Origin: Clostridia bacterium
GTDB taxonomy: Bacteria; Bacillota; Clostridia; UMGS1883
Direction: 5' to 3'
DNA: 41,625 bases
Assembly: GCA_017411435.1 (NCBI GenBank)
Contig: JAFQQD010000025.1
Span: 1-41,625, forward strand
Shown piece after piece: positions 1 through 41,625 of the stretch; within the stretch, counting starts at the first letter, position 1, and every line of letters starts with the position of its first letter. A program made the translations under genes and the position numbers. The notes under the pieces are model-generated. The model was not told the DNA's origin and made no database searches. It saw nothing but the letters and a program-made list of their open reading frames with translations.

Positions 1-2
1 CA

Positions 3-554
3 AAAAGATATTTTGCATGTGTATATGGCGGAGCAAATGAAAGAATTGCAAGCCAGCATAAAGAAAAAATAGAGGAATTGGGAAAACTAATTGCAACAAA
101 CAGTTTTTCGCTTGTATATGGAGCAGGAGCAACAGGCTGTATGGGTGCAGTTGCAAGAGGTGTTAAGGAAAACGGCGGTTTTGTTATGGGTATATCTCCT
201 GACTTTATCAGCGAATTTGAGGATATATTCGATTGCGATAATAAGGTCATGGTTGATACAATGGCAGAGCGAAAAACACTTATGGAAAAGCATGCAGATG
301 TGTTTTTCATCGCTCCCGGCGGAATAGGAACTATGGATGAGTTCTTTCAGGTGCTGACTTTGAAATACTTAAAGAGAATTGATGTACCGATTGTTGTTAT
401 AAACCTTGATGGCTTTTATGATACATTGATTGCTTTAATTAAAGACTTGGTAAAGCAAGGTGCAGTAACCGAGGAAATACATAAGCTCTATAATGTAATA
501 ACAGATGTCAATGAGTATACAATAGCTTCGATACTTAAAGAAATTGTTCGATAA
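3..554 (+). CDS. LOG-family (TIGR00730-type) protein, 5' partial
   Basis: The reading frame is open to the left edge, so the gene starts outside the window. The first visible residues read CVYGGANERIA, the usual N-terminal strand and glycine turn of this Rossmann-like family, followed by a glycine-rich segment (YGAGATGCMG) and the family signature PGGIGTMDE. LOG proteins hydrolyse nucleoside 5'-monophosphates to base and ribose 5-phosphate; many bacterial members are still annotated as lysine decarboxylase, which is not supported. A TTG at 78 would give a shorter protein but would remove the first conserved strand, so I treat it as internal. The gene is followed by a long non-coding stretch. 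Family assignment is firm; the true substrate is unknown. Confidence 0.85.
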   Translation, partial: KRYFACVYGGANERIASQHKEKIEELGKLIATNSFSLVYGAGATGCMGAVARGVKENGGFVMGISPDFISEFEDIFDCDNKVMVDTMAERKTLMEKHADVFFIAPGGIGTMDEFFQVLTLKYLKRIDVPIVVINLDGFYDTLIALIKDLVKQGAVTEEIHKLYNVITDVNEYTIASILKEIVR

Positions 555-769
555 ATGGGTATGAGCGAACCAAATGAAGAACCTGATTGTTCAACATAGG
601 GAATGGTTTTGTGTTGGTTTGAAATGTATCGATTTAAAGATTAGTTTGCCGATTTTGATATTTACATATACTATCGGATGCGAGAAAATCCAGTATTCTC
701 GCGGGTTCTAAGGAAAAGTGGTAAAGGAAAAACATTTGAAAAAATAGGGAAAAGTTGGTAGGTCCATAT

Positions 770-835
770 TATGCTTTAGCATAACAAGGTTCCGGGGTAC
801 CCGACCGCAATCTTTGATTGCGTTGACGGGTCGTG
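770..835. repeat. Palindromic intergenic element, copy A
   Basis: Landmarks in order are a small stem ATGC/GCAT, the string GGTACCCGAC, a stem CGCAATC-TTT-GATTGCG closed outside by ACCCG/CGGGT, and TTGACG. The same landmarks in the same order occur at about 23551-23622, also beside tRNA genes. Spacing between landmarks differs, so relatedness is an inference. Confidence 0.4.
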
Positions 836-889
836 GTTCTTATTATTCACTGTTCACCTGACTTGACACGAGGCTAGCAAAAGTGTCAG

Positions 890-982
890 CAGTTTGGGGC
901 TGATTTCCCCGATAGCGGGGAAAATGTCCAAAGGACAAAAGGGGCCCGCCTCAGGCGAGGGGGGCAGTTTTTGTGCAAAATA
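890..982 (+). repeat. Degenerate copy of G-rich REP-like repeat
   Basis: It begins CAGTTTGGGG and ends GGGGCAGTTTTTGTGCAAAATA, matching both ends of the short arm of the repeats at 17431 and 23404. The middle differs: here about 60 bases that include a TTTCCCC/GGGGAAA stem. The CACCGCGAGAG terminator hairpin present in the other copies is missing. I read it as a decayed or rearranged copy. Confidence 0.5.
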
Positions 983-1017
983 GTAGCAATAGAAATTGAT
1001 TATAGGGAGAATGAAAT

Positions 1018-1049
1018 AAAAAAGGATAGGTCAATGACCTATCCTTTTT
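1018..1049 (-). terminator. Intrinsic terminator of tRNA-Thr
   Basis: A perfect stem AAGGATAGGTCA/TGACCTATCCTT is flanked by A and T runs, so on the - strand it ends in a U tract. It starts directly after the CCA end of tRNA-Thr. Confidence 0.85.
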
Positions 1050-1124
1050 TGGAGCTGGTGACAAGAATCGAACTTGCAACCTGAGGTTTACGATACCTCT
1101 GCTCTGCCTTTGAGCCACACCAGC
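1050..1124 (-). tRNA. tRNA-Thr (anticodon CGT)
   Basis: On the - strand the acceptor stem is GCTGGTG/CACCAGC (7 perfect pairs), the discriminator is T and CCA is encoded. The anticodon stem is GAGGT/ACCTC around loop ATCGTAA, giving anticodon CGT, which reads ACG. The T arm has loop TTCGATT with stem GCAAG/CTTGT. A short potential reading frame overlaps it and is rejected. The 5' end lies 5 bp from the inverted-repeat element at 1130. Confidence 0.93.
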
Positions 1125-1129
1125 ATAAA

Positions 1130-1400
1130 GCACACGGAAGTCAAACCCAGTATGGTTTTAAGATGTCAATTTTAGTTGATGCTGCAAAAAATCTCTTGGA
1201 AATAACCTCGTATTCCCTGCGAGATTTTTCTTGCCTGAACAGAAAATTGCCAATCTTAAAACTCTTCGACCTTAAATGCATAAAATTTAGTGCAATTTTT
1301 ATGCGGAGGACGAAGATAGGCTGAAGCCTTTCAAGGACGAAAAGTGAAAAGTGTGCAAATTTTATAAATTTACGGCATACGGGGTTTGACTCCCGTGTGC
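1130..1400. mobile_element. MITE-like structured element 1 (271 bp)
   Basis: The ends are inverted repeats: left 1130-1155 matches the reverse complement of right 1375-1400 at 23 of 26 positions (right end ...TTTGACTCCCGTGTGC). Inside are two more inverted repeats: AAAAATCTC/GAGATTTTT (about 1184-1230) and a longer hairpin closed by CTTCG (1264-1268) and CGAAG (1311-1315) around GCATAAAA/TTTTATGC. No protein is encoded and I see no clear target duplication. The segment 1277-1337, read on the - strand, aligns with 30820-30880 in a second element. A non-autonomous transposon or a mobile structured RNA would both fit. Confidence 0.5.
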
Positions 1401-1458
1401 TTGGGTACTATTTTACTAATTATTAACCGATTTGTCAATAGAAACCTTTGCAAAGAAA

Positions 1459-1487
1459 TTGACAGAAGGTGTAAATAGTGGTAAAAT
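1459..1487 (+). promoter_or_regulatory. Sigma-A promoter of the tmk operon
   Basis: TTGACA (1459-1464), a 17-bp spacer, and TAAAAT (1482-1487). Transcription would start near 1494, about 30 bases before the tmk ATG, with AAGGAG in between. Confidence 0.8.
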
Positions 1488-1523
1488 ATATATTGAACAA
1501 ATATAACTAAGGAGAGCTTTCTT

Positions 1524-2147
1524 ATGAAAGGCAGATTTATAGTATTTGAAGGAATAGACGGTGCAGGAAAAAGCACGCAAATAGAAAAACTTCGTCAGAA
1601 ACTTGTAAACGAAGGCAGAAAGGTTTTTATAACTGCTGAGCCTACTGCATCCGTGACAGGCGGCATACTTCGTGATGCGCTTGCCGGAAACTACAAGCGC
1701 AGTGCAAGTGAACTTGCGGCAATGTTTCTTTCGGACCGTGTTTATCATAATGTGAATGAAAATACGGGTATTCTTCAGGCACTCGAAAAAGGTTTTGATG
1801 TAATTTCCGACAGATACTATTACTCTTCATTTGCGTATCAGGGACTTGACAGCGATATTGACTGGGTAATGAATATGAACCTTAACTGCCCCGACATAAG
1901 AAAACCCGACCTTTGCATATTTCTTGACCTTGACGCACAGAAGTCCAAGTCAAGAATTGACACAAACCGCGCAACTATTGAAATCTTCGAAAAAGAAGAT
2001 GTTTTGAATAAAATCCGAAACAAGTTTTTTGATGTTTTTGGCCGACTTCCCGATGAAAACATCGCAATTATTGATGCAAGCGGAAGTATTGACGAGGTTG
2101 CAGAAAAAATATCACAGGTAGTAGATAGCCTTAACGACCAACACTAA
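1524..2147 (+). CDS. tmk: Thymidylate kinase
   Basis: A 207-residue dTMP kinase, which phosphorylates dTMP to dTDP for DNA synthesis in the cytoplasm. The P-loop is GIDGAGKST (residues 10-18). The DRYYYSSFAYQG segment is the conserved substrate-binding DR(Y/F) motif. Length is normal for the family. The ATG is set by a good ribosome site (AAGGAGAG) and lies just downstream of a near-consensus promoter, so this is the first gene of the operon. tsaC follows after 13 bases. Confidence 0.95.
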   Translation: MKGRFIVFEGIDGAGKSTQIEKLRQKLVNEGRKVFITAEPTASVTGGILRDALAGNYKRSASELAAMFLSDRVYHNVNENTGILQALEKGFDVISDRYYYSSFAYQGLDSDIDWVMNMNLNCPDIRKPDLCIFLDLDAQKSKSRIDTNRATIEIFEKEDVLNKIRNKFFDVFGRLPDENIAIIDASGSIDEVAEKISQVVDSLNDQH

Positions 2148-2160
2148 AGGAAGATTAAAA

Positions 2161-3159
2161 TTGACCAAGATTATTAAGATTGACCCGCTCAATATTGATA
2201 TGGATTTACTTTCACAGGCTGCTGATGTTATAAAACACGGCGGCCTTGTGGCTTTTCCTACGGAAACGGTTTACGGTCTTGGTGCAGACACTTTTAACGC
2301 TGAGGCAGTCGCGAATATCTTCCGCGCAAAAGGTCGTCCGATGGATAACCCCCTGATTTCGCATATTGCCGATATAAGCGAGATTGAGCGTTTTGCACGC
2401 GAAATTCCCGACAGTGCTATAAAACTTGCAAATGAATTCTGGGGAGGTCCTCTTACAATCATTCTTAAAAAGAAAAATGGCATCCCCGATGCGGTTACGG
2501 CAGGACTTGACACCGTTGCAGTGAGACTTCCCAGTCACAGCGTTGCAAATGCACTTATAAAGCTTTCGGGCACACCGATTGCCGCCCCGAGCGCCAATCT
2601 TTCGGGCAGTCCGAGTCCCACGACTGCACAGCATTGTATAGCAGACCTTACAGGCAGAGTAGATATGATAATTGACGGCGGAAACAGTATGATAGGAATT
2701 GAATCAACGGTTGTTGATTTAAGTGGAGAAGTGCCCGTTGTACTTCGTCCCGGTGGAATTACTCCCGAGGATATGAGAAGTGTAATCGGCGAGGTTATTT
2801 ATTCAGGCGAAATCGAGGGCGCACCGCGTTGTCCCGGTATGAAATATACTCATTACAGTCCCGAGGCACAGGTAATTGTGCTTGAGGATATTGCATCCTT
2901 TGAAAAATACAGAGAAAACGGTAAAAAAACTTGCGTTATCGCAAAAAATGCGCCAAAACTTAATCCGAGTGCCGACATCGTATACGATGTCGGGGCGGAT
3001 GACCGCGAATATGCGGCACGCCTTTTCTACCTTTTGCGTAAGGCGGATGAGGACGGTGCAGATGTAGTTTTTGCTGAGCTTCCAGAAAATCACGGTATTG
3101 GAATCGCGCTTTACAACCGCCTTTATAAGTCGGCAGGGGGCAGGGTGATATTAAAATGA
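2161..3159 (+). CDS. tsaC: L-threonylcarbamoyladenylate synthase (Sua5/YwlC type)
   Basis: Makes threonylcarbamoyl-AMP from threonine, bicarbonate and ATP, the first step of t6A37 modification of ANN-reading tRNAs; TsaD, encoded two genes downstream, completes it. The YrdC domain (about 15-205) shows GGLVAFPTETVYGLGAD, then KGRPMDNPL and SAPSANLSG-like segments. The C-terminal Sua5 domain (from about 225, starting PGMKYTHYSP) makes this the long, two-domain form at 332 residues. The start is TTG at 2161, supported by AAGGAAG upstream; an internal ATG near 2200 lies closer to the conserved core and is less well supported. Its end overlaps the next gene by 4 bases. Confidence 0.93.
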   Translation: MTKIIKIDPLNIDMDLLSQAADVIKHGGLVAFPTETVYGLGADTFNAEAVANIFRAKGRPMDNPLISHIADISEIERFAREIPDSAIKLANEFWGGPLTIILKKKNGIPDAVTAGLDTVAVRLPSHSVANALIKLSGTPIAAPSANLSGSPSPTTAQHCIADLTGRVDMIIDGGNSMIGIESTVVDLSGEVPVVLRPGGITPEDMRSVIGEVIYSGEIEGAPRCPGMKYTHYSPEAQVIVLEDIASFEKYRENGKKTCVIAKNAPKLNPSADIVYDVGADDREYAARLFYLLRKADEDGADVVFAELPENHGIGIALYNRLYKSAGGRVILK

Positions 3160-4004
3160 GTAAGGACATTTTATTCGTATGCACGGGAAACACCTGCAGA
3201 AGTCCTATGGCAGAGGCGATTTTCAATACAATATTTGAAAATGTAAAGGCAGGTTCAGGCGGGATTTCCGTTATGGCACCAAGCGGTGCCGCAAAAAATG
3301 CTGTTATAGCAGTACAAAAGTATGGGGCATCACTTGAAAATCATATTTCAAGTCAGCTTACAGTTGAGGAGCTTTCAGAATATAAGCTTGTTCTCACGAT
3401 GACATCTTCTCAAAAAGAAATGCTTCGCCCGTATGTAAGTGGCGATAATATTATGACACTCTCCGAATTTGCAGGGGGAGATGACGATGTATACGACCCC
3501 TACGGCGGCACGCTTGAACTGTACGAAGAAACCGCAAGGCAGATTTATCACTACATCGTAAAGGGCATCGCGTTAAGAAGTGAAATATTTACTGCAACAG
3601 AGGATGACATTAGTGCTATATCAAAAATGGAGCAGGAATATTTTACAGACAGTTGGAGCGAAAACTCAATCAGAACGCAACTTCAGAATAAAAGAATTGT
3701 TGTATTGAAATCCCTTGGCGAAGTTATAGGCTACACAATTTTTATGACGGCTGCTGACGAGGGCGAAATTCTGCGAATTGCAATAAATAAAAATATCCGC
3801 AAAGGCGGACTTGGAAAAAAGCTTCTTATTTCTGCAATTGACAAAATGAAAAACGAAGGCGCGAACGAAATTTTCCTTGAGGTGCGCGAATCAAACAGTA
3901 GTGCAATTGCACTTTATGAATCAGTTGGATTTGAGGAAATAGGCATCCGTAAAAAATATTACGATGGCAAAGAGGATGCTATTTTATACAAGAAGGAACG
4001 GTAA
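3156..4004 (+). CDS. Fused low-MW protein (arginine) phosphatase - RimI N-acetyltransferase
   Basis: Two complete domains sit in one 282-residue frame. Residues 1-140 form a low-molecular-weight phosphatase: P-loop CTGNTCRS with nucleophile Cys9 and Arg15, and general acid Asp114 in DPYG. Thr13 sits where YwlE-type protein-arginine phosphatases have their specificity Thr, so arginine phosphatase is more likely than tyrosine phosphatase. Residues 145-282 are a GNAT domain of the RimI class: RKGGLGKKL for acetyl-CoA binding and [19 protein letters not shown]. RimI acetylates the N-terminal alanine of ribosomal protein S18. The gene overlaps tsaC by 4 bases and ends 2 bases before tsaD. rimI usually lies beside tsaD and ywlE beside tsaC, so the fusion joins two neighbours. 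No frameshift is seen at the junction. Confidence 0.88.
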
Positions 4005-4006
4005 TT

Positions 4007-5014
4007 ATGGCATATATACTTGGAATTGAAACATCGTGTGACGAAACAGCGGCATCCGTTACAAAAGACGGACGAGAGGTTCTTTCAAATGTGGTTTATT
4101 CACAGATACCTCTGCACACAATCTACGGCGGAGTTGTGCCCGAAATCGCATCGAGAAAGCATATCGACAAGATTATTCCTGTAATCGATGCGGCACTTCG
4201 TGAGGCAAAAATTAAAAAAGAAGACCTTGACGCCGTTGCAGTAACCTACAACCCTGGTCTTGTAGGTGCTCTTCTTGTGGGAGTTTCCGTTGCCAAGGCA
4301 TTTGCATATTCCATCAAAAAACCGCTTATTCCCGTAAATCATATTCAGGGGCATATTGCGGCAAACTATATTGCATACCCAGACCTTAAACCGCCTTTTG
4401 TAAGCCTTGTTGCATCGGGCGGACACAGCCATATACTTCATATCAAGGACTACCGTGATTTTGAGGTTATCGGTGCGACAACAGACGATGCCGCAGGTGA
4501 AGCGTTTGACAAGGCAGCGCGAGTATTGGGACTCGGCTACCCCGGAGGGCCCAAACTTAATAAACTGGCAGAGGATGGAAATCCAGAGGCAATTCGTTTT
4601 CCGCGTCCCCATAATGGCTACGATTTCAGCTTCAGCGGACTTAAAACTGCCGTAATCAACTATGTTCACACCGCAGAGCAAAAGGGCGAAGAAATAAATA
4701 AAGCTGATGTTGCAGCGTCTTTCCAGCAGGCAGTATGCGATGTGCTTGTAAATAACACAGTAGGTGCTGCAAAGGAACTAGGTATGGATAAAATCGCCAT
4801 TGCAGGCGGTGTTGCTGCAAATACACTTCTTCGCAAACAGATGGAAGATACAGCAAAGAAAAACGGTATAGGGTTTTACTGTCCACCATTTGAACTTTGC
4901 ACAGATAATGCTGCAATGATTTCCTGTGCAGGATACTTTAACTTCAAGGCAGGTATCCGAGGCGGACTTGACCTTAATGCAATCCCCCAGCTTTCTATAG
5001 GTGATGTATTATGA
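4007..5014 (+). CDS. tsaD: tRNA N6-threonylcarbamoyladenosine transferase TsaD
   Basis: Transfers the threonylcarbamoyl group from TC-AMP to A37 of tRNA, working with TsaB and TsaE in bacteria (neither is visible here). The N-terminus [15 protein letters not shown] and metal-binding HIQGH (His112, His116) are diagnostic of the Kae1/TsaD ASKHA fold, and 335 residues is the normal length. It follows the RimI fusion by 2 bases and its stop overlaps the start of the next gene (ATGA). Pairing tsaC and tsaD in one operon links both ends of the t6A pathway. Confidence 0.96.
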
Positions 5015-6750
5015 AGTTAAACCTTCTGAGAAAACATATGAAAGAACACAACATATCCGCAGTAGTTATACCCACTGCGGATATGCATTTAAGTGAATAT
5101 ATTCCCGACTGCTATAAATTAAGAGAGTATTTAAGCGGTTTTACAGGCTCAGCCGGTACTCTCGTTGTGACTATGGATAAGGCAGGACTCTGGACAGACG
5201 GAAGATACTACATCCAGGCGGAAAAAGAACTTTCAGGAAGCGGTATCACGCTTTTTAAGGCATCCGAAAAGGATTGTATAAAAACACACGAATTTTTACG
5301 CAAGGAGCTTTCCCCAGTGGGTACGGTAGGTCTTGACGGAAGGCTTTTTTCTAAAAAACAGCTTGATGAATTTGTCGTGAAAATGGGCGAAATTCCTGTA
5401 AAAACCGACTACGATGCAGCGGAAATCTGGGAAAAGCGCCCATCTGCGCCGTGCGGAAAAACTTTTGTTCTTGAAGAAAAATATGCGGGCGAGAGCGTGG
5501 AGAGTAAAATTGCAAGAGTGCGTGAAGAAATGAGTAAGGAGAGCTTTACTCATTACATCTGCAGTATGCCTGAATGTATTATGTGGCTTCTTAACATCCG
5601 CGGAAACGATATAAAAAACACTCCCGTTGCGCTTTCTTATCTTGTCATGACGGAAAAAAGAACGGTGCTTTATATAGATTCAGCGAAACTGACATTAGAA
5701 GTAACAGACCACCTTGAAAAGCATAATATACAAGTGGCGGATTATGAAAGCATTTACACGGATATAGAAAAAATAAGCGAACAAGACTTTGTGGCGATAG
5801 ATTTTTCTTTTGCAAACTATACACTTACAGAAAAACTTCATTGTGCGAAAGAGAACATAAAGGACTTTATTTATTACCTCAAAACAGTTAAGAACGATAC
5901 CGAAATAGAAAACATAAAAAATGCGTATATTAAGGAAAATGTGGCTCTTACAAAGGCTTTTTACGAAATATACCAAACAGACGGACTCGATGAATGTGAT
6001 GTAGTGGAAATTATCGAAAAACACCGCAGAAAATCAGATACTTATATAGAGCCTTCCTTTGACACTATCGCAGCATTTGGCGAAAATGCCGCAATGATGC
6101 ACTATTCGCCCGAAAAGGGGAAATGTGCAAAAATTGAAGAAAACGGACTTCTTTTAATCGATACAGGTTCACAGTACCTTGAAGGCACAACCGATACCAC
6201 AAGAACGCTTGCATTGGGAGATATATCAGATGAGGAAAAGGAAATGTTCACACTCGTTCTCAAGGGTAACATAGGCCTTTCAACCGCCGTATTTCCCAAG
6301 GGTACTACATTCAACAACATTGATGTACTTGCGCGTAATCCTCTTTGGAAAAAAGGCCTTGATTACCGCTGCAGCACGGGACACGGAGTAGGATATCTTC
6401 TCAGCGTGCACGAAGGTCCTGCAAGAGTTTCTTCTGCGTGTCGGGAAAAGGTAAAAGTTAATATGACTGTCACGAATGAACCGGGCGTCTATATAGAGGA
6501 CAGATACGGTATCAGAATAGAAAATCATCTTCGGGTAATGGAGCATAGCGCAACAGAGTACGGAAAATTCTTGTGCTTTGAAGTTCTTAACTACTGCCCG
6601 ATAGGAACCAAGATAATAAAAAAAGAATTACTTTCAGAAGAAGAAATAAAGTGGCTTAACGAATATAACAAGAAGGCGAGAGAGCTTATAGGAAAACACC
6701 TTTCTGAGGAGGAGGAAAAATGGCTGACAGCTTATACAAAAGCAATATAA
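5011..6750 (+). CDS. Xaa-Pro aminopeptidase, M24B family (long form)
   Basis: A cytoplasmic metallopeptidase that removes the N-terminal residue before proline. The 579 residues cover two creatinase-like N-terminal domains ([17 protein letters not shown] near the start), the M24 pita-bread domain from about 300, and a C-terminal extension. Metal-ligand segments are visible: [17 protein letters not shown] (two Asp), STGHGVG (His), NEPGVYIE (Glu) and RIENHL (Glu). It is translationally coupled to tsaD through ATGA. The C-terminal codons overlap the next gene by 31 bases, and that gene's ribosome site lies inside this one. Confidence 0.9.
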
Positions 6751-7343
6751 ATACAGAATTTGGAAAGAAACTTGAATTTCTGGTTACACTTGATAAAATG
6801 AAAGGCATCTACAGGCAGACGCTCCTTACAGATAAATCAAGGCGTGAAACAGACGCAGAACATTCGTGGCATATTGCTATGATGGCGATGCTTTTCTCTG
6901 ACCTTGCACCCGAGGGTGTGGACCGTGACAGATGTATCAGAATGTGCCTTGTGCACGATTTGGTAGAGATATATGCAGGCGACACTTTCTGTTTTGACCA
7001 GAAGGCAGGCGAGGATAAGGAAGAGCGCGAAATGAAAGCTGCCGATAAGCTTTTTGCAATTCTTCCAAAAAAGGATGGAAAGGAGCTTCGCGAGCTGTGG
7101 CTTGAATTTGAAGCGCAGTCTACGCCCGATGCGAAATTCTGCGCATCCCTTGACCGTCTTCAGCCACTTGTAAATAACATTCTTACAGACGGACACACCT
7201 GGAGAAAAGGCAAAGTTAACCGCGCTCAGGTTGAAAAAAGGGCGGGAGTGATTGAATACGGCTTTCCAAACGCGTGGCAGACAGTCTGCGATGTAATTGA
7301 TGAGGCTGAGGCTATCGGGTATTTTAACCACGAAAAAAATTAA
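6720..7343 (+). CDS. HD-domain phosphohydrolase, YfbR/HDDC2-like
   Basis: A 207-residue HD-domain protein. The metal-binding residues are visible as AEHSWH (His48) and the VHD doublet (His79-Asp80) followed by VEIYAGD. This pattern is that of YfbR/HDDC2 proteins, which act as 5'-deoxynucleotidases on dNMPs; membership of the group is clear, the exact substrate is inferred. The start ATG at 6720 is preceded by a strong AGGAGGAGG and lies within the end of the aminopeptidase gene, so the two are coupled. With tmk in the same operon, a nucleotide-pool role is plausible. Confidence 0.82.
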   Translation: MADSLYKSNINTEFGKKLEFLVTLDKMKGIYRQTLLTDKSRRETDAEHSWHIAMMAMLFSDLAPEGVDRDRCIRMCLVHDLVEIYAGDTFCFDQKAGEDKEEREMKAADKLFAILPKKDGKELRELWLEFEAQSTPDAKFCASLDRLQPLVNNILTDGHTWRKGKVNRAQVEKRAGVIEYGFPNAWQTVCDVIDEAEAIGYFNHEKN

Positions 7344-7362
7344 AGAAGACAAGAAAAAAGTG

Positions 7363-7391
7363 TTGCAAAACGCCGAAAAATAGTGTAAAAT
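7363..7391 (+). promoter_or_regulatory. Sigma-A promoter of the aminotransferase gene
   Basis: TTGCAA (7363-7368), a 17-bp spacer and TAAAAT (7386-7391), just before the GGTGGTG ribosome site. It separates the aminotransferase from the operon upstream. Confidence 0.7.
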
Positions 7392-7419
7392 AATTGGAAA
7401 TATATATGGTGGTGATAAA

Positions 7420-8613
7420 ATGAACATTTCTAAAAAATTCCAATCGGTTTCACCTTCTTCAACACTTGCAATCACAGCAAAAGTTAATGAGATGAAGGCA
7501 GCAGGTATTGATGTTGCAGGCTTTGGTGCAGGCGAACCCGATTTTGATACTCCCGATCATATCAGGGAAGCGGCTATTCAGGCAATAAAGGACGGCTTTA
7601 CACGCTACACTCCTGCATCAGGTACAAAGGAGCTTAAGGAAGCAGTCGCAGAAAAATTCAAGCGTGAGAATGACCTTTCCTACGGTATTGAAAACATTGT
7701 TATTTCGAACGGCGCAAAACACTCTCTTATGAATGTTATGGGCGCAATCTTAAATCCCGGTGATGAAGTTATTATCCCGACTCCCTGCTGGGTAAGTTAT
7801 CCCGAAATGGTTAAACTTAATGATGGTGTCCCAGTTTTTCTCAAAGCTACTGAGGAGGATGATTTCCTTGTAACTGCAGAAAAAATTGCTTCTGTTATTA
7901 CTGATAGGACCCGTGCAGTTATAATCAACACTCCCTCAAACCCCACTGGTATGGTTTATCCGGAAGAGGAACTCCGCAAGATCGCAGACCTTTGCGTAGA
8001 GAAGAATATTTATGTTATTTCAGACGAAATCTATGAGCACCTTATCTATGACGGCGGAAAGCATGTTTCAATTGCCTCATTTAATGAAAAAATAAAAGAC
8101 CTTACAATAATCGTTAACGGTGTAAGTAAGACATTTGCTATGACCGGCTGGAGAATTGGTTACACAGCATCAAATGCTGCTCTTGCAAAGGCTATGTCAA
8201 GCGTACAGAGTCACGCTACAAGTAATCCCAACTCAATTGCACAGAAGGCTGCTCTTGCCGCTCTTAACGGCTCAATGGGAACAGTTCTTGCGATGAAGGC
8301 TGAATTTGAAAAGCGCAGAACCTATATGGTAAACCGCATCAACAAGCTTAATGGTGTTTCATGTCTTATGCCTCAGGGTGCATTCTATGTTATGATGAAC
8401 ATAAAAGCGCTCTTTGGCAAGTCAATTAACGGCAAGACTATTACAGGCAGTAACTCATTTGCAGAAATTCTTCTTGAAGAGGCACTTGTTTCGATCATCC
8501 CCTGTAAGGATTTTGACAGCGATGAGCATGTTCGCTGGAGCTATGCTACAAGCATGGAAAACATAATAAAGGGACTTGACAGACTGGAAGAATTTTTGAA
8601 CAAGTTACAGTAA
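7420..8613 (+). CDS. PLP-dependent class I aminotransferase (AAT Ib type)
   Basis: A fold-type I aminotransferase of 397 residues, most like aspartate aminotransferase subgroup Ib (Firmicute AspB). Visible motifs are GFGAGEPDFDTPDHI near the N-terminus, NTPSNPTG, SDEIYEHL (Asp binding the pyridine nitrogen) and the Schiff-base lysine in NGVSKTFAMTGWRIGY (Lys237), with the WSYATS segment carrying an Arg just before it. Aspartate/2-oxoglutarate is the likeliest pair, but related enzymes use aromatic or other amino acids. It has its own promoter and is followed by a hairpin before ddh; with ddh it could feed aspartate to the lysine/DAP pathway. Confidence 0.88.
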   Translation: MNISKKFQSVSPSSTLAITAKVNEMKAAGIDVAGFGAGEPDFDTPDHIREAAIQAIKDGFTRYTPASGTKELKEAVAEKFKRENDLSYGIENIVISNGAKHSLMNVMGAILNPGDEVIIPTPCWVSYPEMVKLNDGVPVFLKATEEDDFLVTAEKIASVITDRTRAVIINTPSNPTGMVYPEEELRKIADLCVEKNIYVISDEIYEHLIYDGGKHVSIASFNEKIKDLTIIVNGVSKTFAMTGWRIGYTASNAALAKAMSSVQSHATSNPNSIAQKAALAALNGSMGTVLAMKAEFEKRRTYMVNRINKLNGVSCLMPQGAFYVMMNIKALFGKSINGKTITGSNSFAEILLEEALVSIIPCKDFDSDEHVRWSYATSMENIIKGLDRLEEFLNKLQ

Positions 8614-8616
8614 ATT

Positions 8617-8645
8617 AAATGGCAGCCTGACGGCTGCCATTTTGA
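8617..8645 (+). terminator. Hairpin between aminotransferase and ddh
   Basis: Perfect 11-bp stem AAATGGCAGCC/GGCTGCCATTT with loop TGAC, followed by a short T run only (ATTTTG). It may be a weak terminator that limits read-through into ddh, which starts 17 bases later. Confidence 0.55.
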
Positions 8646-8661
8646 AAAGGTAGGAGATAAA

Positions 8662-9639
8662 ATGGTAAGAGTAGGTATTTTTGGTTACGGGAACTTAGGT
8701 CGCGGAGTGGAAAAAGCTATAAAGCAGAATCCCGATATGACTCTTGTGGCGGTATTTACCCGAAGAAATCCCCAAGACCTCAAAATAGAAACTGCGGACG
8801 CTACTGTGTGCAATGTAAAGGATATTGCAGAGTACAAAGACAAGATTGATGTTATGATTCTCTGCGGAGGAAGTGCGACAGACCTTCCCACACAGACACC
8901 AGATATGGCAAAATACTTCAATGTAATTGACAGTTTTGATACACATGCCAGAATACCCGAGCATTTCAAAAATGTTGATGCGGCAGCAAAAGAAGGTGGC
9001 AAGGTTGCAATCATCTCAGTTGGTTGGGACCCAGGTATGTTTTCGTTAAACCGTCTTTATTCCGCCGTTATCCTTCCTGAGGGTAAAGACTACACCTTCT
9101 GGGGAAAAGGCGTAAGTCAGGGCCATTCTGACGCAATCAGACGCATTGACGGAGTCCTCGATGCAAAGCAGTATACAATTCCTGTTCCTGAGGCGCTTGA
9201 AAGAGTGCGCAGTGGCGAGAATCCCGATCTCACTACAAGGGAAAAACACACCCGTGAGTGCTTTGTGGTGGCGGAAGATGGCGCAGACCTTTCCCGTATT
9301 GAAAACGAAATCAAAACTATGCCCAACTACTTTGCTGATTACGACACAACCGTTCACTTTATCTCAAAGGAAGAGCTTGTGCGTGACCACAGCAAGATGG
9401 GACATGGCGGTTTTGTTATCCGCAGCGGAAAAACGGGAGACGGAAACAGTCATATCATTGAATACAGTCTGAAACTTGACTCAAATCCCGAGTTTACATC
9501 ATCTGTGCTTGTTGCATATGCACGCGCGGCATTCCGCCTTAATAATGAGGGCGTAAAGGGTTGTAAAAGCGTTCTTGACATAGCACCGAGTTATTTAAGT
9601 ATTAAAAGCGGGGAAGAGCTCCGAAAAGAATTATTATAA
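8662..9639 (+). CDS. ddh: meso-Diaminopimelate dehydrogenase
   Basis: An NADPH-dependent enzyme that makes meso-2,6-diaminopimelate from tetrahydrodipicolinate in one step, for peptidoglycan and lysine. The N-terminal Rossmann motif GIFGYGNLGRG is clear, as are the CGGSATDLPTQTP, SFDTHARIPEH and SVGWDPGMFSL segments typical of this family. At 325 residues it has the usual length. The start is fixed by AGGAG. It shows that this organism has the dehydrogenase branch of the DAP pathway. Confidence 0.95.
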   Translation: MVRVGIFGYGNLGRGVEKAIKQNPDMTLVAVFTRRNPQDLKIETADATVCNVKDIAEYKDKIDVMILCGGSATDLPTQTPDMAKYFNVIDSFDTHARIPEHFKNVDAAAKEGGKVAIISVGWDPGMFSLNRLYSAVILPEGKDYTFWGKGVSQGHSDAIRRIDGVLDAKQYTIPVPEALERVRSGENPDLTTREKHTRECFVVAEDGADLSRIENEIKTMPNYFADYDTTVHFISKEELVRDHSKMGHGGFVIRSGKTGDGNSHIIEYSLKLDSNPEFTSSVLVAYARAAFRLNNEGVKGCKSVLDIAPSYLSIKSGEELRKELL

Positions 9640-9640
9640 G

Positions 9641-9675
9641 AAAAAAAGAACTGTTCATCGAACAGTTCTTTTTTT
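9641..9675. terminator. Bidirectional terminator between ddh and the ABC genes
   Basis: Stem AAGAACTGTT/AACAGTTCTT with A and T runs on both sides lies between convergent genes, so it serves ddh on the + strand and the exporter operon on the - strand. Confidence 0.9.
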
Positions 9676-9676
9676 C

Positions 9677-11563
9677 TTAATCAAGTTCCGCGATTTCGTG
9701 GTAGAGGTCGGCATATCGCCCATTCATTTCAAGAAGTTCTTCATGCGTACCGCGTTCAATAATTCTGCCGCCTTCAAGCACCATAATCGCATTTGATTTA
9801 CGGACGGTTGAAAGCCTGTGAGCAATTACAAATGTAGTCCTGTTTTCCATCAGCGCGTCCATACCTTCCTCAATATGCTTTTCAGTTCTTGTATCGACAG
9901 AGCTTGTAGCCTCGTCAAGAATAAGTATAGGTGCATGGCTTATCGCCGCACGCGCGATGTTAAGAAGCTGCCTCTGACCTTGCGAAAGATTTGCACCGTC
10001 ATTTTCAAGCACCGTGTCATATCCGTTTTCAAGCCTTGTTATAAATGAATGTGCCGATGCTACCTTTGCCGCGGCAATAACTTCCTCGTCCGTTGCGTCA
10101 AGCCTGCCGTAACGGATGTTTTCCATAACAGTTCCCGTGAAGAGATGCGTGTCCTGAAGAACCATCGCAATATTCTTTCTTAAAAATCCGCGCTCTATTT
10201 CGTCAATCGGGACTCCGTCAATTGTGATGGTGCCTTCCTTAATATCATAAAAACGGGAAAGCAGATTTGTGACAGTCGTTTTTCCTGCGCCTGTCGAACC
10301 TACAAAGGCAATCTTCTGTCCGGGTTTTGCATAGAGCGAAATATTGTGAAGAACTGTCTTTTCAGGAGTATAACCAAAACTCACATTGTCGAGAACAACA
10401 TGACCTTCGATTTTTTCCATGGGAGTAGTTTTGGCGTTTTCTTTTTCGCCTTCTTCGGCAAGAACTTCAAAAACTCTTTCCGCACCGGCAAGAGCAGAAA
10501 ATACCGTATTCATCTGCATTGAAATCTGATTTATCGGCATATTGAAGCTTCGCGTGTAGTTAACCGATATCGTAAGACCACCTATATCAAAACCGCGTGT
10601 TACAACGAGTATTGCGCCCACACACGCCGTTATTCCGTAAGAAATGTTGCACAGCTGATGTGTGACAGGTCCCATAATGCCCGAACAGAACTGCGCCTTA
10701 ATCTGTGCCTTGCAGAGCTTGTCGTTAAGATACTCAAACTCCTCGACCGCAGTTTTTTCGTGATTGAATACCTTTACAACTTTCTGCCCTGAAATGGTTT
10801 CCTCGGCAAACCCATTGAGTGCACCAAGACTTTTTTGCTGAGTTACATAAGCGCTTCTGCCGGACTTCAATATCGCCTTACTTGCGAAGGTAAGAAGTGG
10901 TGTCATAACAATAGTTATAAGTCCTAAAATCCAGTTTGTATAAAGCATAAGAACAATTGTGCCAATAATAGTTATTGCACCTGATATAATCTGTATAAGA
11001 GTGGTGTTGAGCATTTCTCCGACTGCATCAACATCGTTTGAAAAGCGGCTCATAATATCGCCTGTGGAGTTTGTATCAAAATATCTTACGGGAAGTGTCT
11101 GAAGCTTTTCATACAAATCCGTGCGCATCTGCTTTAATGAGCGCTGTGAAACTGTCAGCATCAGCCTTTGCTGCCCCCACATTGTAAGAATGGAGGAGAG
11201 GTAGATAACCGCCATTACACCGATTCCGCCGAGTAATCCCGTAAGCCGTGCCGAAATATCAGTCCCCGGTGCGTAGTACAAAAATCTGTTCATAATTGGG
11301 CGCAATATGTATGACGATGCAAGTGAAAATCCCGTATGAAGAATCGCGCAGATAAATGCGCATATAAGAAGTGTTTTCTGGTCAGAGAGATAGCGAAGCA
11401 GTTTCACAATTGTTTTAAGAGCATTCTTGGGCTTTCCGTGTGCACCCATGTGTGCCATAGGACCGCCACCCCGCCTCGGACCTGGAGAAAACTGCTTTTT
11501 TTCAGGCTTTAAGGAGTAAGAACTATACTTTTTTTCGAGTCTTTCGAGTTTATTCTGGTCCAT
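9677..11563 (-). CDS. ABC exporter half-transporter, canonical NBD (BmrD/YheH-like)
   Basis: A 628-residue type IV ABC exporter subunit with a transmembrane domain (about 60-350) fused to an ATPase domain. Walker A is GSTGAGKTT (near 420), the signature is LSQGQRQ, and Walker B is ILILDEATSSVD with the catalytic Glu intact. An N-terminal extension of about 45 residues, rich in Gly, Arg and Pro, precedes the membrane part. It starts 3 bases after the stop of its partner, with the ribosome site GAGGAGGAG inside the partner's end. The partner has a degenerate Walker B, so the pair should form a heterodimer such as BmrCD or TM287/288. Multidrug or lipid export is the family's usual role; the substrate cannot be read from sequence. 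Confidence 0.9.
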   Translation of the reverse strand: MDQNKLERLEKKYSSYSLKPEKKQFSPGPRRGGGPMAHMGAHGKPKNALKTIVKLLRYLSDQKTLLICAFICAILHTGFSLASSYILRPIMNRFLYYAPGTDISARLTGLLGGIGVMAVIYLSSILTMWGQQRLMLTVSQRSLKQMRTDLYEKLQTLPVRYFDTNSTGDIMSRFSNDVDAVGEMLNTTLIQIISGAITIIGTIVLMLYTNWILGLITIVMTPLLTFASKAILKSGRSAYVTQQKSLGALNGFAEETISGQKVVKVFNHEKTAVEEFEYLNDKLCKAQIKAQFCSGIMGPVTHQLCNISYGITACVGAILVVTRGFDIGGLTISVNYTRSFNMPINQISMQMNTVFSALAGAERVFEVLAEEGEKENAKTTPMEKIEGHVVLDNVSFGYTPEKTVLHNISLYAKPGQKIAFVGSTGAGKTTVTNLLSRFYDIKEGTITIDGVPIDEIERGFLRKNIAMVLQDTHLFTGTVMENIRYGRLDATDEEVIAAAKVASAHSFITRLENGYDTVLENDGANLSQGQRQLLNIARAAISHAPILILDEATSSVDTRTEKHIEEGMDALMENRTTFVIAHRLSTVRKSNAIMVLEGGRIIERGTHEELLEMNGRYADLYHEIAELD

Positions 11564-11566
11564 AAC

Positions 11567-13297
11567 TTACTCCTCCTCTCTGTCTTTCTGCGAGTAGTAA
11601 ATTTCCTGATACTCTTCACAATTTTTCATAAGTTCGCTGTGCGTACCGATGCCCACAATCTTACCGTGGTCAAGCACAATTATCTTATCAGCATCGGAAA
11701 CAGATGTGATACGCTGGGCAATAATAATTTTTGTAACCCCTGAAAGCTCCTCACGGAACGCCTTGCGGATAGATGCATCAGTTGCGGTATCAACAGCGCT
11801 TGTCGAGTCGTCAAGGATGATAATTTTAGGGCTTTTAAGAAGCGCTCTTGCGATACAGAGTCTCTGTCTCTGCCCACCCGAAAGATTGGCACCACCGCGC
11901 CCGATGTCACTTTCATAGCCGTCATTAAATGATGTTATAAAGGAATCTGCCTGCGCGATTGTACATGCGCGTTTAAGTTCCTCATCAGTTGCATTTTCGT
12001 TACCCCAACGAAGGTTTTCGCTGACAGTTCCCGAGAAGAGCGTATTCTTCTGAAGAACTACCGAAACAGATTCACGCAGATTCTCGAGTGAGAAGTCTTT
12101 GGTATTTATACCGTCAATGAGTATTTCGCCTTCATCTGCATCATAAAGACGGGGAATGAGCGATATCAGTGTTGTCTTACCGCTTCCCGTAGAGCCAATT
12201 ATGCCGACAAGCTCGCCGGAATTTATTGAAAAACTTATATCGTCAAGTACCTTTTCGCTGTTCTTCTTGAAATAACGGAAAGAAACATTTCTAAACTCAA
12301 TACTTCCGTTTTCAACTTTGCGGTCTTTTTCTTTTGCATCATTGTCGGTTATATCGATAACCGCATCCAGAACAGCACTGATGCGCTTGTCACTTGCTGC
12401 TGCGCGTGTTCCCTGAAGAATAATCATCGCAAGGAAATTAAGTGCGGTAAGTATCTGTGTAAGGTATGTAATAAATGCCGTCAGCGTACCTATTTCCATG
12501 TCACCGACCATAATCGGTCTTCCCGAAAACCATACAACTGCAAGTGTCGTTATATTAACAGAAAGTGCAGATATTGGCATAAGATACTGCATAACCTTAA
12601 GTGCAGACATACTCTTTTCAAGAAGCTCATTATTGGTGTGCGAGAACTTTTCGATTTCGTAATCCTCTCGTACAAAGGATTTTATAACTTTTTCATTTGT
12701 GATTGTTTCGTTTATGTTGTTATTGAGCGAGTCAATGGCTTTTTGCATCTTCACATATCTTGGCGAAGCAGTTTTAATAATAATTGCAATTCCAAGAGCC
12801 AGAAAAGGCATAACCGCAAATATGATAAGCGCGAGCTTCGCGTTAAGAGTAAACGCCATAATAAGCGCGCCTACAAGCATAACGGGGCTACGGAACATAC
12901 CGCGCAGAAGTGTCTGCACGAAGTTTTGCACCTGAGTTATGTCATTTGTGATTCGTGTAATAAGAGAGCCTGTTGTGAAATCGTCAATATTTGAAAACGA
13001 GAACTTCTGAATTTGCTTAAAAACATCAAAACGCACTCCTGCGGCAAGGCGCGTTGAGGCGCGGATTGAAAAATTTGCACCGAGTATTCCTGTTGCCATC
13101 ATCAGAATTGCGATAAATGCCATAAGAATACCGTTTTTCAGGATGTACGGAATATCGCCCGTGGATGCACCCTTATTTATGATGTTGGCGTTAATGTAGG
13201 GGAGAATAAACTCGCCGCACGCCTCAAGAATCATAAAAAGCGGACCAAGGAGAAAATTATACCAGTATTTTTTTACATATGGAATATATTTTTTCAT
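11567..13297 (-). CDS. ABC exporter half-transporter, degenerate NBD (BmrC/YheI-like)
   Basis: A 576-residue half-exporter with six predicted membrane segments in the first ~310 residues and a C-terminal ATPase domain. Walker A GSTGSGKTT lies near 370 and the signature is LSGGQRQ. Walker B reads IIILDDSTSAVD, with Asp in place of the catalytic Glu (near 495). That substitution is the known mark of the non-catalytic site in heterodimeric exporters. The gene has its own promoter and AAGGAG ribosome site, and the catalytic partner follows directly downstream. Confidence 0.9.
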   Translation of the reverse strand: MKKYIPYVKKYWYNFLLGPLFMILEACGEFILPYINANIINKGASTGDIPYILKNGILMAFIAILMMATGILGANFSIRASTRLAAGVRFDVFKQIQKFSFSNIDDFTTGSLITRITNDITQVQNFVQTLLRGMFRSPVMLVGALIMAFTLNAKLALIIFAVMPFLALGIAIIIKTASPRYVKMQKAIDSLNNNINETITNEKVIKSFVREDYEIEKFSHTNNELLEKSMSALKVMQYLMPISALSVNITTLAVVWFSGRPIMVGDMEIGTLTAFITYLTQILTALNFLAMIILQGTRAAASDKRISAVLDAVIDITDNDAKEKDRKVENGSIEFRNVSFRYFKKNSEKVLDDISFSINSGELVGIIGSTGSGKTTLISLIPRLYDADEGEILIDGINTKDFSLENLRESVSVVLQKNTLFSGTVSENLRWGNENATDEELKRACTIAQADSFITSFNDGYESDIGRGGANLSGGQRQRLCIARALLKSPKIIILDDSTSAVDTATDASIRKAFREELSGVTKIIIAQRITSVSDADKIIVLDHGKIVGIGTHSELMKNCEEYQEIYYSQKDREEE

Positions 13298-13328
13298 AAA
13301 GCAAATGCTCCTTTTTAATAACTATTCT

Positions 13329-13357
13329 ATTATAGCACAAAAAGGAAAATTTCACAA
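13329..13357 (-). promoter_or_regulatory. Promoter of the ABC exporter operon
   Basis: On the - strand TTGTGA, a 17-bp spacer and a perfect TATAAT (13334-13329), upstream of the AAGGAG and ATG at 13297. Confidence 0.75.
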
Positions 13358-13380
13358 TGTTTTACTAAAAAAGTTCACAA

Positions 13381-13415
13381 AATAAAAGCCACCCGCAGTG
13401 CGAGTGGCTTTTATG
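13381..13415 (-). terminator. Terminator after the sugar kinase
   Basis: Stem ATAAAAGCCAC/GTGGCTTTTAT begins a few bases after the kinase stop codon; the - strand continues into TTTTATTTTG. Confidence 0.8.
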
Positions 13416-13420
13416 TTAGT

Positions 13421-14734
13421 TTATGCGTTTTTCATTACATAATCAAGCTGTGTTTTAAGGTTACCCATTGCAGTAGCCTCAACCGGCCCTGTAATGATTT
13501 CCTTGCCTGTATATTTTGCAGTAAGCGAGTTAAGGTAAGTATCCTTACTGCCGCCACCTACGATATTGATACAGTCAATAGTGCAGCCTGCAATTTTTTC
13601 GATTTCCTTGACAACTTCGTTGTATGAAGCTGCAAGTGAGTGGTAAACACTGTTTATAACATCGCCGATGGGAAGGTCCTTTTCACCAAGGCAATCGCGT
13701 ACCGCCTCAATCATATTGTCAGGAGAAACGAGCCTCTGGTCATTGGGGGAGAAGTGCTTTTCATACTTACTCTCCATCGCCATATTCATCATTTCATCGT
13801 ATGTGTACTTCTTGTCAAGGTCTTTTCTGATGCTCTGGAAAAGCCACATACCCATAATGTTTTTAAGGAAACGGTAGGTGTTATTTACGCCACCTTCGTT
13901 TGCAAAGTTTGCCTCAAGTGCTTCTTTTGATGTAACAGCTTCCTTATTCTGAACACCAACAAGACTCCATGTACCTGATGAAATGTACATTCCGTGTCCC
14001 TTAAGTGTACAAGCCGCAACAGCGGAAGCAGTATCGTGCGCAGGTGCGAAAACAACAGTTGCATCGTAGCCTACATACTCTTTAACCTCATCGCTGAAAT
14101 TACCAACAACGCTGCCGGGAGCATAAATCTTGTTAAAGATAGATTTTTTGATACCGAGTTTTTCGATAAGCTCCATATCCCAGTCGCGTGTCTTGGCATT
14201 AAGAAGGGAAGTGGTAGAAGAAATTGTGTACTCACTCTTCATTTCGCCTGTCAGTTTATAGGAAAGATATTCAGGCATCATCAGCATATGCTCTGCCTTT
14301 TCAAGTTTTCCTGATTTAGCATCGCAGTAAAGCTGATTGATGGTGTTGTAGTTCTGTCTTTGTATACCTGTTCTTGCATAAAGCTCTGCCTGAGGGATAA
14401 TAGTATCAATTTCCTCGGGAATTCCCACTGTTCTTCCGTCACGGTAAGAAACTGCAGGAAGAATTTCTTTTTTGTCCTTATCAAGAAGAACATAGTCAAC
14501 ACCCCATGTGTCAATAGCTACAGTTGAGGGGAGCTTTCCAAGTTCTTTACACTTTTTGATTCCTTCGATAATGGATTTTGTAAGATATTCAATATCCCAG
14601 GAGAGTGTTCCATCGACATTCTTAAAGCCGTTATCGAATCTGTAAACTTCGGTCATTTCGATAGTGCCGTTCTTGTACTCGCCAAGGATATGACGACCGC
14701 TAGAAGCGCCGATATCTATTGCTAAAGAATACAT
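13421..14734 (-). CDS. FGGY sugar kinase, rhamnulokinase type (probable L-fuculose kinase role)
   Basis: A 437-residue FGGY-family kinase. The N-terminus SLAIDIGASSGRH is the phosphate-binding strand of the ASKHA fold in rhamnulokinases; AIDTWGVDYVLLD, SYRDGRT and ISSGTWSLVG are further family segments, and the C-terminal NIVGGGSKD is the adenosine-binding loop. Sequence type says rhamnulokinase (L-rhamnulose phosphorylation). The gene directly follows fucI, and no rhamnose isomerase or rhamnulose aldolase is visible, so L-fuculose is the likelier substrate; RhaB-like kinases serve as fuculokinase in some other gut bacteria. The start has GGAGG. No fuculose-1-phosphate aldolase or transporter lies in the window. 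Confidence 0.82.
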   Translation of the reverse strand: MYSLAIDIGASSGRHILGEYKNGTIEMTEVYRFDNGFKNVDGTLSWDIEYLTKSIIEGIKKCKELGKLPSTVAIDTWGVDYVLLDKDKKEILPAVSYRDGRTVGIPEEIDTIIPQAELYARTGIQRQNYNTINQLYCDAKSGKLEKAEHMLMMPEYLSYKLTGEMKSEYTISSTTSLLNAKTRDWDMELIEKLGIKKSIFNKIYAPGSVVGNFSDEVKEYVGYDATVVFAPAHDTASAVAACTLKGHGMYISSGTWSLVGVQNKEAVTSKEALEANFANEGGVNNTYRFLKNIMGMWLFQSIRKDLDKKYTYDEMMNMAMESKYEKHFSPNDQRLVSPDNMIEAVRDCLGEKDLPIGDVINSVYHSLAASYNEVVKEIEKIAGCTIDCINIVGGGSKDTYLNSLTAKYTGKEIITGPVEATAMGNLKTQLDYVMKNA

Positions 14735-14757
14735 TTTATTACCTCCAATGTAGTAAT

Positions 14758-14785
14758 AAGGCGAGGGGGTTTATGCCCTCGCCTT
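14758..14785 (-). other. Intercistronic hairpin between fucI and the kinase
   Basis: Ten-bp stem AAGGCGAGGG/CCCTCGCCTT with an 8-base loop in the 61-bp gap. On the - strand it is followed by TTATTAC, with no U tract, so it looks more like an mRNA stability or processing element than a full terminator. It could lower kinase expression relative to fucI. Confidence 0.5.
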
Positions 14786-14795
14786 TAAGAATAAA

Positions 14796-16601
14796 TTACT
14801 TGCGTGTATCTTTGAAAAGAGGACCATAAGCCTCACATGCTCTGTAATCTGCGCCTTCCTTATCCATACCGAAAGCGTTCCAGCTTGAAGGTCTGAAGAT
14901 TTTTTCTTCAGGAACATTATGCATGCTTACGGGGATTCTGAGAATTGAGCAAAGTGTGATAATATCTGCACCGATATGACCGTAAGAAATTGCACCGTGG
15001 TTAGCACCCCAGTTATTCATTACATCATATGCAGTCTTGAATGCGCCTTCGCCTGTGCAGCGGGGAGCAAACCATGTGCAGGGCCATGTGTAGTCAGTTC
15101 TTGCCCAGAGCTTGTCAGAAACTTCCTCGGGAAGACCAACTGTCCAGCCTTCAGCAATCTGAAGAACGGGGCCAAGACCTTTTACAAGGTTAAGACGAAT
15201 CATTGTTGCAGGCATTTCAGCCGTTGTTTCAAATCTTGAAGAGTAACCGCCACCTCTGAAGTAGCCGATATCTGCATAGTTCCATGTAGAATTTTCAAGA
15301 ATTGCCTTCTGGTCTGCTTCTGTAACTTCGTACCAGGGCTTCATAACAGCGTTGCCGTTTTCGTCCTTTGCAGCGCCGTTAGCATCAAGACAGCAAGCAC
15401 CAGAATTGATAAGGTGGATGAAACCGTCAGCTTCCTTAGCCTTACCTTCGATATCGTAACCTGTAGCCTTCTTAACTGCATCGCCACTCCAGTATGTACG
15501 AACATCGGCGAACATCTGAGCACGGTTTGTAAGAAGCTTCATGAAGAGCATACCGATACCGTTTAATACATCGTTTTCTGTTGCAAGGATGTAGGGCTCT
15601 CTTGCACCGTTCCAGTCAAATGATGTGTTAAGCATTGCTTCGGGGAAGTCACAGTTGGGATAGAAGTCTGTCCACTGTCTCTGACCCTGGAAACCTGCTG
15701 CGATAGCGTTGTGACCAACCATTTCTTCTTCGCATCCCTTGGGAAGGTTGGGGTTGCCGTTCATAAGGTCCTTGATGATAACCATCATCTTAACAACGAA
15801 TTCCCAGTCTGCATCCTTTTCTTCTCTTGTCTTCTGAAGATTTTCGGGGTTCTTATCAAAACCTTCTATGCAGTTTTCCTTAGTCCACTTGAGAGCCTTC
15901 TGGAATTCAGCCTCATCGTAGATGCCTTCTGTCATTCGTCTGATGATTTCTACCTCGTCAACTGATTCAACTCTCATACCGAGATATTCTTCGATGAATT
16001 CGGGGCTGATGATTGAACCGCCGATACCCATACAGATAGAACCGATCTGGAGATATGACTTACCGCGCATTGTAGCTGCAGCAACTGCTGCTCTACCGAA
16101 GCGGAGAAGTTTTTCCTTGACATCTTCAGGGATAGATGTGTCTGTTGCTTCGCAAACATCGTGACCGTAAATGCCGAATGCGGGAAGACCCTTCTGAGCA
16201 TGTGTTGCAAGAACAGATGCAAGGTAAACTGCACCGGGTCTTTCAGTACCGTTGAAGCCCCAAACAGCCTTGATTGTGTTCTTGTCCATATCCATTGTTT
16301 CAGCGCCGTAGCACCAGCAGGGAGTAACAGTAAGAGTGATGTCTACGCCTTCCTTGCGGAACTTGTCTGCACAGGCAGCAGCCTCGCCAACTCTACCGAT
16401 AGTTGTGTCAGCGATAACAACCTTAACGGGTTCGCCGTTAGAATACTTAAGATTTTCTTCGAAAAGCTTTGCTGCGCTCTTCGCCATGTTCATTGTCTGT
16501 TCTTCAAGAGATTCACGAACACCGAGAACACCGCGTCTTCCGTCAATAGTAGGACGGATACCGATAACGGGATAATCGCCAACGAGTCTTGATTTTGCCA
16601 T
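14796..16601 (-). CDS. fucI: L-fucose isomerase
   Basis: A 601-residue aldose-ketose isomerase that converts L-fucose to L-fuculose (and D-arabinose to D-ribulose), using Mn2+. The N-terminus [23 protein letters not shown], the [15 protein letters not shown] block, [11 protein letters not shown] and the C-terminal [12 protein letters not shown] segments are those of the FucI family, and the length fits (E. coli about 590). It is the first gene of the fucose operon, with its own consensus promoter, a possible operator after the -10, and a TTGGAGG ribosome site. Fucose is a common mucin and plant sugar. Confidence 0.95.
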
Positions 16602-16652
16602 GATTTTTTACCTCCAATATAATAAATTTTTTAATTTTATTCAAATTATTGA

Positions 16653-16673
16653 TACGAGACGATTTGTCTACGA
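16653..16673. promoter_or_regulatory. Possible operator at the fucI start region
   Basis: Inverted repeat AGAC-N5-GTCT (16657-16669), extended outward by CG on each side, lies just downstream of the fucI -10 box. Its size and place suit a repressor of the GntR or DeoR type. No such regulator gene is adjacent, so this is an inference. Confidence 0.4.
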
Positions 16674-16677
16674 TAGT

Positions 16678-16706
16678 ATTATAACATACAAGTTGCAAAA
16701 AGTCAA
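16678..16706 (-). promoter_or_regulatory. Promoter of the fucI operon
   Basis: On the - strand TTGACT (16706-16701), 17 bp, then TATAAT (16683-16678). About 75 bases of leader precede the fucI ATG. Confidence 0.85.
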
Positions 16707-16748
16707 AATATAGATTTAGGTTTTTGTATATTTTTTTGAGGAGTGGGA

Positions 16749-16783
16749 AATAGAAAAAGCAAGCATCACTTGATGCTTGCTTT
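16749..16783 (-). terminator. Terminator after the XRE regulator
   Basis: Perfect 13-bp stem AAAGCAAGCATCA/TGATGCTTGCTTT followed on the - strand by TTCTATTT, 11 bases after the regulator's stop. It isolates the regulator from fucI. Confidence 0.85.
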
Positions 16784-16794
16784 GGGTGGTGGGA

Positions 16795-17091
16795 TTATTT
16801 TGTGTTATCTTCTTTGAATTGCTCGACTATAACATTTAATGCTGATATTTGCTTATCAGACAGTTCTGAAACATCTATAGTCTTATTTTTGTTTACACCG
16901 AGTAGATACTCGATTGATACATTGAATTCAGCTGAGAGCTTAATTAAAACGGCAATAGAGGGTAATCTGTCCTGACTTTCATAGGATGCAACAGTTGATG
17001 TTGTGACCCCGATTCTTTTTCCAAGTTCAGTTTGGGTAAGGTGCTTTTGAAGTCTTAATTTCTTTATGTTTTCAGATAATTCATATTTCAT
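16795..17091 (-). CDS. XRE-family transcriptional regulator
   Basis: A 98-residue protein with an N-terminal Cro/C1-type helix-turn-helix: IKKLRLQKHLTQTELGKRIG, then TSTVASYESQDRLPSIAVLIKL (about residues 8-60). The rest is a short acidic tail without a recognisable sensor domain. Such small XRE proteins are common as phage, toxin-antitoxin or stress repressors. It is divergent from the small lipoprotein gene at 17217, so autoregulation and control of that gene are plausible. On the - strand a TATAAT lies at 17129-17124, with a poor -35. GGGAGAAA is the ribosome site. Confidence 0.82.
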   Translation of the reverse strand: MKYELSENIKKLRLQKHLTQTELGKRIGVTTSTVASYESQDRLPSIAVLIKLSAEFNVSIEYLLGVNKNKTIDVSELSDKQISALNVIVEQFKEDNTK

Positions 17092-17163
17092 AAATTGTTT
17101 CTCCCTACCAATTAATTATATTCATTATACAACAAATAAATTACACTATCGGTGAAATAAATA

Positions 17164-17193
17164 TTGACAAAAGTGGAAATGATGTGTTATAGT
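17164..17193 (+). promoter_or_regulatory. Promoter of the small lipoprotein gene
   Basis: TTGACA (17164-17169) and TATAGT (17188-17193) with an 18-bp spacer. It shows that a TTG at 17193 lies inside the -10 box and cannot be the gene start. Confidence 0.7.
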
Positions 17194-17216
17194 TGAGAAA
17201 AGAGAGGTGTAAATAT

Positions 17217-17429
17217 ATGAAAAAAAGAAAATTGAGTATGCTCGTTTTAGTGTTTGTAACATTAGTAATGTTTGCTGGATGTTCTTCATCAAGTGATTAC
17301 TACGATTCAGGCACATCCTACGATTCAGAAAAATCGACAGGTGAAGTTATAAGAGAACAACTTGGAGATGGCCCGGCAGATGCATATTATGAAGGTGAAA
17401 GCCGTTATAATGCATTGACAGGACAATAA
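17217..17429 (+). CDS. Small secreted lipoprotein of unknown function
   Basis: A 70-residue protein. It has a basic N-terminus (MKKRK), a hydrophobic core, and a lipobox ending FAGC with Cys22 as the likely lipidated residue. The mature part is short, Ser/Tyr/Asp-rich and probably unstructured, with a more helical acidic segment (EVIREQLGDG). The start ATG is placed by GAGAGGTG and by the promoter just upstream; an in-frame TTG at 17193 is rejected. It is divergent from the XRE gene and is followed directly by the repeat-terminator at 17431. I do not recognise a family. Confidence 0.7.
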   Translation: MKKRKLSMLVLVFVTLVMFAGCSSSSDYYDSGTSYDSEKSTGEVIREQLGDGPADAYYEGESRYNALTGQ

Positions 17430-17430
17430 A

Positions 17431-17540
17431 CAGTTTGGGGACAAACAGTTTTGGGACGGGGCACTTTTTGTGCAAAATAAAAACACCGCGAGAGTTCGTA
17501 ACAGTAAAGTTTACTAAGCTCTCGCGGTGTTTGTTTTTTG
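17431..17540 (+). repeat. REP-like repeat with bidirectional terminator, copy 2
   Basis: Begins CAGTTTGGGG, contains GACGGGGCAC, a GCAC-TTTTT-GTGC mini-stem and a 14-bp perfect stem AAACACCGCGAGAG/CTCTCGCGGTGTTT (17481-17494 with 17519-17532), then GTTTTTT. About 79 of 85 bases match copy 3 at 23404 over the shared part; this copy has an extra ~15 bases (ACAAACAGTTTTGG) near its start. It sits between convergent genes and can end transcripts from both sides. Confidence 0.8.
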
Positions 17541-17596
17541 TGGTTTGAAGAAGATATGATAAAGTATAGTCAGCGATTCGGAATCTGGACGCTTTC

Positions 17597-18529
17597 TTAT
17601 TTTAACTCGTCACAGGTTACGAATCTATATCCTGCATCATGGAGCAATTTACTCGCAAGATAAATCTTTTCAGGAGTATCAGGCTGATATGCAAGATAAT
17701 CAGCATAGTAGTACTGCTCGTGAGTTGCAATACCGATATACTCAAGGTCTTTTGCAATAAGTTCGTTAAGCCTTTCTTCGATTCCCTGTAAGGTGTAGAG
17801 GTTAAGGCAAGGCCCGCCGCCAAGCTGTCTGTAACCCAGGTTCAATTCCTTGTCCTTAACGGAATAGTTTCTCCATCTGCAAGGTTCAAATTCTTCTGCC
17901 GAAACATGGTTGTAACCGCAGATAGAAGCTCTTATTCTTGTATCGTTTGTCTGTCTTGTAAAGAGCATTGTCTCAGGCTGTCTGTTCTGCTTAAGTCTTG
18001 CTGCGTGACCGTAAGGAAGCTTGCTTTCGTCACCGTCAAATTCCCACTTATCACCAACTGAGGGGGATACAAGTCTTATGCCACAGTCAACAAGTGCCTT
18101 GCAGGCTTCTTTACTAAGAGGAAGCCAATGTGTACAAAGAACATCTGCATACATACCGGGACCTGCAAATCTCTCGACTTCTCTTTCTATTGTCTTGAAG
18201 TTGTCATACACATCCTGATATGTAGCATTTACATAAGGATAGTCGGGGAATTCCTGCTTTGCATGGAATGCAAGGCGGAGCCAATCCTTGTTTGCCTGAA
18301 ATTCGTCCTTGTAGGTATCGGGCATTTCGGAAAGGGTGAATTCATCGTTTCCATAGAAAAAGTCTGTTCTGTAGAAAAGATTGAGCTGAACGGTAAGACC
18401 ATTGTCATCGTGTGCTCTCTTCAACATCTTCATATAGTCGTTGTCAAAGAGTGATGCCGGCTTCTGTCTTGCGATGTCTCTCATTACCCAGATAACATCA
18501 TCAATAAAAAAATAACTTAATTTTTCCAT
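17597..18529 (-). CDS. Putative polysaccharide-deacetylase-fold protein
   Basis: A 310-residue cytoplasmic-looking protein (no signal peptide) of uncertain family. The N-terminal strand FFIDDV with an Asp doublet, the following helix, a strand VQLNLFYR, a later His (AFHAKQEFPD) and the THWLPLSKEACKALVDCGIRLVSPS segment resemble the distorted beta/alpha barrel of the glycoside hydrolase/deacetylase superfamily, but the classical NodB motif TFDDG is not present. The C-terminal half has IGIATHEQYYYADYLAY, which could supply a further His ligand. It is the last gene of the M20 operon, 31 bases after the second amidohydrolase, with AGGAGATG before ATG. A hydrolase acting on a related amide or N-acyl compound is an inference from context. 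Confidence 0.5.
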   Translation of the reverse strand: MEKLSYFFIDDVIWVMRDIARQKPASLFDNDYMKMLKRAHDDNGLTVQLNLFYRTDFFYGNDEFTLSEMPDTYKDEFQANKDWLRLAFHAKQEFPDYPYVNATYQDVYDNFKTIEREVERFAGPGMYADVLCTHWLPLSKEACKALVDCGIRLVSPSVGDKWEFDGDESKLPYGHAARLKQNRQPETMLFTRQTNDTRIRASICGYNHVSAEEFEPCRWRNYSVKDKELNLGYRQLGGGPCLNLYTLQGIEERLNELIAKDLEYIGIATHEQYYYADYLAYQPDTPEKIYLASKLLHDAGYRFVTCDELK

Positions 18530-18560
18530 TTTTTATCATCTCCTATATTTTCAAGTCCTC

Positions 18561-19892
18561 TTACAGTCTCACTTTTGCATTTGTGTCTTCAGTATATTCG
18601 ATTCTGTCGCCACAGTCAATAAGACTATCCATAAAATCAAGATATTCTTGTTTGGTGGCAAATAGAGGCTTAAATTCGTCCATAATCTGCTGTGCTCTCC
18701 TGGCACCGTCCCCAAGGAGAATAAGAAGCATTGCCATTTGCAGTTTGGCACTTCCTACGCACGCATCTACGGGATTTGTAATGTAGTAGTCGCTTCCGTG
18801 ACTTGTTCCTGTCATTCCTGCTGCATAAGGATGTACTACAGGCATCAGACAGCAGAGGTCACCCATGTCGGTACTGCCCGAGCCCATATGCTCTTCATAT
18901 GTAAATACCCTGTCGGGAAGTGCAAGCTCTGCCGCTTCCTTTGCTGCGAGCATCATATTCCTGTCGTTTACAAGAGGAGCATAGCCAGGGAAATCATTTA
19001 TCTCTATATTTGCGCCAAGCGAAAGTGCTGCGCCTATGAGAGCTCTGTTTACCTTTTTGTTGGCATCTACTATGCCGTCAAAGGAAGAACCTCTTACATA
19101 GCTTTCAAGTGTTGCACTGCCGGGGATGGCATTTACCATAGCACCACCCTCTGTCATAATGGGGTGAACTCGTATAATATCCTTTTCCTGAAATGTTTCG
19201 CGGATTGCATTTATGGCATTAAGACCGTTGGCTGCTGCATAGAGCGCGTTTATACCGTTCCAGGGAGAGCCACCTGCATGGGACGCCTTACCCTTATAGG
19301 TAATCTTCTTTGCCATACAGCCTACAGAACCTCCGCGTACGGAAAAGCTCGGGCCGGTATGCACCATAAATGCAAGGTCTACATCGTCAAAATAACCTCT
19401 GGCAAGGAACTCGCCCTTACCGCCGAAGTACTTTATAACGCCCTGCCCTTTAAGCTTGCTTCTGTAGTCTATTTCCAGAAGTTCTTCCGCAGGAACTGCG
19501 CAAAGCTTGATTTTTCCAGAAAATTTATCCAACACACCAGGTTCTTTAAGTGCCCCTGCGATACCTATTAGGGCAGCACACTGTGCGTGGTGTCCGCAGG
19601 AGTGGGAAGCTCCTGTTTCGGGGTCACACTCGGGATGTTGGGGACAGATTATGGAGTCAAGCTCGCCCAGTATGAGAAGTGTGGGACCCGGTCTGCCTGT
19701 ATCTATGGTTGTATAAAAACCCGGAATATTGCCTGCAAGTGTAAGCTCATAGCCAAAGTCTTCAAAGGCTTTTTGCATATATGCAGATGTTTTGTATTCC
19801 TTAAAACCTGTTTCAGGATTTTTCCACAGATACCTCTCTGCTTCGAGCATAATTTTTTCGTATTTTTCGACTGCTTTACTGAGTAACTGCAT
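18561..19892 (-). CDS. M20-family amidohydrolase, downstream paralogue
   Basis: A 443-residue metallo-amidohydrolase of the M20D/AbgB type. Metal ligands follow the Cys-His pattern: SHSCGHHAQ (Cys99, His101), the Glu pair in VPAEELLE (136-137), His in FMVHTGP and a final His in GTSHGSDYY; a lid/dimerisation domain starts near KASHAGGSPWNG. AbgB-like enzymes cleave aminobenzoyl-glutamate or other N-acyl amino acids; the substrate here is unknown. The ATG shares its A with the stop of the upstream paralogue (TAATG), so translation is coupled. It shares a nearly identical 230-bp internal patch with that paralogue. Confidence 0.85.
   Translation of the reverse strand: MQLLSKAVEKYEKIMLEAERYLWKNPETGFKEYKTSAYMQKAFEDFGYELTLAGNIPGFYTTIDTGRPGPTLLILGELDSIICPQHPECDPETGASHSCGHHAQCAALIGIAGALKEPGVLDKFSGKIKLCAVPAEELLEIDYRSKLKGQGVIKYFGGKGEFLARGYFDDVDLAFMVHTGPSFSVRGGSVGCMAKKITYKGKASHAGGSPWNGINALYAAANGLNAINAIRETFQEKDIIRVHPIMTEGGAMVNAIPGSATLESYVRGSSFDGIVDANKKVNRALIGAALSLGANIEINDFPGYAPLVNDRNMMLAAKEAAELALPDRVFTYEEHMGSGSTDMGDLCCLMPVVHPYAAGMTGTSHGSDYYITNPVDACVGSAKLQMAMLLILLGDGARRAQQIMDEFKPLFATKQEYLDFMDSLIDCGDRIEYTEDTNAKVRL
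19096..19325. repeat. Near-identical patch in M20 paralogue 1
   Basis: Matches 20427-20656 with only two differences that I find (19230 G/T, 19296 A/G), while sequence on both sides differs at many silent and coding positions. This fits a gene-conversion tract between the tandem genes. Confidence 0.75.
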
Positions 19893-21235
19893 TATAATCT
19901 CACCCCTGCATTTCCATCTTCAGTATACTCTATTCTGTTGCCAGAATCCATGAGGGAATCCATATATTCCATATAACCCTCTTTGCCGTTGAACAGTGGC
20001 TTGTATTCTGCCACAACCTTTTTGGCTCTCTCGGCATTGTCCTTAAGAAGTATATACAGCATACCAAGCTGCATTTTGGCACTGTCTACACATGCAGATT
20101 CGGGGTCTGCGATATAATAGTCGCTTCCGTGGCTTGTGCCTGTCATACCTGCCGCATTGGGATGAACTATGGGCATTACCGTGCAAAGGTCACCTATATC
20201 GGAGCTGCCGGAACTTGTAACATCATAGTATGTAAACTCCCTGTCAGGAAGTGCAAGTGCCATAGCTTCCTTGGTAACTTCCATAAGGTTTCTGTCGTTG
20301 ACAACAGGTGCATATCCGGGGAAGTCAGTTATGTCTACATTTGCGCCAAGTGAAAGTGCCGCACCTATAAGTGCTCTGTTTACTTTTTTATTGGCGTCTA
20401 TAATGCCCTCAAATGTCTTTCCGCGGACATAGCTTTCAAGTGTTGCACTGCCGGGGATGGCATTTACCATAGCACCACCCTCTGTCATAATGGGGTGAAC
20501 TCGTATAATATCCTTTTCCTGAAATGTTTCGCGGATTGCATTTATGGCATTAAGACCGTTTGCTGCTGCATAGAGCGCGTTTATACCGTTCCAGGGAGAG
20601 CCACCTGCATGGGACGCCTTACCCTTGTAGGTAATCTTCTTTGCCATACAGCCTACCATACCGTTGCGTACGGCAAATCCTGCACCCGTGTGCACCATAA
20701 AGCCGAGGTCTACATCGTCAAAATATCCTCGGGAAAGGAATTCGCCCTTACCGCCAAAGTATTTTATGATACCTTTCTTTTTGAGCTCGCTTCTGTATTC
20801 TATTTCAAGAAGTTCTTCGGCAGGTACTGCACAAAGCTTAATTTTGCCGCACAGGTCATCCAATACATTCGGCTCCTTCAGTGCCGCCGCAATACCCACA
20901 AGTGCCGCACACTGTGCATTGTGACCGCAAGAGTGAACCGCACCGGTCTTCGGATCACACTCAGGATGCTGAGGACAGATTATGGAATCAAGCTCGCCCA
21001 TAATAAGTACCATAGGACCCGGTCTGCCTGTATCTAATACTGTATAAAAACCCGGTATATTGCCTGCGAGTGTAAGCTCATAACCAAGGCTTTCAAATGT
21101 TTCCTGCATGTATTTGGAGGTTTTTACCTCCTTATAGCCTGTTTCGGGGTTCTGCCAGATGTACCTCTCGCTATCTAAAATAAGCTTGCGGTATTTATCC
21201 ACCGCATTTAATAATTTCTGCATAAAATCACTCAC
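19892..21235 (-). CDS. M20-family amidohydrolase, upstream paralogue
   Basis: A 447-residue paralogue of the next gene, same architecture. Metal-binding HSCGHNAQ (Cys103, His105), VPAEELLE (Glu140, Glu141), FMVHTGA and GTSHGSDYY are all present, so both copies look active. The residue after the CGH motif is Asn here and His in the downstream copy, one of several differences close to the active site, so the two may have different substrates or form a heteromer as AbgA/AbgB do. It is first after a promoter at 21325-21297 and its stop overlaps the next start. An OCD-family gene lies just upstream on the same strand. Confidence 0.85.
   Translation of the reverse strand: MSDFMQKLLNAVDKYRKLILDSERYIWQNPETGYKEVKTSKYMQETFESLGYELTLAGNIPGFYTVLDTGRPGPMVLIMGELDSIICPQHPECDPKTGAVHSCGHNAQCAALVGIAAALKEPNVLDDLCGKIKLCAVPAEELLEIEYRSELKKKGIIKYFGGKGEFLSRGYFDDVDLGFMVHTGAGFAVRNGMVGCMAKKITYKGKASHAGGSPWNGINALYAAANGLNAINAIRETFQEKDIIRVHPIMTEGGAMVNAIPGSATLESYVRGKTFEGIIDANKKVNRALIGAALSLGANVDITDFPGYAPVVNDRNLMEVTKEAMALALPDREFTYYDVTSSGSSDIGDLCTVMPIVHPNAAGMTGTSHGSDYYIADPESACVDSAKMQLGMLYILLKDNAERAKKVVAEYKPLFNGKEGYMEYMDSLMDSGNRIEYTEDGNAGVRL
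20427..20656. repeat. Near-identical patch in M20 paralogue 2
   Basis: Partner of the patch at 19096-19325 (offset 1331). Sequence diverges sharply just outside it, for example in the codons around the GMVGC/GSVGC segment. Confidence 0.75.
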
Positions 21236-21258
21236 TTAATATATTTGCTTGATATAAA

Positions 21259-21325
21259 GCACACTGAAATAATCCAGTGTGCCTTGTATCAATTTAATTT
21301 TATCATTCTGATACCGCAAAGTCAA
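21259..21325 (-). promoter_or_regulatory. Promoter and leader hairpin of the M20 operon
   Basis: On the - strand TTGACT (21325-21320), 17 bp, TAAAAT (21302-21297). Downstream in the leader is an 8-bp stem GCACACTG/CAGTGTGC (21259-21266 with 21275-21282) without a U tract. The promoter lies in the gap after the OCD gene, so the M20 genes can be expressed both from it and by read-through. Confidence 0.7.
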
Positions 21326-21372
21326 TGTGTTATCGGACTTTTTATGATAAGATCGTCTCTAATTTTTGTAAT

Positions 21373-22395
21373 TTATTCCCAGTAGGGAAGTGTGATGCCT
21401 TTGCCATCTTTGAGAGCGTTTTTGTAGCAACGAGCTGTTACTGCAATATCCATTATACCAGCACCTACTGCATTGAAGTATATTATTTCCTCATCATTTT
21501 CTCTGGGAGCCTTTGCGCCTTTTACTATTTCGCCAAGCTCCGCATGAAGGTCTTCATCCTTAAAGAGACCGTCTTTCCACATAAGGGCTACGGTGCTTAT
21601 CATACGGTGTTTTACATTCTCCCAGTAGTCAACTACTACCTTGGAGGAACGCTTAACACATTCGTTGTCCACCTCGTAGTCCGCCATATTCATAACAAGT
21701 GTACCTTTCTTTAACCATTCACCCTTTATAAAAGGCTCAGACGCAAGTGTAACACAGTCTATAATGTCACTCTCTCTTACTGCAGCTTCAATATCTGATA
21801 CGGCTGTAGCCTTGATGTGGGGATACTTTTCCATAGTAGCCTTTGCAAAACGCTCTGCGTTTTCGGGACGGATATCATATACATATACGGTATCGATACT
21901 CGGTCTGCCAATGAGTGCCGCCTCAAGTTGTGTGGGTGCCTGAGCACCTGCACCGCAGATTGTCATAATCTTTGCATCGCTTTTTGCAAGGTATTTAATA
22001 GCAACGCCGCCTGAAGCACCTGTACGCATAGTGCTTACCTCTGTACCATCTGCTACGCACAGGGGAAGCTTTGTGTCAGGATCGTTAAGTATTATTGTAA
22101 CACTAGCTCTCGGGAGTCCCTTTTTGTAGTTCTGCGGACCGCTTCCTATCCACTTGATGCCTGCCATGTCGTACTCGCCGCCTATGTAACCGGGCATTGC
22201 ATTTATTCTGCCAAGAGTGTTTTCGTCCTCTACTGTCTTACCCCAACGCATTACACATTTTCCGGGGGCTATAACATCGCCCTCATTATTTAATACATAT
22301 ACTCTTTCCACATCGTTTATAACTGCCGACATGTCCGCAGCGCCAAGTTCTGCCATGGCTTTGTTGTTCAAAAATACTATGTTTGCCTTGCTCAC
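21373..22395 (-). CDS. Ornithine cyclodeaminase / mu-crystallin family enzyme
   Basis: A 340-residue member of the OCD/mu-crystallin family. The Rossmann glycine motif is TICGAGAQAPTQLEA, the substrate-side segment is AGIKWIGSGPQNYKKGLPRA, and TEVSTMRTGASGGVA is the conserved Arg-containing stretch. Family members include ornithine cyclodeaminase, alanine dehydrogenase, ketimine reductases and opine-type dehydrogenases, so the reaction (NAD(P)-linked deamination or reduction of an amino or imino acid) is only defined as a class. Clustering with M20 amidohydrolases suggests that it acts on an amino acid freed by them. It is divergent from a LysR gene, and its promoter region holds an inverted repeat. 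Confidence 0.85.
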   Translation of the reverse strand: MSKANIVFLNNKAMAELGAADMSAVINDVERVYVLNNEGDVIAPGKCVMRWGKTVEDENTLGRINAMPGYIGGEYDMAGIKWIGSGPQNYKKGLPRASVTIILNDPDTKLPLCVADGTEVSTMRTGASGGVAIKYLAKSDAKIMTICGAGAQAPTQLEAALIGRPSIDTVYVYDIRPENAERFAKATMEKYPHIKATAVSDIEAAVRESDIIDCVTLASEPFIKGEWLKKGTLVMNMADYEVDNECVKRSSKVVVDYWENVKHRMISTVALMWKDGLFKDEDLHAELGEIVKGAKAPRENDEEIIYFNAVGAGIMDIAVTARCYKNALKDGKGITLPYWE

Positions 22396-22427
22396 TTAAA
22401 TACACTCCTTTGTATTAATTTAGCATT

Positions 22428-22503
22428 ATTATACCACGGTGTCAGAACACTGTAAATAATAGTATAAATTGCTCTTGCCATAACTTTGAAGTTGTGGTAA
22501 ACT
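22428..22503. promoter_or_regulatory. Divergent OCD / lysR promoter region with operator-like repeats
   Basis: For the OCD gene: TTTACA (22456-22451), 17 bp, TATAAT (22433-22428) on the - strand, with an inverted repeat ACxGTGT-N4-ACACxGT (22436-22453) between the boxes. For lysR: TTGCCA (22475-22480), 17 bp, TAAACT (22498-22503), with a near-palindrome AACTTTGAAGTT between its boxes. The layout suits a LysR regulator that controls both its own gene and its divergent target. Confidence 0.65.
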
Positions 22504-22524
22504 ATTTTGAAAGGAGGGTTTATT

Positions 22525-23373
22525 ATGGAACTTCTTCAGCTTAAATACTTTTTTGAAAGCGCTAAAACCGAAAGTTTTGCCAAAACGGCAGAAAAATTCA
22601 TGGTACCTACCTCATCTGTATCGGCATCGGTTAAAAGACTTGAAAACGAATTGGGTTGTTCTCTTTTTGACCGCATGAGTAACCGCATAGTATTAAACTC
22701 CAAAGGAAAGAGGTTAAAAAGCTCGCTCACCCTGGTCTTCTCTGAGCTTGAGGGTGCAGTAGAGAGCATTTCTGCTCCAAAAGGTGATACCAGAGAGGTG
22801 AAAATGCTTGTACGCTCCATCCGTAAAGAGATAACCTCCTACATAGTAGAGTACAACGCAGGCCACCCCGACATACGCTTTAAGACGGTATTCGACTTCA
22901 GCGAAAAGGACATAGATAGTTACGACATAATAATTGACGAAAAAAAAGAAAGCTACTCCGACTGGGAAAGCTTTCCGCTTTGTTCATTTAAGGTAAAGGT
23001 GGCAGCATCGGCAGATAGTCCTTTATGCAAAAGAAAGCACACCTTAGCATCGCTAAAAAATGAACACTTTGTATCATTTGGTGAGCAGAGCAACACCCAC
23101 AGAATGCTCGTAAACGCTTGCGACAGAGCGGGCTTTCTGCCTAACATAGCCGTGCAATGCAACGATATAGACTGCCACGAGAAACTCATAGAATTCGGCA
23201 TAGGTATAGGAATCGGGTTTGATTATGATAAGAAGCCGCAATCCGGAAAGGTGGCTTTTCTTGATGTGACGGACTTTAACGAAAGATACGATGTATACTG
23301 CTACTACAGGAAGAGCGCCTACTACGGCAATGTGAAGCATTTTTTGGATTTTCTTTTGCGAAAGTCATTATAA
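22525..23373 (+). CDS. LysR-family transcriptional regulator
   Basis: A 282-residue LysR-type regulator with an N-terminal winged helix (LLQLKYFFESAKTESFAKTA, then PTSSVSASVKRLENELG) and a periplasmic-binding-like effector domain from about 90. The ATG at 22525 follows AAGGAGG; an in-frame TTG at 22507 overlaps that ribosome site and is rejected. Divergence from the OCD gene makes that gene, and probably the M20 operon, its likely target; the effector would be an amino-acid-like metabolite of the pathway. A REP-like repeat with terminator follows the stop. Confidence 0.88.
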   Translation: MELLQLKYFFESAKTESFAKTAEKFMVPTSSVSASVKRLENELGCSLFDRMSNRIVLNSKGKRLKSSLTLVFSELEGAVESISAPKGDTREVKMLVRSIRKEITSYIVEYNAGHPDIRFKTVFDFSEKDIDSYDIIIDEKKESYSDWESFPLCSFKVKVAASADSPLCKRKHTLASLKNEHFVSFGEQSNTHRMLVNACDRAGFLPNIAVQCNDIDCHEKLIEFGIGIGIGFDYDKKPQSGKVAFLDVTDFNERYDVYCYYRKSAYYGNVKHFLDFLLRKSL

Positions 23374-23403
23374 ACAGTTCGGGATTGATTTCCCGCTATT
23401 CAA

Positions 23404-23498
23404 CAGTTTGGGGACGGGGCACTTTTTGTGCAATATAAAAGCACCGCGAGAGTTCATAACAGTATAGTTATCTAAGCTCTCGCGGTGTTTGTTTTTTG
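23404..23498 (+). repeat. REP-like repeat with terminator, copy 3
   Basis: Same element as 17431-17540 in the same orientation: CAGTTTGGGGACGGGGCAC, GCAC-TTTTT-GTGC, and stem CACCGCGAGAG/CTCTCGCGGTG (23442-23452 with 23477-23487) before GTTTTTT. A further fragment just upstream (CAGTTCGGGATTGATTTCCC at 23376) resembles the start of the degenerate copy at 890. It likely ends the lysR transcript. Confidence 0.8.
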
Positions 23499-23542
23499 AG
23501 ATTGAGAGAAGTAGGGATGGCGTTACTGCGTACCGCCCTTGC

Positions 23543-23625
23543 TTGCCGGCCAAAATGCTTCGCATTTCGGTATCCGACTACGCATCAACACGCTAAAAAC
23601 GATTACCAATCGTTTTCTTGACGCG
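23543..23625. repeat. Palindromic intergenic element, copy B
   Basis: Carries ATGC-TTC-GCAT, then GGTATCCGAC, then a perfect stem AAAACGATT-ACC-AATCGTTTT and TTGACG, the same order as in the element at 770-835. Both lie within about 250 bp downstream of tRNA genes on the - strand. Confidence 0.4.
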
Positions 23626-23636
23626 CATTGCCCTCT

Positions 23637-23656
23637 CAGGGTTCGAATCCCCTCTT
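23637..23656 (+). pseudogene. tRNA T-arm-like remnant
   Basis: The string AGGGTTCGAATCCCCT is a T-arm signature (loop TTCGAAT), but only three stem pairs form and no acceptor, anticodon or D arm can be built around it. It may be the 3' scrap of a tRNA left after recombination in this tRNA-rich gap. Confidence 0.3.
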
Positions 23657-23667
23657 AATTTCACAAA

Positions 23668-23711
23668 CAAAAAACGCAAATACCCACTAAGTGGATATCT
23701 GCGTTTTTGTT
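23668..23711 (-). terminator. Terminator after tRNA-Ser(GCT)
   Basis: Long stem with AAAACGCA at one end and TGCGTTTT at the other, around TATCCAC/GTGGGTA, running into TTTTTTG on the - strand immediately after the CCA end of the tRNA. Confidence 0.85.
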
Positions 23712-23802
23712 GGCGGAGAAGGAGGGATTCGAACCCTCGCACCGGTTTCCCGACCTACGCCCTTAGCAGGGGCGCCTCTTCGACCTGCTTGAGTACTTCT
23801 CC
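23711..23802 (-). tRNA. tRNA-Ser (anticodon GCT)
   Basis: On the - strand the acceptor is GGAGAAG/CTTCTCC with discriminator G and encoded CCA. The anticodon loop CTGCTAA gives GCT, reading AGC and AGU. A long variable arm (GGTCGGGAAACCGG region) confirms a class II tRNA. Loop TTCGAAT is in the T arm. Confidence 0.95.
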
Positions 23803-23818
23803 AAATTGCAGTAAAGCT

Positions 23819-23840
23819 AAAAAAAAGGACTGTGTCCTTG
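23819..23840 (-). terminator. Terminator between the two tRNA-Ser genes
   Basis: Stem AAGGAC-TGT-GTCCTT; on the - strand it is followed by a run of eight T. It separates the tRNA-Ser(TGA) transcript from tRNA-Ser(GCT). Confidence 0.7.
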
Positions 23841-23853
23841 CATATTATTAAAA

Positions 23854-23942
23854 TGGCGGAGAGGGTGGGATTCGAACCCACGCGCCCTTTCGGACAAACG
23901 GTTTTCAAGACCGCCTCGTTATGACCACTTCGATACCTCTCC
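23854..23942 (-). tRNA. tRNA-Ser (anticodon TGA)
   Basis: Acceptor GGAGAGG/CCTCTCC, discriminator G and encoded CCA. The anticodon loop CTTGAAA gives TGA, which reads UCA and UCG/UCU by wobble. The long variable arm marks a class II tRNA, and the T loop is TTCGAAT. Confidence 0.95.
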
Positions 23943-24016
23943 GTACAAATCCGACTATGACAGTATACCAAATCATACCGGAGATGTCAATAACTTTTAT
24001 TAAAAAACTTAAAAAA

Positions 24017-24691
24017 TTAGCCTAATTTAGAAAGCGCATCCTGGGCGGCTTTCTGCTGTGCCTCTTTTTTGCTGTATGCACTGCCTTTTCCAAGGGGAGT
24101 TCCGTTTGCTGATACCTGCACTTCAAACAGACAATGATGCACAGGCCCTTCTGCGCTTAGTATTTCATATGCGATGTTACAAGGCCCATTTTCCTGCAAT
24201 TTTTCCTGAAGTTTGGTTTTGTAATCAATTACCTGACCACTCCGGGCAGCCTCATCAATCCTGTTACCGTAAAGTGAATAAAGATACTCACGCGTGTTGT
24301 CAAGCCCTGCATCAAGATACATTGCGGCGATATGCGCCTCAAACATATCCGAAATAATTGACGGGCGGGTCCTTTCACCTGAAAGTTCAGCGCCGTGGCC
24401 GAGAAGCATACATTTATCAATGCCAATTTCTATTCCAAGCTCAGAAAGTGCCTTTTCGCACACGAGTGCAGCACGGACACGACTCATCATACCTTCATCA
24501 AGAGCAGAGAAGTTATTAAAAAGGTATTCGCCCACCAAAAAATCCACGATTGCATCGCCCAAAAACTCAAGACGCTCGTAGCTTTCTATATTATTCTCAT
24601 TTGCGTAAGAAGTATGCGTAAACGCAGTTTTAAGAAGGTCAGGATTTTTGAAAAAATACCCGATACTTTTCTGAAAATCATCAATATTCAT
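24017..24691 (-). CDS. rnc: Ribonuclease III
   Basis: A double-strand-specific endoribonuclease that processes rRNA precursors and structured RNAs. The RNase III signature ERLEFLGDAIVDF lies at residues 39-51 and the second acidic cluster is SDMFEAHIAAMYLD. The dsRNA-binding domain occupies about 155-224, ending GKGSAYSKKEAQQKAAQDAL. The ATG at 24691 is chosen because AAGGTG lies 6 bases upstream; a GTG at 24700 is part of that ribosome site. It follows acpP after a short gap, a common Clostridia and Bacillus order (acpP-rnc). Confidence 0.93.
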   Translation of the reverse strand: MNIDDFQKSIGYFFKNPDLLKTAFTHTSYANENNIESYERLEFLGDAIVDFLVGEYLFNNFSALDEGMMSRVRAALVCEKALSELGIEIGIDKCMLLGHGAELSGERTRPSIISDMFEAHIAAMYLDAGLDNTREYLYSLYGNRIDEAARSGQVIDYKTKLQEKLQENGPCNIAYEILSAEGPVHHCLFEVQVSANGTPLGKGSAYSKKEAQQKAAQDALSKLG

Positions 24692-24754
24692 AAAAAACAC
24701 CTTAAAGTTAAAGGATTCAACCTCGAAAGAAGTGAATCCTTTATAGTTATGTAC

Positions 24755-24994
24755 TTAGATAAGGTTTTTGATTCTGTCAGCAACATCGCCAACTGTTTCA
24801 ATACCTTCGAGAGCCTCATCCTCGATTTCGATATTGAACTCATCCTCAATATCGCAAATGATAGTAGCAATATCAACGCTGTCTGCATGTAAATCAGTGA
24901 TAAAACCTGTATTTTCATTAATGTCGGATGCACTTATCTTAAGTCTTGTACCCATTGCGTCTGCAATGATACCTGTAAGTTTTTCAAGAACCAT
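24755..24994 (-). CDS. acpP: Acyl carrier protein
   Basis: A 79-residue acidic four-helix carrier for fatty acid synthesis. The phosphopantetheine site is ADSVDI with Ser39; Val replaces the usual Leu in DSL, a conservative change. Sequence before it (NTGFITDLHA) and after it (IICDIEDEFNIEIED) is typical. It has its own promoter, and rnc follows; a stem AAAGGATTCA/TGAATCCTTT (24710-24742) lies in the gap and may modulate read-through. Confidence 0.93.
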   Translation of the reverse strand: MVLEKLTGIIADAMGTRLKISASDINENTGFITDLHADSVDIATIICDIEDEFNIEIEDEALEGIETVGDVADRIKNLI

Positions 24995-25018
24995 ATTTTC
25001 AAACTCCTTTCGACAATT

Positions 25019-25047
25019 ATGATAATATAAAAATGTGTTTTAGTCAA
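25019..25047 (-). promoter_or_regulatory. Promoter of acpP-rnc
   Basis: TTGACT (25047-25042), 17 bp, TATCAT (25024-25019) on the - strand, followed by AAAGGAG and the acpP ATG. Confidence 0.75.
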
Positions 25048-25089
25048 GTCTTTTAAGGCAAAAATAACCTTTTTTGGCAATTGGTAAAT

Positions 25090-25124
25090 ATTCCCCGAAA
25101 ACTTTTTATGAGTTTTCGGGGAAT
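25090..25124 (-). terminator. Hairpin after the ger operon
   Basis: A 14-bp stem ATTCCCCGAAAACT/AGTTTTCGGGGAAT just after the last ger gene. It lacks a strong U tract on the - strand, so termination strength is uncertain. Confidence 0.55.
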
Positions 25125-25128
25125 TCTG

Positions 25129-25296
25129 TCAGTAAAAGAGATAAATAACACACAGGATGGATGCAGCAATTTCCAGAATTACCGCATTAACTGCTGGAAA
25201 CACTTTTTTTCGCTTAAAACCATGGAAAGCAAAGCTGACCGTAAAAATACTGCTCCACAAAAAAAGGAGTAAAAACAAAACTTCGTAACCGTTCAT
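25129..25296 (-). CDS. Small two-helix membrane protein of the ger operon (GerKD-like position)
   Basis: A 55-residue protein with two hydrophobic helices (about 5-24 and 35-54) split by a basic loop, FKRKK. The ATG at 25296 is supported by GAGGT 9 bases upstream; a longer frame starting at 25353 overlaps gerC and is rejected. It follows the gerC-like gene by 10 bases, so it is part of the operon. Several Bacillus and Clostridium ger operons encode a small two-helix D subunit; position and shape match, sequence homology could not be tested. It would sit in the inner spore membrane. Confidence 0.62.
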   Translation of the reverse strand: MNGYEVLFLLLFLWSSIFTVSFAFHGFKRKKVFPAVNAVILEIAASILCVIYLFY

Positions 25297-25306
25297 AAAA
25301 TTTACC

Positions 25307-26515
25307 TCAATTTGCCTCTTCAAAATCGGCGTACATAACATTAAAAGAAACATCTATCTGTGCATTTGAGAACTTTTTCTCCCAGTCGAATTTTTTCCAC
25401 GCTGACACATCTATGAACTGATGCTTTACAGCCTCTCCAAGCCCCAGAACATCGGCACGGTAGGAGGACTGAGCATCTTTTATAAGCTCCTTAGCCTCTC
25501 TGTCCAGTGTCTTTTCCAGAAATGCGCAGAACTGAGCAGATTTGTTCTTGTGATTTTCAATTTTCCCTGCATCGATGTATTCGATGGAAAGAGGAACCTC
25601 GACTTTTATGTGTGCCTTACCGTTCTTTACGGTTCCGTCTATGACAGGACTTCTTTTCTGAATAAGTCTTATTGTCACGAATTCCTTTTTAGTGGGGTAG
25701 GCAATGGAGTAATTGCGCGGATAGTATTCGTTGCAGATAATTCTGGCGAGGTCAGTTTTGAAGCTGCCCAGGGTATCAATCATTTTGTCATTTCGAAAGA
25801 CAGCACAACCAAGAACTTCTGTAGGGTTTTGCGCATCGCGGACAATTTCGCCTGCACGCGCCTCGTAAGAAAAATCGTCATACATATCGGAGACATCTGA
25901 AGACGGTTTGTCAATCTCGTTTTTGTTTATACCCACAAGAGGAACAAGGCTTCCCGAAAAATCTTCCATAACATTGAAATAGAGGTAGTAAAGGTACGCC
26001 TCGTTAACCTTATCATGCGCAACCTTGCTCATAATATTGTCGTAGTATTTCTCAATAAAGGTTTCATGCGAGGGTTTAACCTTCTTAAGATATTTTTCGG
26101 CATCGCCCTGCGAAACGCAGACATATGTGTTGGGACGGAAATCGCGCGAAGATGCAAACCCTGAAAGATAGTCACGGATTCCCTCTTTTGCAATCTCGTC
26201 TGAGAACACCACTATTTTTATATGCGACATATTAAGAGTTTTACTTTTTATAGAGTCTATTTTTCTAAGCGCCGAAAATACGGTGGGAGCCTCGACTGTT
26301 ACGGTGTCAGGCTTCGGTGTAGACGGTTTTTCCTCGCCTCCACCGCCACTGCCTCCTCCGTTCGGATCGGCAAATACGAATGTTGCCTTTACGGGAAAAC
26401 TTTTGCCTTTATCAATACCTACCGCCACGACAAACGCCTGATTTTCTACATCTTTACCGTAACCGCAACCACCAAGGAGCAAAATCAAAACAAGCATTAT
26501 AGAAAGCTTTTTCAT
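25307..26515 (-). CDS. Spore germination lipoprotein, GerC family
   Basis: A 402-residue C subunit of a GerA-type nutrient germinant receptor. The signal peptide ends with lipobox LLGGC (Cys17), so it is anchored to the outer face of the inner spore membrane. The N-terminal domain segment NQAFVVAVGID and the C-terminal region are typical of GerAC/Ger(x)C proteins. Between them is a Gly/Ser-rich linker with a run of Gly followed by EEKPSTPKP (about 55-75). It overlaps the gerB-like gene by 4 bases (ATGA). Confidence 0.92.
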   Translation of the reverse strand: MKKLSIMLVLILLLGGCGYGKDVENQAFVVAVGIDKGKSFPVKATFVFADPNGGGSGGGGEEKPSTPKPDTVTVEAPTVFSALRKIDSIKSKTLNMSHIKIVVFSDEIAKEGIRDYLSGFASSRDFRPNTYVCVSQGDAEKYLKKVKPSHETFIEKYYDNIMSKVAHDKVNEAYLYYLYFNVMEDFSGSLVPLVGINKNEIDKPSSDVSDMYDDFSYEARAGEIVRDAQNPTEVLGCAVFRNDKMIDTLGSFKTDLARIICNEYYPRNYSIAYPTKKEFVTIRLIQKRSPVIDGTVKNGKAHIKVEVPLSIEYIDAGKIENHKNKSAQFCAFLEKTLDREAKELIKDAQSSYRADVLGLGEAVKHQFIDVSAWKKFDWEKKFSNAQIDVSFNVMYADFEEAN

Positions 26516-27594
26516 TTTTTCGCCGCCTTTCTGCGTATTCGCGCAATAGTAAGGATTATAACCGGCAGTGTGGGAAAGAGAAATGTTGAATAGCTTAAGA
26601 GCTTTTCATACAGATAGAACGCACTTCCCTCGCTTGATGGAAGCATAGAAACGAAAAATGTTATTATTGTGATTACGGGAACAAATGCACTTTTTTTCTC
26701 TCTTTCGCGGCTGCCTGAAAGAAGGGAGGCGCTTGTGCTTATAAGGATGCTCATACTGCACATAACAAAGCTTGTCCATACGAAAACAACTATCGGCTCA
26801 AGCCTTTGCAAAAATGCGCCTGATTTTATCATTCTGGTCATCTGATAGAAAGGGAGAAAGAAATTTTTTGACGCGGGATAAGGGACGGTAAGACAGTATG
26901 CAAGAGTAAAGCTGACTGATATGAGTGCAACTATAAGAAAGGTTAAAAGGCCCGCTCTTTTTATATTCTTGTAGTTTTCAAGCATGGGCGCGAAAAAGAA
27001 AAGAAGAATAGTTTCGGGGAAACCGAAATGTTTTACAAATATTCCCCTCATAAGGTTTTTTGTGCTTGTTCCCAGTATGGGAAAGAGGTTTTCCACCCTG
27101 TAATGCGGAATAAGTGCAAGCACAACAGTAATTATCGTCACAACAAGAAGCGGAAAAATAATTGCACTTAAATTTATTGTTGCGCGGGTTCCGCTGTATG
27201 CGGCAACGAATACGGGAACAAGGATGAAAAGTGCGAAAAATTCATCGGGGGCAGTAGTTGCCATTACTGTGCCGAGCGCCTCAACAAGAAGTCTTAAAAG
27301 AAGGGCATTGAATATAGTGAGTGAAATAACATAGATATAACTGAAAAATATCTTTCCACCCTCACCGCAAGCGAGAGAAAAGGTTTCGCTGAGGCACATT
27401 GGGGCGAAGGGTTTATAAAGCCACAGCACGAAAAGAAGGGAAATGCTTGCAATAGCGCACTTTGCAAAAACATCAAGCCACGCGGCGTTTCCTACGAGCT
27501 TTACCATATATTCAGGCAGTATGACAAGGTATTTTGAAAGTATAGCGCAGGAGCAAATGATTCCTATGCTCACACTACCGCTTTTTGTTTTCAT
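26512..27594 (-). CDS. Spore germination protein, GerB family (permease-like)
   Basis: A 360-residue integral membrane protein with about ten hydrophobic segments, the B subunit of a GerA-type receptor; this family belongs to the APC transporter superfamily and binds the amino acid or sugar germinant. It starts 4 bases after the gerA-like stop and overlaps gerC. FGFPETILLFFFAPML is a family-typical segment. Which nutrient it senses cannot be read from the sequence. Confidence 0.9.
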   Translation of the reverse strand: MKTKSGSVSIGIICSCAILSKYLVILPEYMVKLVGNAAWLDVFAKCAIASISLLFVLWLYKPFAPMCLSETFSLACGEGGKIFFSYIYVISLTIFNALLLRLLVEALGTVMATTAPDEFFALFILVPVFVAAYSGTRATINLSAIIFPLLVVTIITVVLALIPHYRVENLFPILGTSTKNLMRGIFVKHFGFPETILLFFFAPMLENYKNIKRAGLLTFLIVALISVSFTLAYCLTVPYPASKNFFLPFYQMTRMIKSGAFLQRLEPIVVFVWTSFVMCSMSILISTSASLLSGSREREKKSAFVPVITIITFFVSMLPSSEGSAFYLYEKLLSYSTFLFPTLPVIILTIARIRRKAAKK

Positions 27595-27598
27595 TTGC

Positions 27599-29197
27599 TC
27601 ATCCTCTCCATTTCCTTGAGATAAACGACTGTCTTTCCTTGCGTTTGGGATTTACATAATCATCACGCTCGTTTTGTTTCCAAACGGGAGGAACAAAAAG
27701 TGCAGTCGGTACACCTTTTTTCGTAATAGGAGCAAAAGGAACTCCCATTGGCATCCCCATTGATTTCGTATCTGTCCATAAAAGGATGTTGACAAAGAGC
27801 CCTGCCACAATCCCCAAAAATCCTGCAACAGCACCTAAAAAGATGTAGAGGAAGCGCAGTATTCTTGCCGAAAGACCAAGATAGTAGTTTGGTGTTGCAA
27901 ACGAGCCTATTGCAGTAATAGAAACGATAATAATCAGTATAGGGCTTACAATCCCGGCTGAAACTGCCGCCTGACCCAAAATAAGCGCACCGACAATGCT
28001 CAGCGTACTGCCAGATGCTTCAGGAACGCGGATACTTGCCTCACGGATGATTTCAAGCGAAATTTCCATTATAATGATTTCGATAAGAGGGGGGAACGGA
28101 ACTTGCTCACGACTTGAAATAATAGACATCAGTATACCTGTGGGGAGCAATTCTGTGTGAAAGCTGACGACTGCAACATATAATCCCGGCAGAAGAAGAG
28201 AAAGGAAAAACGCAATCCATCTTATAGCGCGAATCATATTTACATACGGGTAACGAAGGTAATTGTCTTCTGCCGATTCATTAAGCTCAAAAATGCTTGT
28301 AGGGAGGATAAGCACAAACGGAGAACCGTCAACAATAATTACAACACGGCCGTCAAGAAGAGCGCGTGATGCTCTGTCAGGACGCTCGGTGGAAAGAAAC
28401 TGAGGAAGCGTTGTAACGGACTTATCCTCTAAAAATTGTTCAAGCTCAGCCGCTGCAAAAATATAATCGACCTTGATGCTCTCGATGCGGCGCATAGTTT
28501 CTTTCACAAGTGATGCGTTTGCCACATTTTCAATGTACATTACCGAAACGGGCGTCTGACTGATCGTACCAATTTTATATTCGCGGCACATAAGACTTTT
28601 ATTTCGTATAAGGTGCCTTATAAGAGCCGTGTTTTCACGAAGCTGCTCTGAAAAAGCATCGTTAGGACCGCGTATGATTCTCTCTGTCTGCGGAGAATCA
28701 ACACCGCGGTGCTGCCAGCCCTTGACATCGAGAGAATAAGCTTTTTTCGCACCGTCAATAAGCATGATTGCGCTGCCGAAATTAAGGTCAAAGCACAACT
28801 CTCCTATAACATTAGTTTCTTTGTATTCACTCTGCGACAAAAGAATTTCTCCGACTCCGCGGAAACTTGAAATATTAAGTTCGCGGCTTTTCAGCATAAG
28901 AGGCTTTAGGATAAAGTCGTTTATAAGCTGCTTGTTTACAAGCCCGTCAATGAAAAAAAGTACGGCACTATGCTCTTTTTCACCGATTTGCACAGTGAAT
29001 TCACGCTTTTTCACATCTCCGCTTTTACCGAAGGAGAATTCCTCGCAAAGTGTATTACAATCCTTTTTGAAATTACCGCAGAGAGTAGGACCTCCGTGAT
29101 TTTTCTGTACCTGAAAAGAGGAGGATTCGTCTGCATTTTCAATTGAAAAGGTTTCTCTTGAGGTATATTTATAAATAAAAAGGTCTTTTAATTTCAT
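27599..29197 (-). CDS. Spore germination protein, GerA family
   Basis: The A subunit of the receptor, about 532 residues. A long soluble N-terminal domain (to about 315) is followed by membrane helices from about 325, with the family segment PFPPLIEIIIMEISLEIIREASIR and then VGALILGQAAV. GerA proteins form ion channels opened on germinant binding. The start is placed at the ATG at 29197 because GGTGATG lies just upstream; ATG 29209 is less likely. It leads the ger operon (A, B, C, small D). The operon would be expressed in the forespore; I could not find a confident sigma-G promoter in the 29198-29342 leader. Confidence 0.93.
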   Translation of the reverse strand: MKLKDLFIYKYTSRETFSIENADESSSFQVQKNHGGPTLCGNFKKDCNTLCEEFSFGKSGDVKKREFTVQIGEKEHSAVLFFIDGLVNKQLINDFILKPLMLKSRELNISSFRGVGEILLSQSEYKETNVIGELCFDLNFGSAIMLIDGAKKAYSLDVKGWQHRGVDSPQTERIIRGPNDAFSEQLRENTALIRHLIRNKSLMCREYKIGTISQTPVSVMYIENVANASLVKETMRRIESIKVDYIFAAAELEQFLEDKSVTTLPQFLSTERPDRASRALLDGRVVIIVDGSPFVLILPTSIFELNESAEDNYLRYPYVNMIRAIRWIAFFLSLLLPGLYVAVVSFHTELLPTGILMSIISSREQVPFPPLIEIIIMEISLEIIREASIRVPEASGSTLSIVGALILGQAAVSAGIVSPILIIIVSITAIGSFATPNYYLGLSARILRFLYIFLGAVAGFLGIVAGLFVNILLWTDTKSMGMPMGVPFAPITKKGVPTALFVPPVWKQNERDDYVNPKRKERQSFISRKWRG

Positions 29198-29244
29198 ATA
29201 CATCACCATTTGGTATTTTGTACAAAAAAGGAAAATCTATGCAA

Positions 29245-29268
29245 TAAAAAAGGAAGCGTGCCGCTTCA
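29245..29268 (-). terminator. Second terminator-like hairpin upstream of gerA
   Basis: Stem GAAGCG-GCA-CGCTTC followed by CTTTTTTA on the - strand, about 50 bases before the gerA start. Because a full terminator for the previous gene already lies at 29343, this may act in the ger leader or end a short transcript between them. Confidence 0.6.
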
Positions 29269-29342
29269 CCCATTTCGTGTCCCTACAAAATTCAAAACCA
29301 ATAAATGTTACTCGCGATAAAAACACGCAATTTCCAGTGCGA

Positions 29343-29373
29343 TAAAAAAGGCATCCTCATAAGAGAATGCCTC
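29343..29373 (-). terminator. Terminator after the alpha-CTD-like gene
   Basis: Stem AGGCATTCTC/GAGGATGCCT (one mismatch) with loop TTAT, then TTTTTT on the - strand, 14 bases after the stop codon. Confidence 0.85.
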
Positions 29374-29386
29374 AGTGTGACTCTAA

Positions 29387-29752
29387 TTATTTACAGTTGA
29401 TTTCAAAAATATGATCAAGAAATTCTTTCTTTTCTTTTTCATCGAGTGCCTCGTAGCTGTACTCAAACGCTCTTAACTGAATTTCCTTTGTGCTCTTTGC
29501 ACCAAGGTTTCTGACATCGCCAAGCTTTCTGGAGTTAAGAAGGTCTATAAGACTTCCAATATCCTTGGCACCGTAAGCCATAAGTGCATTATACGACCTT
29601 ACTGAAAGATCCAGGTCCTTGATTGACATTTTGCATAACTGTTCAGAAACGGGGATGAACACCTTAAGTGTCGGAAAAACCTGTGAAAGAACAGGCAAAA
29701 GTCCGTATTCTTCAACGCATCTGTAAACAAATTCAATATCATTAGTTTCCAT
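29387..29752 (-). CDS. Stand-alone RNA polymerase alpha C-terminal-domain-like protein
   Basis: A 121-residue protein whose residues about 45-97 read as an alpha-CTD: LDLSVRSYNALMAYGAKDIGSL, then DVRNLGAKSTKEI. Every residue used by E. coli alpha-CTD to hold DNA has its counterpart (Arg52, Asn55, Asn82, Gly84, Lys86, Ser87). There is no alpha N-terminal assembly domain; the first 44 residues are a different short helical segment. The ATG at 29752 is set by GGTGG; an upstream ATG at 29770 is rejected. It has its own promoter and terminator. It could bind UP elements or contact activators without being part of polymerase, or the fold may simply be reused as a helix-hairpin-helix DNA-binding module. 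Confidence 0.75.
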   Translation of the reverse strand: METNDIEFVYRCVEEYGLLPVLSQVFPTLKVFIPVSEQLCKMSIKDLDLSVRSYNALMAYGAKDIGSLIDLLNSRKLGDVRNLGAKSTKEIQLRAFEYSYEALDEKEKKEFLDHIFEINCK

Positions 29753-29795
29753 TTTTATACCACCATTCAAAATTATGCTTCATTCACCGTAACTA

Positions 29796-29824
29796 ATCAT
29801 AGCATAAAATATGGAAATTTTCAA
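29796..29824 (-). promoter_or_regulatory. Promoter of the alpha-CTD-like gene
   Basis: TTGAAA (29824-29819), 17 bp, TATGAT (29801-29796) with TGC before the -10 (extended -10). Confidence 0.7.
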
Positions 29825-29865
29825 TGTACATAATAACAAAGGTTTTTTGGCGGAAATTGTAAAAT

Positions 29866-29895
29866 TTATAAAAAATACACAAAACCTTGTGGTAT
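29866..29895 (-). terminator. Terminator after pyridoxamine kinase
   Basis: Imperfect stem ATACCACAA/TTGTGTAT followed by TTTTTTATAAATTTT on the - strand, 16 bases after the stop codon. Confidence 0.65.
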
Positions 29896-29910
29896 AAGTG
29901 ATTTTTTTAC

Positions 29911-30738
29911 CTATTTATTGATAAGAGAAGGAAGACACTGCTCAAACTTGAGGCCATACCAATACTTGTCACGCTCATCAAGGGTGCAGAGAATACATTC
30001 GTTTACAAAGTCCGATGCACTTTTTGTAGCATCTGAAAGTGACATTCCGCAAAGATACTTACCGATAAAAGCACTTGCAAATAAATCGCCCGAGCCGTAG
30101 AAAACTCCGTTATAGAGTGGCTTTTCTGCAGAAAAAAGCGTAGCAGAACCTTTTTCATAGGCAACCGTTGAAATGGTTTTTTCATTATGAACTCCCGTGA
30201 TGATAACATTGTTGCAAATATCAGAAAGCGATTTTGCAATAACTTCAAGCATAGAAGTGTCTTTATAATTCTCGGGTTTGTTTCCTGAAAGAATCATCGC
30301 TTCTGTCATATTAGGGGAGATAATATCGGCTTTTTTGCAGAGAGAGGAAAGTTTTTTAGCATAATCTCTGTCAAGTCCTGAATAGAACTTTCCGTTGTCC
30401 GCCATAGCGGGGTCGATGAAAACAACCGTGTTTTCTTTTTTGAACTCATCAATAAAGTCGCTCACTAAATCTATAAGCTCTCCGGAGCCGATATAACCGA
30501 CATAAATCGCATCAAATTCGATTTTAAGACTCTTCCAATGCTGCATTATCCTGTGAAATTCATTATGCAGGGGATGAAATGTATATCCCTTAAATTCGCC
30601 CGTGTGCGTAGATAAAACAGTGGTGGGAAGAACCACTGTTTCTATGCCGAGTGCAGATATAACGGGAAGTGCTACTGTGACGGAGCACTTCCCAAAACAC
30701 GACAAATCCTGAATTGTTACAAGTCTCTTTTGTTTCAT
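29911..30738 (-). CDS. Pyridoxamine/pyridoxal kinase (PdxY-like)
   Basis: A 275-residue ribokinase-superfamily enzyme that phosphorylates B6 vitamers for PLP salvage. The N-terminus TIQDLSCFGKCSVTVALPVISALG is the hallmark of PdxY/PdxK-type pyridoxamine kinases; DPAMADNGKFY and ISPNMTEA follow, and the anion-hole motif is GSGDLFASAFIG near residue 222. The family is separate from ThiD. AAGAGG precedes the ATG. The gene is monocistronic, with a terminator downstream and a strongly folded leader upstream (see 30757-31010). Confidence 0.88.
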   Translation of the reverse strand: MKQKRLVTIQDLSCFGKCSVTVALPVISALGIETVVLPTTVLSTHTGEFKGYTFHPLHNEFHRIMQHWKSLKIEFDAIYVGYIGSGELIDLVSDFIDEFKKENTVVFIDPAMADNGKFYSGLDRDYAKKLSSLCKKADIISPNMTEAMILSGNKPENYKDTSMLEVIAKSLSDICNNVIITGVHNEKTISTVAYEKGSATLFSAEKPLYNGVFYGSGDLFASAFIGKYLCGMSLSDATKSASDFVNECILCTLDERDKYWYGLKFEQCLPSLINK

Positions 30739-30756
30739 AGAAAAAACCTCTTATAT

Positions 30757-30815
30757 AACCAAAAGAGAATAGTCCGAACCTGCCTTAAACGGCGAAATTT
30801 CGGTATCTTTTGGTT
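30757..30815 (-). other. Leader stem-loop upstream of pyridoxamine kinase
   Basis: A perfect 10-bp stem AACCAAAAGA/TCTTTTGGTT (30757-30766 with 30806-30815) encloses a CGAAATTTCG palindrome and ends close to the AAGAGG ribosome site. One arm lies outside the CCGAAC end of element 2, so either the element extends to 30757 or the host leader pairs with it. Confidence 0.4.
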
Positions 30816-31010
30816 TGTCATCCTTGTAAGGCGCAAAGCCTTGCTGCCTCTTCCGCACCAAAATCTACTCAAAATTTCATCCGTTTCAGGTCAATGGAAT
30901 TTTGAGTAGATTTTTGATTGCGGAAGGCAAAAACGCAGGTAATCCTGACGGATTACCGAGTATTTTAACACATCGAAATCGGAAATCCGCCTCTAAAAAT
31001 CAGAGTTCGG
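30774..31010. mobile_element. MITE-like structured element 2 (237 bp)
   Basis: Imperfect inverted ends: CCGAACCTGCC... at 30774 and the complement of ...CAGAGTTCGG at 31010, each followed by a small subterminal hairpin. The centre is a long hairpin whose arms at 30851-30877 and 30898-30925 include AAAATCTACTCAAAATTT with only a few mismatches, then a stem GGTAATCC/GGATTACC. The segment 30820-30880 (CCTTGTAAGGC...AGCC...TCCGCA..AAAAT) aligns with element 1 at 1337-1277. No protein is encoded. It fills the whole gap between the pyridoxamine kinase and Na/Pi genes. Confidence 0.5.
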
Positions 31011-31023
31011 CTTATCAATATTA

Positions 31024-32793
31024 TTAAAGTGAATAGCGCTGCTTATACATATCGTAATTTTCAAAGAACTCGTTTGCGCCTGTTTCCTTAACATTTGAAA
31101 GATATTCATGTGTCTGGAACGAGTTGTTGTCAATTTCAAGAAGACATACTGCGATATTTGAACAGTGGTCAGCAACTCTTTCGTAGTTATTGAGAATGTC
31201 TGAAAGAATAAAGCCAAGCTCGATTGTACATTCGCCAAGGCGCAATCTCTCAACATGATTTCTCTTAATTTTGTGGTTTAACTTGTCTATAATCTGTTCG
31301 AGAGGCTCAACCTTTTTTGCAATATTGAGGTCCTGATTAACAAGCGCCTCGATTGAAAGAGAGAGGATTTCGCGTACTGCATTAGCTATAACGGAAATTT
31401 CACGCTGAGCTTCATTTGAAAATTCGATTTCTTTTGTGTGAATTTCTTTTGCTGCCGCGATAATATTTACAGAGTGGTCAGAAATTCTTTCAATATCGCC
31501 TACAACATGGAGAAGCTGCGAAACTTCATGGCTATCTTTCTGTGAAAGCTTGTATTCGGAAACCTGAAGAAGATATGAGCTGATTTTATCTTCGTAAATA
31601 TCAATTTCGTCCTCGGTTTTAAGAAGTTCATCTGCCTTATCGGCATCATAGTTTCCAAGAAGGTTCATTGATTCGATAAGTGAATTTTTAGTAATAACCG
31701 CCATTTCAGAAACGAGCTGACGGCTTGTTTCAACAGCGAATGCAGGCGATGTAAGGAAACGGGGATCGAGAGTCTTGAATGTTTCGGTTGATTTTCCGTT
31801 TTTCCTGGTCTTTTCCTTTACAGTAGCGATTGTAAGCTTTTCGATAAGCGAAGTAAAGGGAAGAAGAATAACTGTTGAAATAATGTTGAATGCAGTATGG
31901 ATGACCGCAATATTTACAGGGTTAGCCATATATGTTTTTTCCATAAAGGCAAAGCCAAGCGCTGCGTTGAGCGCGTAGAAGACAGAGCATACAATAACAA
32001 CGCCTATCATCTTTATATAAAGACATGCCATAGCAACTCTTCTTGCATCTGTATTACCGCCGATTGAAGAAATAATGGGGGTAACTGTCGTTCCGATGTT
32101 CTGTCCCAAGATGATTGGGAGAGCCACAGGAACAGGAACAAGACCCGTTATTGAAAGAGCCTGCAAAATACCAACCGATGCCGAAGATGACTGAATAATA
32201 GCGGTAAGAATAAGACCCATCATAATACCGAGGAAGGGATTTTCAAACTTAATCAACAATGAAGTAAAGGCAGGGTCATCCTTAAGTCCGCCCATAGAAT
32301 CACTCATTGCTTCCATACCGAACATAAGAATAGCAAAACCGATGAATATTTTACCAAGGTTTCTCTTTTTGTCTGATTTTCCTGCCATTATAAGAAGAAG
32401 ACCAACAAGGGCAAGTATGGGTGTAAAGGATTCAGGTTTGAAAAATTTCAGAATAAAAGTACTTTCTTCAGAAATTGCAGAAAGCGAAAGAAGCCAGCCT
32501 GTAACAGTTGTACCGACATTTGCACCCATAATGATGCCGAGCGTCTGACCAAGCTTCATAATACCTGCGTTAACGAAACCGACAAGCATAACGGTAGTTG
32601 CAGAAGATGACTGAATAATAGCCGTAACACCAAGACCGAGTAAAAATGCTTTGAATCTCGTGGAAGTAAGCTTACTCAGAATTGTTTCGAGCTTACCGCC
32701 TGAAAGCTTTTTAAGACCGTCACCCATTTCGTCCATTCCGTAAAGAAACAGCGCCAGACCTCCAATGAGTGACAGAATTGCAAAAATGTCCAT
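31024..32793 (-). CDS. Na+/phosphate symporter family protein with PhoU-like domain
   Basis: A 589-residue membrane protein of the NptA/YjbB group. Two inverted Na/Pi repeats carry the family motif QSSSA twice (near residues 62 and 205, each followed by a hydrophobic helix); GxNxGTT segments MGANVGTTVT and LGQNIGTTVT pair with them. From about 350 to the end is a cytoplasmic helical domain like PhoU, with repeated acidic/basic helices. Phosphate import or export with Na+ is the expected role; direction is not clear from sequence. It is the last gene of the nadK operon. Confidence 0.9.
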   Translation of the reverse strand: MDIFAILSLIGGLALFLYGMDEMGDGLKKLSGGKLETILSKLTSTRFKAFLLGLGVTAIIQSSSATTVMLVGFVNAGIMKLGQTLGIIMGANVGTTVTGWLLSLSAISEESTFILKFFKPESFTPILALVGLLLIMAGKSDKKRNLGKIFIGFAILMFGMEAMSDSMGGLKDDPAFTSLLIKFENPFLGIMMGLILTAIIQSSSASVGILQALSITGLVPVPVALPIILGQNIGTTVTPIISSIGGNTDARRVAMACLYIKMIGVVIVCSVFYALNAALGFAFMEKTYMANPVNIAVIHTAFNIISTVILLPFTSLIEKLTIATVKEKTRKNGKSTETFKTLDPRFLTSPAFAVETSRQLVSEMAVITKNSLIESMNLLGNYDADKADELLKTEDEIDIYEDKISSYLLQVSEYKLSQKDSHEVSQLLHVVGDIERISDHSVNIIAAAKEIHTKEIEFSNEAQREISVIANAVREILSLSIEALVNQDLNIAKKVEPLEQIIDKLNHKIKRNHVERLRLGECTIELGFILSDILNNYERVADHCSNIAVCLLEIDNNSFQTHEYLSNVKETGANEFFENYDMYKQRYSL

Positions 32794-32811
32794 GATTTTC
32801 CTCCTGTTGTG

Positions 32812-33474
32812 TTATGAATTAAGTTTGTTTACTATATCTATAATCTCGGACGGATGAGAAATAATCACATCTGCACCGCCATTTTCAAGTTCTTCTCTGT
32901 CGCGGAATCCCCACAGCACGCCAATAGTGTAAAGGTCTGCGCCTTTACCCGTCTTCATATCGGTGGCAGTATCACCTATGTAAAGGCATTCTTCCTTGTT
33001 TATACCAAGGTCGCGGAGTATATCATAAACGCCCTGAGGATCTGGCTTTAAGGCAACTCCTTCACGGGCACCGTAGCATATATCAACGCTCCCTTCAGGG
33101 AAGAGTGCATCTGCTACTTTAAGCGCCGTTTCATGTGGCTTATTGGAAAAGATTGTGACTTTAATACCCATTTCCTTGAGCTTTAACATTGTATCAACGA
33201 TACCCTCATAAGGCTCAGTCAGATACAGAAAGTCAGCATTATATTTGCCGTTGTACTCATTGGCAACCTCGTCATAGTAATCGCGGCTTGCCCCAACTGT
33301 GTCAAGCATTCTTTCAACAAGCACTTTAGCGCCGTCCCCGACAAGAATTTTATATTTTTCAGTATCAATTGACTCAAGTCCAGCCTTGTTAAGGGCATTG
33401 TTTGCAAAATAAGCAATGGAATTTATGGTATTTGCAACTGTTCCGTCCATATCAAAAATACAAGCTTTTATCAT
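32812..33474 (-). CDS. HAD-family phosphatase, phosphoglycolate phosphatase-like
   Basis: A 220-residue haloacid-dehalogenase hydrolase. Motif I is FDMDGTVANT (nucleophile Asp8, acid Asp10), motif II is TIFSNKP, and motif III/IV reads KPDPQGVYDIL ... YIGDTATDM. A four-helix cap lies between residues 15 and 85. This layout is that of Gph/PpaX-type phosphatases; 2-phosphoglycolate is a likely substrate and would fit the DNA-repair gene recN in the same operon, because phosphoglycolate arises from damaged DNA ends. Pyrophosphatase activity is an alternative. It ends 3' of rseC-like with a 3-base gap. Confidence 0.85.
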   Translation of the reverse strand: MIKACIFDMDGTVANTINSIAYFANNALNKAGLESIDTEKYKILVGDGAKVLVERMLDTVGASRDYYDEVANEYNGKYNADFLYLTEPYEGIVDTMLKLKEMGIKVTIFSNKPHETALKVADALFPEGSVDICYGAREGVALKPDPQGVYDILRDLGINKEECLYIGDTATDMKTGKGADLYTIGVLWGFRDREELENGGADVIISHPSEIIDIVNKLNS

Positions 33475-33477
33475 GAT

Positions 33478-33894
33478 TTATCTCCTTATAATCTTAATTA
33501 TCCTGGTTGAAAATACATTTGATTTCTTAAAAAACGGAAGTTTATCTATTATATAGAATAGAACAAGCACTCCGACAAGTGAGCCTATTGCAGATGCATC
33601 AGCAATTACAGTGCTGTCAGTGAATTTCTTGACCAAAAAGTAAGTAGCGATACATACTATCAGCGGGAGAATGTAGCCGATAAAAGCAAGAAGCATATAT
33701 GAAAGTGAATTCATCTGAATTTTTACAGTATCTCCAACTTTGGCATAGATTCCGTTAACCGCCTCTGTAACGGAGGCGGTAGGCTTACAGCCACCTTCGC
33801 AGCTGGCACAGTTCTCGCCACAGGCAGAAACACGGTGTATCCTGACAAGAGCTTTTTTTCCGCGAAGCTCAACAACCTCTCCAATCTGTTCCAT
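33478..33894 (-). CDS. SoxR-reducing system / RseC family membrane protein
   Basis: A 138-residue protein with an N-terminal soluble part carrying four cysteines in the pattern CGENCASCEGGC (Cys25, 29, 32, 36), then two membrane helices (about 67-87 and 100-120) and a basic tail. This is the RseC/MucC shape, found in reducing systems for SoxR and beside Rnf complexes; the cysteines may bind a metal or FeS cluster. In this operon, with recN and argR, its role is not known. Confidence 0.82.
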   Translation of the reverse strand: MEQIGEVVELRGKKALVRIHRVSACGENCASCEGGCKPTASVTEAVNGIYAKVGDTVKIQMNSLSYMLLAFIGYILPLIVCIATYFLVKKFTDSTVIADASAIGSLVGVLVLFYIIDKLPFFKKSNVFSTRIIKIIRR

Positions 33895-33924
33895 AAGGTT
33901 ATCCTCCTTTTTTACTGCGTGGGG

Positions 33925-35574
33925 TTAATTCCCTGGCTTTATCATTTCACGGGCGTTCTGAAGCGAAATTTCGCTTATATTATCGCCACTTATAATTCTT
34001 GCAATTTCCTTTATTCTGTCTTTCTCTGAAAGAGTTCTTATCTGCGTTTTGAACCCATCCTCTGAAATGTTTTTCTCGATAAGAAGATGGTTCTGCGCTG
34101 CCGCTGCAATCACGGGAAGATGAGTTACGCAGATAAGCTGATAGTTTTCAGCGAGAGTACGCATTTTCCTTGCAATTTTCTCTGCTGCACGACCTGAAAC
34201 ACCGGTATCAATTTCATCAAAAAGAAGTGTTGGAATACCGTCAAAATCAGAAAATACAGACTTTATCGCAAGCATAATTCGGCTGATTTCTCCGCCAGAT
34301 GCGATTTTTGACATACTCTTGGGCGATTCTGCAGGATTAGTCGAAATAAGTACCTCAACTCTCTCAGCTCCAAGCGAATAAAGCGGGCAGGGAGTAAAGA
34401 AAAATTCAATCCTGCAACTTGGCATATCAAGACTTTCAAGCTCATTTTCAATTCTTTCTGAAAGGAGCTTTGCACACTCTTTTCGTGCGTTGGTAAGCTT
34501 TTCAGAAGCATCAGTCGCGTCTTTCATAAGCGCATCGCGCTTTGTGATAAGGCTGTCCTTGTTTTCTCCATATGACATAAGGAAAGAAAGCTTTTCCGAT
34601 GCTTCGTCATAAAATTTAAGTATATCGGAAATTTCTCCGCCGTATTTTCTTTTTAGTGAATTTATATCGGCAAGCCTGTCCTCAATTTCAGAAAGCTCAC
34701 CCGCATTATATGTAATGCCCGACATATAAGATGAAATCTCCCGTGCAAGCTCTTCCGTTTCGTAATAAAGCTCAGATGCTTTTTCAGCATAGGGGAGAGT
34801 GCCCTCATCAATAGTCGAGAGCTCCTCAAGTGCCCGCTTTGCGGTATAGAAAAGGTCTTTTGCCCTGCTGTCTCCCGAAAGTGCGCTATACGCCTTTTCA
34901 GAAAGAGAACTTATCGCTTCTGCATTTTCGAGGAGTTTTTTCCTTGAGAGAAGCTCTTCCTCCTCATTCGCGTCAAGCCCTGCTTTCTCGATTTCATCAA
35001 TCTGATAGGAGAGATAGTCTATCTCTCTTTTTCTTGCACTTTCATCCTCGCTAAGTTTTGAAAGAGTGCTTTCAGCCTCTCTAAGTTCAGTATAAATCTT
35101 TTTATAATCCTCTAAAAGAACACTGTTCTGGGCAAAAGCATCAAGAAAATGTATGTGAGTAGATGTGTCGGCAAGCTCTGTAGTATCGTTTTGTCCGTGG
35201 ATAACCACAAGTTTTTCCCCGATACTGCGTAAAAGCGAAACATTGACAGAAGAGCCGTTTATATGGCAAAGATTTCTTCCGTCTGCATAGATTTTTCGTG
35301 TTATAACTATATTTCCGTCATCGCTCTGAATTCCGCAATCTTCCAGGATACTGTCAAGCTCCTTGCAAAAGAATGTCGCGCAAACCCTCGCAAACGGTGC
35401 ACCCTCGCGGATAAACTCACGGGAAGCGCGTGCTCCGAGTACCATATTAAGCGAATTTATAAGGAGCGATTTACCTGCACCTGTTTCTCCCGTTATAACA
35501 TTAAGTCCGCGCTCAAATTCAACGGAAGTATGCTCGATAACCGCAATGTTTTCTATATCAAGTCCGATAAGCAT
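33925..35574 (-). CDS. recN: DNA repair protein RecN
   Basis: A 549-residue SMC-like ATPase for double-strand break repair. Walker A GETGAGKS is at residues 29-36; two coiled-coil arms follow (about 150-370, rich in Glu, Lys and Leu), then the signature SGGEISR and Walker B LLFDEIDTGVSG near the C-terminus. Length and order of motifs are normal. It starts 3 bases after argR, the usual Firmicute order argR-recN. Confidence 0.95.
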   Translation of the reverse strand: MLIGLDIENIAVIEHTSVEFERGLNVITGETGAGKSLLINSLNMVLGARASREFIREGAPFARVCATFFCKELDSILEDCGIQSDDGNIVITRKIYADGRNLCHINGSSVNVSLLRSIGEKLVVIHGQNDTTELADTSTHIHFLDAFAQNSVLLEDYKKIYTELREAESTLSKLSEDESARKREIDYLSYQIDEIEKAGLDANEEEELLSRKKLLENAEAISSLSEKAYSALSGDSRAKDLFYTAKRALEELSTIDEGTLPYAEKASELYYETEELAREISSYMSGITYNAGELSEIEDRLADINSLKRKYGGEISDILKFYDEASEKLSFLMSYGENKDSLITKRDALMKDATDASEKLTNARKECAKLLSERIENELESLDMPSCRIEFFFTPCPLYSLGAERVEVLISTNPAESPKSMSKIASGGEISRIMLAIKSVFSDFDGIPTLLFDEIDTGVSGRAAEKIARKMRTLAENYQLICVTHLPVIAAAAQNHLLIEKNISEDGFKTQIRTLSEKDRIKEIARIISGDNISEISLQNAREMIKPGN

Positions 35575-35577
35575 AAC

Positions 35578-36030
35578 TCAGCTCCCCAAACTGCGAAGTT
35601 TTTTACAGAGCTTCTGTGCAGCATCCTCGCTTCTTGTAACTATGAAAATCGTATCATCGCCTGCTATTGTTCCAAGACACTCTGAAAACTGCATTGCATC
35701 GAGCACACTTGCTGCGCCCTGAGCCATACCTGCGAGCGTCTTTATGACGATAGTATTAAGTGCATAGTCCACACCGATGATGCTCTTGTGAAGAATAAGA
35801 GCCATTTTGTCGGAAACGCCGGTAGAGTTTTCCTCAGAATGAGGAGCATAAACATAGCGCCCTTCGTTATTTAGCTTTTTCACAAGGCGAAGCTCCTTGA
35901 TATCTCTTGAAACGGTTGCCTGGGTAACATCAAAACCCAGAGTGCCGAGGTGAGCAGTTAAGTCCTGCTGCGTTTCGATGCTTTTTTCTTTTATAAGCGT
36001 AAGAATAGCCGCGTGTCTTTCATTTCTCAT
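35578..36030 (-). CDS. argR: Arginine repressor
   Basis: A 150-residue ArgR/AhrC regulator. The N-terminal winged helix has RHAAILTLIKEKSIETQQDL and FDVTQATVSRDIKEL; the C-terminal domain includes GTIAGDDTIFIVTR, which binds arginine and forms the hexamer. It represses arginine synthesis and activates catabolism. The ATG at 36030 is preferred to a GTG one codon before because of AAGAGG spacing. It lies 12 bases after nadK. Confidence 0.94.
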   Translation of the reverse strand: MRNERHAAILTLIKEKSIETQQDLTAHLGTLGFDVTQATVSRDIKELRLVKKLNNEGRYVYAPHSEENSTGVSDKMALILHKSIIGVDYALNTIVIKTLAGMAQGAASVLDAMQFSECLGTIAGDDTIFIVTRSEDAAQKLCKKLRSLGS

Positions 36031-36042
36031 CACAAATACCTC

Positions 36043-36864
36043 TTATAATTTTTTCTGTAAAATGTCGTAAAAACTCAGCTCACTGCGAGCAAGCTTCGTT
36101 ACATATTCTGATTTTTCAACGGTTATGTAGTCGTTATTCTCAAGATTTGCGAAAAACTGTCCATCAACTGTGATTTCTGAATCTCCGTCTGCCGTGATTT
36201 TGATTGGCTTGGGCGGAAAAACAATGCTTCTTGCACGAAGTGTGTGTGGGCAAATGGGTGTTAATATCATAACATCTGCATCGGGGGATATAACAGACCC
36301 CCCTGCAGAAAGAGAGTATGCCGTAGAACCTGTTGGAGTTGCGACAATCATACCGTCTGCACGGTACGATGAAAGGGTCGTTCTGTGCAGATCATATGCA
36401 GTGAAATTTGTAAGGTGTGATGTTCCGCGTGTTATAACAACTTCATTAAGTGCATGGCAGCTTTCTGTTAATTTTCCGCCACGGAAGAGCTTTATGCATA
36501 ACATATATCTGCTATCGTAGTGTATCTCTCCAGAAAGAAGTGTTTTAGCGGCTTCTTCAAGGTTTGTGCCCTCTATTGTAGAAAGATAACCAAGGTTTCC
36601 TGTGTTTATTCCCACAAGAACATTGCCGTAACGCGCACACTTTTTAGCGGTGGAAATAATAGTTCCATCGCCGCCGAGCACTGCAACCGTACTGCACTGG
36701 GAAAAGCACTCATTCTCGTCCTTGTAAATAACCTCGGGCAAGGTTAAAACATCGCTGGGACTGGAATAGATTTCTGCCTTGCCTGAAAGGAGAGAAACAA
36801 GCTCCCTCATCGTGCCGATTGCGTTTTCTTTATCAAAATTGATGACTAAAGCGATTTTTTTCAA
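36043..36864 (-). CDS. nadK: NAD kinase
   Basis: A 273-residue ATP-NAD kinase that makes NADP. GGDGT (64-68), the NTGNLGYLS motif and the C-terminal substrate loop PTGSTAYSLSAGG are clear. The start is the TTG at 36864, with GGGTGA upstream and a consensus promoter just before it; the frame is open for another 184 codons upstream but that part has no homology-like features and crosses the promoter. It heads the operon nadK-argR-recN-rseC-gph-Na/Pi, with gaps of 3-30 bases. Confidence 0.93.
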   Translation of the reverse strand: MKKIALVINFDKENAIGTMRELVSLLSGKAEIYSSPSDVLTLPEVIYKDENECFSQCSTVAVLGGDGTIISTAKKCARYGNVLVGINTGNLGYLSTIEGTNLEEAAKTLLSGEIHYDSRYMLCIKLFRGGKLTESCHALNEVVITRGTSHLTNFTAYDLHRTTLSSYRADGMIVATPTGSTAYSLSAGGSVISPDADVMILTPICPHTLRARSIVFPPKPIKITADGDSEITVDGQFFANLENNDYITVEKSEYVTKLARSELSFYDILQKKL

Positions 36865-36897
36865 ATCAATCACCCTTTTATGAACATACTCTGTATA

Positions 36898-36927
36898 ATT
36901 ATACATTATATTTATGCGCGGTGTCAA
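36898..36927 (-). promoter_or_regulatory. Promoter of the nadK operon
   Basis: TTGACA (36927-36922), 18 bp, TATAAT (36903-36898) on the - strand. It lies inside the false 5' extension of the nadK frame and so supports the TTG start. Confidence 0.8.
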
Positions 36928-37028
36928 TAAGTTTGAGAAAAAACAATACAGAACTACAGAGAATGTACAAATCTTAATATAGAGTAAGAAAAAATGAATA
37001 TGGAGAAATAGAATAAAGGGGAATAATG

Positions 37029-37037
37029 TGCTATGAT
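37029..37037 (+). promoter_or_regulatory. Extended -10 promoter of the GH20 gene
   Basis: TGCTATGAT matches an extended -10 box; no good -35 is seen. If used, transcription starts near 37044, so the ATG at 37033 is not a start codon. Confidence 0.5.
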
Positions 37038-37074
37038 AGTTATGTATAAATATGTAGGATGGAGAAATGACACT

Positions 37075-38871
37075 ATGTACCTGGTACCAACACCTCAGAA
37101 AGTAGAAAAGAAGAGTGAAGTTCTCAGAAAACGCGCGGTAAAACTTACGAGTGAAATTGCCGATTTGCGTATTTTGAAGGCCATGGAGAAACTTCCTTGT
37201 GATGATGGCGGAATACCGCTTTATATTACATACAGCGATACAAGGGAGGAAGGCTACCGAATCTGTGTATCCAACGAAAAAATCACGGTTGATGGCGATG
37301 GAATAAACGGTGCCTTCTATGGTATACAGACCCTCCGCCAGATTTTCGAAAATAAAGAAATTTTCTGTGTGGAAATTGAGGATAAGCCGAAAAACGAATT
37401 CCGTATTCTCTATCACGATGTAACTCGCGGCAGAGTACCCACCGTTGACTCAATGAAAAAACTTATTGATGATTTGGCATATTACAAACTGAATCAGCTT
37501 CAGTTTTATATGGAGCACGCATATCCATTTCGTGAAATGCATGGCACGCTATCTGAGTCAAACTGTCTTCTTCCTGAAGAAATTAAGGAACTTGACGCAT
37601 ATTGTCACGAAAACTTCATTGATTTCGTGCCGTCACTTGCAACCTGCGGACACATGTACGATATTCTAAGCCTTCCGCAGAACGCACACCTGCGTGAAGT
37701 TGTTGATTATAAACCGAAATACACTTTCTGGTACGAGAGAATGATACACCACACTATTAACCCCTCTCATCCGGATAGTTTTGACTTTGTAAAGAGCCTT
37801 ATCGACCAGTACATAGAAAACTTTACTTCCGAATATGTAAATATTTGTGGAGACGAGCCTTTCGACCTTGCACGCGGAATGCGTAAAGCAGCAGGCGTGG
37901 ATGTTGATGAACTCTACTTTGAATTCATGATAAAAGTCATCAATTATATCAAGTCAAAAGGAAAAAAGGTTATGATGTGGGCGGATCAGGTATTCCTTGA
38001 TAATATGGAGCGCACAAGAAAACTTCCTGAAGATATCATAATGCTCTGTTGGGGATACGACAGCGTGCCTCCTGAAGAGCGTGTATCCAAACTCGAGGGG
38101 ACAAAGTTCAAAAAACTTGTTTGTCCCAGTTCGTCTTCATTTTACAGACTTGTGGAAAACAAGCGTATATCTGAAAAAAATATTCAGACAATGGCGCAGT
38201 ACGGCGCAAAGTATAACGCCGACGGTATGATGAACACAAACTGGGGTGACTACGGACATCCTTGCAGCGTGGAACTTTCTATGTTCGGCATCGTGCTTGG
38301 TGCACAGAAATCATGGGATTTTGAAGCTCCCGTTGATGAAGAACTTTACCGCGCTATGAACCTTCTTCTTTATAAGAACGACTTGGGTATTGAGTACCTC
38401 ACAAGATGTAACCTTATGCACGAAAAGGCAGTGTTCGTAAAGTTTGTAAGATATTACTCAAACCTTACACACGAGTACGAAGTTCCGTGGTCAAAGTATC
38501 CTTCCGAGGAAAATCTCCGCGAAGCAGCGGCGGAAGCGAAGAAAATTGTTGACGAGCTTTCGCAGCAGAAGTGGGAAGAGGACGAATTCCGTCTTGAAAT
38601 GATTGTTGCGGCAGAGGGTACGGCAGTAATCGCCGAACTTATGTTAAAGCATATGGGAATTGAAATTAAGCGGTGGACGGACACTGAAAAGTGGCTTGAA
38701 AAATATCGTACACAGTGGCTCAAGAGAAATAAGGAAAGTGAACTTTTCCGCATCGAAGAGCTTTTCAGACATATGGAAGAAATGCCTCCGCAAAACAAAA
38801 TCTTCACATACTACGGACCTGAAATGAATGCGGTTATAGATATTAAGAACCTTGAAGGGCTGGAAGATTGA
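37075..38871 (+). CDS. Glycoside hydrolase family 20 (beta-N-acetylhexosaminidase-like)
   Basis: About 598 residues, no signal peptide, so intracellular. The N-terminal GH20b-like domain (to about 115, ending GAFYGIQTLRQIF) precedes the catalytic barrel, whose first strand reads FRILYHDVTRGRVPTVDSMK. The Asp-Glu pair of substrate-assisted catalysis is Asp260-Glu261 in NICGDEPFDLARG; the usual HxGxDE is changed to NICGDE, so specificity may differ. MWADQVF and NTNWGDYGHP are later barrel strands lined with aromatic residues. The start at 37075 is preferred because an extended -10 overlaps the upstream ATG; AGGATGGAG serves as ribosome site. It probably removes terminal GlcNAc or GalNAc from imported oligosaccharides. 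The gene downstream, 48 bases on, encodes a secreted beta-helix protein. Confidence 0.85.
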   Translation: MYLVPTPQKVEKKSEVLRKRAVKLTSEIADLRILKAMEKLPCDDGGIPLYITYSDTREEGYRICVSNEKITVDGDGINGAFYGIQTLRQIFENKEIFCVEIEDKPKNEFRILYHDVTRGRVPTVDSMKKLIDDLAYYKLNQLQFYMEHAYPFREMHGTLSESNCLLPEEIKELDAYCHENFIDFVPSLATCGHMYDILSLPQNAHLREVVDYKPKYTFWYERMIHHTINPSHPDSFDFVKSLIDQYIENFTSEYVNICGDEPFDLARGMRKAAGVDVDELYFEFMIKVINYIKSKGKKVMMWADQVFLDNMERTRKLPEDIIMLCWGYDSVPPEERVSKLEGTKFKKLVCPSSSSFYRLVENKRISEKNIQTMAQYGAKYNADGMMNTNWGDYGHPCSVELSMFGIVLGAQKSWDFEAPVDEELYRAMNLLLYKNDLGIEYLTRCNLMHEKAVFVKFVRYYSNLTHEYEVPWSKYPSEENLREAAAEAKKIVDELSQQKWEEDEFRLEMIVAAEGTAVIAELMLKHMGIEIKRWTDTEKWLEKYRTQWLKRNKESELFRIEELFRHMEEMPPQNKIFTYYGPEMNAVIDIKNLEGLED

Positions 38872-38919
38872 TTCCTTCATTAATATATATGATTAAATTT
38901 GATATAGAGGAGAAATATC

Positions 38920-41625
38920 ATGAAAAAAGTTTTATCAGCAATCATTCTGTTGTGTTTTCTGATAACAGCTCTCGGCATTTCAGTAATTGCCGAGGAAGTT
39001 GCTTCATATGACACATACACCATATCAGGCACATTCTCAGGTGCCGCTGATGGCGACATCATATCCGTCTTTGTATTAAAGGAAGGATATACAATGGAGG
39101 ATATCGGTTCATCAAGTGGCTCCGTAATGGACAAAGTTTATTATACCAATATGTTTTCCACAGGCGAAGGGGGAGCGTACTCCTTTGACATTACCCTTCC
39201 CGAGGGAACAAGCCGTTCTTCAGATTGCGTTCTTGTATGCAACGGTGTTAAAAAGCAGGACACTCTCCGCAGCTTCCTTGTATCAAGCGGTTCGCTTCAG
39301 GTAATCTATGCATCGCCCAACGGTTCATCTTCAACCAGCAGCGGCTACGGCACAAAAGAAAAACCCTGGAATCTTTCAACTGCCAGAAAGCAGGCAATTT
39401 CAAAAGCTGCATCTACTGATGTTGATGTGTTGATGCTCGGCGGAACATACAGTGTTGAGGGCACCCGTATTCAGTTTACATCGGTAAATGTAGGTACGGG
39501 ACACCGCATCACATTTGCTCCTGCGTCCAAGGATGATAAGCCCGTCATAACCTCAATGAAGCAGGTTGGATATCAGTATATCTCCAAGCTGACTGAGGGC
39601 GATATTTACGACCGTCTTCCCGAAAATGCCCGCGGTATGGTTTATAAGCTTGATATGGTATCAGCAGGCTTTGCTCATAACGACCCGATTATAAACTCAA
39701 GCGGTGAACAGACAGGAACCTACACCGTACTTACTATGGGTTACAATCACTCAAACAGTGACAGGGACGACTCAATACAACCGCCCATGCTTTACCTTAA
39801 CGGAAAGAGGCAGACGCTCAGCCAGTATCCCAACGCAGAAACTGTTGCGTTTGATAATGTGTCGGGTGTTACAGGTAAGAATACTGACGGCTACGCAACG
39901 CTCAGCTATGCCGAGTTTACCGATAAAATGAACTTTGACAAGTGGACGAATGCGATAGGCGATGCATACCTTGCAGGCTTCCTCACCACGACATACCACG
40001 CAGCAGCAGCAAAAATTTCGGAAATTGATACTGCTGATAAAAAAGTAACTCTTGAAACAACCTCAACGCTTTACTATCCCAACACAGCGAGCAGTGCTGC
40101 CAAATTCGGACCGCGTGTTGCAATCGTGAACCTGCCCGAGGAAATGGATATCCCCGGCGAATACTACTTCTGTGATGCCGACAAGTGCATTTACTACTAT
40201 GCACCCTACGAGCTTACTGCGGACGATGTATTTGAAATGGCTAACGACAAGAGAGGTCAGAACGGACTATACGGCTACGCACAGCTTGTGCATATGACAA
40301 GCTCCGAGAATATAACCTTTGAAGGAATTGAATTCTACGGCTCTCGTTTTGACAGGGCGATATATATATCAGGCGCCAGCAAAGGAATAGAAATAAGAAA
40401 CTGTACCGTCCATGCTTCTTCAAGGCACGGCATAGCAATCAGCGGCACGGATTTACTTGTTGAAAACTGTAACATATATGATGTTGGCGGCTGCGGTATA
40501 GTTATGTCGGGCAGTGTTGATGTAACTGCAAGTGTAGAGGTTAAGACCAATAATATAGTAAGAAATAACCACATTTACAATTACGGACAAAACCCCACTG
40601 CAAGCACTTATGTAAGGGGTATTGAACTTGGTGGCAGAGGAAGTGGCGGAAACAGAAGCTTCGGCGACACAGCTACAAACAACCTTATTCACGGCTCGGA
40701 TTTGACAGGCGGAATAGTTGTAAAGGGCCTCGGTCAGACTGTTTCCCGTAACGAAGTATATAATCTGCTCCACTCTATTGACGATGCAGGTGTTCTCTAC
40801 GCGGGACGAAGCGTTGTTGAATTCGGTAACAAATTTACCGAAAACTATCTCCACGACTTCTCCATGACTAAAAACCCGCGTTATTCAAGTATGGGTGTAT
40901 ACCTTGATGACTGGCAATCAGGTCAGAGTGTAACACGAAACATCATCGTAGGGCCGGGAACAAGCTACACCCAAATGCTCGGTGTAAGGTCAATCGGTTA
41001 CGATAATGTAATAGACAACAATACCTTTGTTGATATCTATGCAGGCGCAGGTCTCAGCGGCCGCAGTGCTGCCTCGTGGACAGATGGCGATGCGGAACAC
41101 GGCTTCTACAGCTCGCTTTCAACACATATTCCACATTCAGATTACGAATATTATGACGAAATGGTGGCATTCCGTGACCGCCTTGATGCAAATAGCGGCA
41201 ATATGATTTACAAGGCAACTGCAATCAACAACCTTGCAGTTAACTGTACAAAACCCACAAACATCAACGCAAATAATTCGGGCGTAACCTATGAATACGG
41301 CAGTAACAATGTATATGGCAACACAACCGCAACCTCTTCTGTCTTCGTAGACCCCGAAAATCAGGACTATCGTGTAGCAGAAGAATATATTACGGACGGT
41401 GCACTTTCCGAGGTTCCCAACGAACTCGATTTCGATATGGACTGGATTGGTATTCAGACAAAGGATAAAATGCCCGAAAGTGATAAGAGCTTCAAGCTTA
41501 TGCATCCCACACAGGGCGAAAACCTTACGAAAGATAATGTGCTTCTCACCTGGGAAAAGGGACTTTTCGCTGACGAATACGAATATGTAATCGCAACAGA
41601 TGAAAGCTTTGCAAACCCCGTTGAG
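38920..41625 (+). CDS. Large secreted right-handed beta-helix protein, 3' partial
   Basis: The frame is open for 902 codons to the right edge. A signal peptide (KKVLSAIILLCFLITALG, cleavage likely after SVIA, residue 24) shows export. Residues about 30-130 form a beta-rich domain with GDIISVFVLKEGYTMEDIG. The region about 460-720 has repeated turns such as ENITFEGIEFYGSRFDRAIYI and GIEIRNCTVHASSRHGIAISG, a parallel beta-helix as in pectate lyases and GH141-type enzymes. From about 860 a fibronectin-III-like module begins (NVLLTWEKGLFADEYEYVIA). RBS is GAGGAG. A polysaccharide-active enzyme is likely; its exact class is unknown. It would work outside the cell, upstream of the cytoplasmic GH20 enzyme. 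Confidence 0.8.
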   Translation, partial: MKKVLSAIILLCFLITALGISVIAEEVASYDTYTISGTFSGAADGDIISVFVLKEGYTMEDIGSSSGSVMDKVYYTNMFSTGEGGAYSFDITLPEGTSRSSDCVLVCNGVKKQDTLRSFLVSSGSLQVIYASPNGSSSTSSGYGTKEKPWNLSTARKQAISKAASTDVDVLMLGGTYSVEGTRIQFTSVNVGTGHRITFAPASKDDKPVITSMKQVGYQYISKLTEGDIYDRLPENARGMVYKLDMVSAGFAHNDPIINSSGEQTGTYTVLTMGYNHSNSDRDDSIQPPMLYLNGKRQTLSQYPNAETVAFDNVSGVTGKNTDGYATLSYAEFTDKMNFDKWTNAIGDAYLAGFLTTTYHAAAAKISEIDTADKKVTLETTSTLYYPNTASSAAKFGPRVAIVNLPEEMDIPGEYYFCDADKCIYYYAPYELTADDVFEMANDKRGQNGLYGYAQLVHMTSSENITFEGIEFYGSRFDRAIYISGASKGIEIRNCTVHASSRHGIAISGTDLLVENCNIYDVGGCGIVMSGSVDVTASVEVKTNNIVRNNHIYNYGQNPTASTYVRGIELGGRGSGGNRSFGDTATNNLIHGSDLTGGIVVKGLGQTVSRNEVYNLLHSIDDAGVLYAGRSVVEFGNKFTENYLHDFSMTKNPRYSSMGVYLDDWQSGQSVTRNIIVGPGTSYTQMLGVRSIGYDNVIDNNTFVDIYAGAGLSGRSAASWTDGDAEHGFYSSLSTHIPHSDYEYYDEMVAFRDRLDANSGNMIYKATAINNLAVNCTKPTNINANNSGVTYEYGSNNVYGNTTATSSVFVDPENQDYRVAEEYITDGALSEVPNELDFDMDWIGIQTKDKMPESDKSFKLMHPTQGENLTKDNVLLTWEKGLFADEYEYVIATDESFANPVE

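Follow-up and report, generated by a model that had tools for sequence, protein, structure and literature searches.

A gene between sua5/tsaC and tsaD in a Clostridia genome raises the question of whether a protein-arginine phosphatase and an N-terminal acetyltransferase have been joined in a single polypeptide and, if so, whether the joining ties the two reactions together. The gene lies in a window of 41,625 nucleotides, by which we mean the whole stretch of DNA analysed here. Its product presents two known enzymes, YwlE and RimI, in a new form, joined in one polypeptide.

The fusion gene and its operon

The gene is part of a tight run in the order tmk, sua5/tsaC, fusion, tsaD, peptidase M24 and HD hydrolase, with the following features:

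1524..2147, + strand: tmk (dTMP kinase; TIGR00041), first gene of the run
2161..3159, + strand: sua5/tsaC (L-threonylcarbamoyladenylate synthase; PF01300, PF03481, TIGR00057), overlapping the fusion gene
3156..4004, + strand: YwlE-RimI fusion gene, a single open frame of 282 aa
4007..5014, + strand: tsaD (TIGR03723 equivalog), protein N-terminus MAYILGIE

The stop codon of sua5 and the start codon of the fusion overlap as ATGA, and tsaD starts 2 bases past the fusion stop, bearing out the placement of the fusion between tsaC and tsaD in the t6A operon that was made in the initial annotation. The frame runs from ATG to TAA with zero internal stops, at the coordinates given in that annotation, and the complete LMW phosphatase and complete RimI that had been recognised in it were both recovered, as Pfam LMWPc and TIGR01575 matches. 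These two strong domain matches rule out a chance open reading frame. Scanning of the frame found no ATG, GTG or TTG in codons 101-157, so that a separate RimI cannot begin there by ordinary initiation. The tsaB gene was located on another contig (G000:C20:56146-56559; TIGR03725), away from tsaD.

The phosphatase half and its predicted partner kinase

The N-terminal half contains the following features:

3168..3548, + strand: LMW phosphatase domain, YwlE type, residues 5-131 (PF01451)
3180..3203, + strand: P-loop CTGNTCRS, with the nucleophile Cys9, Thr13 at the phospho-arginine position, and Arg15
3495..3503, + strand: DPY (D114-P115-Y116), with the general acid Asp114; D and P unchanged throughout the six members of the genus

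The Pfam LMWPc match scores 89 bits (4e-25), the cut-off being 23. The nearest solved relatives of this half are the B. subtilis YwlE structures 4eti, 1zgg and 4kk3, and Foldseek aligns it with YwlE at a TMt of 0.80-0.83. Both marks of the YwlE type are present, namely a C(X)4CR(S/T) P-loop carrying Thr as its PX5 residue and a general-acid Asp in DP(F/Y). Cys9, Thr13, Arg15 and Asp114 had been called correctly from the start, and all are invariant among the six members of the genus. Threonine at the fifth position of the P-loop (PX5) directs phospho-arginine selectivity (PMC8001253). It occupies PX5 in all but two of the YwlE-type domains compared, a set that is unbiased for the loci found by genome search and biased for those gathered by two patterns, one of which demands the Thr P-loop motif. 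The other LMW phosphatase of the genome, on contig C7, is of the tyrosine type, with the P-loop CLGNICRS and Ile at the Thr13 position. The N-terminal half resembles B. subtilis YwlE and S. aureus PtpB in having CTGNTCRS with Thr, DP(F/Y), the fold and an McsB in the genome, but the standalone enzyme stops where RimI starts in the fusion.

A search for mcsB in the same genome, which had been proposed with the initial annotation, found ctsR, mcsA, mcsB and clpC together, with McsB on contig C21. This McsB scores 371 bits, slightly below the NCBIfam cut-off of 385, and was counted as the partner kinase. Across 293 Clostridia genomes with a completeness of at least 95%, scored for a YwlE-type protein at E <= 1e-9 and for a strong McsB, both were present in 152 and neither in 103 (odds ratio 48, p 2e-39, phylogeny ignored). 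YwlE and McsB are both absent from 8/8 genomes of the sister genus g4 (G009, G011, G013, G014, G016, G018, G019, G020); in the other genera of the window's family, YwlE is present in 12/13 genomes and McsB in 11/13. The co-loss in g4 amounts to a clean natural experiment on the assignment of the phosphatase. McsB was also found in 28/28 Oscillospiraceae-type genomes with a fused or directly adjacent YwlE-RimI, and the single genome of this type with RimI alone was without McsB.

Together with Thr13 and the presence of McsB in the same genome, this co-occurrence and co-loss support the YwlE-type, phospho-arginine identity that had been proposed, and a predicted arginine phosphatase opposing McsB is the best reading of the N-terminal half, and a well-supported one. 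LMW phosphatases are promiscuous in vitro, and 13 of the 293 genomes contain a YwlE-type protein without a strong McsB (the reverse was seen in 25), as might be expected if this half were an ordinary tyrosine phosphatase or acted on a phospho-substrate other than phospho-arginine. We consider this improbable, however, given Thr rather than Ile at position 13, the tyrosine-type motif in the genome's other LMW phosphatase, and the shared presence and loss of YwlE and McsB.

The predicted partnership with McsB may not be strict. In the fused protein L193, from genome G830, the P-loop is replaced by GTGDTCRS, with the catalytic Cys gone, and the DP motif is missing too; its RimI is intact. The expectation that a fusion with a dead phosphatase would sit in an McsB-less genome failed, as G830 has kept McsB, and this case fits poorly with a strict YwlE-McsB partnership.

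Conservation of the fusion and the domain junction

The fusion is stop-free in 6/6 genomes of the genus with an assembled locus, these being the window's own genome and G001, G003, G004, G005 and G006; G002, which is 78% complete, falls outside this count since its locus is not assembled and TsaD is missing as well. The fusions of the genus are 50-67% identical to one another, and all six have the same catalytic residues in each half. Whole-frame pairwise dN/dS was ~0.12-0.24 where dS could be estimated, with dS near saturation, and by these comparisons of sequence the fusion gene is under purifying selection.

An error of assembly or sequencing that erased a stop codon or frameshift separating a pair of overlapping genes could in principle produce such a frame. 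In the sister genus g5, ywlE and rimI overlap as ATGA at the position of the junction, so that a small indel, even a single one, would be enough to join them. It is exceedingly improbable that this accounts for the fusion, as six separately assembled and diverged genomes all have it, and stop-free YwlE-RimI fusions were found in a further 22/120 genomes of the Oscillospiraceae-type family. The initial annotation had made its reading depend on the fusion being found in other genomes, and many carry it.

One further feature lies at the junction:

3513..3578, + strand: C-terminal helix of the phosphatase, residues 120-141, with no flexible linker in the AlphaFold2 model

In the AlphaFold2 model of the whole fusion (mean pLDDT 89.5, pTM 0.85), this helix is predicted to continue without a break into the acetyltransferase domain, whose first strand is at residue 143. 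None of the PDB matches obtained with Foldseek is a solved structure with both domains; YwlE and RimI were matched separately.

The acetyltransferase half and its candidate substrate

The C-terminal half contains two features:

3609..3986, + strand: RimI acetyltransferase domain, residues 152-277 (TIGR01575 equivalog; Foldseek)
3876..3917, + strand: RimI catalytic segment with Glu242 and Tyr254 (LEVR....AIALY); E and Y kept in all fusions checked

The match to the NCBIfam rimI equivalog TIGR01575 scores 120.7 bits, above the cut-off of 86.4, Pfam places a GNAT acetyltransferase at residues 154-259, and Foldseek aligns this half with E. coli RimI (5isv) at a TMt of 0.79. The catalytic Glu and Tyr expected of RimI are present as Glu242 and Tyr254, which we take to be Glu103 and Tyr115 of the E. 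coli enzyme. This half is thus like the S18-alanine N-acetyltransferase RimI (5isv, 2cnm) in its equivalog score, its fold, its catalytic residues and its place beside tsaD, but differs in the phosphatase attached at its N-terminus and in the S18 of the organism, which lacks an N-terminal alanine.

E. coli RimI acetylates S18 at its N-terminal Ala (PMC4926160). In the genus, S18 starts with MMEKEK, MMEKDK or MMEKTER, preceded by a good ribosome site (L158, L159, L162, L163, L165, L166), and no S18 with an N-terminal Ala after Met removal was found among them. Methionine ahead of Met or Glu is normally kept, not removed, and with the MMEK(E/D/T) start this means that the canonical RimI substrate is absent in the genus. 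The interpretation first given to this locus is supported as regards the fusion, its position among the t6A genes, the intactness of both active sites and the YwlE-type identity; its link to N-acetylation of S18 is not supported. In other genera of the order, S18 mostly has M-D/E or MM starts, with one M-T (L154).

The RimI of Mtb has relaxed specificity, acetylating the N-terminus of TsaD in vitro and interacting with TsaD in vivo (PMC4926160). In 6/6 members of the genus TsaD starts with MA or MS, which makes it a candidate substrate. The C-terminal half is predicted to acetylate protein N-termini, and TsaD (with Ala or Ser exposed once Met is removed) or a wider range of proteins would be a more plausible substrate than S18-Ala. 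The retention of RimI where S18 is without the acetylated alanine poses a testable question as to the real targets of RimI in Clostridia.

Distribution and origin of the fusions

Elsewhere in the family and order, genera with both genes keep ywlE and rimI as two adjoining genes flanked by sua5 and tsaD, in agreement with the initial description of the usual stand-alone genes as adjoining tsaC and tsaD. The operon of G011 and G016, from genus g4, reads sua5-rimI-tsaD. In a TsaD tree, the fusions of the genus form one clade with a support of 97, and the Oscillospiraceae-type fusions fall far from it. The fused label needs 4 changes on this tree, at least three of them forced by well-supported branches, and 6 changes on a tree with more rows, at least four of them on well-supported branches. 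These counts disfavour a single ancestral fusion for all Clostridia. Judged from the genomes and trees compared, YwlE and RimI have genuinely been joined, and on more than one occasion, in two or more distant groups. Elsewhere in the phylum, a sample of 398 genomes yielded no YwlE-RimI fusion at E 1e-28, a cut-off that sees close cases only. A phage origin was rejected, as no record in the phage collection covers 80% of the query and the five matches listed are to the RimI half.

YwlE has also been joined to other proteins. Sua5-YwlE fusions occur in Monoglobus, Ructibacterium and their relatives (L077, L107, L145, L148, L133) and form one clade in the TsaD tree; they involve the same operon and the same phosphatase, but YwlE is joined to the upstream gene and not to the downstream one. 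YwlE-RpiB fusions occur in Thermoanaerobacter and in two further genomes of Bacillota (L109, L113, L117). Here too a YwlE-type phosphatase forms the N-terminal part, but it is joined to ribose-5-phosphate isomerase B, whose gene follows ywlE in B. subtilis, rather than to RimI. The T. tengcongensis structure 4egs, deposited as RpiB, contains a YwlE-type domain. The fusions to Sua5 and RpiB suggest that YwlE tends to fuse with whichever gene adjoins it. A protein-arginine phosphatase thus sits in the t6A/RimI operon and has three fusion partners across lineages (RimI, Sua5 and RpiB). A literature search found no paper on a YwlE-RimI or YwlE-RpiB fusion.

Probable consequences of the fusion

The account that we favour, and consider likely, is that of a bifunctional protein formed by fusion of adjacent ywlE and rimI, consisting of two probably independent enzymes. 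In the ancestor of the genus, ywlE and rimI would have been adjacent, co-translated genes in a sua5-ywlE-rimI-tsaD operon and would have fused there. The N-terminal half would then take phosphate off protein arginines, opposing McsB, and the C-terminal half would acetylate protein N-termini, with S18-Ala excluded as a substrate in the genus. The two enzymes would most likely act independently, and fixed 1:1 expression would be the main consequence of the fusion.

The initial annotation had gone on to infer that both activities are tied together in one polypeptide; the fusions of YwlE with Sua5 and RpiB fit joining by adjacency instead. A functional coupling would place arginine dephosphorylation at the site of N-acetylation of nascent chains or of the t6A machinery, and the fusion would be kept for that reason. 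Such coupling is unlikely, even though the fusion is old enough to span a genus at 50% identity, has apparently arisen in two or more distant groups, is modelled with a compact and confident junction in which the helix runs straight into the GNAT fold, and includes an enzyme whose Mtb counterpart acts on TsaD. Coupling is disfavoured because YwlE fuses to unrelated neighbours as well; the two genes are commonly separate and adjacent, the phosphatase is degenerate in one fused protein (L193), and no substrate shared by the two enzymes is known. The narrower proposal, that phospho-arginine removal and N-acetylation are coupled on the same nascent or new proteins (perhaps TsaD or translation-quality factors) and so keep the fusion, we regard as improbable; if true, it would link the degradation mark of McsB/ClpCP with the processing of N-termini. 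Under the favoured account of two probably independent enzymes, adjacency within the operon would be what brought them together.

Elsewhere in the window, an FGGY carbohydrate kinase gene adjoins an L-fucose isomerase gene at 13421-16601, and two ABC exporter genes lie beside this pair at 9677-13297.
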